The notes under the pieces: generated by a model
What the model was told of the DNA's origin: nothing
Databases searched by the model: none
Seen by the model: the letters and a program-made list of their open reading frames with translations, nothing else
Position numbers and translations under genes: made by a program
Part shown: positions 1 through 64,000 of the stretch, piece by piece
How the letters are laid out: every line of letters starts with the position of its first letter
How positions within the stretch are numbered: position 1 is the stretch's first letter
From: Jiella sonneratiae
GTDB lineage: Bacteria; Pseudomonadota; Alphaproteobacteria; Rhizobiales; Rhizobiaceae
DNA length: 64,000 bases
Direction: 5' to 3'
NCBI RefSeq assembly: GCF_017353515.1
Contig: NZ_JAFMPY010000008.1
Location: forward strand, 1 to 64,000

Positions 1-2
1 CC

Positions 3-254
3 GAAAAGGCGGCCACAGCCGTGCGCGGCCATTGGGGCATCGAGAACCGGCTTCACTGGGTGCTCGACGTCCTGTTCAAGGACGATCAGTCTCGCCTGCG
101 CAAAGGCCACGGCGCCAGGAACATGGCTGTCGTCCGGCACTTCGCGCTCAATCTCATCCGAACGGCCAAAGACAAGAAGTCCCTCAAATCACGCCGAAAA
201 CTCGCCGGATGGTCGCCAGACTACCTCGCAAGTCTCCTTGATCAGACGCAATGA
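3..254 (+). CDS. ISAs1-type transposase, C-terminal end (partial)
   Basis: This is the last 83 codons of a transposase whose beginning lies outside the window; the frame is open from the left edge. The conserved block RGHWGIENRLHWVLDV, followed by DDQSRLRKG and ending in a short basic tail, is the C-terminal signature of the ISAs1 family of DDE transposases, with the glutamate of GIEN as the last catalytic acid. A GTG at 21 is not the true start, because coding sense continues upstream of it. The enzyme would cut and join the ends of its own element. Whether the element is intact cannot be judged from this fragment. Confidence 0.85.
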   Translation, partial: EKAATAVRGHWGIENRLHWVLDVLFKDDQSRLRKGHGARNMAVVRHFALNLIRTAKDKKSLKSRRKLAGWSPDYLASLLDQTQ

Positions 255-274
255 AACATGGATTCGGAGCCCTG
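255..274 (+). mobile_element. Probable right end of the ISAs1-type element
   Basis: The sequence right after the transposase stop ends in GGAGCCCTG. Read inward on the other strand it starts CAGGGCTCC, and ISAs1-family terminal repeats commonly begin CAGGG. The matching left end lies outside the window, so the boundary is inferred. The neighbouring lipoprotein gene stops only two or three bases further on. Confidence 0.4.
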
Positions 275-276
275 CT

Positions 277-468
277 TCACTGGAAGAGCGAGTTGTCGAT
301 CATTTCCGCCTGTTTCGCCCATTTTCCTCCGGGGTCGCTCACCGGCTTCGAAGCACAGGCCGTCACCACGAAAAGGCCCGCGGCGCAGAGAAGGATCAGG
401 ATCGGACGTTGCAAGGAGCGAAGCCTTTCGGAAGGAACATGATTGGTCCAATGAGCGTCGCCGGCCAC
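277..468 (-). CDS. Small putative lipoprotein, 63 residues
   Basis: A 63-codon frame encodes a hydrophobic stretch (residues 22-37) ending in the lipobox VTAC, so the mature protein would be a lipid-anchored peptide of about 25 residues starting at the cysteine. The ATG start at 468 leaves a long pre-sequence of about 21 residues; a TTG at about residue 19 would give a more usual lipoprotein signal peptide. No family is recognised. The gene runs towards the insertion sequence and its stop codon sits almost at the element's edge, so its C-terminus may have been changed by the insertion. The lipobox and hydrophobic core support a real gene; the function is unknown. Confidence 0.55.
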   Translation of the reverse strand: MAGDAHWTNHVPSERLRSLQRPILILLCAAGLFVVTACASKPVSDPGGKWAKQAEMIDNSLFQ

Positions 469-1322
469 TGCAGGCGATCGGCTTGCCCGCCCCGCGCGGC
501 TGGCGCGCCAGAGAAGTCAGTCGGCCGTATCGCGCCACTTGCCGGAAGGCACCTTTTTCCTCGATCACGAAACTCGGGCGGAAGCGAGGCCCACCAAGTT
601 TGTCCGGGACCCGCGGCGGCGGCGCAGGGTCCATTCACAAACGCACCGGCGCGGCGACCACGTTTCAGACGCGGAAAACCCCTACCGGCAGCCCGGATTC
701 CTTCGGAATCTGGAAAATCCGTTCTTGATGCGCGAAGCACGGCACCGAACTCGCTATGGCCGCGACGTCCCCTCGCCTCCCCCGGTCAGGGCGTAGCGGA
801 GGGTGGCGACGAATCGCTCCTGCCTGACAGATCTCCTGCTCCGCTTGCGGGCGTTGCAGAGTGGCTACCGGCGACTGGCGTGCCGCAGTCGTCGGTCGCC
901 GTCGCACGTCCCTCAATAGTCTCAATACGGCATTTCTTCCGGCACCGTGCCAGGCGAAGGAATCTACCCCGTATTGGTCGAGATGCGGGCGGCGTTGGAA
1001 GCGTTCGATCCACGGCCCTTTGCTGCGTGGCTCTCCGCGATGAGGTCGACGGCGGTGATACGTCGCGTGAATCACGCTTCGTCGTGGTCAAAATCGCGAA
1101 GCGTCGTGGCGAAGCCAGACCGCTCACTGAGCATTTCGTCGCCGCCAAACTTCGTGGGCACGCCATGGCGTCGCGCACATCGCCCTGCTCCCGGGGCCGC
1201 CACCCCCGAACGCCGGTCCGACGTTGCGGCGGCCGGCTTCGGGGGCCAGCGTATCGGCGTGTGGCAGTCTGTCAGCGTGTCAGTGTGTCAGTCTGTCAGC
1301 CTGCCAGCATGGCCGATGAAAC
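469..1322. other. Poorly coding spacer
   Basis: Several overlapping frames are open here on both strands, but their products are arginine- and proline-rich with no recognisable motif, signal peptide or good ribosome-binding site. That is the usual appearance of shadow frames in GC-rich DNA. I see no gene, RNA or regulatory site apart from the tandem octamers near the right end. Lying beside an insertion sequence, it may be decayed accessory DNA. Confidence 0.5.
1262..1309 (+). repeat. Tandem 8-bp repeat, about six units
   Basis: Six consecutive octamers of the form TGTCAGYS are visible: TGGCAGTC, TGTCAGCG, TGTCAGTG, TGTCAGTC, TGTCAGCC and TGCCAGCA. The inner four differ only in the last two bases. 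The block lies 13 bases beyond the stop of the minus-strand gene ending at 1323. An eight-base unit is not a multiple of three, so copy-number change would shift any frame running through it. Confidence 0.8.
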
Positions 1323-1649
1323 TCAGCGTGGCTCCTGGCCCGGCACGATCCCGTTCGACGGCGTCGAGGCGAGAACGGAGGGGGTCGCGCCATGGACGAG
1401 CGGCAAAGCCGAGGCTTTGCCATAGACGTCGCCGATGCCGTAGAGCCAGGGGATGCCACCGCTGCCGGCGCGTTCGACGAGACGGCCGTTCGGCAGGCGG
1501 CGGGCGGTGGCGGCGCGGCGTTCGCGCGCCGAGAGGATCACGCCGGGGCGTTCGGCATAGGCGGCATAATCCTGCGCTGCCGCCGGGACGGCGAAGGCCG
1601 TTCCCAAAAGTGTCGAAAGGCCGGCAATCGCGGCGATGGTCCGTGTCAT
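1323..1649 (-). CDS. Small secreted protein, 108 residues
   Basis: The product begins with a clear Sec signal peptide (MTRTIAAIAGLSTLLGTAFA, cleavage near residue 25 after AAA). The mature part has about 83 residues with no family I recognise; it contains an arginine-rich RERRAATARR segment and ends with SNGIVPGQEPR. The ATG at 1649 was chosen over upstream starts because an AAGGAG sits at good spacing before it and the signal peptide follows at once. The next gene upstream on the same strand also encodes a small exported protein ending in a similar GxVPGQxP motif, so the two may be related. Confidence 0.7.
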   Translation of the reverse strand: MTRTIAAIAGLSTLLGTAFAVPAAAQDYAAYAERPGVILSARERRAATARRLPNGRLVERAGSGGIPWLYGIGDVYGKASALPLVHGATPSVLASTPSNGIVPGQEPR

Positions 1650-1716
1650 GTCCCTGCTCCTTGTGGTGTGCGGCTCGGTTCGCCAGCCGTCCTCGGCCCG
1701 ACGCTGCCCGGTTCGC

Positions 1717-1899
1717 TCAGTCATGCGGGACGAGGCCGGCCTTGGGGATCTGGCCGGGCACGAGGCCGCCCGACGGCGTTTCGCGGTCGATACGCTGGCG
1801 GGCAGATGGCGCATCGGTTTCACGCGGCGGGACCGAGGCCGCGCAGCCGGCAAGAGAGGCTGCCAGGATGATTCCCGTTGCCGTCCGCGTCGTCGCCAT
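1717..1899 (-). CDS. Small lipoprotein, 60 residues
   Basis: This 60-residue protein has a short lipoprotein signal ending in the lipobox LAGC (cysteine at residue 19). The mature peptide is about 42 residues and ends in GGLVPGQIPKAGLVPHD. The start at 1899 is supported by an AAGGGG upstream and by the position of the signal peptide; a longer frame to 1962 would put 21 residues before it. It lies 67 bases upstream of the secreted protein at 1323-1649, and both carry a C-terminal GLVPGQ or GIVPGQ motif. Function unknown. Confidence 0.65.
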   Translation of the reverse strand: MATTRTATGIILAASLAGCAASVPPRETDAPSARQRIDRETPSGGLVPGQIPKAGLVPHD

Positions 1900-2298
1900 G
1901 CGTACCCCTTCTGGTGGATTGAATTTGACATTTGAGCCCCGGCCGGGTGAGGGGTCATCCAAATGTCAAATGCAAATAGATCCAATACGATCATCAACTT
2001 GCCGGTTGGCCTTTCGTTTCAAACATGTGCTTGGCGGTCTCCACGCGACGGTCGCAAATGTCGGCATCGGACCACGAGGCGCCGCGCCGTCGGCCACCCG
2101 ACCGGGCCAAGCCGGCCTGACCGGCCTGACCGATCTTTCCGGATGAAGAACGCCGCGGCGCCGGCACGGTTGCAGCAGTTCCGCGTGATGGCGGAAGGGC
2201 AGCGCGACGGGAAGTGGCCGATCGTCGCCTCAAATACCGGCCGGGCGAAGAGGCCATGCTCGCGCCTCGAAAGCGCCGGGGCTTTTTTGAACCATGCG
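1900..2298. other. Intergenic spacer
   Basis: No supported gene lies between the two minus-strand genes. Near the right end, 2269-2288 reads AAAGC, six bases, then GCTTTTTT: a weak stem with a T run that could end plus-strand transcription, or weakly the minus-strand transcript from 2931. The stem is too short to call a terminator firmly. The spacer presumably carries the promoter of the lipoprotein gene at 1899, but no clear boxes were seen. Confidence 0.4.
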
Positions 2299-2931
2299 CT
2301 AATTGTCGGTCGATGTGTCCTCGTCGCGGCGGAGATAGCCGAGGAGTTCTTCGACCGGGCGCGAGGCGGCGCGGACCGACGGCTGGCCGGTCGGGGCAAT
2401 GCAGAAGGCGATCCGCAGCCGGCCCTTGACGCTCCAGAGATAGGCGTCGAGGTCGAAGCTGCCGGCCTTGGAAGGCAGCCGGTACTGGCGAAGGACGTAG
2501 TCGGCGCCCGTCAGCGTGACCGTATGCGGCGCCGATTTCCGGACCGAGCGGCCGCTCGTGACCAGCGGATCGGTGGCAAGCTGCGGACGCAGCGTCTTCG
2601 CCTTCTCGATCAGCCAGCCCTCGACGTCCTGCCAGGGCATGCGGGTTTCGTCCAGCATGAAGGGAATGTCGATCGGCCATGATCCCGGCGGACGCGGCGG
2701 CGCCAGCGCATAGAGGCAGGAAAGATCCGGCGGGCAGTCGGCGCCCCTGCAGTCGAAACGCTGGCCGACCTCCATCACCGCGTCGTCCTCCGGCCCGGCC
2801 GACCAGCCGGCGGGCGGCGTCCTCTCCGCCGCTGCTGCGGTGGCGAGCGGAGGCGTTGCCGCGAGCGAAAGAACGACGACCGACAATGCGGCCCTGCGGA
2901 AAAGAGCCCTTCGGCCCGTCGCGCGTTTCAT
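2299..2931 (-). CDS. Exported hypothetical protein, 210 residues
   Basis: The N-terminus has paired arginines, then a hydrophobic core (ALSVVVLSLAATPPLATAAAA) and a likely Sec cleavage near residue 35, so the protein should be periplasmic or secreted. The mature part has a three-cysteine cluster (FDCRGADCPPDLSC) and a mixed alpha/beta-looking middle with the segment WPIDIPFMLDETRMPWQDV. No catalytic motif or family is recognised. Codon use and frame length support a real gene. It stands alone with long spacers on both sides. Confidence 0.7.
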   Translation of the reverse strand: MKRATGRRALFRRAALSVVVLSLAATPPLATAAAAERTPPAGWSAGPEDDAVMEVGQRFDCRGADCPPDLSCLYALAPPRPPGSWPIDIPFMLDETRMPWQDVEGWLIEKAKTLRPQLATDPLVTSGRSVRKSAPHTVTLTGADYVLRQYRLPSKAGSFDLDAYLWSVKGRLRIAFCIAPTGQPSVRAASRPVEELLGYLRRDEDTSTDN

Positions 2932-3462
2932 TTGGCCTCCCGCTCCGCTTCGCGACGGCTCGCCGCCGTCTTCGTCCTTCTAGCCGGCCAAGTCGGCGCC
3001 AAGCTTGGCGCCGGCACGGCAACCCGGAATGCGCCAGATGCGGATGCCGTCGAGTGACGAGGCGTGCCACGCCGCCGGACCTCCGGAAGACGGTGCGACA
3101 CCTCGTCCGGGTTGCCACCCTTCTCGCCCACGAGGCCCGAAGGGCAAACGCGATGCGTCGCCGAAGGGAAGCGCGGCCCGATCCTCCGCGGCAATGCAGG
3201 GAACGGGCTGTCGGGACGCTGCCGAAAAACCTGCGATCCACAGACCGGAGACCGCCGGCTGCGGCTCGCAGCGGACGGATCTCGGCCCGGCAAGATCGGC
3301 GCGGAAGCAACCGAGCGGCGCCTGCGACCGCGACGAATGGTGGTTGGCCGACTTCGGACCTCGGCCCGCCCTCTCAGGCTGCCCTCTCAAGCCCTCCGCC
3401 TCAGACCACCCCGATCGTCTGCTCAGGCGGCCCTCCGTAGGTCCCTCTCTCAGGCCGCCCTC
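2932..3462. other. Intergenic spacer with a short direct repeat
   Basis: About 530 bases without a supportable gene. Open frames here are shadows with no start signal or motif. The right part is made of loosely repeated CTCTCAGGC and CCCTC blocks, the clearest being the 19-bp pair reported separately. It lies downstream of the glycosyltransferase gene and upstream of the secreted-protein gene on the minus strand. Confidence 0.5.
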
Positions 3463-3465
3463 TCA
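3371..3465. repeat. 19-bp direct repeat pair
   Basis: CTCTCAGGCTGCCCTCTCA at 3371-3389 recurs with one change (T to C) at 3447-3465, 57 bases further on, with looser CTCAGGCGGCCCTC-like copies between. The second copy covers the stop codon of the glycosyltransferase gene. Confidence 0.6.
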
Positions 3466-4497
3466 CGCCGCCATCGAGACGCGCGGATCGCTGCCGCGCG
3501 CCGCGCCGAAGGCGTGGTCGAGGAAGATCTCGGCGCAGGCGTCCCAGTTGTAGGCCAGGGACCGCCGAAACGCCGTCTCGCGGTCGATCGCCAGGGCGCC
3601 GAGACAGGCTTCGGCGAGATCTTCGGAGATCACCCCCGCGCCGGAATCGGCGATCACATCGAGCGGGCCTGGCTCCGGGAAGGCCGCCAGCGGCACGCCG
3701 CAGGCGAGCGCCTCGATCAGGACGTTGCCGAATGTGTCGGTCTTCGACGGAAAGACGAAGACGTCGGCCGAGGAATAGTAGCGGGCGAGCGCCTCGCCCG
3801 TCTGCAGGCCGGCGAAGTGCACCGCCGGATAGCGGGCGACGAGCCCCGCCATCGCCGGGCCGTCGCCGACGACGAGCTTCGAACCCGGCAGGGGAAGATC
3901 GAGGAAGCCTTCGAGATTCTTTTCCGGCGCGAGCCGCGAGACCGTCAGGAAGAGCGGCCGCGGCAGGTCGAGCGCGATCGGTGCGACCGGCCGGAAGATC
4001 TGGCGGTCGATGCCGCGGGTCCAGGTGACGAGGTTGGCGAAGCCGAGCGGCTCGAGCTGCCGGCGCATCGATTCCGTCGGCACCAGGCAGGAACTCGCGG
4101 CGTTGTGGAACCAGCGCAGCACGTTGTAGGTCAGCCGCTCGGGGATCGGCGCGCGCTTGCGCAGATATTCTGGAAAGCGGGTGTGGAGGCTGGTGGTGAA
4201 GCCGATGCCGCGCCTCAGGCAGACGCGGCGGGCGGCAAAGCCGAGCGGCCCCTCGGTCGCGATGTGGACGGTGTCCGGCCGGATCTGGTCCATGATCCTC
4301 GCCATGCCGTCGGCCCCGGTGAGAGCCAGCCGGATCTCCGGATAGGTCGGGCACGGGATGGTGCGGAACTGCTGCGGCCCGACGATCCTGACGTCGAAAC
4401 CGCGGTCGGTCAGTTCGCCGACGAGGCTCGCGAGCGTCCGCACGACGCCGTTCACCTGCGGGTGCCAGGCGTCGGTGACGATCAGGATCCGCTGCAT
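3463..4497 (-). CDS. GT4-family glycosyltransferase, probable membrane-lipid glycosyltransferase
   Basis: A 344-residue GT-B enzyme. The N-terminal domain opens with RILIVTDAWHPQVNGVVRTL and the C-terminal donor-binding domain contains PSKTDTFGNVLIEALACG around residues 250-265, the E-x7-E-type signature of GT4 retaining glycosyltransferases. It directly follows the PlcP-like phosphatase gene with no gap. This pairing is known in rhizobia and Agrobacterium, where PlcP releases diacylglycerol from phospholipids and the adjacent transferase (Agt type) adds glucose or glucuronate to it during phosphate limitation. The family is clear; the lipid acceptor is inferred from context. A mannosyltransferase acting on another lipid is the main alternative. 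Confidence 0.8.
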   Translation of the reverse strand: MQRILIVTDAWHPQVNGVVRTLASLVGELTDRGFDVRIVGPQQFRTIPCPTYPEIRLALTGADGMARIMDQIRPDTVHIATEGPLGFAARRVCLRRGIGFTTSLHTRFPEYLRKRAPIPERLTYNVLRWFHNAASSCLVPTESMRRQLEPLGFANLVTWTRGIDRQIFRPVAPIALDLPRPLFLTVSRLAPEKNLEGFLDLPLPGSKLVVGDGPAMAGLVARYPAVHFAGLQTGEALARYYSSADVFVFPSKTDTFGNVLIEALACGVPLAAFPEPGPLDVIADSGAGVISEDLAEACLGALAIDRETAFRRSLAYNWDACAEIFLDHAFGAARGSDPRVSMAA

Positions 4498-5331
4498 TCA
4501 GGCTGCCTCCGTCGAACGCACCACCGGCTGTTCGGAGACGATGCGCGGCACCGCGGGCTTCGACTGCGCCCGCGCCCTGACGACCTCGCTCCAGCGAATG
4601 AGTTCGAAGGAGCCGTCGTGGCGCTCGGCGACCGCCGTGCAACTCTCGACCCAGTCGCCGGTGTTTACATAGGCGATATCGGCATAGTCGGCCAGTTGGG
4701 CATGGTGGATGTGGCCGCAGACGACGCCGTCGCATCCCATGCGGTGCGCCTCCTCGACGAGCGCCGTCTCGAAGGCGCCGATGAAGTTGACGGCGTTCTT
4801 CACCTTCAGCTTCGCCCAGGAGGAGAACGACCAGTAGGGAAAGCCGAGCCGGCGGCGGACCTTGTTGAACACCCCGTTGATCGCGATGGCGGCGTCGTAG
4901 GCCCAGTCGCCGAGATAGGCGATGACCCTCGCGTTGCGCACCACGACGTCGAACTCGTCGCCATGCATGACGAGAAAGCGCCGGCCGTCGGCGGTGACGT
5001 GGACGTCGCTGAGCTTCACCTCCACCCCGCCGAAATGCCGGCCGGTGAAGTCGCGCAGGAACTCGTCGTGATTGCCGGGAACGTAGATCACCGTGGCGCC
5101 CTTGCGGGCCTTGCGCAACAGCTTCTGGACGACGTCGTTGTGGCTCTGCGGCCAGTTCCAGGACCGCTTCAGCCGCCAGCCGTCGACGATGTCGCCGACG
5201 AGATAGATCTTCTCGGCGTCGTGATGGCGCAGGAAGTCGATCAGCATCTCGGCCTGTGCCGCCTTCGCCCCGAGATGGATGTCGGAGATGAACAGCGTCC
5301 GGAAATGGCGCGTCGCCGCCTCGTCGGTCAT
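4498..5331 (-). CDS. plcP: Metallophosphoesterase, PlcP-like phospholipase C
   Basis: The 277-residue protein shows the full calcineurin-like metal-binding series: DIH (D17, H19), GDIVDG (D47), GNHDE (N87, H88), HGDE and CGHIHHA. Such proteins are often labelled UDP-2,3-diacylglucosamine pyrophosphatase, but the rhizobial form next to a GT4 transferase corresponds to PlcP, which splits phosphatidylcholine-type lipids to diacylglycerol when phosphate is scarce. The start at 5331 has a GAGG upstream; an in-frame ATG at 5403 would add 24 residues. The stop abuts the start of the glycosyltransferase, implying co-translation. I did not find a convincing PhoB box in the 200-base spacer to malic enzyme. 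Confidence 0.75.
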   Translation of the reverse strand: MTDEAATRHFRTLFISDIHLGAKAAQAEMLIDFLRHHDAEKIYLVGDIVDGWRLKRSWNWPQSHNDVVQKLLRKARKGATVIYVPGNHDEFLRDFTGRHFGGVEVKLSDVHVTADGRRFLVMHGDEFDVVVRNARVIAYLGDWAYDAAIAINGVFNKVRRRLGFPYWSFSSWAKLKVKNAVNFIGAFETALVEEAHRMGCDGVVCGHIHHAQLADYADIAYVNTGDWVESCTAVAERHDGSFELIRWSEVVRARAQSKPAVPRIVSEQPVVRSTEAA

Positions 5332-5543
5332 GATCGCAGCCTCGTGCCCCATCTGCCTGTCCGTGCGTGGCCGAAGCAATTGGCTGATTCTCATTGCATC
5401 CATGTGACGCGGCCTTTTCACGAGACGATACGGGCGCGGCGCCGGCCGCTTTGACATGGCGGTTTGCCGCCGCCGCGAGGGACGGGGTAAGAGGACCGGA
5501 CCCCGGCCCGGCCGGGCGCGGCGAATCCTGGAGGCACCGACCC

Positions 5544-7850
<2,307 letters not shown>

Positions 7851-7912
7851 TCGGGTGTGCCGTCACGGCCTGCGGAAATTCAGGCCGCGATGCAGGATAC
7901 GCCCGGTGTTGC

Positions 7913-7924
7913 CAATGGTCATTG
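7913..7924. promoter_or_regulatory. Possible operator of the parDE module
   Basis: CAATG-GT-CATTG is a perfect inverted repeat 33 bases before the parD start, in a slightly AT-richer stretch that also holds a TTGCCA box. ParD-type antitoxins repress their own operons by binding palindromes in this position. This is position and symmetry only; there is no direct evidence of binding. Confidence 0.3.
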
Positions 7925-7956
7925 TCCGTTAGCATATGTTCTGAGGGAGAATGACG

Positions 7957-8223
7957 ATGGCCAGCAACGCCAATCTCGGGCAGCATCTCGAAGACTATGT
8001 CACCGAACTGGTGAAGACCGGCCGTTATCGGTCGCGCAGCGACGTGCTGCGTGAGGGCGTGCGCCTCATCGAGGAGCGCGAGAAGCGGCTGGCCGCGCTG
8101 GATCGGGCGTTGCGACAAGGCATGGCGGACGCGGAGAACGGGTACGTGACGCCACTCGATGCTGCGTTCGACAGGATCCGGGCGTCCGTCGAAGCCGACG
8201 ATGGTGAAAGCACTCCGGCGTGA
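7957..8223 (+). CDS. parD: ParD-like antitoxin (type II toxin-antitoxin)
   Basis: An 88-residue protein with the N-terminal ribbon-helix-helix pattern of ParD/CopG antitoxins: NLGQHLEDYVTELVKTGRY, then SRSDVLREGVRLIEERE. The helical C-terminal tail would wrap and block the toxin. It should dimerise, bind DNA upstream and neutralise the following ParE. The ATG at 7957 is preferred to the one at 7951 because the GAGGGA box is about eight bases from the former and only two or three from the latter. The stop overlaps the start of parE. Confidence 0.88.
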   Translation: MASNANLGQHLEDYVTELVKTGRYRSRSDVLREGVRLIEEREKRLAALDRALRQGMADAENGYVTPLDAAFDRIRASVEADDGESTPA

Positions 8224-8519
8224 AAGTGCTTCTGACCGAGAAGGCGATCGCAGATCTGATCGCCATCGGTCGTTACATCCGCGTCGACAATCCGGCGAGG
8301 GCCAGAACCTTCGTGGCCGAACTGAAAGATGCCTGCCGCACACTTGCGAACATGCCGCTGGCATATGCACTCGTGCCCGGCTACGAACAGCACGCGATCA
8401 GACGCCGCCCATACGGGAATTACTTGATATTCTACCGCGTGGACGCCGAGGCCGTCGTCGTGCTGCATGTCCTCAACGGTGCGCAGGATTTCGAGAGCAT
8501 CCTGTTTCCTGAACCTTAG
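8220..8519 (+). CDS. parE: ParE-like toxin (type II toxin-antitoxin)
   Basis: A 99-residue protein of the RelE/ParE fold with the typical order: an N-terminal strand VLLTEKAIADL, the helix motif GRYIRVDNPARARTFVAEL, the basic segment IRRRPYGNYLIFYRV and a final strand VVLHVLNGAQDF. ParE members inhibit DNA gyrase; the target here is inferred. It starts at a GTG whose last bases overlap the parD stop (GTGA), so the two are translationally coupled. The pair sits alone between malic enzyme and the thiamine operon, a common place for a mobile TA cassette. Confidence 0.88.
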   Translation: MKVLLTEKAIADLIAIGRYIRVDNPARARTFVAELKDACRTLANMPLAYALVPGYEQHAIRRRPYGNYLIFYRVDAEAVVVLHVLNGAQDFESILFPEP

Positions 8520-8640
8520 ATCGTAGATGGACCGGGGTCTGCACCCCGCAGCGTGTCGCGACACCGCCCACGGCAATCGCTCGATGGCAAGCGCCATCGG
8601 CGACGCTTCAAGTGATGGCCCTGCGACGCTGCCAACCCGC

Positions 8641-8668
8641 TTGACCCCAACGCCCGCTCTGTTAACCT
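8641..8668 (+). promoter_or_regulatory. Candidate sigma-70 promoter of the thiamine operon
   Basis: TTGACC (8641-8646) and TAACCT (8663-8668) are separated by 16 bases. The predicted start near 8675 would place the first transcribed bases right at the beginning of the TPP riboswitch, which supports the assignment. Confidence 0.45.
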
Positions 8669-8676
8669 CCTGATCG

Positions 8677-10812
<2,136 letters not shown>

Positions 10813-10816
10813 GACG

Positions 10817-11794
10817 ATGGAGATCACCGTCATCGGGGCCGGCGTCGCCGGCCTCGCCACCGCCGTCACCCTCGCCGAGCGGGGCGCGGCGGTGACGCTC
10901 CACGAGCGCTCGCAAACCCTCGGCGAGAACGCCGCCTCCTGGCTCGCCGGCGGCATGCTGGCGCCATACTGCGAGGCCGAGAGCGCCGATCCGTCGATCG
11001 TCGAGCCGGGGCTCGCCGCCATCGGCTGGTGGGCGGAGCGGGTGCCGGACGTCGTTCGCGGCGGGACGCTCGTCGTCGCGCCGGCGCGCGAAGGCGCGGA
11101 CCTCGATCGCTTTCGCCGGCGAACCCGACGCGGCCTGCCGCTCGGCGGGGCGGAGATCGCCGCGCTGGAGCCGGATCTTGCCGGCCGCTTCGACCGCGGC
11201 CTGCATTTTCCCGCCGAAGCCCATCTCGACCCCCGGCGGGCTCTCGCGGCGCTCGGCGAAAGGCTCGGCACCCTCGGCGGCACGCTCCGCCTCGGCTCGC
11301 CCGTCGAAGCCGAGACGGCGACGGGCGACGTCGTCGTTGACTGCCGCGGCATCGGCGCCGGGGATCCGGGCATCCGCAGCGTGCGCGGCGAGATGCTGGT
11401 GCTGAGGACCGACGAGATCCGCCTGTCGCGCCCCGTCCGGCTGCTCCATCCGCGGTTCCCGGTCTATGTCGTCCCCCGCGCGGGTGGCCGCTTCATGGTT
11501 GGTGCGACGATGATCGAGAGCGAGGCGTCCGGCGGCCCGACGCTGCGCGCGGCCGTCGAACTGATGAGCGCCGCCTATGCGCTGCATCCGGCCTTCGCGG
11601 AGGCGGAGGTGATCGAGATGAAGGCCGGCCGCCGCCCCGCCTTCCCTGACAATCTGCCACGGGTGGAGCGGCGCGGCCGGATCGTCTCGGTCAACGGGCT
11701 CTATCGCCACGGCTTCCTGCTCGGGCCGGACTGTGCGGCAAGGGCCGCCGATCTGGCGCTAGGCCATAAAGCCCGAAAGGAGATCGCCGCATGA
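10817..11794 (+). CDS. thiO: FAD-dependent glycine oxidase ThiO
   Basis: A 325-residue flavoprotein with an N-terminal dinucleotide fold (VIGAGVAGLATAVTLAERG, residues 4-22) and a C-terminal RRPAFPDNLPRVE / NGLYRHGFLLGP region typical of the DAO family. ThiO oxidises glycine to iminoglycine, the nitrogen and carbon source for the thiazole ring. It lies between thiC and thiS, and its end overlaps the thiS start by four bases (ATGA), consistent with coupled translation. Confidence 0.93.
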   Translation: MEITVIGAGVAGLATAVTLAERGAAVTLHERSQTLGENAASWLAGGMLAPYCEAESADPSIVEPGLAAIGWWAERVPDVVRGGTLVVAPAREGADLDRFRRRTRRGLPLGGAEIAALEPDLAGRFDRGLHFPAEAHLDPRRALAALGERLGTLGGTLRLGSPVEAETATGDVVVDCRGIGAGDPGIRSVRGEMLVLRTDEIRLSRPVRLLHPRFPVYVVPRAGGRFMVGATMIESEASGGPTLRAAVELMSAAYALHPAFAEAEVIEMKAGRRPAFPDNLPRVERRGRIVSVNGLYRHGFLLGPDCAARAADLALGHKARKEIAA

Positions 11795-11988
11795 AGATCC
11801 TTCTCAACGGCGAAGCCGCCGAGGTGAAGGCCGCGACGCTTCAGGCCGTTCTCGCCGAGCTCGGCTATGTGGACGGGCCCTTCGCCACCGCGCTCAACCG
11901 CGAATTCGTGCCCGCCTGCGAGCGGGCCGGGACGAGGCTCGCCGAAGGTGACGCGCTCGAAGTCATCGCGCCGATGCAGGGAGGCTGA
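11791..11988 (+). CDS. thiS: Sulfur carrier protein ThiS
   Basis: A 65-residue beta-grasp protein that starts MKILLNGEAAEV and ends in the diagnostic Gly-Gly (APMQGG). The C-terminal glycine is adenylated and turned into a thiocarboxylate, which donates sulfur to the thiazole made by ThiG. It has the usual length and sits between thiO and thiG. A dedicated ThiF activating enzyme is not in the window, so activation must come from elsewhere in the genome. Confidence 0.95.
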   Translation: MKILLNGEAAEVKAATLQAVLAELGYVDGPFATALNREFVPACERAGTRLAEGDALEVIAPMQGG

Positions 11989-11991
11989 GAC

Positions 11992-12777
11992 ATGGACATT
12001 TACGGCGAAACCATCGCCAGCCGCCTGATGCTCGGCACCGCGCGCTATCCCTCGCCCGAAATCCTCGAGCGGGCGATCGCCGCCTCCGGCGCCGGCATCG
12101 TCACCGTCTCCTTGCGCCGTGAGGCGGCCGGCGAGCGGGCCGGCCGGAAGTTCTGGGATCTCGTCCGCGAGACCGGGGTGCGCGTCCTGCCCAACACCGC
12201 CGGCTGCCACTCGGTGCGCGAGGCGGTGACGACGGCCCGGATGGCGCGCGAGGTCTTCGGCACGGACTGGATCAAGCTCGAGGTGATCGGCGATGCCGAC
12301 ACGCTGCAGCCCGACCTCTTCGGCCTCGTCGAGGCGACGCGCATTCTCTCGGACGAGGGCTTCAAGGTGCTGGCCTATACGACCGAGGATCTCGTCGCCG
12401 CCGATCGGCTGGTCGCGGCGGGCTGCCGCGTCTTGATGCCCTGGGGCTCGCCCATCGGCTCGGCCCGGGGGCTCAACAACGTCTACGGATTGCGGGCGCT
12501 GCGGGCGCGCTTTCCGGATCTGACGCTCGTCGTCGATGCCGGCATCGGCGTGCCCTCGCATGCGGCGCAGGCGATGGAACTCGGTTATGACGGCGTGCTC
12601 CTCTCCTCGGCGGTGGCGCTCGCCGGCGATCCGGTGAAGATGGCCGAGGCTTTTCGTCTCGCGGTCTCGGCGGGCCGCCTCGGCTTCGAGGCGGATCCGC
12701 TGCATCCCCGCGACATGGCCGAGCCCTCGACGCCGGTGCTCGGACAGCCGCTGCTCGGCCAGGCGGTCTTTGCATGA
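11992..12777 (+). CDS. thiG: Thiazole synthase ThiG
   Basis: The 261-residue TIM-barrel enzyme condenses deoxyxylulose phosphate, iminoglycine and ThiS thiocarboxylate into the thiazole phosphate. Family blocks are visible: [14 protein letters not shown] near the start, [10 protein letters not shown] (the lysine forms the imine with the sugar), [15 protein letters not shown] and [18 protein letters not shown]. Three bases separate it from thiS, and its stop overlaps the thiE start. Full length. Confidence 0.96.
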
Positions 12778-13481
12778 TGCGCCTCGACCCGTTCTACCCC
12801 ATCCTTCCCGACGCCGACTGGATCGAGCGGCTGGTGCCGCTCGGGGTGAAGCTCGTGCAGCTCCGCCTCAAGGACACGCCCGAGACGGGGCTGCGGTCGC
12901 AGATCCGCCGCGCCCGCAACATTTGCCGGCGGCACGGCTGCCGGCTGATCGTCAACGACCACTGGAAGATCGCGATCGAAGAGGCTTGCGACTTCGTGCA
13001 TCTCGGCCAGGAAGACCTCGCCGAGGCGGATCTCGGCGCGATCCGCCGCGCCGGCCTCTCCCTCGGCGTCTCCACCCACGACGCGGCGGAGCTCGAAACC
13101 GCGCTCGCCGCCAAGCCCGACTATGTGGCGCTCGGCCCGGTCTGGCCGACGATCCTGAAGACGATGCCCTGGGCGCCCCAGACGCCGGCGCGGCTTCAGG
13201 CGTGGAAGGAGGCGATCGGCGCGGTGCCGCTGGTCGCCATCGGCGGGGTGACCGTCGAGCGGCTGCCGGAGGTGTTCGCCCACGGGGCGGACGTGGCCGC
13301 CGTCGTCACCGACATCACCCTGAACGCCGATCCCGAGGGTCGGACGCGGCAGTGGATCGCCGCGACGCGGGGGTATGTCGGCGATTGGCGGAATGACGCT
13401 GCTCCTGACGACATTGCGGCCGGCGCTACCCCCCTCTGCCTGCCGGGACGGGCTGTTGTGTCGACGGCGGAGCAAGAATGA
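12774..13481 (+). CDS. thiE: Thiamine-phosphate synthase ThiE with an unusual C-terminal tail
   Basis: ThiE joins hydroxymethylpyrimidine pyrophosphate with thiazole phosphate. The TIM-barrel motifs are [35 protein letters not shown] and VAIGGVTVE. The variant VQLRLKD, in place of VQLRDK, is a divergence that still keeps the phosphate-binding glycines. At 235 residues it is somewhat long: the last 30 or so, after [13 protein letters not shown], look unlike ThiE, and part of them (TPLCLPG) is encoded by a fragment of the palindromic repeat family at 13428-13449. The repeat therefore seems to have replaced or extended the original end. It overlaps thiG by four bases. Confidence 0.92.
13428..13449. 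repeat. Fragment of palindromic repeat family 1 (within thiE 3' end)
   Basis: The segment CCCCCCTCTGCCTGCCGGG matches the outer half of the family 1 units found further right, but the ATCTCCCCC hairpin part is absent. It lies inside the thiE reading frame and encodes part of its unusual tail. Confidence 0.65.
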
Positions 13482-13512
13482 CGTCTGGCCTGTCAGAGTG
13501 GCTCCCCTGCGA

Positions 13513-13559
13513 CCCCCCTCTGCCCTGCCGGGCATCTCCCCCACAAGGGGGGAGATCGG
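13513..13559 (+). repeat. Palindromic repeat family 1, unit
   Basis: This unit runs CCCCCCTCTGCCCTGCCGGG followed by CATCTCCCCCACAAGGGGGGAGATCG. It contains two hairpins: GCCCTGCCGGGC, and the stronger ATCTCCCCC / GGGGGAGAT. Near-identical units occur at 13642-13685 (inverted) and four times inside ileS. Confidence 0.9.
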
Positions 13560-13641
13560 AGGCGTCGCCGACACCACCATCTGCCTCGACGTCTGTACGG
13601 AGCGATCGGTTAAAAGCAGGGATGCGGCGCCGATGCAGGAT

Positions 13642-13685
13642 CGATCTCCCCCCTTGTGGGGGAGATGCCGGCAGGCAGAGGGGGG
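13642..13685 (-). repeat. Palindromic repeat family 1, inverted unit
   Basis: This is the reverse complement of the unit at 13513-13559, with a two-base shortening in the GCCGGCAGG part. Together the two units, about 80 bases apart, could fold into one long stem in the thiE-thiD spacer. Pairing of one unit with an inverted second is the same layout seen twice in ileS, so the pair is probably the mobile form. Confidence 0.9.
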
Positions 13686-13740
13686 TGTCTGGAGCTACGG
13701 CTGACGATGGGGTTCGTCGGATCACCGCGGCGCAATCGCA

Positions 13741-14679
13741 ATGACCCGCCCCACCATCCTCGTCGTCGGCGGCACCGATTCCTCCGGCGGCGCCGGCCTT
13801 GCGGCCGACATCCGCACGGCCGCCGCCCATGGCGTCGATGCCCGGCTGGCGGTGACGGCGGTGACGGCGCAGACCGACCACAAAGTCGGCACGGTGGCGC
13901 CGATGCCCCCTGCCCTCGTCGCCGAACAGATCGCCTTCGCGCTGGAAGACGGCTGCGTCGTCGCCGTCAAGATCGGCATGCTCGCCGAGGCGGCGATCGT
14001 CGCGGCGGTGGCGGAGGCGCTGGCGGGCTTTGCAGGGCCGATCGTCCTCGATCCGGTGATCGCGGCCTCCTCCGGCGGGCTGCTGTTGAGCGAGGAAGGG
14101 ACCGCCGGCCTGATCGAACGACTGTTGCCGATGACCACGCTGGTCACGCCCAACCTGCCGGAGCTTTCGATTCTGGCGAGCCGGGCAGCCGGCGGCTCGA
14201 TTGCCGAGTATCCGGCGCCGGCCAGCCAAACCGGCTCGTGGGGAATGGGAGAGGCGCGGCCGCAGTCTCATACGGTTTCCGGCAGATCACTTCGTGATGC
14301 CGGAAACAAAGACGCTCATTCGCCCCGCGGGCTTGATACGAGCCCCGCTCTGATCGAGCAGATCTCGTATCACGGGATGTCCCGAAACGCCGCTCTCGTC
14401 CGCAGCCTTTTTGCGGCCGGCGCCGGGGCGGTGCTCGTCAAGGGCGGTCACGGCGACGGGCCCGACGCCGCCGACCTCTTCTTCCGTTCGGGCGAAACGG
14501 CGCCCCGCCGCTATGCGGCGCCGCGCCTCGACGTCGCCCTGCGCGGCACCGGCTGCATGCTGGCGACGGCCATCGCCTCAAACCTTGCGGCCGGTCTTGC
14601 CCTGGAAGACGCCTGCGGCGCGGCGAAGGACCACGTGCGCGCGCTTTTCGAGCGCGAAGCCGGACGCCGCCGGGGATAG
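13741..14679 (+). CDS. thiD: Hydroxymethylpyrimidine (phosphate) kinase ThiD with an in-frame repeat insert
   Basis: ThiD phosphorylates HMP and HMP phosphate to the pyrophosphate used by ThiE. The ribokinase-like hallmarks are DSSGGAGLAADIRTA near the start, VLVKGGHGDGPDAADLF, and the anion-hole motif RGTGCMLATAIAS near the end. At 312 residues it is about 45 longer than usual (265-270). The excess lies between residues about 150 and 212, after VTPNLPELSILA, and about 36 codons of it (14267-14375) are a copy of palindromic repeat family 2. The frame is kept and all motifs on both sides are intact, so the enzyme may still work. It follows thiE after a 259-base repeat-filled gap and may need its own promoter. 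Confidence 0.9.
   Translation: MTRPTILVVGGTDSSGGAGLAADIRTAAAHGVDARLAVTAVTAQTDHKVGTVAPMPPALVAEQIAFALEDGCVVAVKIGMLAEAAIVAAVAEALAGFAGPIVLDPVIAASSGGLLLSEEGTAGLIERLLPMTTLVTPNLPELSILASRAAGGSIAEYPAPASQTGSWGMGEARPQSHTVSGRSLRDAGNKDAHSPRGLDTSPALIEQISYHGMSRNAALVRSLFAAGAGAVLVKGGHGDGPDAADLFFRSGETAPRRYAAPRLDVALRGTGCMLATAIASNLAAGLALEDACGAAKDHVRALFEREAGRRRG
14267..14375 (+). repeat. Palindromic repeat family 2, copy inside thiD
   Basis: About 109 bases, with two hairpins. The first has arms GTTTCCGGCA (14275-14284) and TGCCGGAAAC (14298-14307) with an inner TCAC/GTGA stem. The second has arms GATACGAG (14335-14342) and CTCGTATC (14364-14371). A copy about 90% identical by eye lies at 20868-20973. It has no stop codon in the thiD frame and encodes residues about 176-212, including GNKDAHSPRGLDTSPALIEQ. 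Confidence 0.9.
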
Positions 14680-14719
14680 TCCCCTCGGCAGCATGAAGGT
14701 CGCGCCTCGTCTCGTCTCG

Positions 14720-15298
14720 TCAGCGTGCCATCCCGTGATAGGCGCGGTTCGGCCGCATCTCGGTCGCCGAGGCGACGCGGTTCGACATGGCGAAGAAGCC
14801 CGCCGTCTGGGCGATGTCGAAGATCGCACGGTTGGAGAAGCCGGCGTCGCGCAGCGCCTGCCGGTCGGCCTCGACGATGGCGTCCGGCCGCTCGGTGAGC
14901 CTGGTGACGAAGTCGAGCATCGCCGTCTGCCGCGCGTCGAGGCCGGCGGCCCGCCAGTTCTGGGCGATCGTCTCGGCGAGCACCGGATCGCCGGAAAGCT
15001 CGCGCAGGGCGGCGCCATGGGCGGCGAGACAGTAGTGGCAGTGATTGATCGCCGAGACGACGACGGCGATCATCTCGCGCTCCAGCTTGGAGAGCTCGCT
15101 GTCCGCCAGCATCACCTCGTTGTAGAAGCGCGAGAACGCCTCGAGCTTCTTCTCGTCGAAGGCATAGGCGAGGAGGACGTTCGGCACCAGGCCGAGCTTT
15201 TCCTCGCATTTGTCGAAATAGGCTTTGGTGCGATCCGACAGCGGATCGGCAATCCCGAGACCGAGCGCCGTCACGGCGCCGTCGCCTGCATTGAACAT
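14720..15298 (-). CDS. AhpD-like peroxidase-related protein (carboxymuconolactone decarboxylase fold)
   Basis: A 192-residue protein with the core EREMIAVVVSAINHCHYCLAAHGAAL. The CHYC pair with the nearby histidine matches the AhpD redox centre, and the full length fits the uncharacterised peroxidase-related family. It may reduce peroxides through its cysteine pair, but the reductant is unknown. The start at 15298 has GGAGGGA six bases upstream; a longer frame to 15364 runs into the promoter region shared with the divergent NAD-GDH gene. It converges with thiD, with about 40 bases between them. Confidence 0.82.
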   Translation of the reverse strand: MFNAGDGAVTALGLGIADPLSDRTKAYFDKCEEKLGLVPNVLLAYAFDEKKLEAFSRFYNEVMLADSELSKLEREMIAVVVSAINHCHYCLAAHGAALRELSGDPVLAETIAQNWRAAGLDARQTAMLDFVTRLTERPDAIVEADRQALRDAGFSNRAIFDIAQTAGFFAMSNRVASATEMRPNRAYHGMAR

Positions 15299-15393
15299 TT
15301 GCAATCCCTCCACTGCGGGGGGCGCCTCGCAGAGCCGGGCCCCCTCCCCTATCATTGCTGCCACAAACCGGGGCGCGCGAGGAGGGAGAGGTC

Positions 15394-18300
15394 ATGCAGA
15401 ACGACGCGACAGGTAAGAAGGCCGCGCTGGTCGAGGCGGTCACGGCGGAACTCGGCAGCGAGAGCGCCGGCGCGAAGCTCGCGCCGCTCATCCTCGCCCG
15501 GCCGCCCGCCGAGGACCTCAAGGCCTTTGCGCCGGAGGCGCTCGCCGCCGCGGCGAGGGCCGGGGCCGAGGCCCTCGCCGCGCACCGCAAGGGCCGGCCG
15601 CTGGTCTGGATCGACCGGCCGGAGGCCTTCCGCCGCAACGGCGAGCCGCAGGAACTCGTCACCGTGGTCTCCGACGACATGGCCTTCCTGTTCGATTCGC
15701 TGACCGCCGAGATCGCCGAGCGGGCGAACGAGATCCACTACATCTCGCATCCGATCATCGACGTCGAACACGCCGCCGACGGCAGCCTCGCCAATTTCTC
15801 CGCCTCGCAGCCCGGCGAGGCGACGCGGCCGGGGACCCGCCGCACCAGCCTCATCCAGTTCGCCGTCGACCCGATGGCCGGGGGCGAGCCCGGCTCGGGC
15901 CTGTCGGAGGCGCTGGAGCGGATCCTCGCCCAGGTCGGCAACGCCAACCGCGACTTTTCGGCGATGCGCGAGCGCGTCAGCCGCGCCGTCGAGGCGCTGG
16001 AGGCGCGGGCGGGCAGGCTCTCCGAGAGCGAGCGGGCCGGGGTCGCGGAGGCGGCGCGCCTTCTCGCATGGCTGCGCGACGACAACTTCATCTTCCTCGG
16101 CACCTGCGACTACGACTATCACGGCGAACGCGACGGCGAGGTGCTGGAGCGGCGCCAGAACGAAGCGCTCGGCATCCTCTCCGACCCCGACATCCGCATT
16201 CTCGGCCGGCCGGGCCGGCCGATGCTGACGACGCCCGAGATCCGCGCCTTCCTGAAGGCCCCGGCGCCGCTGATCGTCACCAAGGCGAACGCCCGCTCGC
16301 TCGTCCACCGCAGGGCCTACATGGACTATGTCGGCGTCAAGCAGTACGACGAAGAAGGGCGGCTGACCGGGGAACTGCGGATCGTCGGCCTGTTCACCTC
16401 GACCGCCTACACCCGCTCGATCCTGACCATCCCCTATGTCCGGCTGAAGGCGCAGACCGTCATCGACGCCTCTGGCCTCCGGCCGGAGTCGCATTCCGGC
16501 AAGGCGCTCCTCAACGCGCTCGAATCCTATCCGCGCGACGAGGTCTTCCAGATCGAGCCCGAGCTGCTCGAACGCTTCGCCGCGACCGTCGTCGAGCTCG
16601 GCGAACGGCCGCGGGTGCGGGTGCTGCCGCGGGTCGACAAGTTCGACCGCTTCGCCTCGATCATCGTCTACGTGCCGCGCGACCGCTACGATTCGCGGCT
16701 CCGGGAGCGCATCGGCCACCTCCTCGCCGAGACCTATGACGGCCACGTCTCGGCATACTACCCGGCCTTTCCCGAGGGGCTGCTGGCGCGCGTCCACATC
16801 ATCATCGGGCGGGCCGGCGACCCGACGCCGGAGGTCGACGTCGAGCGGCTGGAGGCGCGCATCGCCGAGATGGCGAAGAACTGGGAGGACGAGTTCGTCG
16901 CCGCGCTCGGCCGGTCGGGAGCGCCGAGCCACCACCAGCGCTTCGCCAGCGGCCTGCCCGGCAGCTACCGCGACAGCGTCGCGCCGGCCGAGGCCGTCAC
17001 CGACGTCGCGGTGATCGAGCACCTCACCGACGAGGAGCCGCTATTCGTCGACTTCTACCGCCGCGACGGCGATTCCACCGACACGGTGCGGCTGAAGATC
17101 TACCATCTCGGCCGGGCGGTGGCGTTGTCGACGCGGGTGCCGATCCTCGAAAACATGGGCTTCGGCGTCGTCTCGGAACGCACCTTCCGGCTGGTGCGGC
17201 CGGACGGCGATCCGGTGCACCTCCACGACATGGACCTCGTCCGGGCGACCGGCGGCCGAACGATCCCCCTCGATGACGGCGGCAAGGCGCTCGAAGACGT
17301 GTTCGGCGCGGTCTGGCGCGGCCGCATCGAGAACGACGGCTTCAACGCGCTGGTGCTCGAGGCCGGCCTCGACTTCCGCAAGGCCAACGTCCTCAGGGCC
17401 TATTCCCGCTACCTGCGCCAGGCGAACCTCTCCTATTCGCCGGACTACGTCGCCAGCGCCCTGGTGCGCCACGCGGCGATCAGCGCGATGCTCTGGCGGC
17501 TGTTCGAAACCGCCTTCGATCCCGAAAGATCCGGCAGCGACGGCGACGACGCCTCGCTGATGAGCGAGAAGGCGGAGGACCGCCAGCACCGGCGGGCGGT
17601 GCTGCGCGGCTGCGCCGACGTCTATGGCGAGATCCTCGACGCTCTCGACGTCGTCGATTCGATCGACGACGACCGGATCGTCCGCCGCTTCCTCAACGCG
17701 ATCCTCTCGACGCTGAGGACCAACTATTTCGCCGTCGACGGGATTTCGGCGGTGCCGGATTCCGAGCCGGGCCGCGTCGAGCCGGCGCTCGCCTTCAAGT
17801 TCGATTCCGGCGCCGTCGAGGGGCTGCCCGCCCCGGTGCCGTTCCGCGAGATCTTCGTCTTCGACGCCCGCGTCGAGGGCGTCCACCTCAGATTCGGGCC
17901 GGTTGCGCGCGGCGGCCTCAGATGGTCGGACCGGGCCCAGGACTTCCGCACCGAGGTGCTCGGCCTCGTCAAGGCCCAGCAGGTGAAGAACGCCGTCATC
18001 GTGCCGGTGGGGGCGAAGGGCGGCTTCTATCCGAAACGGCTGCCGGATGCCGGCCAGCGCGACCAGTGGTTCGCCGCCGGCCGCTCGGCCTATGTCGTGT
18101 TCATCGCCTCGCTGCTTTCGATCACCGACAACATCGTCGGCGACGCGGTCAGGACGCCGCCGCGCGTCCGCCGCCACGACGGCGAGGACCCCTATTTCGT
18201 CGTCGCAGCCGACAAGGGCACGGCGACCTTCTCCGACACCGCCAACGCCATCGCCCAGTCCAAGGACTTCTGGCTCGACGACGCCTTCGCCTCCGGCGGC

Positions 18301-20310
18301 TCCGCCGGCTACGACCACAAGGCCATGGGCATCACCGCCCGCGGCGCCTGGGAGGCGGTGAAGCGGCATTTCCGCGAGATCTCGCGGGAGAACGGCGCCG
18401 ACGGCGCCTGGGACATCCAGAACGAGCCCTTCACCGTCGCCGGATGCGGCGACATGTCCGGCGACGTCTTCGGCAACGGCATGCTCCTGTCGAAGAAGAC
18501 CCGCCTCGTCGCCGCCTTCGACCACCGCGACATCTTCATCGATCCAGACCCCGACCCCGAGGCCTCGTTCCAAGAGCGGAAGCGGCTGTTCGACAAGCCC
18601 CGCTCCTCCTGGCAGGACTACGAGCGGGCGAAGATCTCGCATGGCGGCGGCGTGTTCTCGCGGCGCGAGAAGGTGATCCACCTGTCCGACGAGGCGGCGC
18701 GGGCGATCGGCTTCGACCGCAACGAGGGAACGCCGACCGAGATCGTCACCGCCATCCTGAAGGCGCCTGTCGACCTGCTCTGGTTCGGCGGCATCGGCAC
18801 CTATGTCCGCGCCTCCAGCGAGAGCAACGTCGACGTCGGCGACCGCTCCAACGACGCCCTGCGCGTCACGGCAGCCGAGCTGCGGGCGAAGGTCGTCGGC
18901 GAAGGCGCCAATCTCGCGGTGACCCAGAAGGGCCGCATCGAGTTCGCCCGGTCCGGCGGGCGGATCAATTCCGATGCCATCGACAACTCGGCCGGCGTCA
19001 ACACCTCCGACGTCGAGGTGAACATTAAGATCGCGCTCAACGGCGCGATGGCCGAGGGGCGCCTGACCCGCGACGACCGCAATGCGCTGCTTTCCGCCAT
19101 GACGCCGGAAGTCGCCGAGCTGGTTCTCGAAAACAACTACGAACAGACGCTGGCGATCTCGCTGGAAAAGCGCGAGGGGGTCTCCGCCCTGTCGCTGCAG
19201 GCGCGCTTCATGAGCGTGCTCGAAGCCGCCGCCCTGCTCGACCGGGGGGTGGAGAACCTGCCCTCGGAGGCGACGATCGCCGATCTCAGGAGCACCGGCC
19301 AGGGCCTCACCCGCCCCGAGATCGGCGTCCTCCTCGCCTATGCCAAGATCACGCTGTTCAACGAGATCGTCGCGAGCCGCCTGCCGGACGATCCCTATCT
19401 CGAGGACCGGCTGCACGACTATTTCCCGGGCCCGATGCGCCGCGACTTCACCCGCGACATCAAGGGCCACCGGCTCGCCCGTGAGATCATCGCGACGGTG
19501 CTCGCCAACGAGATCGTCAACCGGACCGGACCGACCTTCGTCACCACCGTCAAGGAATCGACCGGCAGTTCGGCCGCCTCGGTTGTCGAAGGTTTCGTCG
19601 CCGCCAAGGACGGCTTCGACATCCGCGACCTCTACGAGCGGGTCGACGGGCTCGACGGCACGCTTTCCGGCGAGGTCCAGAACGGGCTCTATCGCGAGAT
19701 CGGCACCTTCCTGCGCCGGCTGACGCTCTGGTACGTCCTCAACGAACCGTTCGGCTCGGGTCTGACCAGCGTCGCCGTCGAGACCCGCGACGCGCTCGGC
19801 CAGCTGAAGGGCCGGCTGCGGGAGATCGCCTCGGAGGCCGCCAGGGCGGAGGCCGAGGAGCGGGCCGGCGGCTGGACGCGCCACGGCGTGCCGGGCGACC
19901 TTGCCGAAGACATCGCCATGCTGCCGCTCGTCGCGCTCATCCCGGACATCGCCGCCGTCGCCCGCGAGACCGGGCGGCCGCTCGACGCGACGGTCCAGAG
20001 CTATTTCGAGATCACCCGGCTGTTCGAGATCGGCCGGCTCGAGGCGGCGCTGTTCCGCTACGATTCCAGCGACTATTTCGAGACCCTCGCCCTGCAGCGG
20101 GCGGGCAGCCAGATCGCCCGCGCCCGGCGGCAGCTGACGACGGCGACGCTGAAGAGCGGCGAGAGCGCCGAGGCCTGGGTGCAGGAGCGGGCCGCGACCG
20201 TCGACCGGGTGCGCGCGCAGCTGGTGGCGCTCGCCGGCAGCGGCGAGACCTCCGTCGCCCGGCTCACCGTGGCGGCGGGTCTGCTGTCAGACCTCGCGAC
20301 GCAGGTCTGA
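15394..20310 (+). CDS. gdhB: NAD-specific glutamate dehydrogenase, large (GDH-180 type)
   Basis: This 1638-residue enzyme oxidatively deaminates glutamate to 2-oxoglutarate with NAD. The catalytic part lies in the middle and C-terminal half: VHLRFGPVARGGLRWSDR, QQVKNAVIVPVGAKGGFYPK (active-site lysine), KGTATFSDTANAIAQ and WFGGIGTYVR are landmarks of this large GDH class. The first 600 or so residues are the regulatory N-terminal region. Length is normal for the class. The ATG at 15394 follows GGAGGGAG; an earlier in-frame start at 15355 is less well supported. Transcribed alone, divergent from the AhpD-like gene. Confidence 0.95.
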   Translation: MQNDATGKKAALVEAVTAELGSESAGAKLAPLILARPPAEDLKAFAPEALAAAARAGAEALAAHRKGRPLVWIDRPEAFRRNGEPQELVTVVSDDMAFLFDSLTAEIAERANEIHYISHPIIDVEHAADGSLANFSASQPGEATRPGTRRTSLIQFAVDPMAGGEPGSGLSEALERILAQVGNANRDFSAMRERVSRAVEALEARAGRLSESERAGVAEAARLLAWLRDDNFIFLGTCDYDYHGERDGEVLERRQNEALGILSDPDIRILGRPGRPMLTTPEIRAFLKAPAPLIVTKANARSLVHRRAYMDYVGVKQYDEEGRLTGELRIVGLFTSTAYTRSILTIPYVRLKAQTVIDASGLRPESHSGKALLNALESYPRDEVFQIEPELLERFAATVVELGERPRVRVLPRVDKFDRFASIIVYVPRDRYDSRLRERIGHLLAETYDGHVSAYYPAFPEGLLARVHIIIGRAGDPTPEVDVERLEARIAEMAKNWEDEFVAALGRSGAPSHHQRFASGLPGSYRDSVAPAEAVTDVAVIEHLTDEEPLFVDFYRRDGDSTDTVRLKIYHLGRAVALSTRVPILENMGFGVVSERTFRLVRPDGDPVHLHDMDLVRATGGRTIPLDDGGKALEDVFGAVWRGRIENDGFNALVLEAGLDFRKANVLRAYSRYLRQANLSYSPDYVASALVRHAAISAMLWRLFETAFDPERSGSDGDDASLMSEKAEDRQHRRAVLRGCADVYGEILDALDVVDSIDDDRIVRRFLNAILSTLRTNYFAVDGISAVPDSEPGRVEPALAFKFDSGAVEGLPAPVPFREIFVFDARVEGVHLRFGPVARGGLRWSDRAQDFRTEVLGLVKAQQVKNAVIVPVGAKGGFYPKRLPDAGQRDQWFAAGRSAYVVFIASLLSITDNIVGDAVRTPPRVRRHDGEDPYFVVAADKGTATFSDTANAIAQSKDFWLDDAFASGGSAGYDHKAMGITARGAWEAVKRHFREISRENGADGAWDIQNEPFTVAGCGDMSGDVFGNGMLLSKKTRLVAAFDHRDIFIDPDPDPEASFQERKRLFDKPRSSWQDYERAKISHGGGVFSRREKVIHLSDEAARAIGFDRNEGTPTEIVTAILKAPVDLLWFGGIGTYVRASSESNVDVGDRSNDALRVTAAELRAKVVGEGANLAVTQKGRIEFARSGGRINSDAIDNSAGVNTSDVEVNIKIALNGAMAEGRLTRDDRNALLSAMTPEVAELVLENNYEQTLAISLEKREGVSALSLQARFMSVLEAAALLDRGVENLPSEATIADLRSTGQGLTRPEIGVLLAYAKITLFNEIVASRLPDDPYLEDRLHDYFPGPMRRDFTRDIKGHRLAREIIATVLANEIVNRTGPTFVTTVKESTGSSAASVVEGFVAAKDGFDIRDLYERVDGLDGTLSGEVQNGLYREIGTFLRRLTLWYVLNEPFGSGLTSVAVETRDALGQLKGRLREIASEAARAEAEERAGGWTRHGVPGDLAEDIAMLPLVALIPDIAAVARETGRPLDATVQSYFEITRLFEIGRLEAALFRYDSSDYFETLALQRAGSQIARARRQLTTATLKSGESAEAWVQERAATVDRVRAQLVALAGSGETSVARLTVAAGLLSDLATQV

Positions 20311-20320
20311 CGGCGGCCGG

Positions 20321-20428
20321 GCCATAAGCATGATCCCGAGAAGCGGGAACCGGTCTTCGGAAGAGATCATGCGGAAACAGGAAGATGGAGCGGGAGGATG
20401 AGCGAAGCTCATTTCATCCCGCCTGATC
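20321..20428. repeat. Palindromic repeat family 3 (rhizobial CATGATCCCGA-type element)
   Basis: The sequence GCATGATCCCGAGAAGCGGG, then CCGGTCTTCGGAAGAGATCATGC, then a hairpin GCGGGAGGATGAGC / GCTCATTTCATCCCGC, closely resembles an interspersed element I know from rhizobial genomes. It lies just after the NAD-GDH stop and may serve as a transcript-end structure. It is the only copy seen in this window. Confidence 0.7.
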
Positions 20429-20477
20429 AAAACGGATATTCTTGGGCCGGCGCCGATCGACGGCGCCGGCGAGATGG

Positions 20478-20609
20478 TCACTTCTTCTTGTCGCCCGACT
20501 GGGGCGCGGCGAACTTGCCAGGCGTCGGCGCGGGCGCGGCGCCCTTCGCCTTCTTGTCGGCCTTCGGCTTGCGGACTTCCTTGTTGCTGCGCATCTGACC
20601 CTTGGCCAT
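20478..20609 (-). CDS. Small lysine-rich conserved protein, 43 residues
   Basis: The 43-residue product begins MAKGQMRSNKEVRKPKADKK and ends QSGDKKK. It is very basic, has an alanine/proline-rich middle (GAAPAPTPGKFAAP) and no signal peptide. Short MAKGQMRSNKE proteins of this form are widespread in rhizobia and annotated as hypothetical; nucleic-acid binding is possible from the charge but not shown. An AAGGG precedes the start. The gene lies between two repeat copies and converges with NAD-GDH. Confidence 0.75.
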   Translation of the reverse strand: MAKGQMRSNKEVRKPKADKKAKGAAPAPTPGKFAAPQSGDKKK

Positions 20610-21077
20610 TGCACCGACCCTTCATGAGGTTGCGATGAGCGGCGGTAGCACGGCGCGCGAAGAAAGACGCGGAGATTCTTGCTCCGCGGCCCGAATCGAC
20701 ACGGGCATCTTCGTCGATCCCCTGCCCGTCGTCCCGGAACCGCATCTTGACCAAGCCTTGCAAAGTCTCGACGCGCAGGCCGGGCCGTTCCGTCTGCCTG
20801 CCGACGAGCGCGCTTTTCAAGCTGTTGCGCCGGCACGTGGCCGAAGGCGGGCCCTCCGCATGCCGCGTCACACGGTTTCCGGCAGATCACGTCGTGATGC
20901 CGGAAACAAAGACCCTCATTCGCCGCGCGGGCTCGATACGAGCCCCGCTCTGATCGAGCGGATCTCGTCTCAGAGGGGACCGCGCCAAGCGCCGTCCGCG
21001 CGGCAGTGGCGAGGCTTGCGACGCAGGTCTAGACGCATATACTGTTCTTTCCGCAAGGGAATGTGGAAGGACGATCG
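20610..21077. other. Spacer holding palindromic repeat family 2
   Basis: No gene is supported here. The left part (20610-20866) shows no recognisable signal beyond the presumed promoter of the 43-residue protein. The right part contains the family 2 repeat at 20868-20973 and the leader of the following secreted-protein gene, with a GGAAGG ribosome site near 21066. Confidence 0.5.
20868..20973 (+). repeat. Palindromic repeat family 2, intergenic copy
   Basis: This copy matches the insert in thiD over about 106 bases. The first hairpin (GTTTCCGGCA / TGCCGGAAAC with inner TCAC/GTGA) is perfect. In the second, the right arm has changed to CTCGTCTC, so the GATACGAG pairing is broken. Translated in the same frame as the thiD copy it reads GNKDPHSPRGLDTSPALIER with no stop. 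Confidence 0.9.
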
Positions 21078-22298
21078 ATGCCTCATGCCGGATGGTCGAC
21101 CCCGACCGCCTTCGCGACAATTCTGACGGCCGCGGCCGCCCTGCAATTCCTGATGGTCGGAACGGTGCCGGTTCGCGCTGCCGAGGAGGCCGGCCTCACC
21201 CTCCGCACGGCGCAGGTGCCGACGGGAAATCCGGGCAACCTCGCGCCCGACGTCGCAGAAGCGATGACCAGCGCGCTGCGCGCGGCGGCCGGGGGTGGCG
21301 GCGGCGGCTGCCCGGGCGGCGTGCCGCCCAAGGTGACGGTAAGCGAGGCATCGGGCGATCTCGCCGAAAAACTGCGCGAGGCCGGAAGTCCGCGCGAGGC
21401 GGATCTGTCCGCCCTCGCCGCCGGGGAGCCGGACGGCGGGCTGCTTCTCGCCCATTCTCTCGCCGGGACGGGCTATGCCGACGGGTATACCGGCCTTGCC
21501 AAGATCGCGGCGGAGCTCCGCTACGGCCTTTTCGACGGCGAAAGCGGACGCATGCTCGCGCAGGGTTCGAGCTTTTCCCAGGATCTCGACGGCGGCGAAT
21601 GCGATCCGGCAGGCCTCTCCGAGAAGGCATCCGAAGCCGACAGGAAAGCCGCCGCAGCCTGTTTCGAGGCAGCGCTCGCATCGCACTATCCGACGCTCCT
21701 CGGCGACCTGCCGGCAGAGATCGTCGCGGCGGCCACCTGCCCGTCGCTCGCCACCGGCCCGGTCGTCGTCGTCGCCGTCGACGGCAAGCCGAAAGCGGCG
21801 CTGCGCGCGATCTATTACGAAGACGCGGTGCTGGACGGCATGCGTAGGGTCGCCGCCGGGCTTGCGGCGAGCTTCCCGAAGATCACGATCGTCGCGGCCG
21901 ACGGCGCGCTTGCCGATCGCTTCGCGCGGGTCGGCGACGACGCAAAGACCAGCGAGGCGGACATCGCGGCCGCCGCGGCGACGCTCGAAGGGCGGGCCGA
22001 CTATCTCCTCGTCCAGGTGCCGACCGCCGGAGCCTCGGCCGATCAGTTCACCGGCCTCCTGCAGCTCGAGGCGGCGATCGCCTTCAAACTCTACGACGTC
22101 AAGACGAAGGAATTCGTCGCGGACGGCACGTTCGAGGCGTCCGGCGTGTCCTTCACCGGCTGCGCCGCCGACACCAACGGCAGGGAGGCGCTGGATATCT
22201 GTGTCCGGCACTTCGTCGCCGGGACGCTGCAGACCCTCGCCAGGAAGACCGCCGAAAGGGTCGTCTTCACGCTGATGCCGCGTTCAACGGCGAAATGA
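21078..22298 (+). CDS. Exported hypothetical protein, 406 residues
   Basis: The protein has a signal peptide (hydrophobic TAFATILTAAAALQFLMVGTV, cleavage near residue 34 after VRA). The mature part has a six-glycine run followed by CPGG, scattered cysteines (CDPAG, ACFEA, ATCPS, GCAAD, DICV) and alternating strands and helices. Two segments, SGDLAEKLREAG and KITIVAADGALADRF, fall at similar places in each half, which hints at two related domains, but I could not confirm a duplication. The start at 21078 follows GGAAGG; a GTG at 21063 would add five residues. The function is not recognised. No neighbour suggests a role. Confidence 0.75.
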   Translation: MPHAGWSTPTAFATILTAAAALQFLMVGTVPVRAAEEAGLTLRTAQVPTGNPGNLAPDVAEAMTSALRAAAGGGGGGCPGGVPPKVTVSEASGDLAEKLREAGSPREADLSALAAGEPDGGLLLAHSLAGTGYADGYTGLAKIAAELRYGLFDGESGRMLAQGSSFSQDLDGGECDPAGLSEKASEADRKAAAACFEAALASHYPTLLGDLPAEIVAAATCPSLATGPVVVVAVDGKPKAALRAIYYEDAVLDGMRRVAAGLAASFPKITIVAADGALADRFARVGDDAKTSEADIAAAAATLEGRADYLLVQVPTAGASADQFTGLLQLEAAIAFKLYDVKTKEFVADGTFEASGVSFTGCAADTNGREALDICVRHFVAGTLQTLARKTAERVVFTLMPRSTAK

Positions 22299-22313
22299 CA
22301 GCCGCCCCGGGCC

Positions 22314-22335
22314 CGCGGTCGGCAAGGACCGCGGC
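22314..22335 (+). terminator. Weak hairpin after the exported protein gene
   Basis: CCGCGGTC-ggcaag-GACCGCGG is a perfect 8-bp stem 15 bases past the stop at 22298. No T run follows, so it is at best a weak or Rho-assisted terminator. Confidence 0.35.
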
Positions 22336-22543
22336 AGCATAGGGGATAAGGTCCTGCCGACGCCCGCCGCCGTTTCCCCGCCGTTTCGCGGCCTTTCCGC
22401 GTTCCCGCTACCCGGTCGGAAGATCGGACCGAAGAGGATCGCGAAAACAGGGCCGTGAGAAACGGGTCGTGAAAATCGGGATTGCCCGCCGGCCGCTCCC
22501 TGCCTATTCGTCCGCCGGGGGCTCTTCCTGGAGGGGACGCGAG

Positions 22544-23980
22544 ATGGCCGAGGCTGAGACGGACGCGCCGCGCCGGGGCGGATCCGCGCTGCGCCGGCCC
22601 GGCGTCTGGGGCTGGATGGCCTTCGACTTCGCCGCGCAGCCGTTCTTCACCGTCGTCATCACCTTCGTCTTCGGACCGTATTTCGTCTCGACGCTTGCGC
22701 CCGACCCCGCCACCGGCCAGACCTGGTGGAGCCTCGCGGCGACGCTCGCCGGCGTTCTCGTCGCCTTCGGTTCGCCCTTCCTCGGCGCCGTCGCCGACCG
22801 GGCGGGCCCGCGAAAGCCCTGGCTCGCGGGATTTGCGGCGATCAAGATCGTCTCTTTGTCGCTCATGTGGTTCGCCGCCCCCGGTTCCTCCATCGCGCTC
22901 GCCGCGCTCCTCGTCGTCCTTGCGACCGTCGCGGCGGAGTTCTCGATCGTCTTCAACGACGCGATGATCCCGCGGCTTTTGAAGAACGAGGAGATCGGCC
23001 GGATCTCCAACGTCGCATGGGGCCTCGGCTATGTCGGCGGCATCGTCTTCCTCGGCGCGGCGCTCGCCTTCCTCGCCGGATCGAAGGAGACGGGGCTGAC
23101 GATCCTCGGCCTCGTTCCCGCCTTCGGGCTCGACCCGGCCACCGGCGAGGGCGCCCGCGCCACGGCGCCGCTCGCCGCCCTCTGGTACCTCGTCTTCATC
23201 CTGCCGATGTTCTTCCTGACGCCGGACCGGCCGAAGGGCGAGCCTGTGTCGGCGGCGATCCGCCAGGGCCTCGGCGACCTCGCCGCGACGCTGCGCGAAA
23301 TCCGCGGGCGGCGGGCACTCTTCGGCTTCCTGATTGCCCGGATGATCTACCAGGACGGCGTCAATGCCCTCGTCGTCCTCGGCGGCGCCTTCGCCGCCGG
23401 CATGTTCGGCTGGTCGATCACCGAGAGCGGCCTGTTCGGCATCATCCTCAACGTCACCGCCATCTTCGGCTGCTTCGCCGCCGGCGTCCTCGATGCGAGG
23501 CTCGGCTCCAAGGCGGTGGTGGTGGCGGCGATCCTCTGCCTCAGCGCCGCCACCGTCGGCATCGTCTCTACGAGCCCACAGTCGAGCCTCTTCGGCCTCC
23601 TGCAATTTGCGCCGGCAGCGGACGGCGGCGGCCTCTTCGCCAGCGGGGCCGAGAAGAGCTACATCGTCTTCGGGCTGCTCATCGGCCTCGCCTTCGGGCC
23701 GATCCAGGCCTCGTCGCGATCCTGGATGGCGAAGTCCGTCAGCGCCGAGGAGGCGGGCCGCTATTTCGGCTTTTACGCCTTCATCGGCCGGGCGACCTCG
23801 TTCCTCGCCCCGGCGACGGTGAGCGCGGCAACGGCGCTGGCGGCATTGAGCCTTTCGCCGGTCGCAGCCTCGCGGGTCGGCATGGCGAGCCTCGTCGTCT
23901 TCTTCGTCGCCGGCCTCCTGCTTGTCGCAAGGACGCCGGGGCCGCCGGAGGCCCGCCTCTTACGGCGCGCCGCCGGCTGA
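22544..23980 (+). CDS. MFS transporter of the Atg22/UMF1 type
   Basis: A 478-residue integral membrane protein with about twelve hydrophobic segments. It starts after a short polar tail with VWGWMAFDFAAQPFFTVVITFVFGPYF, and has SPFLGAVADRAGPRKPWL and an internal FNDAMIPRLLKNEEIGRISN loop, the pattern of the UMF1 (Atg22-like vacuolar effluxer) branch of the major facilitator superfamily. Bacterial members have no firmly known substrate; amino-acid or small-solute efflux is a guess. The start at 22544 follows GGAGGGG. It converges with the patatin gene. Confidence 0.85.
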   Translation: MAEAETDAPRRGGSALRRPGVWGWMAFDFAAQPFFTVVITFVFGPYFVSTLAPDPATGQTWWSLAATLAGVLVAFGSPFLGAVADRAGPRKPWLAGFAAIKIVSLSLMWFAAPGSSIALAALLVVLATVAAEFSIVFNDAMIPRLLKNEEIGRISNVAWGLGYVGGIVFLGAALAFLAGSKETGLTILGLVPAFGLDPATGEGARATAPLAALWYLVFILPMFFLTPDRPKGEPVSAAIRQGLGDLAATLREIRGRRALFGFLIARMIYQDGVNALVVLGGAFAAGMFGWSITESGLFGIILNVTAIFGCFAAGVLDARLGSKAVVVAAILCLSAATVGIVSTSPQSSLFGLLQFAPAADGGGLFASGAEKSYIVFGLLIGLAFGPIQASSRSWMAKSVSAEEAGRYFGFYAFIGRATSFLAPATVSAATALAALSLSPVAASRVGMASLVVFFVAGLLLVARTPGPPEARLLRRAAG

Positions 23981-24005
23981 GGCCGCTCGCGACGAGACCG
24001 AGGCG

Positions 24006-24887
24006 TCACGCCGAGGCGGCCGCCGCGGCGCTGAGGCGCGCAAGCGCCTCGCCGCCCCCCTTCAGCCGGTGCTCGAGATGCCGGGAGATGGCGCGCTTGG
24101 CCTCCTCCCGCAGGCCCTCCGTCGCCGTCAGGATCTCTCTGGAACGCAGAAAGTCGAGGACGCCATAGGCCGAGACCGGCGGGCGGAACAGCAGGCTCGG
24201 CGGCGAGACGATCAGCTTGGCGTCGATGATCGACTGCATGGTGAGCTGCGAGGCGCCGATCATCGCCTGCACCGGCGTCGGCACCCGGCCCTTGTCGCCC
24301 TCCGGGCCGCCGTTCACGTCGACGGCGATGGTGACGTCGGCGACGTCCTTCAGCCGGTCGAAGGGCAGCGGATTGTAGATGCCGCCGTCGACGAGCAGCC
24401 GGCCGTCGCGCCGCACCGGACGGAAGATCGCCGGGATCGCCGCCGAGGCGGCGATGGCGCTGCGCAACTCGCCGCTGTCGAGCTCGCATTCGGCCCGGGC
24501 GTAGAAATCCGTCGCCATGACGCCGAGCGGGATCGCCAGCTCCTCGAAGGTCAGAGGCACGTCCGGCGGCATGAAGGCCATGATCACCCGGCGCGCATTG
24601 AGCTGGCCGATGCGGAAGCCGCCGTCGGCGAGGAATTCCTGCAGCGAGACCGGCCGCGTCTGCCACAGCCGGCCGATGACGATGCGCGGCGAGGTGAAGC
24701 AGTCGAGCATGTAGGCGCGGATGTCGCGCGCCGGCATGCCGCTCGCATAGCCGGCGCCGATGACCGCCCCGATGGAAGAGCCGGTGACGCGCACCGGCTT
24801 CAGCCCGAGGTCGTCGAGCGCCTCGAGCACGTGGATGTGGGCAAGGCCGCGCGCGCCGCCGCCACCGAGGGCGATGCCGATCCGCAA
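24006..24887 (-). CDS. Patatin-like phospholipase family protein (RssA type)
   Basis: A 293-residue serine hydrolase with the patatin elements in order: IGIALGGGGARGLAHIHVLE (oxyanion loop), GSSIGAVIG (nucleophile serine in GxSxG, near residue 38) and DGGIYNPLPFD (catalytic Asp-Gly-Gly). It likely cleaves acyl chains from lipids in the cytoplasm or at the inner membrane. It is the last gene of a minus-strand set after two M16 peptidases, 11 bases from the second, so it is probably co-transcribed. Confidence 0.88.
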   Translation of the reverse strand: MRIGIALGGGGARGLAHIHVLEALDDLGLKPVRVTGSSIGAVIGAGYASGMPARDIRAYMLDCFTSPRIVIGRLWQTRPVSLQEFLADGGFRIGQLNARRVIMAFMPPDVPLTFEELAIPLGVMATDFYARAECELDSGELRSAIAASAAIPAIFRPVRRDGRLLVDGGIYNPLPFDRLKDVADVTIAVDVNGGPEGDKGRVPTPVQAMIGASQLTMQSIIDAKLIVSPPSLLFRPPVSAYGVLDFLRSREILTATEGLREEAKRAISRHLEHRLKGGGEALARLSAAAAASA

Positions 24888-24898
24888 CGGCCGCCGCC

Positions 24899-26230
24899 TC
24901 AGGAGGCCGCCTGACCGACCGTGACGACGGTCGGCCGGGCGTCGAGGAGCTTCTTCGCCGCGGCCTTGACGTCGTCGAGCGTCACCGCGTCGATGATCGC
25001 CTGGCGGCGGTCGATGTAGTCGGTGCCGAGATCGTCGAGCTGGATGCCGACGAGGGTCTGGGCGACGGCGAGCGAGGAGTCGAGATTGCGCACGGCATAG
25101 GAGCCCTTCACATAGGCCTTGGCCTTGTCGAGTTCCTCGGACGTCGGCCCTTCGCTCGCCATGCGCTCGATCTCCTTGCGGATGATGTCGACGGTCTGGG
25201 GCGCGGCGTCGGCCCGGGTCGCGGTGGCGATGCCGAGAAGCCCCGCATGGTCGTAGGTCGCGAGAAAGGACGTCGCGCCATAGGCGAGGCCGCGCTTTTC
25301 CCGGATCTCGTCATAGAGCCGCGAGGTGAAGGAGCCGCCCCCGAGCACGTGGTTCATCAGATAGGCCGCGAAGAAATCGTCGTCGGAGCGCAGGACGCCG
25401 GGCGTCGCGACACGGATCTGCGTCTGCGGCACGGCGAGATCGACCGAGACGTCCTTGCCCATGACCGGCGTCGCCATCGGCACCGTCGTCAGCTGCGCCT
25501 TGTCCGCCAGCCCGCCGAACACCTGGTCGAGCCGCTGCTTCAGCTGGTCCGGGGTGATGTCGCCGACGACGCCGACGACGAGGTCGTCCTTGGCGAAGAC
25601 CTTCGAGCGGAAGCTTTCGAGGTCGGCGGCGGTCACCGTCGCCAGGGTTTCGGGCGTTCCCTCCTTCGGCCGCGAATAGGGATGACCGGCGAAGACGGTC
25701 TCGCGGAAGGCCTTGGAGGCGATCTCGCCGGGATCGTTGCGGTCGGCGATGATGCCGGTGACGATCTGGCCGCGGATGCGGTTCACCGGCTCCTCGTCGA
25801 AGCGCGGCTTGGTCAGGGCGAGGGCGAGCAGGTCGAAGGCGTCGTCCTCGAAGTCGGTGATCGTGCGGAACGAGCCGGTGAAGTTGTCGAGCCCGGTCTC
25901 GAAGCTCATCGAGACACCGAGATCGTCGAGCTTCTCCTGGAAGTCGGCGCTCTTGATGTCGCCGGCGCCCTCGTCGAGGAGGCCGGTCAGAAGGTTGGCG
26001 AGGCCCTCCTTGCCGGCCGGATCCTGGGTCGAGCCGCCGCCCTTGAAGGCGAAGTTGACGGCGATCAGCGGGTTGGAATGGTCCTCGACGAGAAGGGCCT
26101 TGATGCCGCCGGGGCTCGTCACCTCCTGGATGTCGACCGCGGCGGCGGGCACCGGGGCGAAGGCGAGGAGACCGAACGACGCGGCGGCGAGAAGCCCCTT
26201 GAGCGAGGCGGAGACGGCTTTGATGGTCAT
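24899..26230 (-). CDS. M16 peptidase-like protein lacking the zinc motif (partner subunit)
   Basis: This 443-residue exported protein has a signal peptide (cleavage near residue 31, APVPAAA-VD) and the M16 two-domain layout. At the place of HxxEH it reads KEGLANLLTGLLDEGAG, so the zinc ligands are missing and it should be inactive on its own. It retains the C-terminal Arg-Tyr-type region RLYDEIREKRGLAYGA. In known bacterial M16B pairs one subunit carries zinc and the other supplies substrate-binding residues; the gene directly upstream provides the zinc-bearing partner. 41 bases separate the two. Confidence 0.88.
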   Translation of the reverse strand: MTIKAVSASLKGLLAAASFGLLAFAPVPAAAVDIQEVTSPGGIKALLVEDHSNPLIAVNFAFKGGGSTQDPAGKEGLANLLTGLLDEGAGDIKSADFQEKLDDLGVSMSFETGLDNFTGSFRTITDFEDDAFDLLALALTKPRFDEEPVNRIRGQIVTGIIADRNDPGEIASKAFRETVFAGHPYSRPKEGTPETLATVTAADLESFRSKVFAKDDLVVGVVGDITPDQLKQRLDQVFGGLADKAQLTTVPMATPVMGKDVSVDLAVPQTQIRVATPGVLRSDDDFFAAYLMNHVLGGGSFTSRLYDEIREKRGLAYGATSFLATYDHAGLLGIATATRADAAPQTVDIIRKEIERMASEGPTSEELDKAKAYVKGSYAVRNLDSSLAVAQTLVGIQLDDLGTDYIDRRQAIIDAVTLDDVKAAAKKLLDARPTVVTVGQAAS

Positions 26231-26271
26231 GGCGGAGCTTGCGGACTTTCGAAAATTCGAAACGGGGAGCG

Positions 26272-27810
26272 TCACGAGCGCGACGGGGCGGCGGCTGCCG
26301 GCGCGTCGCTCTCGGCGTCGGCGGCGGGCTTCGTCTCGCCGCTGCCGGAGGCGGCGGCGAGCGGGGCCTCGGGCTTCAGATAGCCGGTGACCGAGCGCTC
26401 CGGCCGCAGATACTTCTTCGCCACGGCATCGACGTCCGCGACGGTGACCGCCTCGATGCGCTCCGGCCAGGTCTCGACGTCCTTCAGGCTGCGGCCGGTC
26501 GACAGCGCCGCGCCGACGCGCCGCGCCATCGCCGTCTGGCTGTCGCGCAGATAGATCATGTTCTTCCTGACGCGGTTCTTCGCGCGGTCGAGCTCGGCCT
26601 CGGTGACGCCGTTCTTCCGGATGTCGGCGATGGCGGCGTCGATCGCCGTCTCGACGTCGGCGAGCGTCGCCTCGCCGCGCGGCATGCCGTAGACGCCGAA
26701 CTGGCCCTCCTTCAGCGCGGTGCCGGAATAGAAGGCGCCGGTGCCGGCGGCGATGCCCTTTTCGACGACGAGCGAGCGATAGAGCCGCGAGGTGGTGCCG
26801 CCGCCGAGGATGTCCGACAGGACGTCGAGTGCCTCGGCCTCGCCCGGCTCGGCGATGGTCTCGCCGGGGACCAGATAGACCCTCTGCATCGAGGGCTGGG
26901 TCACCTTCGCGTCGGTGAGCGTCACGATGCGGGCGGCGAGCGGCTCGGGCTCGAGCGCCCGCTCGCGGGTGCCCGGATCGGCACGGCGCGCGACCTTGCC
27001 ATAGGTCGATTGCGCCAGCTTCCTCACCTCGTCGGCGGTCACGTCGCCGGCGACGAGGAGCGTCGCGTTGTTGGGGGTGTAGTACTTGTCGTAGAAGGCG
27101 ATCGCATCGGCGCGCGAGAGCTCTTCCATCTCCCGGCGCCAGCCGATCACCGGAATGCCGTAGGGGCTGTTCTGGAACAGCGCCGCCTGCACCGCCTCCT
27201 GCAGCTGGGCGCCCGGATCGTTGTCGATGCGCATGCGCCGCTCTTCGAGGATGACGTCGCGCTCCGGCTTGACCACCGCGTCGGTGAGGACGAGGTTGGC
27301 CATGCGGTCGGCCTCGTAGCCCATCACCATTTCCAGAGCCGAGGACGGAACCTGCTGGTAGTAGCCGGTGTAGTCGTCGGTGGTGAAGGCGTTCTCCTGG
27401 CCGCCGATGTCGGCGACCGCGCGGGAGAACTCGCCCTCGGGATGGGTCTTGGTGCCCTTGAACATCAGATGTTCGAGGAAATGCGCGATGCCGCTCTCGC
27501 CCGGCGCCTCGTCGGCGGCGCCGACGTGGTAGTAGACCATCTGGGTGACCACCGGCGCGCGGTGGTCCGGCAGCACGACGACCTGCATGCCGTTGTCGAG
27601 GGAAAATTCGGTGATCCGCTCCTCGACCGGCTTGTGGTCGGCGGGCGTGCCGGCAACCTCGTCCGACTTGACGGTGGCCGGTGCCTCGGTTTTCGCCTCG
27701 CTGGCTTTTTCGGTCTTCGTGGCGCCGTCGGCAAAGGCGCCTGCCAGCGGAACGAAAGCGAGAGCGCCCGCGAGGGCGGTGGCCGAAAGGGCCCGCATCG
27801 CCTTGGTCAT
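26272..27810 (-). CDS. Zinc-dependent M16 peptidase, exported catalytic subunit
   Basis: A 512-residue protein with an N-terminal signal peptide (cleavage near residue 28), an alanine/lysine-rich linker, then the pitrilysin-type motif HFLEHLMFKG and a downstream glutamate in VILEERRMR. It should degrade peptides in the periplasm, working with the motif-less partner encoded just downstream. The C-terminal tail is alanine- and proline-rich. This and the two following genes form a probable three-gene operon on the minus strand. Confidence 0.92.
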   Translation of the reverse strand: MTKAMRALSATALAGALAFVPLAGAFADGATKTEKASEAKTEAPATVKSDEVAGTPADHKPVEERITEFSLDNGMQVVVLPDHRAPVVTQMVYYHVGAADEAPGESGIAHFLEHLMFKGTKTHPEGEFSRAVADIGGQENAFTTDDYTGYYQQVPSSALEMVMGYEADRMANLVLTDAVVKPERDVILEERRMRIDNDPGAQLQEAVQAALFQNSPYGIPVIGWRREMEELSRADAIAFYDKYYTPNNATLLVAGDVTADEVRKLAQSTYGKVARRADPGTRERALEPEPLAARIVTLTDAKVTQPSMQRVYLVPGETIAEPGEAEALDVLSDILGGGTTSRLYRSLVVEKGIAAGTGAFYSGTALKEGQFGVYGMPRGEATLADVETAIDAAIADIRKNGVTEAELDRAKNRVRKNMIYLRDSQTAMARRVGAALSTGRSLKDVETWPERIEAVTVADVDAVAKKYLRPERSVTGYLKPEAPLAAASGSGETKPAADAESDAPAAAAPSRS

Positions 27811-27996
27811 CTTGTTGGTTGTCCTCGTTTCCTCGAATGGTTTTCCGGCCGGGACTATGCCGCAGCCGGGGCGGCGTGACCACTTACGCTTTCGTCAGAT
27901 CGCGGCTTCGCGCCGGCGAAGCACGGCCCGGCGCGGCGCCCGCGCGCCGATCGTTCGCGTCGCGATGCTTCGTTCTGACGCGGCAGCATGGCGAGT

Positions 27997-28569
27997 TTAT
28001 GGGAGACGCTGCGACCGGCTCGCCGTGAGGAACCTCAAGGTGGTCATGCCCATCGACCGCTCGTCGACGAGTTCGAAGCCGTCCGGAAGCTCGAAGGCCG
28101 CCTCCGCCGCCTCCTCGACCACCGCAAGCGCGCCCTCCTTCAGCCAGCCGCCTTCGAGGGCCGAAGCCAGCGCCGCCTCGCCGAGCCTCTTTCCATAGGG
28201 CGGGTCGGCAAGGAGGAGGTCGAAGGGCTCCATGGTGCCCGGAACGCCGAGCCGCGTCGCGTCGCGGCGGAAGATCTTCGCCCGGCCGTTCAGGCCGAAG
28301 GCCTCCATGTTGGCCCGGATCAGCCCCCGCGCCTCGGCATCCTCCTCGACGAACAGGCAGAAGCGGGCGCCGCGCGACAGGGCTTCGAGGCCGAGCGCGC
28401 CGGTGCCGGAGAAGAGGTCGAGGACGCGGGCGCCGACCACATCCACGTCCGGCCGGTGGGCGAGGATGTTGAACAGCGTCTCGCGGTTGCGGTCGGTGGT
28501 CGGGCGGATGCGGTCGCTCTTCGGCTCGGCGAGCCTGCGGCCGCGGAATTCGCCGGCGACGATGCGCAC
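27997..28569 (-). CDS. rsmD: 16S rRNA (guanine-966-N2)-methyltransferase RsmD
   Basis: A 190-residue Rossmann-fold methyltransferase. MRIVAGEFRGRRLAEP and RPTTDRNRETLFNIL form the typical RsmD opening, VLDLFSGTGALGLEALSRGA is the AdoMet loop and LLADPPYGK the catalytic DPPY motif. It methylates G966 of 16S rRNA during 30S assembly. Length is normal. It starts three bases after the pseudouridine-synthase gene, so both RNA-modifying enzymes are probably made together. Confidence 0.95.
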   Translation of the reverse strand: MRIVAGEFRGRRLAEPKSDRIRPTTDRNRETLFNILAHRPDVDVVGARVLDLFSGTGALGLEALSRGARFCLFVEEDAEARGLIRANMEAFGLNGRAKIFRRDATRLGVPGTMEPFDLLLADPPYGKRLGEAALASALEGGWLKEGALAVVEEAAEAAFELPDGFELVDERSMGMTTLRFLTASRSQRLP

Positions 28570-28572
28570 CGG

Positions 28573-30828
28573 TCAGCCCTTCTTCGGCCGCTTCGGGCCG
28601 GACGTCTTGTCCGCTCCGCCCTTCGGCTTTCCCGGGCCGCGCCGCTTGCCCATGCGCTGCGTCGGATCGAGCGCCCGCGCCTTGGCCGGCCGTTCCGCCT
28701 CGGCGGCGGCTTCCGCCTTCTTCGGCCCGACGGGCCGTCCGCCGGGAGCGATCCAGACGTTGGAGAGCCGCCGGCCAGCACCGGCGGGCCTCTGCGGCGC
28801 GGCCTCCGCCTCGGAAAAGCGCCGGTCGCCGCGCTTGCCGGGACCGCGGGGCGCCTCGCCGCCGCGAACCATGTCGTCGCGATCGCTGGCGCGGCGCGGC
28901 TTCCACGGCTTTGACGCATCGCCCGTGCCGCGCGGGCGCAGGCCCTCGCCGGCGTCGCGGGCCTTGCCGCGGCCGCCGCGCTCAACACCGGGCGAACGGC
29001 CGGGCCGCTCGCCGCGCCCTGCCCCGCTTCCGCGCTTCTCGCCGCCGCCGCGTTCCTGCCGGTCCGGACGGGTGTCGAGCCGCTCCAGCGCCTCCTCGCG
29101 CTTTTCCTCGCGCTGGCGCTTGCGGTTCGGCTGGGTCTCAGAACGCGGCTTCTTCTTTGCGTCCGCGCCGGCGCCGCGCGGCGCCTTCTCCGCCTCGACC
29201 GGCCGGTTGGAGAACGGATTGAGGATCGGCGCGTCGAAATCGGCGCCGGCCTCCTCGATCAGGCGGGGCCCGAGCTGGTCGCGCAGGGTCTTGCCGTGGA
29301 TCTCGCGCACCGCGCCCTCGGGCAGGTCGGCAAGCTGGAACGGCCCGTAGGATAGCCGGATCAGGCGGTTCACCTCGAGGCCGAGATGGCCGAGGACGCG
29401 CTTGACCTCGCGGTTCTTGCCTTCGCGCAGGCCGAGGGTGAGCCAGACGTTGGAGCCCTGGACCCGGTCGAGGCTCGCCTCGATCGCGCCGTAGAAGACA
29501 CCCTCGATGGCGATGCCCTCCCGGAGCTCGTCGAGCCGCGCCTGGTCGACCTCGCCATGGGCGCGCACCCGGTAGCGCCGCAGCCAGCCGGTCGCCGGCA
29601 GTTCCAGCGTGCGGGCGAGACCGCCGTCATTGGTGAGGAGCAGCAGCCCCTCGGTGTTAATGTCGAGGCGGCCGATCGACAGCACCCGCGGCATCTCGGC
29701 CGGGAGCTTCTCGAAGACGGTCGGCCGACCTTCCGGGTCGCGGTTGGTGGTGACGAGACCGGCCGGCTTGTGGAAGAGCCACAGCCGGGTGCGCTCGATC
29801 TGCGGCAGCGCCTCGCCGTCGACGGTGATCCGGTCCTTCGGGCCGACGTCGAGGGCCGGGCTTTCGAGCACCGCGCCGTTCACCGCGACGCGGCCCTCGG
29901 CGATCATCGCCTCGGCGTCGCGGCGCGAGGCGACGCCCGCCCGGGCGAGCCGGCGGGCGATGCGCATGGTGAGCTGCGCCTCGCCGGCGGCATCGAGCGC
30001 CGCCGTCTCCGCGCGCGGCTTGCGGGGCGCGGAAGCGTCGCCGCGGCCGCGCGGCGGCCGCGCCTCGGCGCGCCGGCCCTCGCCGGCATCGCGTCCGCCG
30101 CGGCCGGCGGCCTTGCCGTCGCGACCGGCCCGCCCGGCATGTTCGCCGCCTTCGGAACGCTGTGCCCCGTCGCGGCGCGGCCGGCGGGTATCGTCGCGAC
30201 CGCCGGCGGCCGGCCGGCGCTTGCCGTCGCGCGCCGGGAAGCGGTCGCGCTGCGGCTTTGCGGCGGGATCGTCGCCTCGCCTGTCCCCGGCTCTGTCGCT
30301 CGCCAGCGGACGGGCCCGACGGCCCGTCTCGCCTTCGCCGGTGCCGTCGGCGTCGTGGCTGCGGCGGCCGTAGCTCCGCGGCCTGCCGCCCCGGTCGTCG
30401 CCGGATGCCCCGGCATGGGAGTGCATACCCCGGCTCTTCGGGCTGAAGGGCTTGCCGGCGCCGCGGCTGCGGAACGGCCGCTCGCCCCGATCCTCGCCGC
30501 CCTGAACGCCCTGACCTTCCTCGCCGCGCGGACGAAACGGGCGCCGCTCCTGGCGCTCGCCGTCGCCGGAGCGCTCGCGGCCGCGCCTGTCGCCGGCACC
30601 GTTCGAGGCAGCCGCCCCGCGCGGGCCCCGCCGCTGCTTGAAGCCGGAGCCGTCCGCCGCGCCCTCGCCGCGTTCGCGCCGCGGCTTGCCGGCACCGCCG
30701 GAGTCCTGGCGGCGGGGCGCCCGCCCCTTCGCAGGACGCTCGCCGCTTTCCCGGCGCGGTCCGCCGCGCGGGCGCGAGCCGCCCTTCTTCTGGCCGGGCC
30801 CCTCGCCGGTCTTCTCGTCATCGCTCAT
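28573..30828 (-). CDS. RluB-like pseudouridine synthase with long disordered tails
   Basis: The 751-residue protein has a central catalytic part of about 240 residues. It begins with an S4 RNA-binding domain (RIARRLARAGVASRRDAEAM, near residue 285), followed by the RsuA/RluB core with the catalytic aspartate in GRLDINTEGLLLLTNDG. It would modify 23S or 16S rRNA. The first 280 and the last 200 residues are low-complexity, rich in Arg, Gly, Pro and Asp, with many RG and RRD repeats, and are surely unstructured. Tails like this occur in rhizobial homologues, but these are long. The exact rRNA position is not predictable from sequence alone. Confidence 0.88.
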   Translation of the reverse strand: MSDDEKTGEGPGQKKGGSRPRGGPRRESGERPAKGRAPRRQDSGGAGKPRRERGEGAADGSGFKQRRGPRGAAASNGAGDRRGRERSGDGERQERRPFRPRGEEGQGVQGGEDRGERPFRSRGAGKPFSPKSRGMHSHAGASGDDRGGRPRSYGRRSHDADGTGEGETGRRARPLASDRAGDRRGDDPAAKPQRDRFPARDGKRRPAAGGRDDTRRPRRDGAQRSEGGEHAGRAGRDGKAAGRGGRDAGEGRRAEARPPRGRGDASAPRKPRAETAALDAAGEAQLTMRIARRLARAGVASRRDAEAMIAEGRVAVNGAVLESPALDVGPKDRITVDGEALPQIERTRLWLFHKPAGLVTTNRDPEGRPTVFEKLPAEMPRVLSIGRLDINTEGLLLLTNDGGLARTLELPATGWLRRYRVRAHGEVDQARLDELREGIAIEGVFYGAIEASLDRVQGSNVWLTLGLREGKNREVKRVLGHLGLEVNRLIRLSYGPFQLADLPEGAVREIHGKTLRDQLGPRLIEEAGADFDAPILNPFSNRPVEAEKAPRGAGADAKKKPRSETQPNRKRQREEKREEALERLDTRPDRQERGGGEKRGSGAGRGERPGRSPGVERGGRGKARDAGEGLRPRGTGDASKPWKPRRASDRDDMVRGGEAPRGPGKRGDRRFSEAEAAPQRPAGAGRRLSNVWIAPGGRPVGPKKAEAAAEAERPAKARALDPTQRMGKRRGPGKPKGGADKTSGPKRPKKG

Positions 30829-31049
30829 CGTCAGGCTTTCACTGCTTCGCGGCGTCGACGGGTGCTTTGCCCGGACGCTGCGTCTTCCCAGAAATTCGCT
30901 TGTCCGGTCCCTGCCGGGAGCTTCGCGCCGCCGCGAGAAGTGCCGCGCCCCGCACGATGCCGCGACGAAGATCCGGACCCTTCGCGGCTTTCGCCGTCGC
31001 TGCCGGGTGCTATAGCAAGGCCTCGACCATCGGGTAAGAGCGACATCAC

Positions 31050-31496
31050 ATGCCGCGCCGCAATTTCATGGATCTCGCTCTGCAGGAGGCCGAAGGTGCG
31101 GCGGCGCGCGGCGAGGTGCCGGTCGGCGCGGTGGTCGCCTGCGGGGACGCGGTCGTCGCCGCCGCCGGCAACGAGACGATCGCCCGGTCGGACCCGACGG
31201 CCCATGCCGAGATCGTGGCGATCCGCATCGCCTGTGCGGCGCTCGGCAGCCAGCGCCTCGGCGCCTGCGACCTCTACGTCACGCTGGAGCCCTGCGCGAT
31301 GTGTGCGGCGGCGATCTCGTTCGCGCGGATCCGCCGGCTCTATTACGGCGCAGCCGACGAAAAGGGCGGCGCGGTGGAGAACGGGCCGCGCTTTTTCGCC
31401 CAGCCGACCTGCCACCACGCGCCGGAGGTCTATTCGGGGATCGCGGCGACGGCGAGCGCCGCGCTGCTGCGCACCTTCTTCGCCCGAAGGCGATGA
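31050..31496 (+). CDS. tadA: tRNA-specific adenosine deaminase TadA
   Basis: A 148-residue cytidine-deaminase-fold protein with zinc ligands in TAHAEIVAI and PCAMCAAA, and the proton-shuttling glutamate in HAE. TadA converts A34 to inosine in tRNA-Arg(ACG). Length and motifs are standard. It is divergent from the RluB-like gene, with about 220 bases between, and converges with the lipoprotein gene to its right. Confidence 0.93.
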   Translation: MPRRNFMDLALQEAEGAAARGEVPVGAVVACGDAVVAAAGNETIARSDPTAHAEIVAIRIACAALGSQRLGACDLYVTLEPCAMCAAAISFARIRRLYYGAADEKGGAVENGPRFFAQPTCHHAPEVYSGIAATASAALLRTFFARRR

Positions 31497-31530
31497 GGCC
31501 GGACGGCTCCCGGCCTCGGCGGAAGGACGG

Positions 31531-32214
31531 TCAGAAGGGCAGGAGGTTGCCGAGCTTGTCGAGGAAGCCCCCGCCATTGCCGCGCAGGCGACGCTGCTTG
31601 GCCTCCTCGTCCTCGCCCGGATCGCCGACCGGGGCAGAGGCGGCGGGCTCGCGATATTTCAGCGGCGGCTCGCTCAGATATTTGCGCTGCGTCGGGCTGC
31701 CCTGCTTCTGCTCGGCGATGCGCTTCTTGATCAGCTCGCTGCGGCTTTCCATCTGGTCAGGCGGAAGCACGCCGGCGTCCCTGCCGTTCTTGCGGAAATT
31801 GTAGGTGCCGCCGCTGGTGCGGTCGAGATATTCCCGCGTGACGCCTTCCTTGTTCTTGGTGGCGAATTCGGCCGGCAGCGGCCCGTCGCCCTGATAGGCG
31901 GCGGCCTGGATGCGCGCCGAGCGCTCCTCCGGCGATTCCGGCCAGCTCGGGTCGCCCGTCGTGTTGCGCGCCACCTGCGGCTGCGGCAACACGGCGGTGT
32001 TCTCCGGCTTCACCAGTTCGGGGCGTGGCGTGTAGGCGATCTTCTGCTTGCCCTCGGTATCGCCGAGCGAAACGAAGTTGTTGAGATCGTCGAACAGCGT
32101 CTCGCCCTGCGACTTGCCGGTGCCGTAGGTCGGGCCGAGGCAGCCGCCGAGCGACAGGCACCCGGACAGGAGAACGGCTGCGGCGACGCCCCTCCGGGCG
32201 GTAATCGGCATCAT
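31531..32214 (-). CDS. Rhizobial-type lipoprotein next to ileS, 227 residues
   Basis: An N-terminal lipoprotein signal ends in the lipobox LGGC (cysteine near residue 25). The mature part has a conserved-looking run, YGTGKSQGETLFDDLNNF, then KIAYTPRPELVKPENTAVLP and WPESPEERSARI, and a charged C-terminus ending LLPF. I recall similar lipoproteins beside ileS in rhizobia, with unknown role; an outer-membrane link is a guess. The second methionine may be the true start. Confidence 0.75.
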   Translation of the reverse strand: MMPITARRGVAAAVLLSGCLSLGGCLGPTYGTGKSQGETLFDDLNNFVSLGDTEGKQKIAYTPRPELVKPENTAVLPQPQVARNTTGDPSWPESPEERSARIQAAAYQGDGPLPAEFATKNKEGVTREYLDRTSGGTYNFRKNGRDAGVLPPDQMESRSELIKKRIAEQKQGSPTQRKYLSEPPLKYREPAASAPVGDPGEDEEAKQRRLRGNGGGFLDKLGNLLPF

Positions 32215-32614
32215 GGCGATACGTCCCCCTCATGCGGGCGGCAGGGCCGTCTTCCGGCGGTGCCGCTTGGAACCCCTCGATTCCGCCGAGATCAACGGAC
32301 GGGCCGGCCCCCTCATCGGAGCCTCGCCGCCCTCATTCGGCGGAGCGCACGGACGAGAACGCCCTGCGCCGCGTGGCCGGCCCCGTTCCCCCTTCGAACG
32401 AGCCCAGCCGGATTTTTGCATAGGCGGAACTTCGCCGAAGGCCAAGTCCGATTCCGCAAGCTTCGTCCGCATCGCACGGGAATCCGGCAAATTCCGGGCG
32501 CATGGTTGCGAAACCACGGCAAATTCGCCGGCCGGCGGCCCGGCTCTTCGCCGGGCCCAGCGCGATGCCCGGCCACGATCGCCTGCACCCCCCGCGCGGC
32601 AGCCTCAGGCAGCC
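32215..32614. other. Spacer between ileS and the lipoprotein gene
   Basis: About 400 bases on the 3' side of ileS. Several frames are open but none has a good start or recognisable product. The lspA gene that often follows ileS is not here. I see no terminator with a T run. Confidence 0.45.
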
Positions 32615-35600
32615 TCAGGCGGCGAGGCGCCCGGCGGCCTTCAGCTCGCGCAGCGCCTTGGCGTCGCGGGCGGAAACGTCCGGGAACTCGGGATCGGCAC
32701 CGACGTCGCCGGTGATCTTCCACGACCTGGCGCATTTCGCCCCTTCGGCCTTGGCGAAGACGACGGCGACGCCCGGAACGTCGGCGAGGGTGAAGGCGCC
32801 CTCCGGCGCGGCCTCGCCGGAGATCTCGATCCCAGACGTGATGCAGATCTCGGCGAAGTCGGCGGCTGCGACCAGCGCGCGGGTCTCGGCGTCGGCGACG
32901 TGGACCGTCGGCCAGGCCTCGAGCGAGGAGCCGATCACCTTGTCGCGGCGCTTTTCCTCCAGCGCGCCCATGACGACGCGGCGCACCCGCCGCACCGCCT
33001 GCCAGCGGGCGGCGAGCGCCTCGTCGCGCCAGGCGGGATCGACCTCGCGGAACTGCTCGAGATGCACCGACACCGCCTCCGGATGCCGCGACAGCCAGGC
33101 TTCCTCCATGGTGAAGGGCAGCATCGGCGCGAGCCAGGTGACCAGATGGTCGAACAGGGTGCGCACCACCTGCAGCGCCGCCTTGCGCTTTACCGAGGAG
33201 ATCGGGTCGCAATAGAGCGCGTCCTTGCGGACGTCGAAATAGAAGGCCGAGAGCTCGACGACGACGAAATCGAGCAGGGCGCGGGAGATGCGCTTGAAGT
33301 CGAAGGCGTCGTAGCCCCTGGTCACCACCTCATCGAGCTCGGCGATCCGGTGCAGCATCAGCCGTTCCAGCTCGGGCATGTCGGCGTGAGCCACCTCGTC
33401 GCCGGTGTCGTGGGCGAGCGTGCCGAGCATCCAGCGGATGGTGTTCCTGAGCTTGCGGTAGGAATCGACGTTTGTCTGGAGGATCGTCTTGCCGAGTCTC
33501 AGATCCTCGGAATAGTCGGACGAGACCACCCAGAGCCTCAGGATGTCGGCGCCGGACTGCTTGATCACCTCCTGCGGGGTGACGACGTTGCCGAGCGACT
33601 TCGACATCTTGCGGCCCTCCTCGTCCATGACGAAGCCATGGGTGAGGACGGCGTCGTAGGGCGCGCGGCCGCGCGTCCCGCAGCTTTCCAGGAGCGAGGA
33701 GTGGAACCAGCCGCGATGCTGGTCGGAGCCTTCGAGGTAGAGGTCCGCCGGCCATTTCAGATCCGGACGCTTTTCCAGGCAGAAGGCGTGGGTCGAGCCG
33801 GAATCGAACCAGACGTCGAGGATGTCGCGGACCATGGCCCACTTCTCGCCGTCATGGCCGTTGCCGAGGAAGCGCTCCTTGGCGCCCTCGGCGAACCACG
33901 CATCGGCGCCCTCCTCCGCGAATGCCTTGAGGATGCGCTCGTTCACCGCCTCGTCCTTCAGGACGTTGCCATCCGCGTCGGCGAAGACGCAGATCGGCAC
34001 GCCCCAGGCCCGTTGGCGGGACAAAACCCAGTCCGGCCGCTCGGCGATCATGCCGCGCAGCCGGTTCTGGCCCGACGCCGGGACGAAGCGGGTCTCGTCG
34101 ATGGCGGCAAGCGCGCGATGACGCAGGGTATCTTCGGTCGATGGAGAGCCGATCTCCCCCCTTGTGGGGGAGATGCCCGGCAGGGCAGAGGGGGGTGCGC
34201 CAAGCGCCGATCCGCCAGAAGGTTGCGCCGAGGCGCCCCCCTCTGTCGGCTTCGCCGACATCTCCCCCGCAAGGGGGGAGATCGGCGCCGCGCCCTCCAG
34301 CCCGTACCCGCCGAGATCCCGGTCCATATGCACGAACCACTGCGGCGTGTTGCGGAAGATCACCGGCTTCTTGGAGCGCCAGCTATGCGGATAGGAATGC
34401 TTCAGCCGGCCGCGGGCCAGAAGATTGCCGGCGGCAATCAGCGCGTCGATGACCCTCTTGTTGGCATCGCCCTTCTTGCCCTTGTCGTCGATGACGCGCG
34501 CCGGCCCCTCGGGCGCATCCGGCCCGAAGCCGGGCGCGTCCTTGGTATAGAAGCCGTCGTCGTCGACGGTGAAGGGGATGGCCGTGTCGATGCCGCGCCG
34601 TTCGAGATCGCGGCGCATCTCCATCCAGGCGTCGAAGTCCTCGCGGCCGTGGCCGGGCGCGGTGTGGACGAAGCCCGTGCCGGCATCGTCGGTGACGTGA
34701 TCGCCGGCGATGAGCGGGACGGGGAAGGCATAAGGCACGGACGATGACGCGCCGATCTCCCCCCTTGAGGGGGAGATGCCCGGCAGGGCAGAGGGGGGTG
34801 CCTCGGCACCGCCCCTACCCCCCTCTGTCGGCTGCGCCGACATCTCCCCCGCAAGGGGGGAGATCGGGCGCCACGCCTTGAGAGGGTGATCGACGACGAG
34901 GCCGCGGAGATCGGCGGCAGGGACATCGGCGACCTTATGCCAGCCGCCTTCCGGCAGGCGCGCCTTGGCGAAAACGTCGGCGGCCAGCGCGTCGGCGAGG
35001 ACGTAGCGCTCGCCCTCTTTCGCCCAGCGCGGATTCTCGGCGTCGTCCGGCGCGGTCACCTCGTAAAGGCCGTAGGCGATGCGATCGGAAAAGGCGATGG
35101 CGCGGTTGCCGGGGATGGTCCAGGGCGTCGTCGTCCAGATGACCACCGAGGCGCCCGCCAGCGTGCCTTCGCCGCGAACCGGAAACTTCACCCACACCGT
35201 ATCCGACTCGTGGTCGTGATACTCGACCTCGGCCTCGGCGAGTGCGGTCTTTTCCACCACCGACCACATCACCGGCTTGGAGCCGCGATAGAGCTGGCCG
35301 GACATGGCGAACTTCAAGAGCTCGCCGGCGATCACCGCCTCCGCACCGTAGGCCATGGTGAGGTAGGGATCCTTGAAGTCGCCCTCGACGCCGAGGCGGC
35401 GGAACTCGCCGGCCTGGACGTCCACCCAGTGTTCGGCATAGGCGCGGCATTCCTTGCGGAACTCGATCATCGCCGCGGCATCGCTGAGGTCCGGCTTCTG
35501 ACGTCCCTTGGAGCGGTAGTTCTCCTCCTCGATCTTCCACTCGATCGGCAGGCCGTGGCAGTCCCAGCCGGGCACATAGTTGGCGTCGTAGCCGCGCATC

Positions 35601-35899
35601 TGGAAGGAGCGGTTGATGACGTCCTTGAGGATCTTGTTCAGCGCGTGGCCGATGTGGAGATTGCCGTTGGCATAGGGCGGCCCGTCGTGGAGGACGTATT
35701 TCGGCCGTCCCGCGGAGGCCTGCCGCAGCTTGCCGTAGAGATCCATGCCGTTCCACTTGTCGAGCCATTCCGGCTCGGCCTTGGGAAGGCCGGCGCGCAT
35801 TGGGAATTCGGTCTCTGGCAGGAACAGCGTCTTGGCGTAGTCCACCGTGCCGGCGGAGGCAGCGTCGGAAAGTCCGGTGTCGGTCGTCTTGTCGGTCAT
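32615..35899 (-). CDS. ileS: Isoleucyl-tRNA synthetase with two in-frame repeat inserts
   Basis: A class I synthetase of 1094 residues that charges tRNA-Ile. HIGH ([16 protein letters not shown]) and KMSKS ([12 protein letters not shown]) are intact, and the editing domain has [15 protein letters not shown]. It is about 100 residues longer than usual alphaproteobacterial enzymes (about 970-1000). The surplus consists of two inserts made from palindromic repeat family 1: residues about 345-382, just before the [12 protein letters not shown] editing block, and about 539-583, between [10 protein letters not shown] and [13 protein letters not shown]. Both keep the frame, and each encodes [15 protein letters not shown] and [16 protein letters not shown]. 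As a single essential enzyme, it is presumably active. No C-terminal zinc-binding cysteine cluster was seen. Confidence 0.95.
34150..34285. repeat. Palindromic repeat family 1 pair inside ileS (insert 2)
   Basis: Two inverted units: 34150-34196 (GATCTCCCCC start, with the GCCCGGCAGGGC hairpin) and 34236-34285 (CCCCCCTCTGTCGG, with the TGTCGGCTTCGCCGACA hairpin, ending CAAGGGGGGAGATCGG). About 40 bases lie between. The pair encodes about 45 residues of ileS in frame. Confidence 0.93.
34753..34867. repeat. Palindromic repeat family 1 pair inside ileS (insert 1)
   Basis: Units at 34753-34799 and 34818-34867 face each other with 18 bases between. They are nearly identical to the pair at 34150-34285, with small changes (TTGAGGGG for TTGTGGGG, and GGCTGCGCCGACA for GGCTTCGCCGACA). 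The pair encodes about 38 residues of the ileS editing domain region. Confidence 0.93.
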
Positions 35900-36231
35900 C
35901 TGGGGTACCGTGTCGTTCGCCGCAGAGAGGAAGGCGGCGCAGGAAATCCGCGTCGGGTGCGAGAAGGCAAAGCGTCCCGGCCCTTCGACGGCTCGCAGCG
36001 AGCCGGTCAGAAGGCCGGGCGGCTAATTCGCAAAATGGCGTGGCGTGCGCGCGTTCCCGACATGGGCGCTGGCTTTAGCAACTCGGCGGAACGAAGGGAA
36101 GAACGAGAATCGGCGCAGCGCCGGCAGGGTGCGGTGTCCGGCAACTCGAATCGCTCATTGCCGCAGCGAAAGCCGCATCTATCCTTCTTCCGGTCCCCGG
36201 CGCTTCCGTCGCCGGCCCGGAAAGGCTCGCC
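35900..36231. other. Spacer between divergent ileS and a small membrane protein gene
   Basis: About 330 bases that must hold the promoters of two divergent genes. No T-box, riboswitch or clear promoter boxes were recognised. A GGAAAGG ribosome site for the right-hand gene lies at its end. Confidence 0.4.
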
Positions 36232-36513
36232 ATGCCGGCCCTCCTGCGCTTTCTCCTGCGCAACGCGCTGATCGGCTTTTCGGCCGCGGCGATGCTCGTC
36301 GCGGCGATGGTGGTGACCGACACGGCCGGCTTCGGCACGGTGATCCGCCAGTCCGACATCGGCCTCATCGCCGCGGCGCTATCGGTCTATTTCCTCGGCC
36401 TGACCTTTTCGAGCGTCCAGATCGGCATCGCGCTGATGACCGGCCAGGCGACGCCGGACGACGACGTCCGGCAGCGCCGCCCCGCAAGGCCATCCGCCGG
36501 CCGGCATCGCTGA
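36232..36513 (+). CDS. Small membrane protein, 93 residues
   Basis: Two hydrophobic segments (residues about 10-30 and 42-66) flank a short polar loop. The N-terminus is basic and the C-terminal tail is polar and arginine-rich (DDDVRQRRPARPSAGRHR). GGAAAGG precedes the ATG at suitable spacing. No family function is recognised. It lies between ileS (divergent) and ribF (convergent). Confidence 0.65.
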   Translation: MPALLRFLLRNALIGFSAAAMLVAAMVVTDTAGFGTVIRQSDIGLIAAALSVYFLGLTFSSVQIGIALMTGQATPDDDVRQRRPARPSAGRHR

Positions 36514-36553
36514 GCGGAAGGGTGCAAGGCGCCGTGACCGAAGCTTCGGCAGG

Positions 36554-37537
36554 TCAGAAGGCCATCCGCCGGTCGAGGTCGCCGAGCGGCGCGGCGCCGG
36601 CGAGCGCGGCCCTGGCCTCGGCACTGTCGCGGTCCATCTGGGCGATCAGCGCCTCGACGCTGTCGAACTTCTTCTCGCCGCGCAGGCGCTCGAAGATCGA
36701 GACGGCGATCGTGTCGCCGTAGAGATCGCCGGAAAAGTCGAACAGGAAGGTCTCGAACAGCGCCGCGCCGTCGTCGAAGGTCGGGCGGCGGCCGTAGCTC
36801 GCGACGCCGTCGTGGAGCGAGCCGTCGGCGCGGCGAAGCCGGACCGCATAGATGCCGAAGCTCAGCATGGTCTCCGGCTGAAGCGTGACGTTCGCCGTCG
36901 GATAGCCGAGGGTGCGGCCGAGCTGCGCGCCCCGCTGCACCGTGCCTTCGATCGTCCAGCGATAGCCGAGGAGCGCCGCGGCGCCGGCGACGTCACCCTC
37001 GCCGAGCAGTGCGCGGATGCGGCTCGACGAGATGGTCGCGCCGCCCGCATCCGTCCTCGCCGGCACCAGCGTCGCGCCGAAGCCATGCCGCTCGCCGGCG
37101 GCGACCAGCGTTTGGGGCGTCCCGGCGCGCTTGCGGCCGTAATGGAAGTCGAAGCCGGCGACGACGTGCGCGGCCCCGAGACAGTCGACGAGGACGGATC
37201 TGACGAAGTCGTCCGGCTCGATCCCCGCGAAGGCCCGGTCGAAGCCCTGCTCGACCACCGCGTCGAAGCCGAGCGCCGAAAGCAGCCTTGCCCGCACCGG
37301 CGCCGGGGTGAGCCGCGGCACCGGATGCTGCGGATCGAAGACGCTGCGCGGATGCGGCTCGAAGGTCAGGCAGATCAGCGGCCTTTCCTCCGCCTCCGCG
37401 ATCTCCCGGGCGGTGCCGAGCACCGCCTGGTGGCCGCGATGCACGCCGTCGAAATTGCCGATGGCGACGACACCGCCGCGCAGCCCCGCCGAGACCGTTC
37501 CGGCGGACAGTCTTGCGATGCTGCGGCCGCTGCTCAT
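36554..37537 (-). CDS. ribF: Bifunctional riboflavin kinase / FAD synthetase RibF
   Basis: A 327-residue enzyme that phosphorylates riboflavin to FMN and adenylates FMN to FAD. The N-terminal adenylyltransferase part has VAIGNFDGVHRGHQAVL (HxGH-type motif) and ISSSRIRALLGEGD; the C-terminal kinase part has LGYPTANV. Length is standard. The start at 37537 overlaps the stop of the HAD gene upstream by four bases (ATGA), showing a two-gene operon. Confidence 0.95.
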   Translation of the reverse strand: MSSGRSIARLSAGTVSAGLRGGVVAIGNFDGVHRGHQAVLGTAREIAEAEERPLICLTFEPHPRSVFDPQHPVPRLTPAPVRARLLSALGFDAVVEQGFDRAFAGIEPDDFVRSVLVDCLGAAHVVAGFDFHYGRKRAGTPQTLVAAGERHGFGATLVPARTDAGGATISSSRIRALLGEGDVAGAAALLGYRWTIEGTVQRGAQLGRTLGYPTANVTLQPETMLSFGIYAVRLRRADGSLHDGVASYGRRPTFDDGAALFETFLFDFSGDLYGDTIAVSIFERLRGEKKFDSVEALIAQMDRDSAEARAALAGAAPLGDLDRRMAF

Positions 37538-38391
37538 CCGAGCGCCGCCATGAAGTAGTTCGCCGAAAGGCCCTTTTCCGCCAGCACGCCGCCGACGGCC
37601 TGCGGATCTTCCGGCGTGTCGCCGAAGTCCTGGCCGTGGATGCCGCCGGTGATCAAGAGGACGTCGAGCCCGGCGTCGTTGGCGCCGCGGATGTCGGTCG
37701 CGAGCCCGTCGCCGACCGCGAGGATCCGCGCGCCCTCCCCGACGCCGGCGAGCCGCAGGGCCTCGGCGTAGATCGGCGGATAGGGCTTGCCCGCCATCGC
37801 CACCGCGCCGCCCTCTTCCTCGTAAGCCCTGGCGATCGCGCCGGCGCAATAGATCAGCTTCTCGCCGCGATGGACGACGATGTCGGGGTTGGCGCAGACC
37901 ATCGGCAGGCCGTTGCCGCGGAAGCCGGACAGAAGCTCGCGATAGTCCTCCGGCGTCTCGGTCTCGTCGTCGAAGAGGCCGGTGGCGACCACCGTCCGCG
38001 CCGCGGCGGGATCGTCGACGCGCTCGGCCGAGATCCCCCCAAAGAGGTCGACGTCGCGCTCGGGACCGATGTGGAAGAAGGGCGGCGTCGCCCGTTCGAT
38101 CAGCGCCCGCGTCACGTCGCCGGAGGTGACGATCGCGTCATAGGCGCTTCGTGCGAAGCCGAAACTGTCGAGCTGCGCGACGACGCCCTCGGCCCGGCGC
38201 GGGGCGTTGGTGATCAGCACGACGGTCGCGCCGCCGTCGCGCGCCGCGGAAAGCGCCCGTTCGGCCGCCGCGTGCTTTTCGAGGCCGTTGTGGACGACGC
38301 CCCAGATGTCGCAGAGGACCGCGTCGTAGCCGGCAGCAATTTCGGCGAGACGGTCGATCCGGCGGGGGACGATGGTGGCGCGGTCCTGCAT
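37534..38391 (-). CDS. HAD-superfamily class IIA hydrolase (TIGR01459 type)
   Basis: A 285-residue phosphatase-like protein with HAD motifs: DAVLCDIWGVVHNG (the first aspartate is the nucleophile), VVLITNAPRR (threonine of motif II), GKPYPPIYAEAL (lysine of motif III) and AVGDGLATDIRGANDAG (motif IV). The class IIA cap fits the NagD-like layout. It sits directly upstream of ribF with overlap, a conserved arrangement in rhizobia. A flavin-related phosphatase role would fit but is inferred. Confidence 0.88.
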   Translation of the reverse strand: MQDRATIVPRRIDRLAEIAAGYDAVLCDIWGVVHNGLEKHAAAERALSAARDGGATVVLITNAPRRAEGVVAQLDSFGFARSAYDAIVTSGDVTRALIERATPPFFHIGPERDVDLFGGISAERVDDPAAARTVVATGLFDDETETPEDYRELLSGFRGNGLPMVCANPDIVVHRGEKLIYCAGAIARAYEEEGGAVAMAGKPYPPIYAEALRLAGVGEGARILAVGDGLATDIRGANDAGLDVLLITGGIHGQDFGDTPEDPQAVGGVLAEKGLSANYFMAALG

Positions 38392-38600
38392 TCTTCGGTC
38401 CGGAAAATCGGGGTTGCGGGCTTGAATCTCGACCCGAGGCGATAGAGATGGGGGCGCAAGCGGTCAAGCAGCCGCCGGATCGCGGCGGAGCGCACGGGAC
38501 CTTGCAAAGCCGTTGCGGACGCGCGGCGAGCCGCGGTTCGGATCCCCGGATCCGGCGACGGACCGCACCGCCAAAGCGCCGAAAAATTTGCCGCCGCTCC

Positions 38601-38629
38601 TTGACTCCCCGATCCGACAGACACTATCT
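38601..38629 (+). promoter_or_regulatory. groESL promoter
   Basis: TTGACT (38601-38606) and CTATCT (38624-38629) are 17 bases apart, a near-consensus vegetative promoter. It lies just upstream of the CIRCE operator, as expected for HrcA-repressed heat-shock operons. Confidence 0.75.
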
Positions 38630-38637
38630 CGCCGGCG

Positions 38638-38664
38638 TTGGCACTCCATCAAGGAGAGTGCTAA
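38638..38664 (+). promoter_or_regulatory. CIRCE operator (HrcA binding site) of groESL
   Basis: TTGGCACTC, nine bases, GAGTGCTAA: this is the CIRCE inverted repeat with a single departure (G for A at the third base of the left arm). HrcA bound here represses groESL until heat stress. It lies nine bases after the -10 box and about 65 bases before groES. Confidence 0.95.
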
Positions 38665-38728
38665 CAAGATTTCGGCCGGAGGCTTGCGAAGCTTCGGCCC
38701 CACCGTCCAACAAAGGGTTCATACGAAC

Positions 38729-39025
38729 ATGGCAGCTGTGAACTTCCGTCCCCTGCATGATCGCGTCGTGGTGCGCCGCGTGCAGTCCGAGGAGAAGACC
38801 GCTGGCGGCATCATCATCCCGGACACGGCGAAGGAAAAGCCCCAGGAAGGCGAGATCGTCGCCGTCGGCACCGGCGCCCGCGACGAATCCGGCAAGGTCG
38901 TTCCGCTGGACGTCAAGGCCGGCGACCGCGTGCTGTTCGGCAAGTGGTCCGGCACCGAGGTCAAGCTCAACGGTGAGGAGCTCCTGATCATGAAGGAGTC
39001 CGACATCATGGGTGTCGTCGCCTGA
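38729..39025 (+). CDS. groS: Co-chaperonin GroES
   Basis: A 98-residue GroES with [13 protein letters not shown] at the start, the mobile-loop segment [18 protein letters not shown] and YGKWSGTEV-like [13 protein letters not shown]. It caps the GroEL cavity. Full length. It is the first gene of the CIRCE-controlled operon, with 88 bases to groEL. Confidence 0.98.
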
Positions 39026-39074
39026 GGCGGCCCCGACCAGTTTCGCATTCCCCGATCTGCAAATCGAACGATAG

Positions 39075-40757
<1,683 letters not shown>

Positions 40758-40807
40758 GAAGCCGTCAGGCTTCACTGAATTCCTGTTGGATCAGATCCGC
40801 TTGTTCA

Positions 40808-40838
40808 GGGGTGGCCCTTCGTTGGGCCGCCCCTTTTT
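40808..40838 (+). terminator. Rho-independent terminator of groESL
   Basis: GGGGTGGCCC, six bases, GGGCCGCCCC then TTTTT: a 10-bp GC-rich stem (one mismatch) with a T run, 50 bases past the groEL stop. Confidence 0.9.
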
Positions 40839-40981
40839 GCATCCGACAATCGCAGAACCGATCCAGTCGGCGCCACGTTTTCCGCAGCGTTCACCGAAAA
40901 CCTCAATTACCGTCACCGCCGTCAATCAATTCCTGATGGTTTGCCGCGCATCATTCCGCTGCGTCATTGGGGAAATGTTCC

Positions 40982-41536
40982 ATGCCACGACTTCTCAGCT
41001 TCCACGGCCGCATCGGTCGCACGACCTACTGGATGGCGTTTGCGACCAGCATCGCGCTGATCCTGTGCGGCGTCGGACTGATCGCCGCCGGCGGCGGTGG
41101 TCATGGAACTGCCCTGACACTTGCCGGACTTTTCTTTGTTGCCCTCAACGCGTGGATCTCCTGGGCGACGACGGTCACACGGCTGCACGACCTCGACCTG
41201 TCCGGCTTCTTCGCTCTCCTCACTTTCGTCCCCTTGGGGAGTTTCGTCCTCCTCGGCCTCTGCGGCTTCAAAGCCGGGACGCCGGGGACGAATCGCTTCG
41301 GCGTACCGGCGAGCTTCGGCTACGGCCATCTCGACGAGGCGATGGCGGCCTTTGACGAGCCGAAACTTTCGACGGTTCAAGAGATGAAGCCCCGCACGGA
41401 GCAGCAGGCCTGGGCCGGTGATCGTATGACGCCGCAGCGCGCAGCTCCGGCGCCGACGAAAGCATACGCCCTGGTCGGCGCCGCCGTTGACGGCCGGCAG
41501 CCGGGCTTCGGCCGCCGCGGCCTCTCAGCCTCCTGA
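40982..41536 (+). CDS. DUF805 family membrane protein
   Basis: A 184-residue protein starting MPRLLSFHGRIGRTTYWM, a typical DUF805 opening (short helix with a GRxxRxxYW motif), followed by about three transmembrane helices and SWATTVTRLHDLDLSGFFAL, the other family hallmark. The last 70 residues are polar and probably cytoplasmic. The ATG at 40982 follows GGGGAAA. The function of DUF805 proteins is unknown. It stands alone between two terminators. Confidence 0.85.
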   Translation: MPRLLSFHGRIGRTTYWMAFATSIALILCGVGLIAAGGGGHGTALTLAGLFFVALNAWISWATTVTRLHDLDLSGFFALLTFVPLGSFVLLGLCGFKAGTPGTNRFGVPASFGYGHLDEAMAAFDEPKLSTVQEMKPRTEQQAWAGDRMTPQRAAPAPTKAYALVGAAVDGRQPGFGRRGLSAS

Positions 41537-41680
41537 GCCGGCGCAGCCGGCGCGTCGCGCTACGGCGTCCATGTTCCATGAGGTGACAAGCCCCTGTTTA
41601 GGCAGGAACGTTTCGCCGGTCATCGCCGTTTATGGGGCATCGGTCGTCCGAAAAGGAACGACCCCATCGGAGCAACGACA

Positions 41681-41869
41681 ATGGTCGACAAGAACGAAGT
41701 CAAGGGTGCCGCCAAGGAGATGGGCGGAAAGGTCAAGGAAGCCGCCGGCAAGGCCATGGGCGACCACGAGATGGAAGCCAAGGGCAAGGTGGACCAGGTC
41801 GAGGGCAAGACCCAGAAGAACTACGGCAAGATCAAGGACGCGGTGAAGGACCAGACCAGCCGGCATTGA
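41681..41869 (+). CDS. CsbD family stress-response protein
   Basis: A 62-residue, highly charged hydrophilic protein with the CsbD pattern: NEVKGAAKEMGGKVKEAAGK, then KGKVDQVEGKTQKNYGKIKDA. Such proteins are induced by general stress in many bacteria; the molecular role is unknown. GGAGCAACG precedes the ATG. It has its own terminator. Confidence 0.9.
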   Translation: MVDKNEVKGAAKEMGGKVKEAAGKAMGDHEMEAKGKVDQVEGKTQKNYGKIKDAVKDQTSRH

Positions 41870-41898
41870 TCCTGCCGTCTGAACCGCAGTCGCAGACG

Positions 41899-41926
41899 AA
41901 CGGCCGCCCCGCTGGGCGGCCGTTTC
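41899..41926 (+). terminator. Terminator after the CsbD gene
   Basis: AACGGCCGCCC-cgct-GGGCGGCCGTT is a perfect 11-bp stem ending in TTTCGCG, 29 bases after the stop. Confidence 0.8.
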
Positions 41927-42155
41927 GCGTTTTGCGGCACGGTGGCCGCCTTTCGCCCCATCCGACACTTTGGGCCCGGTTGCGGCGGGGGCCGCACATG
42001 CCGGAACCGACGATACGCCGCGACCCCGATCGCTCACTTGCCGTCGGCGGCCAAACGGTTAGTTTGGAGCCAATCGAAACTGGGCCGTCCCGGCGCGGGA
42101 CCCGCCCTTGTGGCCGCGCGGCAGCAGGCCCTCAATCGGCGACGAGGAGGCGATC

Positions 42156-42614
42156 GTGGTCACCTTCACCCTGAATGGCCGGGAAACGACGTTCGACGGC
42201 GATCCCGACACCCCGCTCCTGTGGGTGGTGCGCGACGGCGAGCGGCTGACCGGCACGAAATACGGCTGCGGCATCGCCCAGTGCGGCGCCTGCACCGTGC
42301 ATGTCGACGGCATGACGCGGCGGTCCTGCATCACCCCGATCTCGACGCTCGAAGGCTCGAGCGTCACCACCATCGAGGGGCTCGAGGGCAGTGAGGCCGA
42401 CGCCGTGCAGGCGGCGTGGCGCGCCATCGACGTGCCGCAATGCGGCTACTGCCAGTCCGGGCAGATCATGTCGGCCGTCGCGCTGCTGCAGCTCAGTCCG
42501 GCGCCGAACGACGACGACATCGACGGCGCGATGACCGGCAACATCTGCCGATGCGCCACCTACAAGCGCATCCGGCAGGCGATCCACGACGCCGCCAAGA
42601 CGCTGGAGGGCTGA
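42156..42614 (+). CDS. Isoquinoline 1-oxidoreductase-type alpha subunit (2Fe-2S protein)
   Basis: A 152-residue protein with two [2Fe-2S] sites. The N-terminal plant-type ferredoxin motif is CGIAQCGACTVHVDG followed by SC; the C-terminal helical motif is CGYCQSGQ with NICRCATY. This matches the small subunit of IorAB-type molybdenum hydroxylases, which passes electrons away from the large subunit. GTG at 42156 is used as start because GAGGAGG lies five bases upstream. The large subunit follows three bases later. Confidence 0.9.
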   Translation: MVTFTLNGRETTFDGDPDTPLLWVVRDGERLTGTKYGCGIAQCGACTVHVDGMTRRSCITPISTLEGSSVTTIEGLEGSEADAVQAAWRAIDVPQCGYCQSGQIMSAVALLQLSPAPNDDDIDGAMTGNICRCATYKRIRQAIHDAAKTLEG

Positions 42615-42617
42615 GCC

Positions 42618-44774
<2,157 letters not shown>

Positions 44775-44966
44775 GGCGGGTTCCGCCTCTGCCACAAGCA
44801 GCCGGGCGGCTCGCCGGCCGCTCCACGAAGATCACGAACTCGGCTGGTGGGCTTTCGATCCCGGCATGGGCCAGGCGGCTTCCACGAGACGGAACCGGAT
44901 GCCGGGATCGGACCATCAGCAGAACGGCGGACACCTTTCCGGGCCGCGCCAGACGCCAGGATCAAG

Positions 44967-45656
44967 ATGCAGAGACAAGACCGGCTCCTCCAGGCCTTCG
45001 CATTCGCCGCCCTGCTCGCCCTGCCGGGCCTCGGCCTCGCCCAGGACCGGGCGCCCGAGGCGCCCGCGCCGTCGACGCCGGCCCTGCCGGACAAGGGCCA
45101 GGACGACCAGAAGACGTTGAAGCCGGTCTCGGCCTTCGACAACATCGCCGACGAGACCGAGCGGTCGGTCGCGATCTTCCAGGAGACCGGCAAGGTGCTG
45201 CTGCACCCGCGCTGCGTCAACTGCCACCCGGCGGGAGACCGGCCGCTGCAGGGCATGGACCAGCACCTCCACCAGCCTCCGGTCCGGCGCGGCGAGGCCG
45301 ATTTCGGCGTTCCCGGCATGATGTGCAACACCTGCCACGGACCGAAGAACGTCAACGTCGTCGCCCAGAGCGAGGACATCAAGTCCATTCCCGGCAATCC
45401 GAAATGGCGGCTCGCACCGATCGAGATGGCATGGCAGGGCCGGACCCTCGGCGACATCTGCCGCCAGATCAAGGACGAGGACCGCAACGGCGGCAAGACC
45501 CTCGCCGAGCTCGTCGACCACATGGCGAACGACGAGCTTGTCGGCTGGGGCTGGCATCCCGGCAGGGGCCGCGAGGCGGTGCCCGGCACCCAGAAGCAGT
45601 TCGGCGAACTCTACAAGGCCTGGGCCGCCACCGGCGCGCATTGTCCCGACGGCTGA
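44967..45656 (+). CDS. Di-haem c-type cytochrome associated with the molybdenum hydroxylase
   Basis: This 229-residue exported protein (signal peptide to about residue 25, LGLAQ) has two haem-binding motifs, CVNCH and CNTCH, about 38 residues apart. Similar proteins are encoded beside IorAB-type hydroxylases and probably take electrons from the enzyme into the respiratory chain. The start at 44967 follows AGGATCAAG; a frame from 44847 would lack a signal peptide at its N-terminus. A run of 14 C lies seven bases after the stop. Confidence 0.82.
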
Positions 45657-45964
45657 CGCGCCGCCCCCCCCCCCCCCGCGGCTCGCCGGGATCGGGCTTC
45701 CGGCGGCTGGCTGCCGCCGGCTGCCCCGCACAACCGCACTGCAGATCGAACCGGCACCTCGAGCGCCGCCCGGCGGCCTTTACTTCAGGTTGCGCCGGAT
45801 CCGCGTGTATTTAGACGTTCGCATACCGCCGTTTCTTCAGCTGACGAATATTTGATCGCCGCACGCGGCCTTTGCGCGCCCGTCATCAGATTGAGGCGCC
45901 TGTTTCCCCATGGTAATTCTGGCTCCGATACATTCCATCTGATCGCATTGTCGGGGAGGCTTCC
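45657..45964. other. Spacer with a poly-C run and a putative promoter
   Basis: A homopolymer of 14 C (45664-45677) lies just after the cytochrome gene. The right half is AT-richer and holds a candidate promoter, TTGAGG (45891-45896) and TAATTC (45914-45919) with a 17-base spacer, well placed for the following gene, whose ribosome site is GGGGAGG. Confidence 0.55.
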
Positions 45965-48367
45965 ATGCTCAAGACGAGTGTGGCGTTCTGCGCTGCCTTG
46001 TGGTTTGTCTCCGGTGCCGCGGTGGCGCAGGAACGGGATCACCCGCTGCGCCCGCTCAGCCAGCACGACTTCTACCGAGTCTTCGGCACTTCACCCGCCA
46101 CGACCACCGACGCGCAGGCCGAGGAGGCTCGCATCACCAGCGAACGCCGCTGGGACGAGAGCATGGGCACCGCGACCGACGTGCTCTCGGCGGCGATCGG
46201 GAAGGCCGATGTCACCGATCAGACGCTGACCAATTCCACCGCCCTTCTCCGACTCCTGAGGCTCCGTGGCGATACGCTGACCTATCTCTATCTCTGGCAC
46301 CTCGTCGCGCTGGACACGACGGCCGTCGATCACGCGCCGACCGGCCCGGGGATCATGCATCAGCAGGTGGGGCCGGCACGCTCGTCGCGGGCGCTCGCGA
46401 TGGTCCATCAGGCGCTGTTCGAAGTCGCGAACGCGTTGAACGGCACCCCCTACGCCACCACCCTGCACACGCCCCCCTCCTTCGATCTCTCCGTGCCGCC
46501 GGGCCTGACCGGACCGCAGAAGGAGAAGTTCCTGCGGGCGCGCGAGGCGGCGGCGATGACGGAGGCGGCCTATCTGACGCTCGGGCTGCTCTATCCCAAT
46601 CTGCGGCAGGCGACGCTTCACACCGCGGCGCCGGGCCTCTCGCAGCTGTCCTGGTTTTCGACGGAGTCCGCGCGCACCAGCTTTTCCGACGCGCTCTGCT
46701 CCGATCTGGCGCCGGCGCTCAGCCTGCACGTCTATTACCAGTGTTCGCTCAAGGCGATCGAAGGCGATAACGACCCCGACCTCGACCTGCTCAAGCAGGC
46801 CCGCGAGGACGGCGTGGCGATCGGCCGCGAGATCGCCGGCACGATCAAGGCCGAACGCGAGGGCGACAATGCCCGGCTGGAGGAGCCGGAGCTCGACGCC
46901 ACTTTCGACTACCGTTTCCGGCCGGACGCGCCGAACCGCGTCTTCGTCCAGTGGCTGCAGGATCCGGTCTCCAAGATCAGCACCGCGCTCGGCGGCAACT
47001 GGATGCATGTGAAGCCGTTCGCGCTCAAATCCAACTACCAGTTCCGTCCCTCCGAGGCGGACGCGCCGCGGGTCGTCCTGCCGGTCGGCGGCACCGCCCA
47101 GCAGATCGTCGACGCCGCCCGCAAGCTGAAGTCCTACAATGCCGTGGCGAAGTGGGGCACCGATCCGCGCTTCGACGGAACCGGCGCCGGGACGCCCGGC
47201 GCGCCGAAGCTCGATCGCCTCTTCCTGGCGCAGTACTGGGCCTATGACGGCACCGCCTATCTCTGCGCGCCGCCGCGGCTCTACAACCAGATCGCCCTGA
47301 AGGTCTTGGCGCGGATCCGCGACCTGCAGAGGACGGGCGCCGCCCCGGAACTCGTCGGCCGCGAGCGGATCGACACCAACAGCACGGCCGACGTGGCGCG
47401 CTTCCTCGCCCTCGTCAACTTCGCCATGGCGGATGCCGCGATCGCCGCCTGGGACGCCAAGTTCTATTTCCAGTTCCCGCGTCCCGTCACCTATATCCGC
47501 GCCGTGCAGGCGCTCGATTCCCGCAACGAGGCGGTGGCCGGGTTCGAGCCCGCCGGCGCGGGAACGACGGGCGCCCTCGACCCCGGCCAGGCGGGCGGGC
47601 AGTCGCCCATCGAGTCCTTCGCCGCGCCGCAGAACGCGCAGGTCGAGACCGGCGTGCCCTATCCCGTCCAGGAGGTCGCCGGCGCGCCGGTGCCGACGCC
47701 CGCCGCACGGACGGAGCAGGACAGGTTCCTGCTTCCGCGGGGCGCGGCGAGCCAGACGAAATGGTTCCCCGCGGGTGCGCAGGTCACCAATTCCGATGCG
47801 CCCTTCAACATCACGCCGCCCTTCCCGGCCTATGTTTCCGGCCATGCGGCCTTCGGCGGCGCGCTCTTCGGCGTCCTGCGCCAGTTCGTCTCGCCGAAGA
47901 TGGAATTCACCTTCAAGTCCGACGAGTTCAACGGCTACAGCAAGGACGTCTTCAACTACGTCCGCTGCGCCGCCGGACCCGGCGGCAGCCGGCGCGACAA
48001 GGTGACGCCGGCAAAGTTCTGCGCGCCGAGGCCGATGACGCTGGACTGTGCCGAGCGGGAAAACGCCGACAGCCGGATCTGGATGGGCGTCCACTGGATC
48101 GACGACGCCGACGACGGGATCGTCCTCGGCAACCGGGTGGCGCGACAGGTCTATGCGACGCTGATGGCGCCCCGCAGCGGCGCCAGGGCGCAGGCGGCAT
48201 TCTCGGTGCAGCCGGCCGACTACCCCGACGCCGGCAGGAACATGCGCGAGAAGCTGCTCTGCAAGGACATCACGATGAACGACCTGCCGACCGGCTGGTC
48301 GAGCGAGAACGGCGAGGTCGGCTTCGGGGCGGTCGAACTGGTCAATATCGAAGCGATTCGTCCCTGA
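45965..48367 (+). CDS. Vanadium-haloperoxidase-like exported enzyme, 800 residues
   Basis: After a signal peptide (to about residue 21, GAAVAQ) come a long N-terminal helical region and a C-terminal PAP2/vanadium-peroxidase core. The vanadate-binding residues are all present: KFYFQFPRP (K499, R506), YVSGHAAFGG (S625-H627) and SRIWMGVHWIDDADD (R704, H710, D714). Typical vanadium chloro- or bromoperoxidases have 500-650 residues; the extra length is in the N-terminal half and around residues 515-570. It may oxidise halides with H2O2 in the periplasm, or be a phosphatase of the same fold. It has its own promoter region and a terminator hairpin. Confidence 0.82.
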   Translation: MLKTSVAFCAALWFVSGAAVAQERDHPLRPLSQHDFYRVFGTSPATTTDAQAEEARITSERRWDESMGTATDVLSAAIGKADVTDQTLTNSTALLRLLRLRGDTLTYLYLWHLVALDTTAVDHAPTGPGIMHQQVGPARSSRALAMVHQALFEVANALNGTPYATTLHTPPSFDLSVPPGLTGPQKEKFLRAREAAAMTEAAYLTLGLLYPNLRQATLHTAAPGLSQLSWFSTESARTSFSDALCSDLAPALSLHVYYQCSLKAIEGDNDPDLDLLKQAREDGVAIGREIAGTIKAEREGDNARLEEPELDATFDYRFRPDAPNRVFVQWLQDPVSKISTALGGNWMHVKPFALKSNYQFRPSEADAPRVVLPVGGTAQQIVDAARKLKSYNAVAKWGTDPRFDGTGAGTPGAPKLDRLFLAQYWAYDGTAYLCAPPRLYNQIALKVLARIRDLQRTGAAPELVGRERIDTNSTADVARFLALVNFAMADAAIAAWDAKFYFQFPRPVTYIRAVQALDSRNEAVAGFEPAGAGTTGALDPGQAGGQSPIESFAAPQNAQVETGVPYPVQEVAGAPVPTPAARTEQDRFLLPRGAASQTKWFPAGAQVTNSDAPFNITPPFPAYVSGHAAFGGALFGVLRQFVSPKMEFTFKSDEFNGYSKDVFNYVRCAAGPGGSRRDKVTPAKFCAPRPMTLDCAERENADSRIWMGVHWIDDADDGIVLGNRVARQVYATLMAPRSGARAQAAFSVQPADYPDAGRNMREKLLCKDITMNDLPTGWSSENGEVGFGAVELVNIEAIRP

Positions 48368-48486
48368 GATTGCTGGACTGCGGCTGATTCAGCGCGCTCA
48401 CGGCCGTCCCGGCGGCGCCTGCTGTGCGGCAGACCGTCCGGGTTTCGGCGAGCCCGACCGTCTCCCACCGGAAATTATTTGAAGGC

Positions 48487-48517
48487 TCGGGCGCCGGTCG
48501 ATTCGACCGGCGCCCGA
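48487..48517. terminator. Bidirectional hairpin between convergent genes
   Basis: A perfect 14-bp stem, TCGGGCGCCGGTCG / CGACCGGCGCCCGA with loop ATT, lies between the stops of two convergent genes (48367 and 48546). T runs are weak on both sides. Confidence 0.6.
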
Positions 48518-48545
48518 ACTCGGCGCTTTGCCCCGTCCGCCAGCC

Positions 48546-49889
48546 TCAGCCCTCGACCAGCCGGCGCGCCTGTTCGACCCAGCGCTCGTCGCCGATTCTG
48601 CCCGGAAAGCCGAGCTCCTGCTCGACCCAGACGGTCTCGCCGGGCGTCAGACCCGCGATCTGGTCGAAATGATAGATGCCGCGGTCGAAGAGCAGCTTCT
48701 CGATCGCCGTTCCGATACCCTCGATGCGCGTGAGGTCGTCAGGATTGCCGTGGCGCGGCGCCGGCAGGCCCTGCGGCGCGCTGGCGCTCACATCCTGCCT
48801 TCCCGCCGGCGCTTCCGACGCCGTGCCGGCCGCGACGGTCTCGACCGGAGCCTGGGCGCCCAGGGTGCGGAAGGCGGCCCTTTGTTCCGAGCCGCTTTCG
48901 CCTTCCGGGGCGGCATCGTCGACGAGGCTCTCCTTGCCGAGGATCCCGTCCGGCTCGATCGCCGGCCCGCTGCCCTGCGACCTCTCCGCCTTCTCGGTCA
49001 GGCGGCGATAGTTCAGCGTCCGGAAGTCGTTGTCGAACTTTTCGGCCTTGTGCTTCTCGGCAAGCGGGTCCGGCGGCAGGCGGCGCTTTTCCTGCGGCGG
49101 CGTCGGTCCGTCGGGATTGGAGAAGGCGAGCTTGGCGCGGCGCTCGGCATGGATCGTCTTCGGCTTTTCCGGCGCCTTTTCGGCCGGGGCCGTGCCCGGC
49201 GCGAGGGTCGGCATCATGTCGATCACCCGTTCGCCGCTCTTGCCGCGGATCACCTCGGCCGAGACCATGCTGCCGCCGAACGTCGCGAAATGCGCGGTCG
49301 GGACCGGCTCGCCCGGGGCCTTCGCGGCTTCCCGCGTCGCCGGCTTCCAGGAAGAATCGCGCTTGCGGCGCAGCCGCTCGCGCTCGCGCGCCGCCTCGTC
49401 CTCGGAAAGATGCGAATAGTCCAGCGTCCGGAAATCGCGGTCGAAGGCACCGGCCTTGTGCTTTTCCTCCAGCGGATCGGCGACCCCGCGCATCGGGGGC
49501 GCGTGCTTGCGGCCCTCCAGCCGCTCCTGGCATTCCTTCGAGGCGCTCACCGGATGGTCGGCTTCGAGCTCCTCCGCGGTCACGCCCACCTTGGCATCGT
49601 TCGCGCTCATCGTTCCTGTCCCGGTCCTTGTCCCGTCGTCGCTCTGGTTCATGGCAGATCCGGCTCCTCCCTCGCCCGCAGGCCCTCCCGGCGTGGCGAT
49701 CGACGCCTCCCGGCCGGCGATCCGCGAGACCCGCTCGGCCAGCACGGCGCTGCGGCGATCCCCGTCCGCCGGTGCCTGGCCCTTCGGGCTGGCGTTCCGG
49801 TCCTCACGCGGAGGTCCGGCGCGGCGAAGCACGATCGCCACGGCAGCCCCTGCGAGGAGGAGAATCAGCCGCCCTGCCCTGGACCACAC
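48546..49889 (-). CDS. Membrane-anchored protein with a duplicated motif and a NuoE-like HhH end
   Basis: A 447-residue protein. An N-terminal transmembrane helix (RLILLLAGAAVAIVL) is followed by long disordered stretches. The motif DPL.EKHKA..FD.DFRTL.Y..L.E occurs twice (around residues 140 and 275). The final 65 residues (LTRIEGIGTAIEKLLFDRGI, then FDQIAGLTPGETVWVEQEL) match the helix-hairpin-helix extension of rhizobial NuoE and some L21 proteins. The GTG at 49889 was chosen because GGGAGG lies six bases upstream; ATG starts at 49652 or 49610 would remove the membrane segment. The function is not recognised. It may scaffold at the inner membrane. Confidence 0.65.
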   Translation of the reverse strand: MWSRAGRLILLLAGAAVAIVLRRAGPPREDRNASPKGQAPADGDRRSAVLAERVSRIAGREASIATPGGPAGEGGAGSAMNQSDDGTRTGTGTMSANDAKVGVTAEELEADHPVSASKECQERLEGRKHAPPMRGVADPLEEKHKAGAFDRDFRTLDYSHLSEDEAARERERLRRKRDSSWKPATREAAKAPGEPVPTAHFATFGGSMVSAEVIRGKSGERVIDMMPTLAPGTAPAEKAPEKPKTIHAERRAKLAFSNPDGPTPPQEKRRLPPDPLAEKHKAEKFDNDFRTLNYRRLTEKAERSQGSGPAIEPDGILGKESLVDDAAPEGESGSEQRAAFRTLGAQAPVETVAAGTASEAPAGRQDVSASAPQGLPAPRHGNPDDLTRIEGIGTAIEKLLFDRGIYHFDQIAGLTPGETVWVEQELGFPGRIGDERWVEQARRLVEG

Positions 49890-50145
49890 ACGCGACCTCC
49901 CGAGGATCGAGACCTTCGTCTTCAAAGCTAGTTTGGAGCGAGCGTAGAGACAACCGGCGACGCGTCGAAAAGCTCAATTGTCCGAAGACGTTCATGCAAC
50001 CCGCCCATCGCGGCAGCCATGCTGACGGATCGGCGGCCGATCGGACGGTGCCGGCGGCCCCGGGCCGGACGTGCGGCGCGCCCTGCCGCGGCATCTCGTC
50101 GCGCCGCGCGTCCGCTCCACCCCTTCGGCCTCGAAACGCCGCGGC

Positions 50146-51048
50146 TCAGGCGAACTCCGCGGCGACCCGGTGGAGGATGCTGTGGCGCCGCGCCAAGGCG
50201 TCGATGTCGCGGGAATAGCCGCCGCCGATCACCGCCGCGACGGCGATCTGCCGCTCGCGGAAGAAGCCGATGACCCGGCGATCGCGTTCGGCGAGTCCCT
50301 CGTCGCTGAGCGCGAGACGGCCGAGCCTGTCGTCGCGATGCGGATCGACGCCGGCATTGTAGAAGACGATGTCGGGAGAAGCCGCGGCGCAACCGAACGC
50401 CAGCGCCTCGCCGAGCACCGCCAGATAGTCGGCGTCCGCCGTGCCGTCGGCGAGCGGGACGTCGAGGTCGGAGCGCGCCTTTTCCGGCGGATAGTTGCGC
50501 TCGGCATGGATCGAGAGGGTGAAGACCCGCGGCTCGGCGGCGAAGATGCGGGCCGTGCCGTCGCCCTGGTGGACGTCGCAGTCGACGACGAGGACGCTCG
50601 CCACGTCGCCGTCGGCCAGCAGCACCGACGCGGCGACCGCGACGTCGTTGAACACGGAAAAGCCGGCGCCGCCCGCACGGCCCGCGTGATGGCTGCCACC
50701 GGCGGTGTTGCAGGCGAGGCCCTCGCCGAGGGCAAGCCGCGCCGCGAGCATCGTGCCCCCCGTCGCACAGCGCGAGCGCATCGCCACCCGCTCGTCGACC
50801 GGAAAGCCGATCGCCCTTTCGACCGCCGCGGGCACCGCGTGGAAGAGCACCTGGTCGACGTAGCGCGGATCGTGGGCGAGCCGCAGCCAGGCGGGCAGCG
50901 CCGGGGCCGGAACGTGGAAGCCCGCCGGGCCGACCACCCCGTCCTCGACGAGGATTTCGGCGAGGCGGGTGAACTTCGACATCGGGAAGCGGTGACGGGC
51001 GTCGAAATTCGCGTCGAAGGCAGGATGATGGATGATCGGAACGCTCAT
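50146..51048 (-). CDS. Histone deacetylase-family amidohydrolase
   Basis: A 300-residue arginase-deacetylase-fold enzyme. Metal and catalytic residues appear in NTAGGSHHAGR (paired histidines), DCDVHQGDGT (Asp and His zinc ligands) and YNAGVDPHRDD (Asp ligand). Bacterial members remove acetyl groups from acetylpolyamines, acetoin-type compounds or proteins; the substrate here is unknown, and the form resembles the small class IV (HDAC11-like) branch. Start at 51048; a weak ribosome site makes the exact start less certain. Divergent from the MATE gene. Confidence 0.88.
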   Translation of the reverse strand: MSVPIIHHPAFDANFDARHRFPMSKFTRLAEILVEDGVVGPAGFHVPAPALPAWLRLAHDPRYVDQVLFHAVPAAVERAIGFPVDERVAMRSRCATGGTMLAARLALGEGLACNTAGGSHHAGRAGGAGFSVFNDVAVAASVLLADGDVASVLVVDCDVHQGDGTARIFAAEPRVFTLSIHAERNYPPEKARSDLDVPLADGTADADYLAVLGEALAFGCAAASPDIVFYNAGVDPHRDDRLGRLALSDEGLAERDRRVIGFFRERQIAVAAVIGGGYSRDIDALARRHSILHRVAAEFA

Positions 51049-51273
51049 GTCCCGGCATAGATAGGAGCCGCCGCTCCCGCGCCAGGCGAAACGGCCGGCT
51101 GTTTGCCGCGCGGGGCCGGGTGCGGGACGGCCCGACACGAAAGTGCCCCCGTCCGCCCTTGCTGCAGCGGCGGGCGGATGCCACCAGCACGAGAATGCAT
51201 CGCAGCCGCCGCCCGCCGCGAATCGGCCAGCCGGACGGTTCGGTGCCGCGGACCTCGCCGGAGAAGAGCACGC

Positions 51274-52638
51274 GTGACGACAAGACGGCCAGGCCCGGCG
51301 CCCGATGCCGTCGCCGATCCCATCGAAATCAGCCACCGGCGGGTGTTCGAGATCACCCTGCCGATGACGCTCGCCTTCCTGACGACGCCGCTCCTCGGCA
51401 TGACCGACATCGCCGTCGTCGGCCGCATCGCCGATGCCGAGACGCTCGGCGGGCTCGTCGTCGGAACGCTGATCTTCGACTTCGTCTTCGCCCTCTGCAA
51501 CTTCCTGCGCGCCGGCACCACCGGGCTGACCGCACAGGCGCTGGGCGCCGGCGCCAAGCGCGAGATCGAGGCGGTGCTGATCCGGGCCGGCCTCCTCGCG
51601 CTGGTCATCTCGCTGCTGCTCGTCCTCCTCGAGCCGCTGGTGATGGCGCTCGGCCTCCTTGCCGTCGCGCCGGGGCCGCGCGTCGCAGAGGCTGCGTCCA
51701 CCTACGTCTTCGTCCGGATGTTCTCGGCGCCCTTCGCGCTCGTCAACTACGTCATCCTCGGCTCGGTGCTCGGCCGGGGTCGCAGCGGTCTCGCGCTCGC
51801 CCTGCAGATCCTCCTCAACGGCACGAACATCGCCCTGTCCATCCTGTTCGGCCTGGGGTTCGGCTGGGGCATCGAGGGCGTCGCCCTCGGCACGGTCTGC
51901 GGCGAGGCCGCCGGCTGCCTCGCCGGCCTCGCGGTCCTTGCCGGCGGACTTTCCGGCGGCCGCCTGCCCTCACACGCTGAAATCTTCGAGCGCCGGCGGT
52001 TCCTGGAGATGCTCGGGGTCAACCGCGACATCATGATCCGCTCCTTCTGCCTGCTCGCCGCCTTCACGCTGTTCACCCGCATCGGTGCCGGTCTCGGCCC
52101 GGTGACGCTCGCGGCGAACGGGCTCCTGATGACGCTCTTCATGACCGGCTCCTACTTCCTCGACGGCGTCGCGACGGCGAGCGAGCAGCTCGCCGGCCTG
52201 GCCGTCGGCGCCAGGGCCCGCACCGCCTTCGACAGGGTCGTCTCGCTGACCAGCCTGTGGGGCTGCGTCATCGGCGCCGTCCTGGCGGCGATCGTCCTCC
52301 TTGCCGGCGGCATGCTCGTCGATCTCCTGACGACGGAGCCCGGCGTGCGGGTGGCGGCCCGGCTCTACCTGCCCTTTGCCGCGGCGACGCCCCTCGTCGG
52401 CGCCCTCGCCTTCGTCATGGACGGCATCTACATCGGCGCGACGTGGTCGCGGACGATGCGCGACATGATGGTCCTGTCGCTGCTCGCCTTCGCCGCTCTG
52501 GGCTACGGGCTGACGCCGGCCTTCGGCAATGCCGGCCTGTGGCTCGGCTTCGACGTCTTCATCGGCCTGCGGGGCCTTACGCTGCTCGCGGCGCTGGGGC
52601 CTCAGCGCGACCGCGTCTTCGCCGCTCCGCCGCGATGA
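51274..52638 (+). CDS. MATE family efflux transporter (DinF branch)
   Basis: A 454-residue membrane protein with about twelve helices in two halves. The N-terminal half begins RRVFEITLPMTLAFLTTPLLGMTDIAVVGRI and the second half MIRSFCLLAAFTLFTRIGAGLGP, as in the DinF type of multidrug and toxic compound extrusion antiporters. Substrates are probably organic cations or oxidant-related compounds. A GTG start at 51274 follows GGAGAAGAG. The 399-base gap after it is AT-rich in part. Confidence 0.88.
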   Translation: MTTRRPGPAPDAVADPIEISHRRVFEITLPMTLAFLTTPLLGMTDIAVVGRIADAETLGGLVVGTLIFDFVFALCNFLRAGTTGLTAQALGAGAKREIEAVLIRAGLLALVISLLLVLLEPLVMALGLLAVAPGPRVAEAASTYVFVRMFSAPFALVNYVILGSVLGRGRSGLALALQILLNGTNIALSILFGLGFGWGIEGVALGTVCGEAAGCLAGLAVLAGGLSGGRLPSHAEIFERRRFLEMLGVNRDIMIRSFCLLAAFTLFTRIGAGLGPVTLAANGLLMTLFMTGSYFLDGVATASEQLAGLAVGARARTAFDRVVSLTSLWGCVIGAVLAAIVLLAGGMLVDLLTTEPGVRVAARLYLPFAAATPLVGALAFVMDGIYIGATWSRTMRDMMVLSLLAFAALGYGLTPAFGNAGLWLGFDVFIGLRGLTLLAALGPQRDRVFAAPPR

Positions 52639-53037
52639 CGCTTGCCGCCCGGCTGGGGAGCGGAAGCGACTGCCTGAAGGCTGACGGGGGCGCAAAGGCG
52701 GCGCTGGCGGCCGAAGATGGCGCGACGGACATGCCGATGCGTCAACATGCCTCATCTTGGGATTTATCTTAAAAACTCTATATAAAAAATAGTATTGTTC
52801 GAGACTTTTTCACCTGCTTCGTATTTCGAAAATAGTTTTAAGATCAACGTGGTGGCCACCCAGCCGGTCCGGCGGGTGAAAATCCGGCCGGAAGCGCGGC
52901 CGGGAAGCGGCGACGGCCGGGGCGTGTCGTCGTTGCGAATTGCGGCGGCGGTCGTCGATGACCGCCGCCGCTCTTTCGTTCGTTGCGATTTCCTTTCGTC
53001 TCGCCCATGATCCGGCAAAAAACGAAGGGGAAACGCC
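52639..53037. other. Spacer with an AT-rich island before the DeoR-family gene
   Basis: About 90 bases (52756-52845) are strikingly AT-rich for this genome, with TATATAAAAAATAGTATTG and flanking arms ATCTTAAAAACT (52766-52777) and AGTTTTAAGAT (52834-52844), which are inverted repeats except for one extra A. A palindrome GGTGGCCACC follows at 52851. No gene is seen; promoter and operator functions are likely. Confidence 0.5.
52942..52971 (+). terminator. Strong hairpin in the leader of the DeoR-family gene
   Basis: GCGGCGGCGGTC-gtcgat-GACCGCCGCCGC is a perfect 12-bp stem followed by TCTTTCGTT. It could end transcripts coming from the MATE gene or act as an attenuator in the leader, 67 bases before the regulator's start. 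Confidence 0.55.
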
Positions 53038-53841
53038 ATGCTCTCCGAGCGCCAGCTGCTGATCCTGGAAAGCGCCAAGCGATCCGGCCGGGTTCTCGTC
53101 GAAGAGCTGGCGGGCCGGTTCGAAGTCTCGGTGCAGACGATCCGCAAGGACCTCAACGAGCTCTGCGACGCCCGCATGCTCACCCGCGTCCATGGCGGCG
53201 CCATCCTGTCGTCGGGGGTCGAGAATGTCGGCTACGACGCGCGGCGGATGATCGCCGCCGACGAAAAGGCGGCGATCGGCCGGGCCGTCGCCGACCTGAT
53301 CCCAAACCAGGCCTCGCTGTTCATCAACATCGGGACGACGACCGAGGCGGCGGCCCATCAGCTGCTGCGCCACTCCGGCCTGATGGTCATCACCAACAAC
53401 ATCAACGTCGCCACCGCCATGCGCCCCTATCCGGAGGTCGAGGTGGTCATTGCCGGCGGCGTCGTGCGCCGCTCCGACGGCGGCATCGTCGGCGAGGCGG
53501 CGGTCGACTTCATCCGGCAGTTCAAGGTCGACTTCGCGGTGATCGGCGCCTCGGCGATCGATCTCGACGGCTCGCTGCTCGATTTCGACTATCGCGAGGT
53601 CCGCGTCGCCCAGGCGATCATCGGCAATGCCCGGCACGTCGTCCTCGCCGCCGATTCCTCGAAGTTCGAACGCACCGCCCCGGTGCGGATCGGCCATCTG
53701 AAGCAGGTCCAGACCTTCGTCACCGACGCCGCGCCGCCGGCGATCCGTGAGGTCTGCCGGGCCGCGGAGGTGCGGCTGGTCGAGGCCGGGCCGGCCGGAG
53801 GCGCGAGGCCGGCAGACGATCCGGGGCACGCGGCAGCGTGA
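53038..53841 (+). CDS. DeoR/GlpR-family transcriptional repressor
   Basis: A 267-residue regulator with an N-terminal DeoR helix-turn-helix (RVLVEELAGRFEVSVQTIRK, then DLNELCDARMLTRVHGGA) and a sugar-phosphate-binding C-terminal domain (DLIPNQASLFINIGTTTEAAA, GGVVRRSDGGIVG). The sequence resembles GlpR, which is released from DNA by glycerol 3-phosphate. Glycerol kinase lies a gene away, supporting that role, but glpD and glycerol uptake genes are not in the window. The AT-rich leader upstream may hold its operator. Confidence 0.85.
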   Translation: MLSERQLLILESAKRSGRVLVEELAGRFEVSVQTIRKDLNELCDARMLTRVHGGAILSSGVENVGYDARRMIAADEKAAIGRAVADLIPNQASLFINIGTTTEAAAHQLLRHSGLMVITNNINVATAMRPYPEVEVVIAGGVVRRSDGGIVGEAAVDFIRQFKVDFAVIGASAIDLDGSLLDFDYREVRVAQAIIGNARHVVLAADSSKFERTAPVRIGHLKQVQTFVTDAAPPAIREVCRAAEVRLVEAGPAGGARPADDPGHAAA

Positions 53842-53920
53842 CGCGCGCCGGGCGAAAGCGACGGCTGCGGCGACCGGCGGCGGAGGCGGTCTTCGGGACA
53901 TGCCCCGCCGCCCTCCTGCC

Positions 53921-53951
53921 GGTGCCGACGGGCTTGCGGCCCGGCGGCACC
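53921..53951. terminator. Hairpin between convergent regulator and SEC-C genes
   Basis: GGTGCCGACGGGC and GCCCGGCGGCACC form a 13-bp stem with one mismatch and a five-base loop. It lies between the stops at 53841 and 53964. There is no clear T run. Confidence 0.45.
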
Positions 53952-53963
53952 GACGAAGACAGG

Positions 53964-54917
53964 TCATGTGAACGCCGCTGCCTTGCCGAGACAGCACTTC
54001 TTGAACTTCTTGCCGCTGCCGCACGGACAGGGGTCGTTGCGACCGACGTCGCGACGCGGGTTGACGGCCGGTCCGCGTTCGCCGAACACGCCGCCGAGCG
54101 ACGCCATGTCGACATGGCCTTCAGCGCGCCGCTTGCGCTCGTATCGCCGGCTCTTCCGCGCGATGTCTGCATAGGCATTCAAGACGTCTTCCAGCCGCTG
54201 AAGCTCCGGGAACGAGGTGAAGGATGGCCAGGGCGCGTCCGGATGGGCCTGCGCGTGGGCGATATCCTTGTCGAAGTCCTCGATGGTGACGCCGACGTCA
54301 GTGATCCGCTCCTCAGCGATCGCCCGCGCAACGCTCTCGCGCATGTCGGCAAGGCCGAGGGCCGCGACGGTGGTCATCCATCCGTCCCAGGCCGCATAAT
54401 CGCGACGCGGCGTCAGCCTTTCGTCGAGGCTGCGGACGAAATCCTCGACCCGGCCGCGATCGGTCCGGCCCTGCGTCGCGAGGCGGCCGAGGATCTCGAT
54501 GAAGATCCAACGGTCGAACTCCGCCTGCCGCTCGTCGAGGATCAGGGCCTCGAGCGGCGCGAGCTCGCCGTCGAAGAGCGACAGCATGACCGCTCTGGCG
54601 ACCATCGTGTCGTCGCCGAAGATGTCCTCGAAGCTTCTGGGCCGCGCGGCGAAGAGCCTGAGCAGGGGCAGCCAGGCGGCCATCTCGCCCCACTCGGCGA
54701 GAAGATGCACCATGTTGAAGAGCGGCGCGCGCCGGTCCAACCATTCATCTTCGTCGCTCGCCGCCGCGGCCCGCTCGATTCGGGCAAGGAAGGCCGGGAC
54801 CATTTCCTCGCGTCGCCGACGCGCCTCGGCGATCGCCCCATAGGGCGGCGAATCGATGTGGAAGGCGAGTTCCTCGAGGAGCTTGGGTCCGGGTTCGTCT
54901 TGAAGATCAGACATCAT
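53964..54917 (-). CDS. SEC-C motif protein with a DUF1186-like helical region
   Basis: A 317-residue protein, mostly alpha-helical repeats (for example [20 protein letters not shown]), ending in a SEC-C zinc motif, [18 protein letters not shown], where the cysteines bind zinc as in the tail of SecA. The helical region resembles DUF1186. The function is unknown; binding of protein or nucleic acid is possible. Start at 54917 with AGGAAGG five bases upstream. The gene separates a GlpR-like regulator from glycerol kinase and is on the opposite strand. Confidence 0.8.
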
Positions 54918-55062
54918 CGGCGCCTTCCTGTCCGGCATTGCCAGCCCGGCGGCTTTGCGAGACACCGGTCGTCCCGGCTCGCGATCCGAGGTGCCGCCGC
55001 ATGCCATTCCGGCAGGCCGTCGGCGCGGCGGGCCGGCAGCGATTCGTCAGAGGAGGAGTAAC

Positions 55063-56550
55063 ATGTCGGGCTACGTTCTCGCCATCGACCAGGGCACGAC
55101 CTCGACGCGGGCGATCGTCTTCGACGACGCATTCCGCATCAAGGGCGTCGCCCAGCAGGAATTTCGGCAGATCTTTCCCCGGCCCGGCTGGGTCGAGCAC
55201 GACCCGGACGAGATCTGGACGAGCGTCGTCGGCACCGTCCGCGGCGCCCTCGCCGACGCCTCGCTCGCGGCCTCCGACATCGCGGCGATCGGCATCACCA
55301 ACCAGCGCGAGACGGTGGTGCTCTGGGACAGGGAGAGCGGCCGGCCGATCCATCACGCCATCGTCTGGCAGGACCGGCGCACCGCCGATGTCTGCCACCG
55401 GCTGGTTGCCGACGGCGCCGAACCCCGGATCACCGAGAAGACCGGGCTGATCGTCGACCCGTATTTTTCCGGCACCAAGATCGCCTGGCTGCTCGACCAC
55501 GTGGACGGGGCCCGTCAGGCCGCAGAGGCGGGCAGGCTCGCCTTCGGCACGATCGACTCCTTCCTGCTCTTCCGGCTGACCGGCGGCCGGCTGCACGCCA
55601 CCGACGCGACCAACGCCTCGCGCACGCTGCTCTTCGACATTTCCGCCAACGACTGGGACGACGAACTCCTCGCCCTCATGAACGTGCCGCGGGCGCTGAT
55701 GCCCGAGGTGATGGACTGCGACGCCGATTTCGGCACGACGGACGCCGCGCTCTTCGGCGCGCCGATCGCCATCCGCGGCATCGCAGGCGACCAGCATGCC
55801 GCGACCCTCGGCCAGGCCTGTTTCGCGCCGGGCATGCTGAAGTCCACCTACGGCACCGGCTGCTTTGCCGTCCTCAACACCGGCGCCGAGCGGGTCGCCT
55901 CGAACAACCGGCTGCTGACGACGATCGGCTACCGGCTCTCGGGCAAGACCACCTTCGCCCTCGAAGGCTCGATCTTCATCGCCGGCGCCGCCGTTCAGTG
56001 GCTGCGCGACGGGCTGAAGCTGATCGAGAAGGCCGACGTCACCGGGCCGATGGCGGCACGGGCCGATCGCGACCAGGACGTCTATCTGGTGCCGGCATTC
56101 GTCGGGCTCGGCGCACCGCATTGGGACGCCGAGGCGCGCGGCGCGGTCTTCGGGCTGACCCGCAACACCGGGCCGGACGAATTCGCCCGGGCGGCGCTCG
56201 AGGCCGTCTGTTACCAGACCGCCGATCTTCTCGCGGCGATGAAGAAGGACTGGCCGGCGGCGGCCGACACGGTGCTGCGCGTCGACGGCGGCATGGTCGC
56301 TTCCGACTGGACGATGCAGTGCCTCGCCGATCTCCTCGACGCGCCGGTGGACCGGCCGGTCGTCCTGGAGACCACGGCGCTGGGTGCCGCCTGGCTCGCC
56401 GGCCAGAAGGCCGGCGTATGGCCGGGCATGGAGGGGTTCGCCGCACGCTGGCGGCTGGAGCGCCGCTTCACGCCGCAGATGGACGCCGTGACGAGGGGGC
56501 GCAAGCTGAGCGGCTGGGCCGACGCCGTGAAGCGGACCCTGACCCTCTGA
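55063..56550 (+). CDS. glpK: Glycerol kinase GlpK
   Basis: A 495-residue FGGY kinase that makes glycerol 3-phosphate. Visible blocks are [15 protein letters not shown] (phosphate-binding), [25 protein letters not shown] and [15 protein letters not shown] (FGGY signature region). Full length. The start follows AGGAGGAG. The likely controller is the GlpR-like repressor 1.2 kb upstream, though no operator was identified by eye. Confidence 0.96.
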
Positions 56551-56706
56551 CGGCTCGCCCGGAAAAGATCCTCGGGGGGGCGCCCGAGGCCCTTCCGCCC
56601 GATCGGCCGGCCATGCGAAACAGGCCGGCCGAATCCTTGCCATCCCCGCCACCGGCCCATAACTTCCCGTGGCGACATCCCTCCCCTGCAGCGCGACCTC
56701 GATCCG

Positions 56707-57750
56707 ATGACCCAACGCCTCAATTCCGTTCTCGACGCCATCGGCAACACGCCGCTGATCCGGCTCGCCCGTGCCTCGGAGGAGACCGGCTGCGAGATCT
56801 ACGGCAAGGCGGAGTTCCTCAATCCCGGGCAGTCGGTGAAGGACCGGGCCGGCCTGTTCATCATCCGCGATGCCGAGGAGAAGGGCCTGCTCGAGCCCGG
56901 CGGCCTGATCGTCGAGGGGACGGCGGGAAACACCGGCATCGGCCTGTCCCTCGTCGCCAAGGCGCTCGGCTACCAGACCGTCATCGTCATTCCCGAGACC
57001 CAGAGCGAAGAGAAGAAGGACGCGCTGCGGCTGATGGGGGCCGAGCTGATCGAGGTCCCGGCCGTCCCCTACAGGAACCCCAACAACTACGTGAAGCTCT
57101 CGGGCCGGCTCGCCGCGCAGCTGGCGAAGAGCCATCCGGCCGGGGCGATCTGGGCCAACCAGTTCGACAACGTCGCCAACCGCGACGGCCACGTCGTCAC
57201 CACCGCCGAGGAAATCTGGCACCAGACCGACGGCGAGATCGACGGCTTCATCTGTGCCGTCGGCACCGGCGGCACGCTGGCCGGAACCGCGATGGGGCTG
57301 AAGCGCCATTCCGGCCGCGTCAAGATCGGCATCGCCGATCCGATGGGCGCGGCCCTTTACGAATATTACGCCCATGGCGAACTGAAATCCGAGGGCTCGT
57401 CGATCACCGAGGGCATCGGCCAGGGGCGGATCACCGCCAATCTCGAGGGCTTCGCGCCGGACTTCGCCTATCAGATCCCGGACGAAGAAGCTTTGAAGAT
57501 CGTCTTTGCCCTCGTCGAGGAAGAGGGCCTCTGCCTCGGCGGCTCGTCGGGCATCAACATCGCCGGCGCGATCCGCATGGCGAAGCAACTCGGCCCCGGC
57601 CACACCATCGTGACGGTGCTCTGCGACTACGGCAACCGCTATCAGTCGAAGATGTTCAACCCCACCTTCCTGCGCGAGAAGAACCTGCCGGTGCCGGGCT
57701 GGATCGGCCGCAGGCCGGAATTCGACGTGCCGTTCGAGCCGGTGGCATGA
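56707..57750 (+). CDS. cysK: Cysteine synthase A
   Basis: A 347-residue PLP enzyme that makes cysteine from O-acetylserine and sulfide. The PLP lysine is K45 in NPGQSVKDRAG; the loop EGTAGNTGIGL replaces the common SGNTGI with AGNTGI; CAVGTGGTLAG binds the cofactor phosphate. The length is a little above E. coli CysK but usual for alphaproteobacterial forms. The stop overlaps the alaX start by four bases (ATGA), so the two are co-translated. Confidence 0.93.
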   Translation: MTQRLNSVLDAIGNTPLIRLARASEETGCEIYGKAEFLNPGQSVKDRAGLFIIRDAEEKGLLEPGGLIVEGTAGNTGIGLSLVAKALGYQTVIVIPETQSEEKKDALRLMGAELIEVPAVPYRNPNNYVKLSGRLAAQLAKSHPAGAIWANQFDNVANRDGHVVTTAEEIWHQTDGEIDGFICAVGTGGTLAGTAMGLKRHSGRVKIGIADPMGAALYEYYAHGELKSEGSSITEGIGQGRITANLEGFAPDFAYQIPDEEALKIVFALVEEEGLCLGGSSGINIAGAIRMAKQLGPGHTIVTVLCDYGNRYQSKMFNPTFLREKNLPVPGWIGRRPEFDVPFEPVA

Positions 57751-58478
57751 CCGCCGCGCTGTTTCGCGAGGACGCCTATCTCTCGACCGTCGAAGCAAAG
57801 GTCGCCGGGATCCGCGACGACGGCGGCATTTTGCTCGACCGCACCGTCTTCTATGCGACGTCCGGCGGCCAGCCGGGCGACACCGGGCATTTCGAACGCT
57901 CGGACGGCTTGGTGATCAGGATCGCCGGCACGATCACCGGCGAGACCAAGGACGAGATCGTGCATCTGCCCGCCGAAGGCCAACCCGCCCCGGCCGTCGG
58001 CGAGGCGCTCGTCCTCCACATCGACTGGAAGCGGCGCTACAGGCTGATGCGCATGCATACGGCCTGCCACATCCTCTCGGTCGTCCTGCCCTATCCGATC
58101 ACCGGCGCCTCGGTCGGCGAGGAGGAGAGCCGCGTCGACTTCGACCTTGCCGAGGCTTCCGCCGACAAGGCCGAGGTGACGGAGAGGATGATGGCGATCG
58201 TTTCCGCCAACCACCCGGTGTTCACCCGCTGGATCACCGACGCCGAGCTCGACGCCAATCCCGGCCTCGTCAAATCCGCAAACGTCCGCCCGCCGCGCGG
58301 CGCGGGCCGCATCCGCCTCGTCTCGATCGGCGAGGACGGCGCGGTCGACACCCAGCCCTGCGGCGGCACGCATGTCTCGGAGACCCAGGAAGTCGGCGAT
58401 ATCCACATCGGCAAGATCGAGAAGAAGGGCAGGGAGAACCGGCGGTTCCGGATCCGGTTCGGACCGATGCCGGGGTAG
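57747..58478 (+). CDS. Alanyl-tRNA editing protein AlaX
   Basis: A 243-residue free-standing editing domain like that of alanyl-tRNA synthetase. Zinc ligands lie in MRMHTACHIL (two histidines) and DTQPCGGTHV (Cys and His). It should remove serine or glycine wrongly attached to tRNA-Ala. The position right after cysteine synthase, with overlap, is consistent with protecting translation when serine pools change. Length fits the medium AlaX-M class. Confidence 0.92.
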   Translation: MTAALFREDAYLSTVEAKVAGIRDDGGILLDRTVFYATSGGQPGDTGHFERSDGLVIRIAGTITGETKDEIVHLPAEGQPAPAVGEALVLHIDWKRRYRLMRMHTACHILSVVLPYPITGASVGEEESRVDFDLAEASADKAEVTERMMAIVSANHPVFTRWITDAELDANPGLVKSANVRPPRGAGRIRLVSIGEDGAVDTQPCGGTHVSETQEVGDIHIGKIEKKGRENRRFRIRFGPMPG

Positions 58479-58521
58479 CGCCTTACATCGTCGGCACAGG
58501 GGGAGCCGAGAGAAATCGACG

Positions 58522-58818
58522 TCAGAACAGATCCGAGATCTGTCTGAAGACGGTCGTGGCCGACAGCAGGAAATTGATCAGGAGAGCGATCAGAAGGGTC
58601 GACATGTTTGCCCGAACCTCGTCACCGAACGTCTTGGCGTCCGACTTCTCATGCTTGGCAAGCAGAACGAAAAGCCCGGCAATCGTCGCTGCGTTGAAGA
58701 GGTCGAGGACATCGGCGAGGTATGCCGTTCCCGATGGCCGGGTCGAATGGTCGAAAAACAGGAGGATGAAAAAATAGACGACCGAAAGGAAAAGCGGGAC
58801 CGAACTGTACTTACTCAC
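58522..58818 (-). CDS. Small membrane protein, 98 residues
   Basis: Three hydrophobic segments (residues about 7-23, 41-55 and 72-90) with a short N-terminus (MSKYSSVPLF) and a charged loop HEKSDAKTFGDEVR. Its base composition is lower in G+C than its neighbours. Its start overlaps the end of the next upstream gene by eight bases, so the two small genes are one unit. No family is recognised. Confidence 0.65.
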   Translation of the reverse strand: MSKYSSVPLFLSVVYFFILLFFDHSTRPSGTAYLADVLDLFNAATIAGLFVLLAKHEKSDAKTFGDEVRANMSTLLIALLINFLLSATTVFRQISDLF

Positions 58819-59044
58819 GCGGCTTCATGCCGTCGGTCTGACCGGTCTTTGGAATCTGGTTCAGAAGGAGGTAGCCGATCACCCCGCCGGCGATCGTCGC
58901 CAGCACCCCGGCCCCGAGCGTCCCGGTCGCCGCGGTGGCGGCCGCGCCTGCAGCAAGAGCGACGGCACCGGCGTTGGCCGCGAGCCGGCTGCCGGTATAT
59001 TCGAGCCTCCGCAGACGATGCATCTTCGATTCGTCGGATATCAC
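58811..59044 (-). CDS. Small glycine/alanine-rich membrane protein, 77 residues
   Basis: A polar N-terminal part (SDESKMHRLRRLEYTGSRL) is followed by a long Ala/Gly helix region (NAGAVALAAGAAATAATGTL, then GVLATIAGGVIGYLLL), probably two membrane passes with GxxxG-like packing. A GTG at 59044 with GAGG five bases before it was taken as start; an ATG at 59023 is an alternative, and the frame is open to 59245. The gene overlaps the one at 58522-58818. Unknown function. Confidence 0.55.
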   Translation of the reverse strand: MISDESKMHRLRRLEYTGSRLAANAGAVALAAGAAATAATGTLGAGVLATIAGGVIGYLLLNQIPKTGQTDGMKPRE

Positions 59045-59258
59045 AACCACCTCGCAGACGAGCTTACCGGCACACGTTGAAATGGCAACACGCCGTCGGC
59101 CGTTGGCGAAAATATTCGCGCACCTAATTCCTCCCCAGATGGGCGATCCGGAAAGCCCACGCAATCCGTTGCTCAAAGCCTTGGGCGGCCCCTCGTCTGA
59201 CGAGAACGGATCGAATGGCCTTCCACCGGCGTTCCGAGCGACCACTTAGCAAGACGTC

Positions 59259-60116
59259 ATGACCCAGAACCCCTTCCTTATCTCCCCCCGCGATCTCGCC
59301 GCCGTTCTCGGCCGCGACGGCGTCTCGATCGTCGACGCCTCCTGGTATCTGCCGGCCCAGAACCGCTTCGCCAAGGCCGAATACGAGACCGGCCACGTGC
59401 CGGGCGCGGTATTCTTCGACCAGGACGCGGTCGTCGATCCTGCCTCCAGCCTGCCGCACACCCTGCCTTCGCCGGAAGTCTTTGCCGAAAAGGTCGGGGC
59501 ACTCGGCGTTTCCGACACCGACACGATCGTCGTCTACGACGGCATCGGGCTATTTTCCGCGCCGCGCGTCTGGTGGATGTTCCGCGCCTTCGGAGCCAAG
59601 GACGTGCGGGTCCTCGACGGCGGCTTCCCTGCTTGGCAGGCCGCCGCCCTGCCGGTCGAGACCGGCGCCGGCGCGCCCTCACCCGCGACATTCACCCCGC
59701 ATTCCGACGCCGAGGCCGCCGTGCTTCTGCCCGAGATGCGCGAGATCGTCGCCGCGGGGTCGCTGCAGGTTCTCGACGCCCGCCCCGCCGACCGCTTCGC
59801 CGGCGAGGCGCCCGAGCCGCGCCCCGGCGTCAGGGCCGGCCACATGCCCGGCGCCCGGAACATGCCGTTCCTCGAACTCACCGAGAACGGCCGGCTGAAA
59901 TCCGCCGAGGCGCTGCGCAAGACGTTCGCCGAAGCCGGCATCGATCCCGACCGGCCCTCGGTGACGAGCTGCGGCTCGGGCGTCACCGCCGCCGTCGTCA
60001 GCCTCGCGCTCGAAACCCTCGGCAACCGGTCGTCGCGGCTCTACGACGGCTCGTGGACCGAGTGGGGCTCGGCCGAAGACACGCCGGTCGAGACCGGCCG
60101 GGGCGCCAAGACCTGA
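59259..60116 (+). CDS. sseA: 3-Mercaptopyruvate sulfurtransferase
   Basis: A 285-residue tandem rhodanese protein. The second domain carries the active-site cysteine in SVTSCGSGVTAAV (C238), and CGSGVT marks mercaptopyruvate sulfurtransferase rather than thiosulfate sulfurtransferase. The first domain is the inactive rhodanese repeat. It transfers sulfur from 3-mercaptopyruvate to thiol acceptors. A GNAT gene starts five bases after its stop, and an ornithine-cyclodeaminase-like gene overlaps that, giving a three-gene operon. Confidence 0.94.
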   Translation: MTQNPFLISPRDLAAVLGRDGVSIVDASWYLPAQNRFAKAEYETGHVPGAVFFDQDAVVDPASSLPHTLPSPEVFAEKVGALGVSDTDTIVVYDGIGLFSAPRVWWMFRAFGAKDVRVLDGGFPAWQAAALPVETGAGAPSPATFTPHSDAEAAVLLPEMREIVAAGSLQVLDARPADRFAGEAPEPRPGVRAGHMPGARNMPFLELTENGRLKSAEALRKTFAEAGIDPDRPSVTSCGSGVTAAVVSLALETLGNRSSRLYDGSWTEWGSAEDTPVETGRGAKT

Positions 60117-60121
60117 CTGCC

Positions 60122-60670
60122 ATGCGTCTGCTTCGAACCCGCGTCACCAGCCTCGAAATGACGGCGTGCCCGCAAGGCCTCGTGCCGGTGCCGCCCCAGG
60201 CGGGCAGCGTCGCCGTCGCCGAGGTCGCGAGGATGCCGCTCGCCGAGTACCGGACGCTCTACCGCAAGGTCGGCGAGGCCCATCACTGGACCTCGCGGCT
60301 GATGTCCGACGAACGGCTGCGGCGCGAGATCCACGACCGCGACACCAAGATCTACGTCATGACCGTCGACGCCCGGCGTGCCGGCTGGTTCGAGCTCGAC
60401 GTCCGGCGGGCGGCGCAGGAGGTCAGGATCGTCCATTTCGGCATCCTGCCGGACTATCGCGGCCGCGGGCTCGCCCATGTGATGCTGTCGCGCGCGATCT
60501 TCGCGGCCTTCTCGCTGCGGCCGGAGCGGGTGAGCATCGAAACCAACACGCTCGACCACCCGGCGGCGTTGGCCCTCTACCAGAAGCACGGCTTCCGCCC
60601 CTACGCCCTGCGCGACGTCGAGACGCCGGCGATCGAATCCTTCCTCGAACCCGTTAGGGCGGTCCGGTGA
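60122..60670 (+). CDS. GNAT-family acetyltransferase
   Basis: A 182-residue protein with the acetyl-CoA loop FGILPDYRGRGLAHVML, and TLDHPAALALYQKHGFRPY as the C-terminal GNAT element. The amino acceptor is unknown. It lies between sseA and the ornithine-cyclodeaminase-like gene, whose GTG start overlaps its stop (GTGA), so it is probably co-expressed with both and may act on an amino acid. Confidence 0.88.
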   Translation: MRLLRTRVTSLEMTACPQGLVPVPPQAGSVAVAEVARMPLAEYRTLYRKVGEAHHWTSRLMSDERLRREIHDRDTKIYVMTVDARRAGWFELDVRRAAQEVRIVHFGILPDYRGRGLAHVMLSRAIFAAFSLRPERVSIETNTLDHPAALALYQKHGFRPYALRDVETPAIESFLEPVRAVR

Positions 60671-61611
60671 CGGGCGATCCCCTGAGGATCGTCGGCTTCG
60701 ACGAGGCGGACCGGCTGCTCTCCTGGCGGAGCGTCGTCGACGCACTCGCGGAAGGGCACAGGGCCGCAGCGCCCGAGATCGGCGACCTGTTGATCGGCAG
60801 AGGCGAGAACAAGCTCCTCAGCCGCGCCGCCTGGATCGACGGCCTCGGCATCGCGCTGAAGTCGGTGACGGTGTTTCCGGACAATCCCCGCGCCGAGCCG
60901 CCGCGGCCGTCGGTGCAGGGCAGCGTCCTCCTCTTCGATCCTCAGAGCGGGGCGCCGCGCGCGGTGATCGACGGCCCGCTCGTCACCAAATGGAAGACGG
61001 TCGGCGATTCCCTCCTCGGGGCGAGCCTCCTCGCACGTCCGGAACCCAAAACGCTGCTCGTCTGCGGCGCAGGCACCGTCGCCGGGCAGCTCGCCGAGGC
61101 CTATCCGGCGGTGTTCGCCTCGATCACGACGATCCTCGTCTGGAACCGCACGAGCGCACGGGCCGAGGAGCTCGCGGCGTCGCTGAAAGGGTCAGGGATC
61201 GACGTCCGCGTCGCCGCGGACCTTGCCGAGGCGGCTGCCGCCGCCGACATCGTCGCGACCGCCACCATGGCGTCCGAGCCGTTCCTTCGCGGCGCGTGGC
61301 TCTCGCCGGGCACCCATGTCGACCTGATCGGCGCCTTCACGCCGACGATGCGCGAGGCCGACGACGCGCTCCTTGAGCGGGGCGAGATCTTCGTCGATTC
61401 GCGCAAGACCACCATCGGCCACATCGGCGAGATCGAGATCCCGCTTCGCGCCGGCACGATCGGCGAGGCGGACATTCGCGGCGACCTCTACGACCTCGTC
61501 GCCGGCCGGGCGGGCCGCAGCGGACCCGAGGCGATCACCGTCTTCAAGAACGGCGGCGGCGCCCATCTCGACCTGATGGTGGCGGAGCTGATCGCGCGCC
61601 GCCTCGCATAA
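60667..61611 (+). CDS. Ornithine cyclodeaminase / mu-crystallin family protein
   Basis: A 314-residue NAD(P)-binding enzyme with the family layout: TKWKTVGDSLLGASLLARPE, the Rossmann loop LLVCGAGTVAGQLAEA, and GTHVDLIGAFTPTMREAD. Members include ornithine cyclodeaminase, alanine dehydrogenase and delta1-pyrroline/pyrroline-2-carboxylate reductase; which one this is cannot be decided by eye. GTG start overlapping the GNAT stop. Confidence 0.88.
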   Translation: MTGDPLRIVGFDEADRLLSWRSVVDALAEGHRAAAPEIGDLLIGRGENKLLSRAAWIDGLGIALKSVTVFPDNPRAEPPRPSVQGSVLLFDPQSGAPRAVIDGPLVTKWKTVGDSLLGASLLARPEPKTLLVCGAGTVAGQLAEAYPAVFASITTILVWNRTSARAEELAASLKGSGIDVRVAADLAEAAAAADIVATATMASEPFLRGAWLSPGTHVDLIGAFTPTMREADDALLERGEIFVDSRKTTIGHIGEIEIPLRAGTIGEADIRGDLYDLVAGRAGRSGPEAITVFKNGGGAHLDLMVAELIARRLA

Positions 61612-61759
61612 ACGCGGACACTGGCCGGCCGCGGCCGCGGATGATTTCGAATTGTCACGCGACTTCGGCCACGGCTTCGACTACCACTGCGGGTGAATGC
61701 GGCGGCCGCGCATGACCGGCGGCTCCGCGACCCGATACGGACCGACGAGGAAGACCGTC

Positions 61760-63745
<1,986 letters not shown>

Positions 63746-63835
63746 GCCGCGGCGCCGCCTTTCCCGCCGCCGGTTTCGCCGGCTGGCGATCCGCGCTATG
63801 GCTCCGCGGGTCGGCATGCTACCCGGACCTTCCTC

Positions 63836-64000
63836 GTGATCCTGCGTCTCGTCTTCGCTCTCATCCTGCTCGTCGTGGTCGTCCTCGGCGGGCTGTGGCT
63901 GTTCGGCCCGCGCGAGCCGGTCGACACGACGGTGACCTTCGATCCCGCCTCGATCGGCAGCGACCCGGACGCCTATCTCGCGCGCGAAGAGGCCGACGTG
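63836..64000 (+). CDS. Exported protein start, probably alpha/beta hydrolase (partial)
   Basis: A 55-codon fragment beginning at a GTG. It has a signal/anchor helix (ILRLVFALILLVVVVLGGLW) followed by LFGPREPVDTTVTFD, then ASIGSDPDAYLAREEADV at the window edge. The GPREPVDTTVTFDP...D.YLA pattern matches the N-terminus of exported rhizobial alpha/beta hydrolases that I know. No clear ribosome site was seen, so the start is uncertain. Confidence 0.6.
   Translation, partial: MILRLVFALILLVVVVLGGLWLFGPREPVDTTVTFDPASIGSDPDAYLAREEADV

Follow-up and report, generated by a model that had tools for sequence, protein, structure and literature searches.

In-frame palindromic repeats at two loops of isoleucyl-tRNA synthetase in Jiella sonneratiae and related Alphaproteobacteria

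The best-known palindromic inserts that keep the reading frame of their host genes are those of Rickettsia and Wolbachia, both of which are host-bound. The palindromic elements of Rickettsia (RPE) are repeats of 100-150 bp that lie in frame in conserved genes, and RPE-7 occurs in the R. japonica genes for isoleucyl-tRNA synthetase and the phenylalanyl-tRNA synthetase beta subunit; some Rickettsia orthologues hold different RPE groups at the same loci, for which the authors favoured a common origin and kept insertion hot spots open (PMC3767692). In Wolbachia, WPE-like in-frame inserts are described for addA, addB and priA (PMC4224334). The intragenic GTAG/CGTC REPs are short hairpins, often arranged as inverted dimers, some of which lie in ORFs; the survey places them in tRNA synthetases, a UvrD/REP helicase and DNA ligase, and reports different REPs at about the same recB site in two Xanthomonas species (Di Nocera et al. 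2013, PMC3733652). Closer to the organism studied here, the dispersed rhizobial repeats RIME, Sm-repeats and AB and C palindromes are described as intergenic (PMC2573895).

We analyzed a window of 64,000 nucleotides (positions 1 to 64,000 of contig NZ_JAFMPY010000008.1) from the 5.15-Mb draft genome (76 contigs) of J. sonneratiae, in which ileS carries two inserts built from a dispersed palindromic repeat, family A. As with the RPE, family A is also found in frame in conserved protein genes (9 of the 63 places examined, ileS, glyS and uvrD among them), and the parallel with Rickettsia drawn in the first-pass annotation is apt in that these are in-frame elements in an essential gene that belong to a genome-wide family. 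Compared by description rather than by sequence, family A differs from the RPE in coming from another order of Alphaproteobacteria, in having its own unit with ATCTCCCCC/GGGGGAGAT, and in that most of its places are not in genes; moreover, the families that supply the inserts at a single loop have no visible sequence in common, and one of them (family D) is not palindromic where it stands alone. The Wolbachia elements, likewise set side by side by description, share the in-frame position but belong to another lineage and to other genes. The stem of 9 and loop of 5 in family A fit the CGTC REPs (stem 8-9 bp, loop 4-5; PMC3733652), but neither a GTAG nor a CGTC tetramer was found on either strand beside any of 224 stem ends, and family A is therefore not placed in those superfamilies. 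It may be one of the named rhizobial repeats (RIME, Sm-repeats, AB or C palindromes), since it is abundant in Sinorhizobium and Rhizobium plasmids. For comparison with MITEs, its units are inverted and the borders of the element are not fixed. Our searches of the open-licence PMC literature brought up no earlier description of in-frame repeats in the ileS of this clade; what is added here is the lineage, the repeat unit, and two IleRS loops used by families without a visible common origin.

Two inverted repeat pairs in ileS

The ileS gene (32615-35899, minus strand) encodes an isoleucine--tRNA ligase of 1094 aa (TIGR00392, 742.9 bits; cutoff 621.4). It is the single full-length IleRS of its genome among the matches listed, the remaining listed matches being weak or partial, and comparisons with PDB entries confirmed the product as IleRS and nothing more. 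The closest named IleRS records among those listed are from Jiella species; very near records may be missing from this set.

Two inverted pairs of family-A units, which the first-pass annotation had placed in frame in ileS, are indeed present. Site 1, the first in gene order (34752-34867, minus strand), lies between the flanks HPLK and VPLIAGD and consists of units at 34752-34799 (plus) and 34818-34867 (minus). Site 2, the second in gene order (34149-34285, minus strand; downstream flank TLR.RAL), consists of units at 34149-34196 (plus) and 34236-34285 (minus). All four units have perfect ATCTCCCCC/GGGGGAGAT stems, the palindromic unit is 48 bases, and both inserts are in frame and encode peptides of the pattern originally proposed. 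That extra residues are present was correctly seen, but the sizes given (about 38 and 45) differ from ours: relative to congeners without the insert, site 1 is longer by 45 residues (53 vs. 8; L018-L020) and site 2 by 46 (64 vs. 18; L019 and L020).

The sequence motifs of the enzyme are unaffected, as previously noted. HIGH (residues 82-85; 35645-35656), KMSKS (residues 764-768; 33596-33610) and an editing-type motif (residues 407-418; 34646-34681), all on the minus strand, are intact, as is a second editing-type motif (residues 255-261); apart from residue 416, the HIGH, KMSKS and editing-type residues are invariant across 40 aligned IleRS, the one from the window included. We take residues 407-418 to be the editing-site motif, and the site 1 insert, which ends about 20 residues ahead of it, presumably falls within the CP1 editing domain.

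The DNA-fold z scores of the two inserts are -7.7 and -7.0. For each insert, five stretches of the same gene served as controls, and the lowest control values are -1.9 and -2.2. These scores, together with the 136 genomic sites that match the hairpin pattern compared with none for the reversed pattern, exclude a chance origin of the ileS palindromes. In the AlphaFold model of this IleRS (mean pLDDT 66.4), both inserts are of very low confidence, residues 347-387 and 532-588 falling below 50 and having no secondary structure; parts of the catalytic core are also below 50. Exposure of the insert loops at the protein surface, which the model may indicate, is weakly based given its poor overall confidence.

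Family A across the genome and within genes

The pattern ATCTCCCCCN5GGGGGAGAT, with up to 2 mismatches, identifies the 136 sites. The family-A unit (consensus of 112 units, CCGATCTCCCCCCTTGCGGGGGAGATGCCCGGCAGGACAGAGGGGGGT) has a 9-bp hairpin stem with a 5-base loop, a second small hairpin and a GAGGGGGG tail, and occurs mostly in inverted pairs. We examined 63 places, holding 114 of the 136 hairpin sites; 37 are pairs in ‘-+’ order, 10 are in the ‘+-’ order seen in ileS, and 16 are single or mixed. Spacing is 107-112 in 23 of the 37 ‘-+’ pairs and 96-101 in 6 of the 10 ‘+-’ pairs. The absence of stop codons in the frames used, pointed out in the first-pass annotation, extends further than stated there, with 71 of 112 units being stop-free in all six frames (28% for shuffled units, 30% for 48-mers from the window).

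Beyond ileS, the only family-A copy in the window is the element at 13512-13689 (units 13512-13559 and 13642-13689), whose ‘-+’ order is the reverse of that in ileS, as already observed. It apparently lies between two genes, and the codon model of its flanks favours a different frame on each side. Outer flanks are common to 6 of the 10 ‘+-’ pairs, and the ileS pairs lack them; the borders of the element are not fixed. The ‘+-’ copies with common outer flanks (cgattggcct / gaagcgtcgcc; L133, L152, L154, L166, L169 and L176) suggest that a second element exists, defined by ends of its own.

A search of 397 genomes of the order found the exact hairpin in 18, namely 15 of the 21 from the same family (own genome included) and 3 of the remaining 376, with 1-3 copies each; family A is largely confined to its own taxonomic family. 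Among plasmid records, 184 match the window's intergenic element, including 73 from Rhizobium and 70 from Sinorhizobium. At the Rfam gathering threshold no family was found for the repeat, the sole match in the window being a TPP riboswitch (8671-8779, plus strand; 77 bits, gathering score 54.3). The window also has a 105-base direct repeat, 93% identical (14268-14372 and 20868-20972).

With a codon model applied to both flanks and one unbroken frame required, 9 of the 63 places, in 7 genes, are in frame within coding sequence; the other 54 fall short. These are ileS (two), a cobN-type gene (two), glyS (glycyl-tRNA synthetase beta), uvrD, a bchB-like gene, a lipoyl acyltransferase (E2) gene and an ATP-dependent DNA ligase gene, and Pfam domains of the same protein flank or span the insert in 8 of the 9, the ligase having them on one side only. 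The model was trained on 11 ORFs (ileS, which has Pfam support, the window gene that we take to be groEL, and nine with Pfam matches), mostly running from stop to stop and so including some upstream sequence, and it is partly circular because 6 of the 7 decorated genes are among them; the Pfam evidence for the 8 places is separate from it. It replaced a model trained on long ORFs, in which a shadow frame outscored the true ileS frame at site 2. We rejected valS and an ABC-transporter ORF, where open frames are long but the flanks lend no support to an insert within the gene. One place near the end of the uvrB frame is below the criterion and may be coding. With the usual coding density of 85-90%, copies that landed at random would mostly fall in genes. 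ISP-type frames are used by 13 of the 16 units in the nine in-frame places (hand tally; units not independent).

Of 18 stretches probed in relatives, 10 lie in frame within a gene, and inserts occur at the same loop of UvrD in 6 genomes (own included; four genomes lie outside the count) and at the same loop of GlyRS beta in 3. This same-loop recurrence and the additional decorated genes (glyS, uvrD, cobN, bchB-like, ligase and E2) go beyond the first-pass annotation, which had called for the genome-wide count.

Several further repeats were seen in these genes. The organism's own UvrB frame (L153, 3381-6980, minus strand; 1200 aa stop to stop) seems to hold three repeat types, a D-like one near the N-terminus and, in the C-terminal tail, a B/E-like unit together with a family-A hairpin. 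A D-like stretch lies in the GlyRS beta frame of G001 (L189, 2175-2231), and similar residues at the same place in the organism's own GlyRS (L172) seem, from the sequence, to be a second insert in that enzyme. The bchB-like gene with the in-frame family-A pair (L136, 1917-4964, plus strand; Oxidored_nitro and PCP_red domains) points to photosynthesis genes in this genome.

Recurrence at the two IleRS loops

In the aligned part of 83 IleRS, extra stretches of ≥15 residues occur in three loops only; the third concerns 3 rows and is non-repeat by eye, and the site 2 loop is up to 98 residues longer than in the shortest congeners. Of the 83 rows, 7 have a repeat-derived insert at site 1 and 17 have one at site 2. 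The repeat is thus missing from 76 and 66 rows, respectively, contrary to what would be seen if relatives shared these residues as ordinary sequence, and congeners without the insert have short loops at both sites.

Eight site 2 inserts in Mesorhizobium and relatives (L043, L050, L052, L056, L059, L060, L061 and L087) have z scores of -3.2 to -8.7. The site 2 count includes rows accepted on palindromy without a dispersed-copy match (L052, z -8.7; L059, z -5.2), one accepted only on peptide likeness to L059 (L049, z -1.5), and two accepted on a match to family D (L180, z +0.8; L027, z +0.5). The long site 2 loops of L023, L025, L040, L041 and L044 were excluded from the repeat count, and an apparent site 1 insert in L087 was a matching artefact. 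Extra residues at site 1 in G006 (L185) did not behave as a repeat (z +0.4), and that row was dropped, leaving the 83; its ileS (G006 C1:1745500-1755000) is not contained in a single open frame (901 and 247 aa), which sequencing errors may explain.

On the core tree, the inserts require 5 changes at site 1 and 12 at site 2 (gains and losses together), of which well-supported branches force at least 4 and at least 9, respectively. The families involved, labelled by eye, differ in abundance. Family B, at site 1 in G001 and G004, has 19 matches, most of them to one short arm, and family C has at least 237 matches over 10 genomes. Family D, with 17 matches (0-5 per genome), shows no palindromy where it stands alone (the two z scores of +0.8 and +0.5); 13 of the 17 are in gene frames by hand tally (ileS 4, uvrD 6, uvrB 2, glyS 1), the copy in the organism's own uvrB being placed in frame by its open frame alone. 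That D is a gene-dwelling repeat is only a lead, since by loci four genes stand against four places not shown in frame. Because relatives hold other repeat families at the same two spots, IleRS appears to have two loops that tolerate parasitic DNA repeatedly.

Within the genus, the states of site 1/site 2 are A/A in the window, A/C+D in G002, B/A in G001 and B/C+D in G004, i.e., all four combinations, which requires replacement, repeated insertion or recombination. Exchange of ileS segments between species may account for part of the recurrence, a tentative explanation that we consider clearly short of even odds and that is compatible with selfish insertion, so that the likelihoods of the two overlap. 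The four combinations fit such exchange, and the window and G001 share bases beside the site 2 insert, yet the tree groups the window with G002. Between genera, however, identity is not raised around the inserts. The flanks of the window and Aquibium L040 are 0.51 (left) and 0.77 (right) identical over 50 codons each, with a gene average of 0.73; for Aquibium L049, which lacks the site 1 insert, the values are 0.55 and 0.84. Inserts of different families, moreover, cannot be one event.

Evolution and origin of the inserts

Where species share an insert type, the first, second and third codon positions of the insert show 75, 73 and 128 differences over 697 codons, compared with 179, 142 and 799 over 2944 codons of their flanks; these are hand sums in which the pairs are not independent and the insert spans take in a few native loop residues. 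Two of the 15 uvrD pairs were summed (G002-G004 and G001-G007), the others comparing inserts of different make-up; over all 15, the differences are 351, 336 and 388. Third positions contribute 46% of the differences in inserts and 71% in flanks, with 33% expected in the absence of constraint. The small codon-position bias suggests that the peptide is tolerated rather than useful, and it would be only weakly constrained; some amino-acid constraint is possible, as 46% exceeds the unconstrained value.

It is unlikely, on these data, that the inserts were selected for enzyme function, for instance through tRNA binding or, as proposed in the first-pass annotation, through proofreading altered via the CP1 domain. 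The short distance from site 1 to the motif at residues 407-418, the same-loop inserts of several species (glyS in 3 genomes, uvrD in 6), the predominance of ISP-type frames and the weak third-position excess that persists within inserts would all agree with a function. Against it, the bias is small relative to the flanks, the same loop holds unrelated sequences, some congeners are insert-free, and unrelated proteins carry inserts too. No sign of altered proofreading emerged from the data.

Hairpin stems differ at 4 of 180 positions, compared with 101 of 720 elsewhere in the insert (5 pairs), a comparison in which the definition of the stem biases the stem count downward. Plain DNA neutrality does not explain the low divergence of the stems; upkeep of the stems at the DNA level is, because of this bias, only a lead.

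We consider it probable (roughly 0.85) that the ileS inserts are non-autonomous selfish repeats that survive in permissive loops. Family A would be a dispersed palindromic repeat whose copies spread via a putative mobiliser. In an essential gene, selection for frame would leave as survivors the in-frame copies in loops that tolerate extra residues, presumably surface loops, hence two such loops in ileS, and the unusual six-frame stop freedom of the unit would help copies survive. After insertion, the peptide would evolve with little amino-acid constraint, and a resident insert could lose length, gain length or give way to other repeat families.

Inverted hairpin pairs with a preferred spacing also recall REPINs or REPs mobilised by a RAYT, a Y1 tyrosine transposase. 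REPINs are known to need a RAYT, and of the 10 genomes of the genus 8, own genome included, gave no Y1_Tnp match (the other 2 have one); with GTAG and CGTC also missing beside the stems, we regard this mobiliser as quite improbable. An assembly error, conceivable in a draft of 76 contigs, or inheritance as ordinary residues is hardly credible, given that an insert of the same kind lies at site 1 in the separately assembled genomes of Jiella endophytica, Aureimonas glaciei and Aquibium sp. ELW1220, that same-kind inserts occupy the same loops in other species, and that most IleRS rows have no site 1 insert.

A more speculative extension of selfish insertion, which we hold to be possible but doubtful, is that essential genes act as safe harbours, since a copy within one cannot be lost by a frame-breaking deletion. 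A small convergent set of loops (two in IleRS, one in UvrD, those of GlyRS beta, and the ends of UvrB) would be recolonised by unrelated repeat families in distant Alphaproteobacteria, while exchange with other genomic copies would keep the DNA of the stems similar; family D may live chiefly inside such genes.

The inserts described here come from a lineage near the rhizobia, in which housekeeping and repair enzymes carry in-frame repeats and several families use the same loops. These loops offer natural replicates for the question of whether such places are insertion hot spots or merely tolerant, and they identify places where IleRS and UvrD accommodate tens of additional residues.
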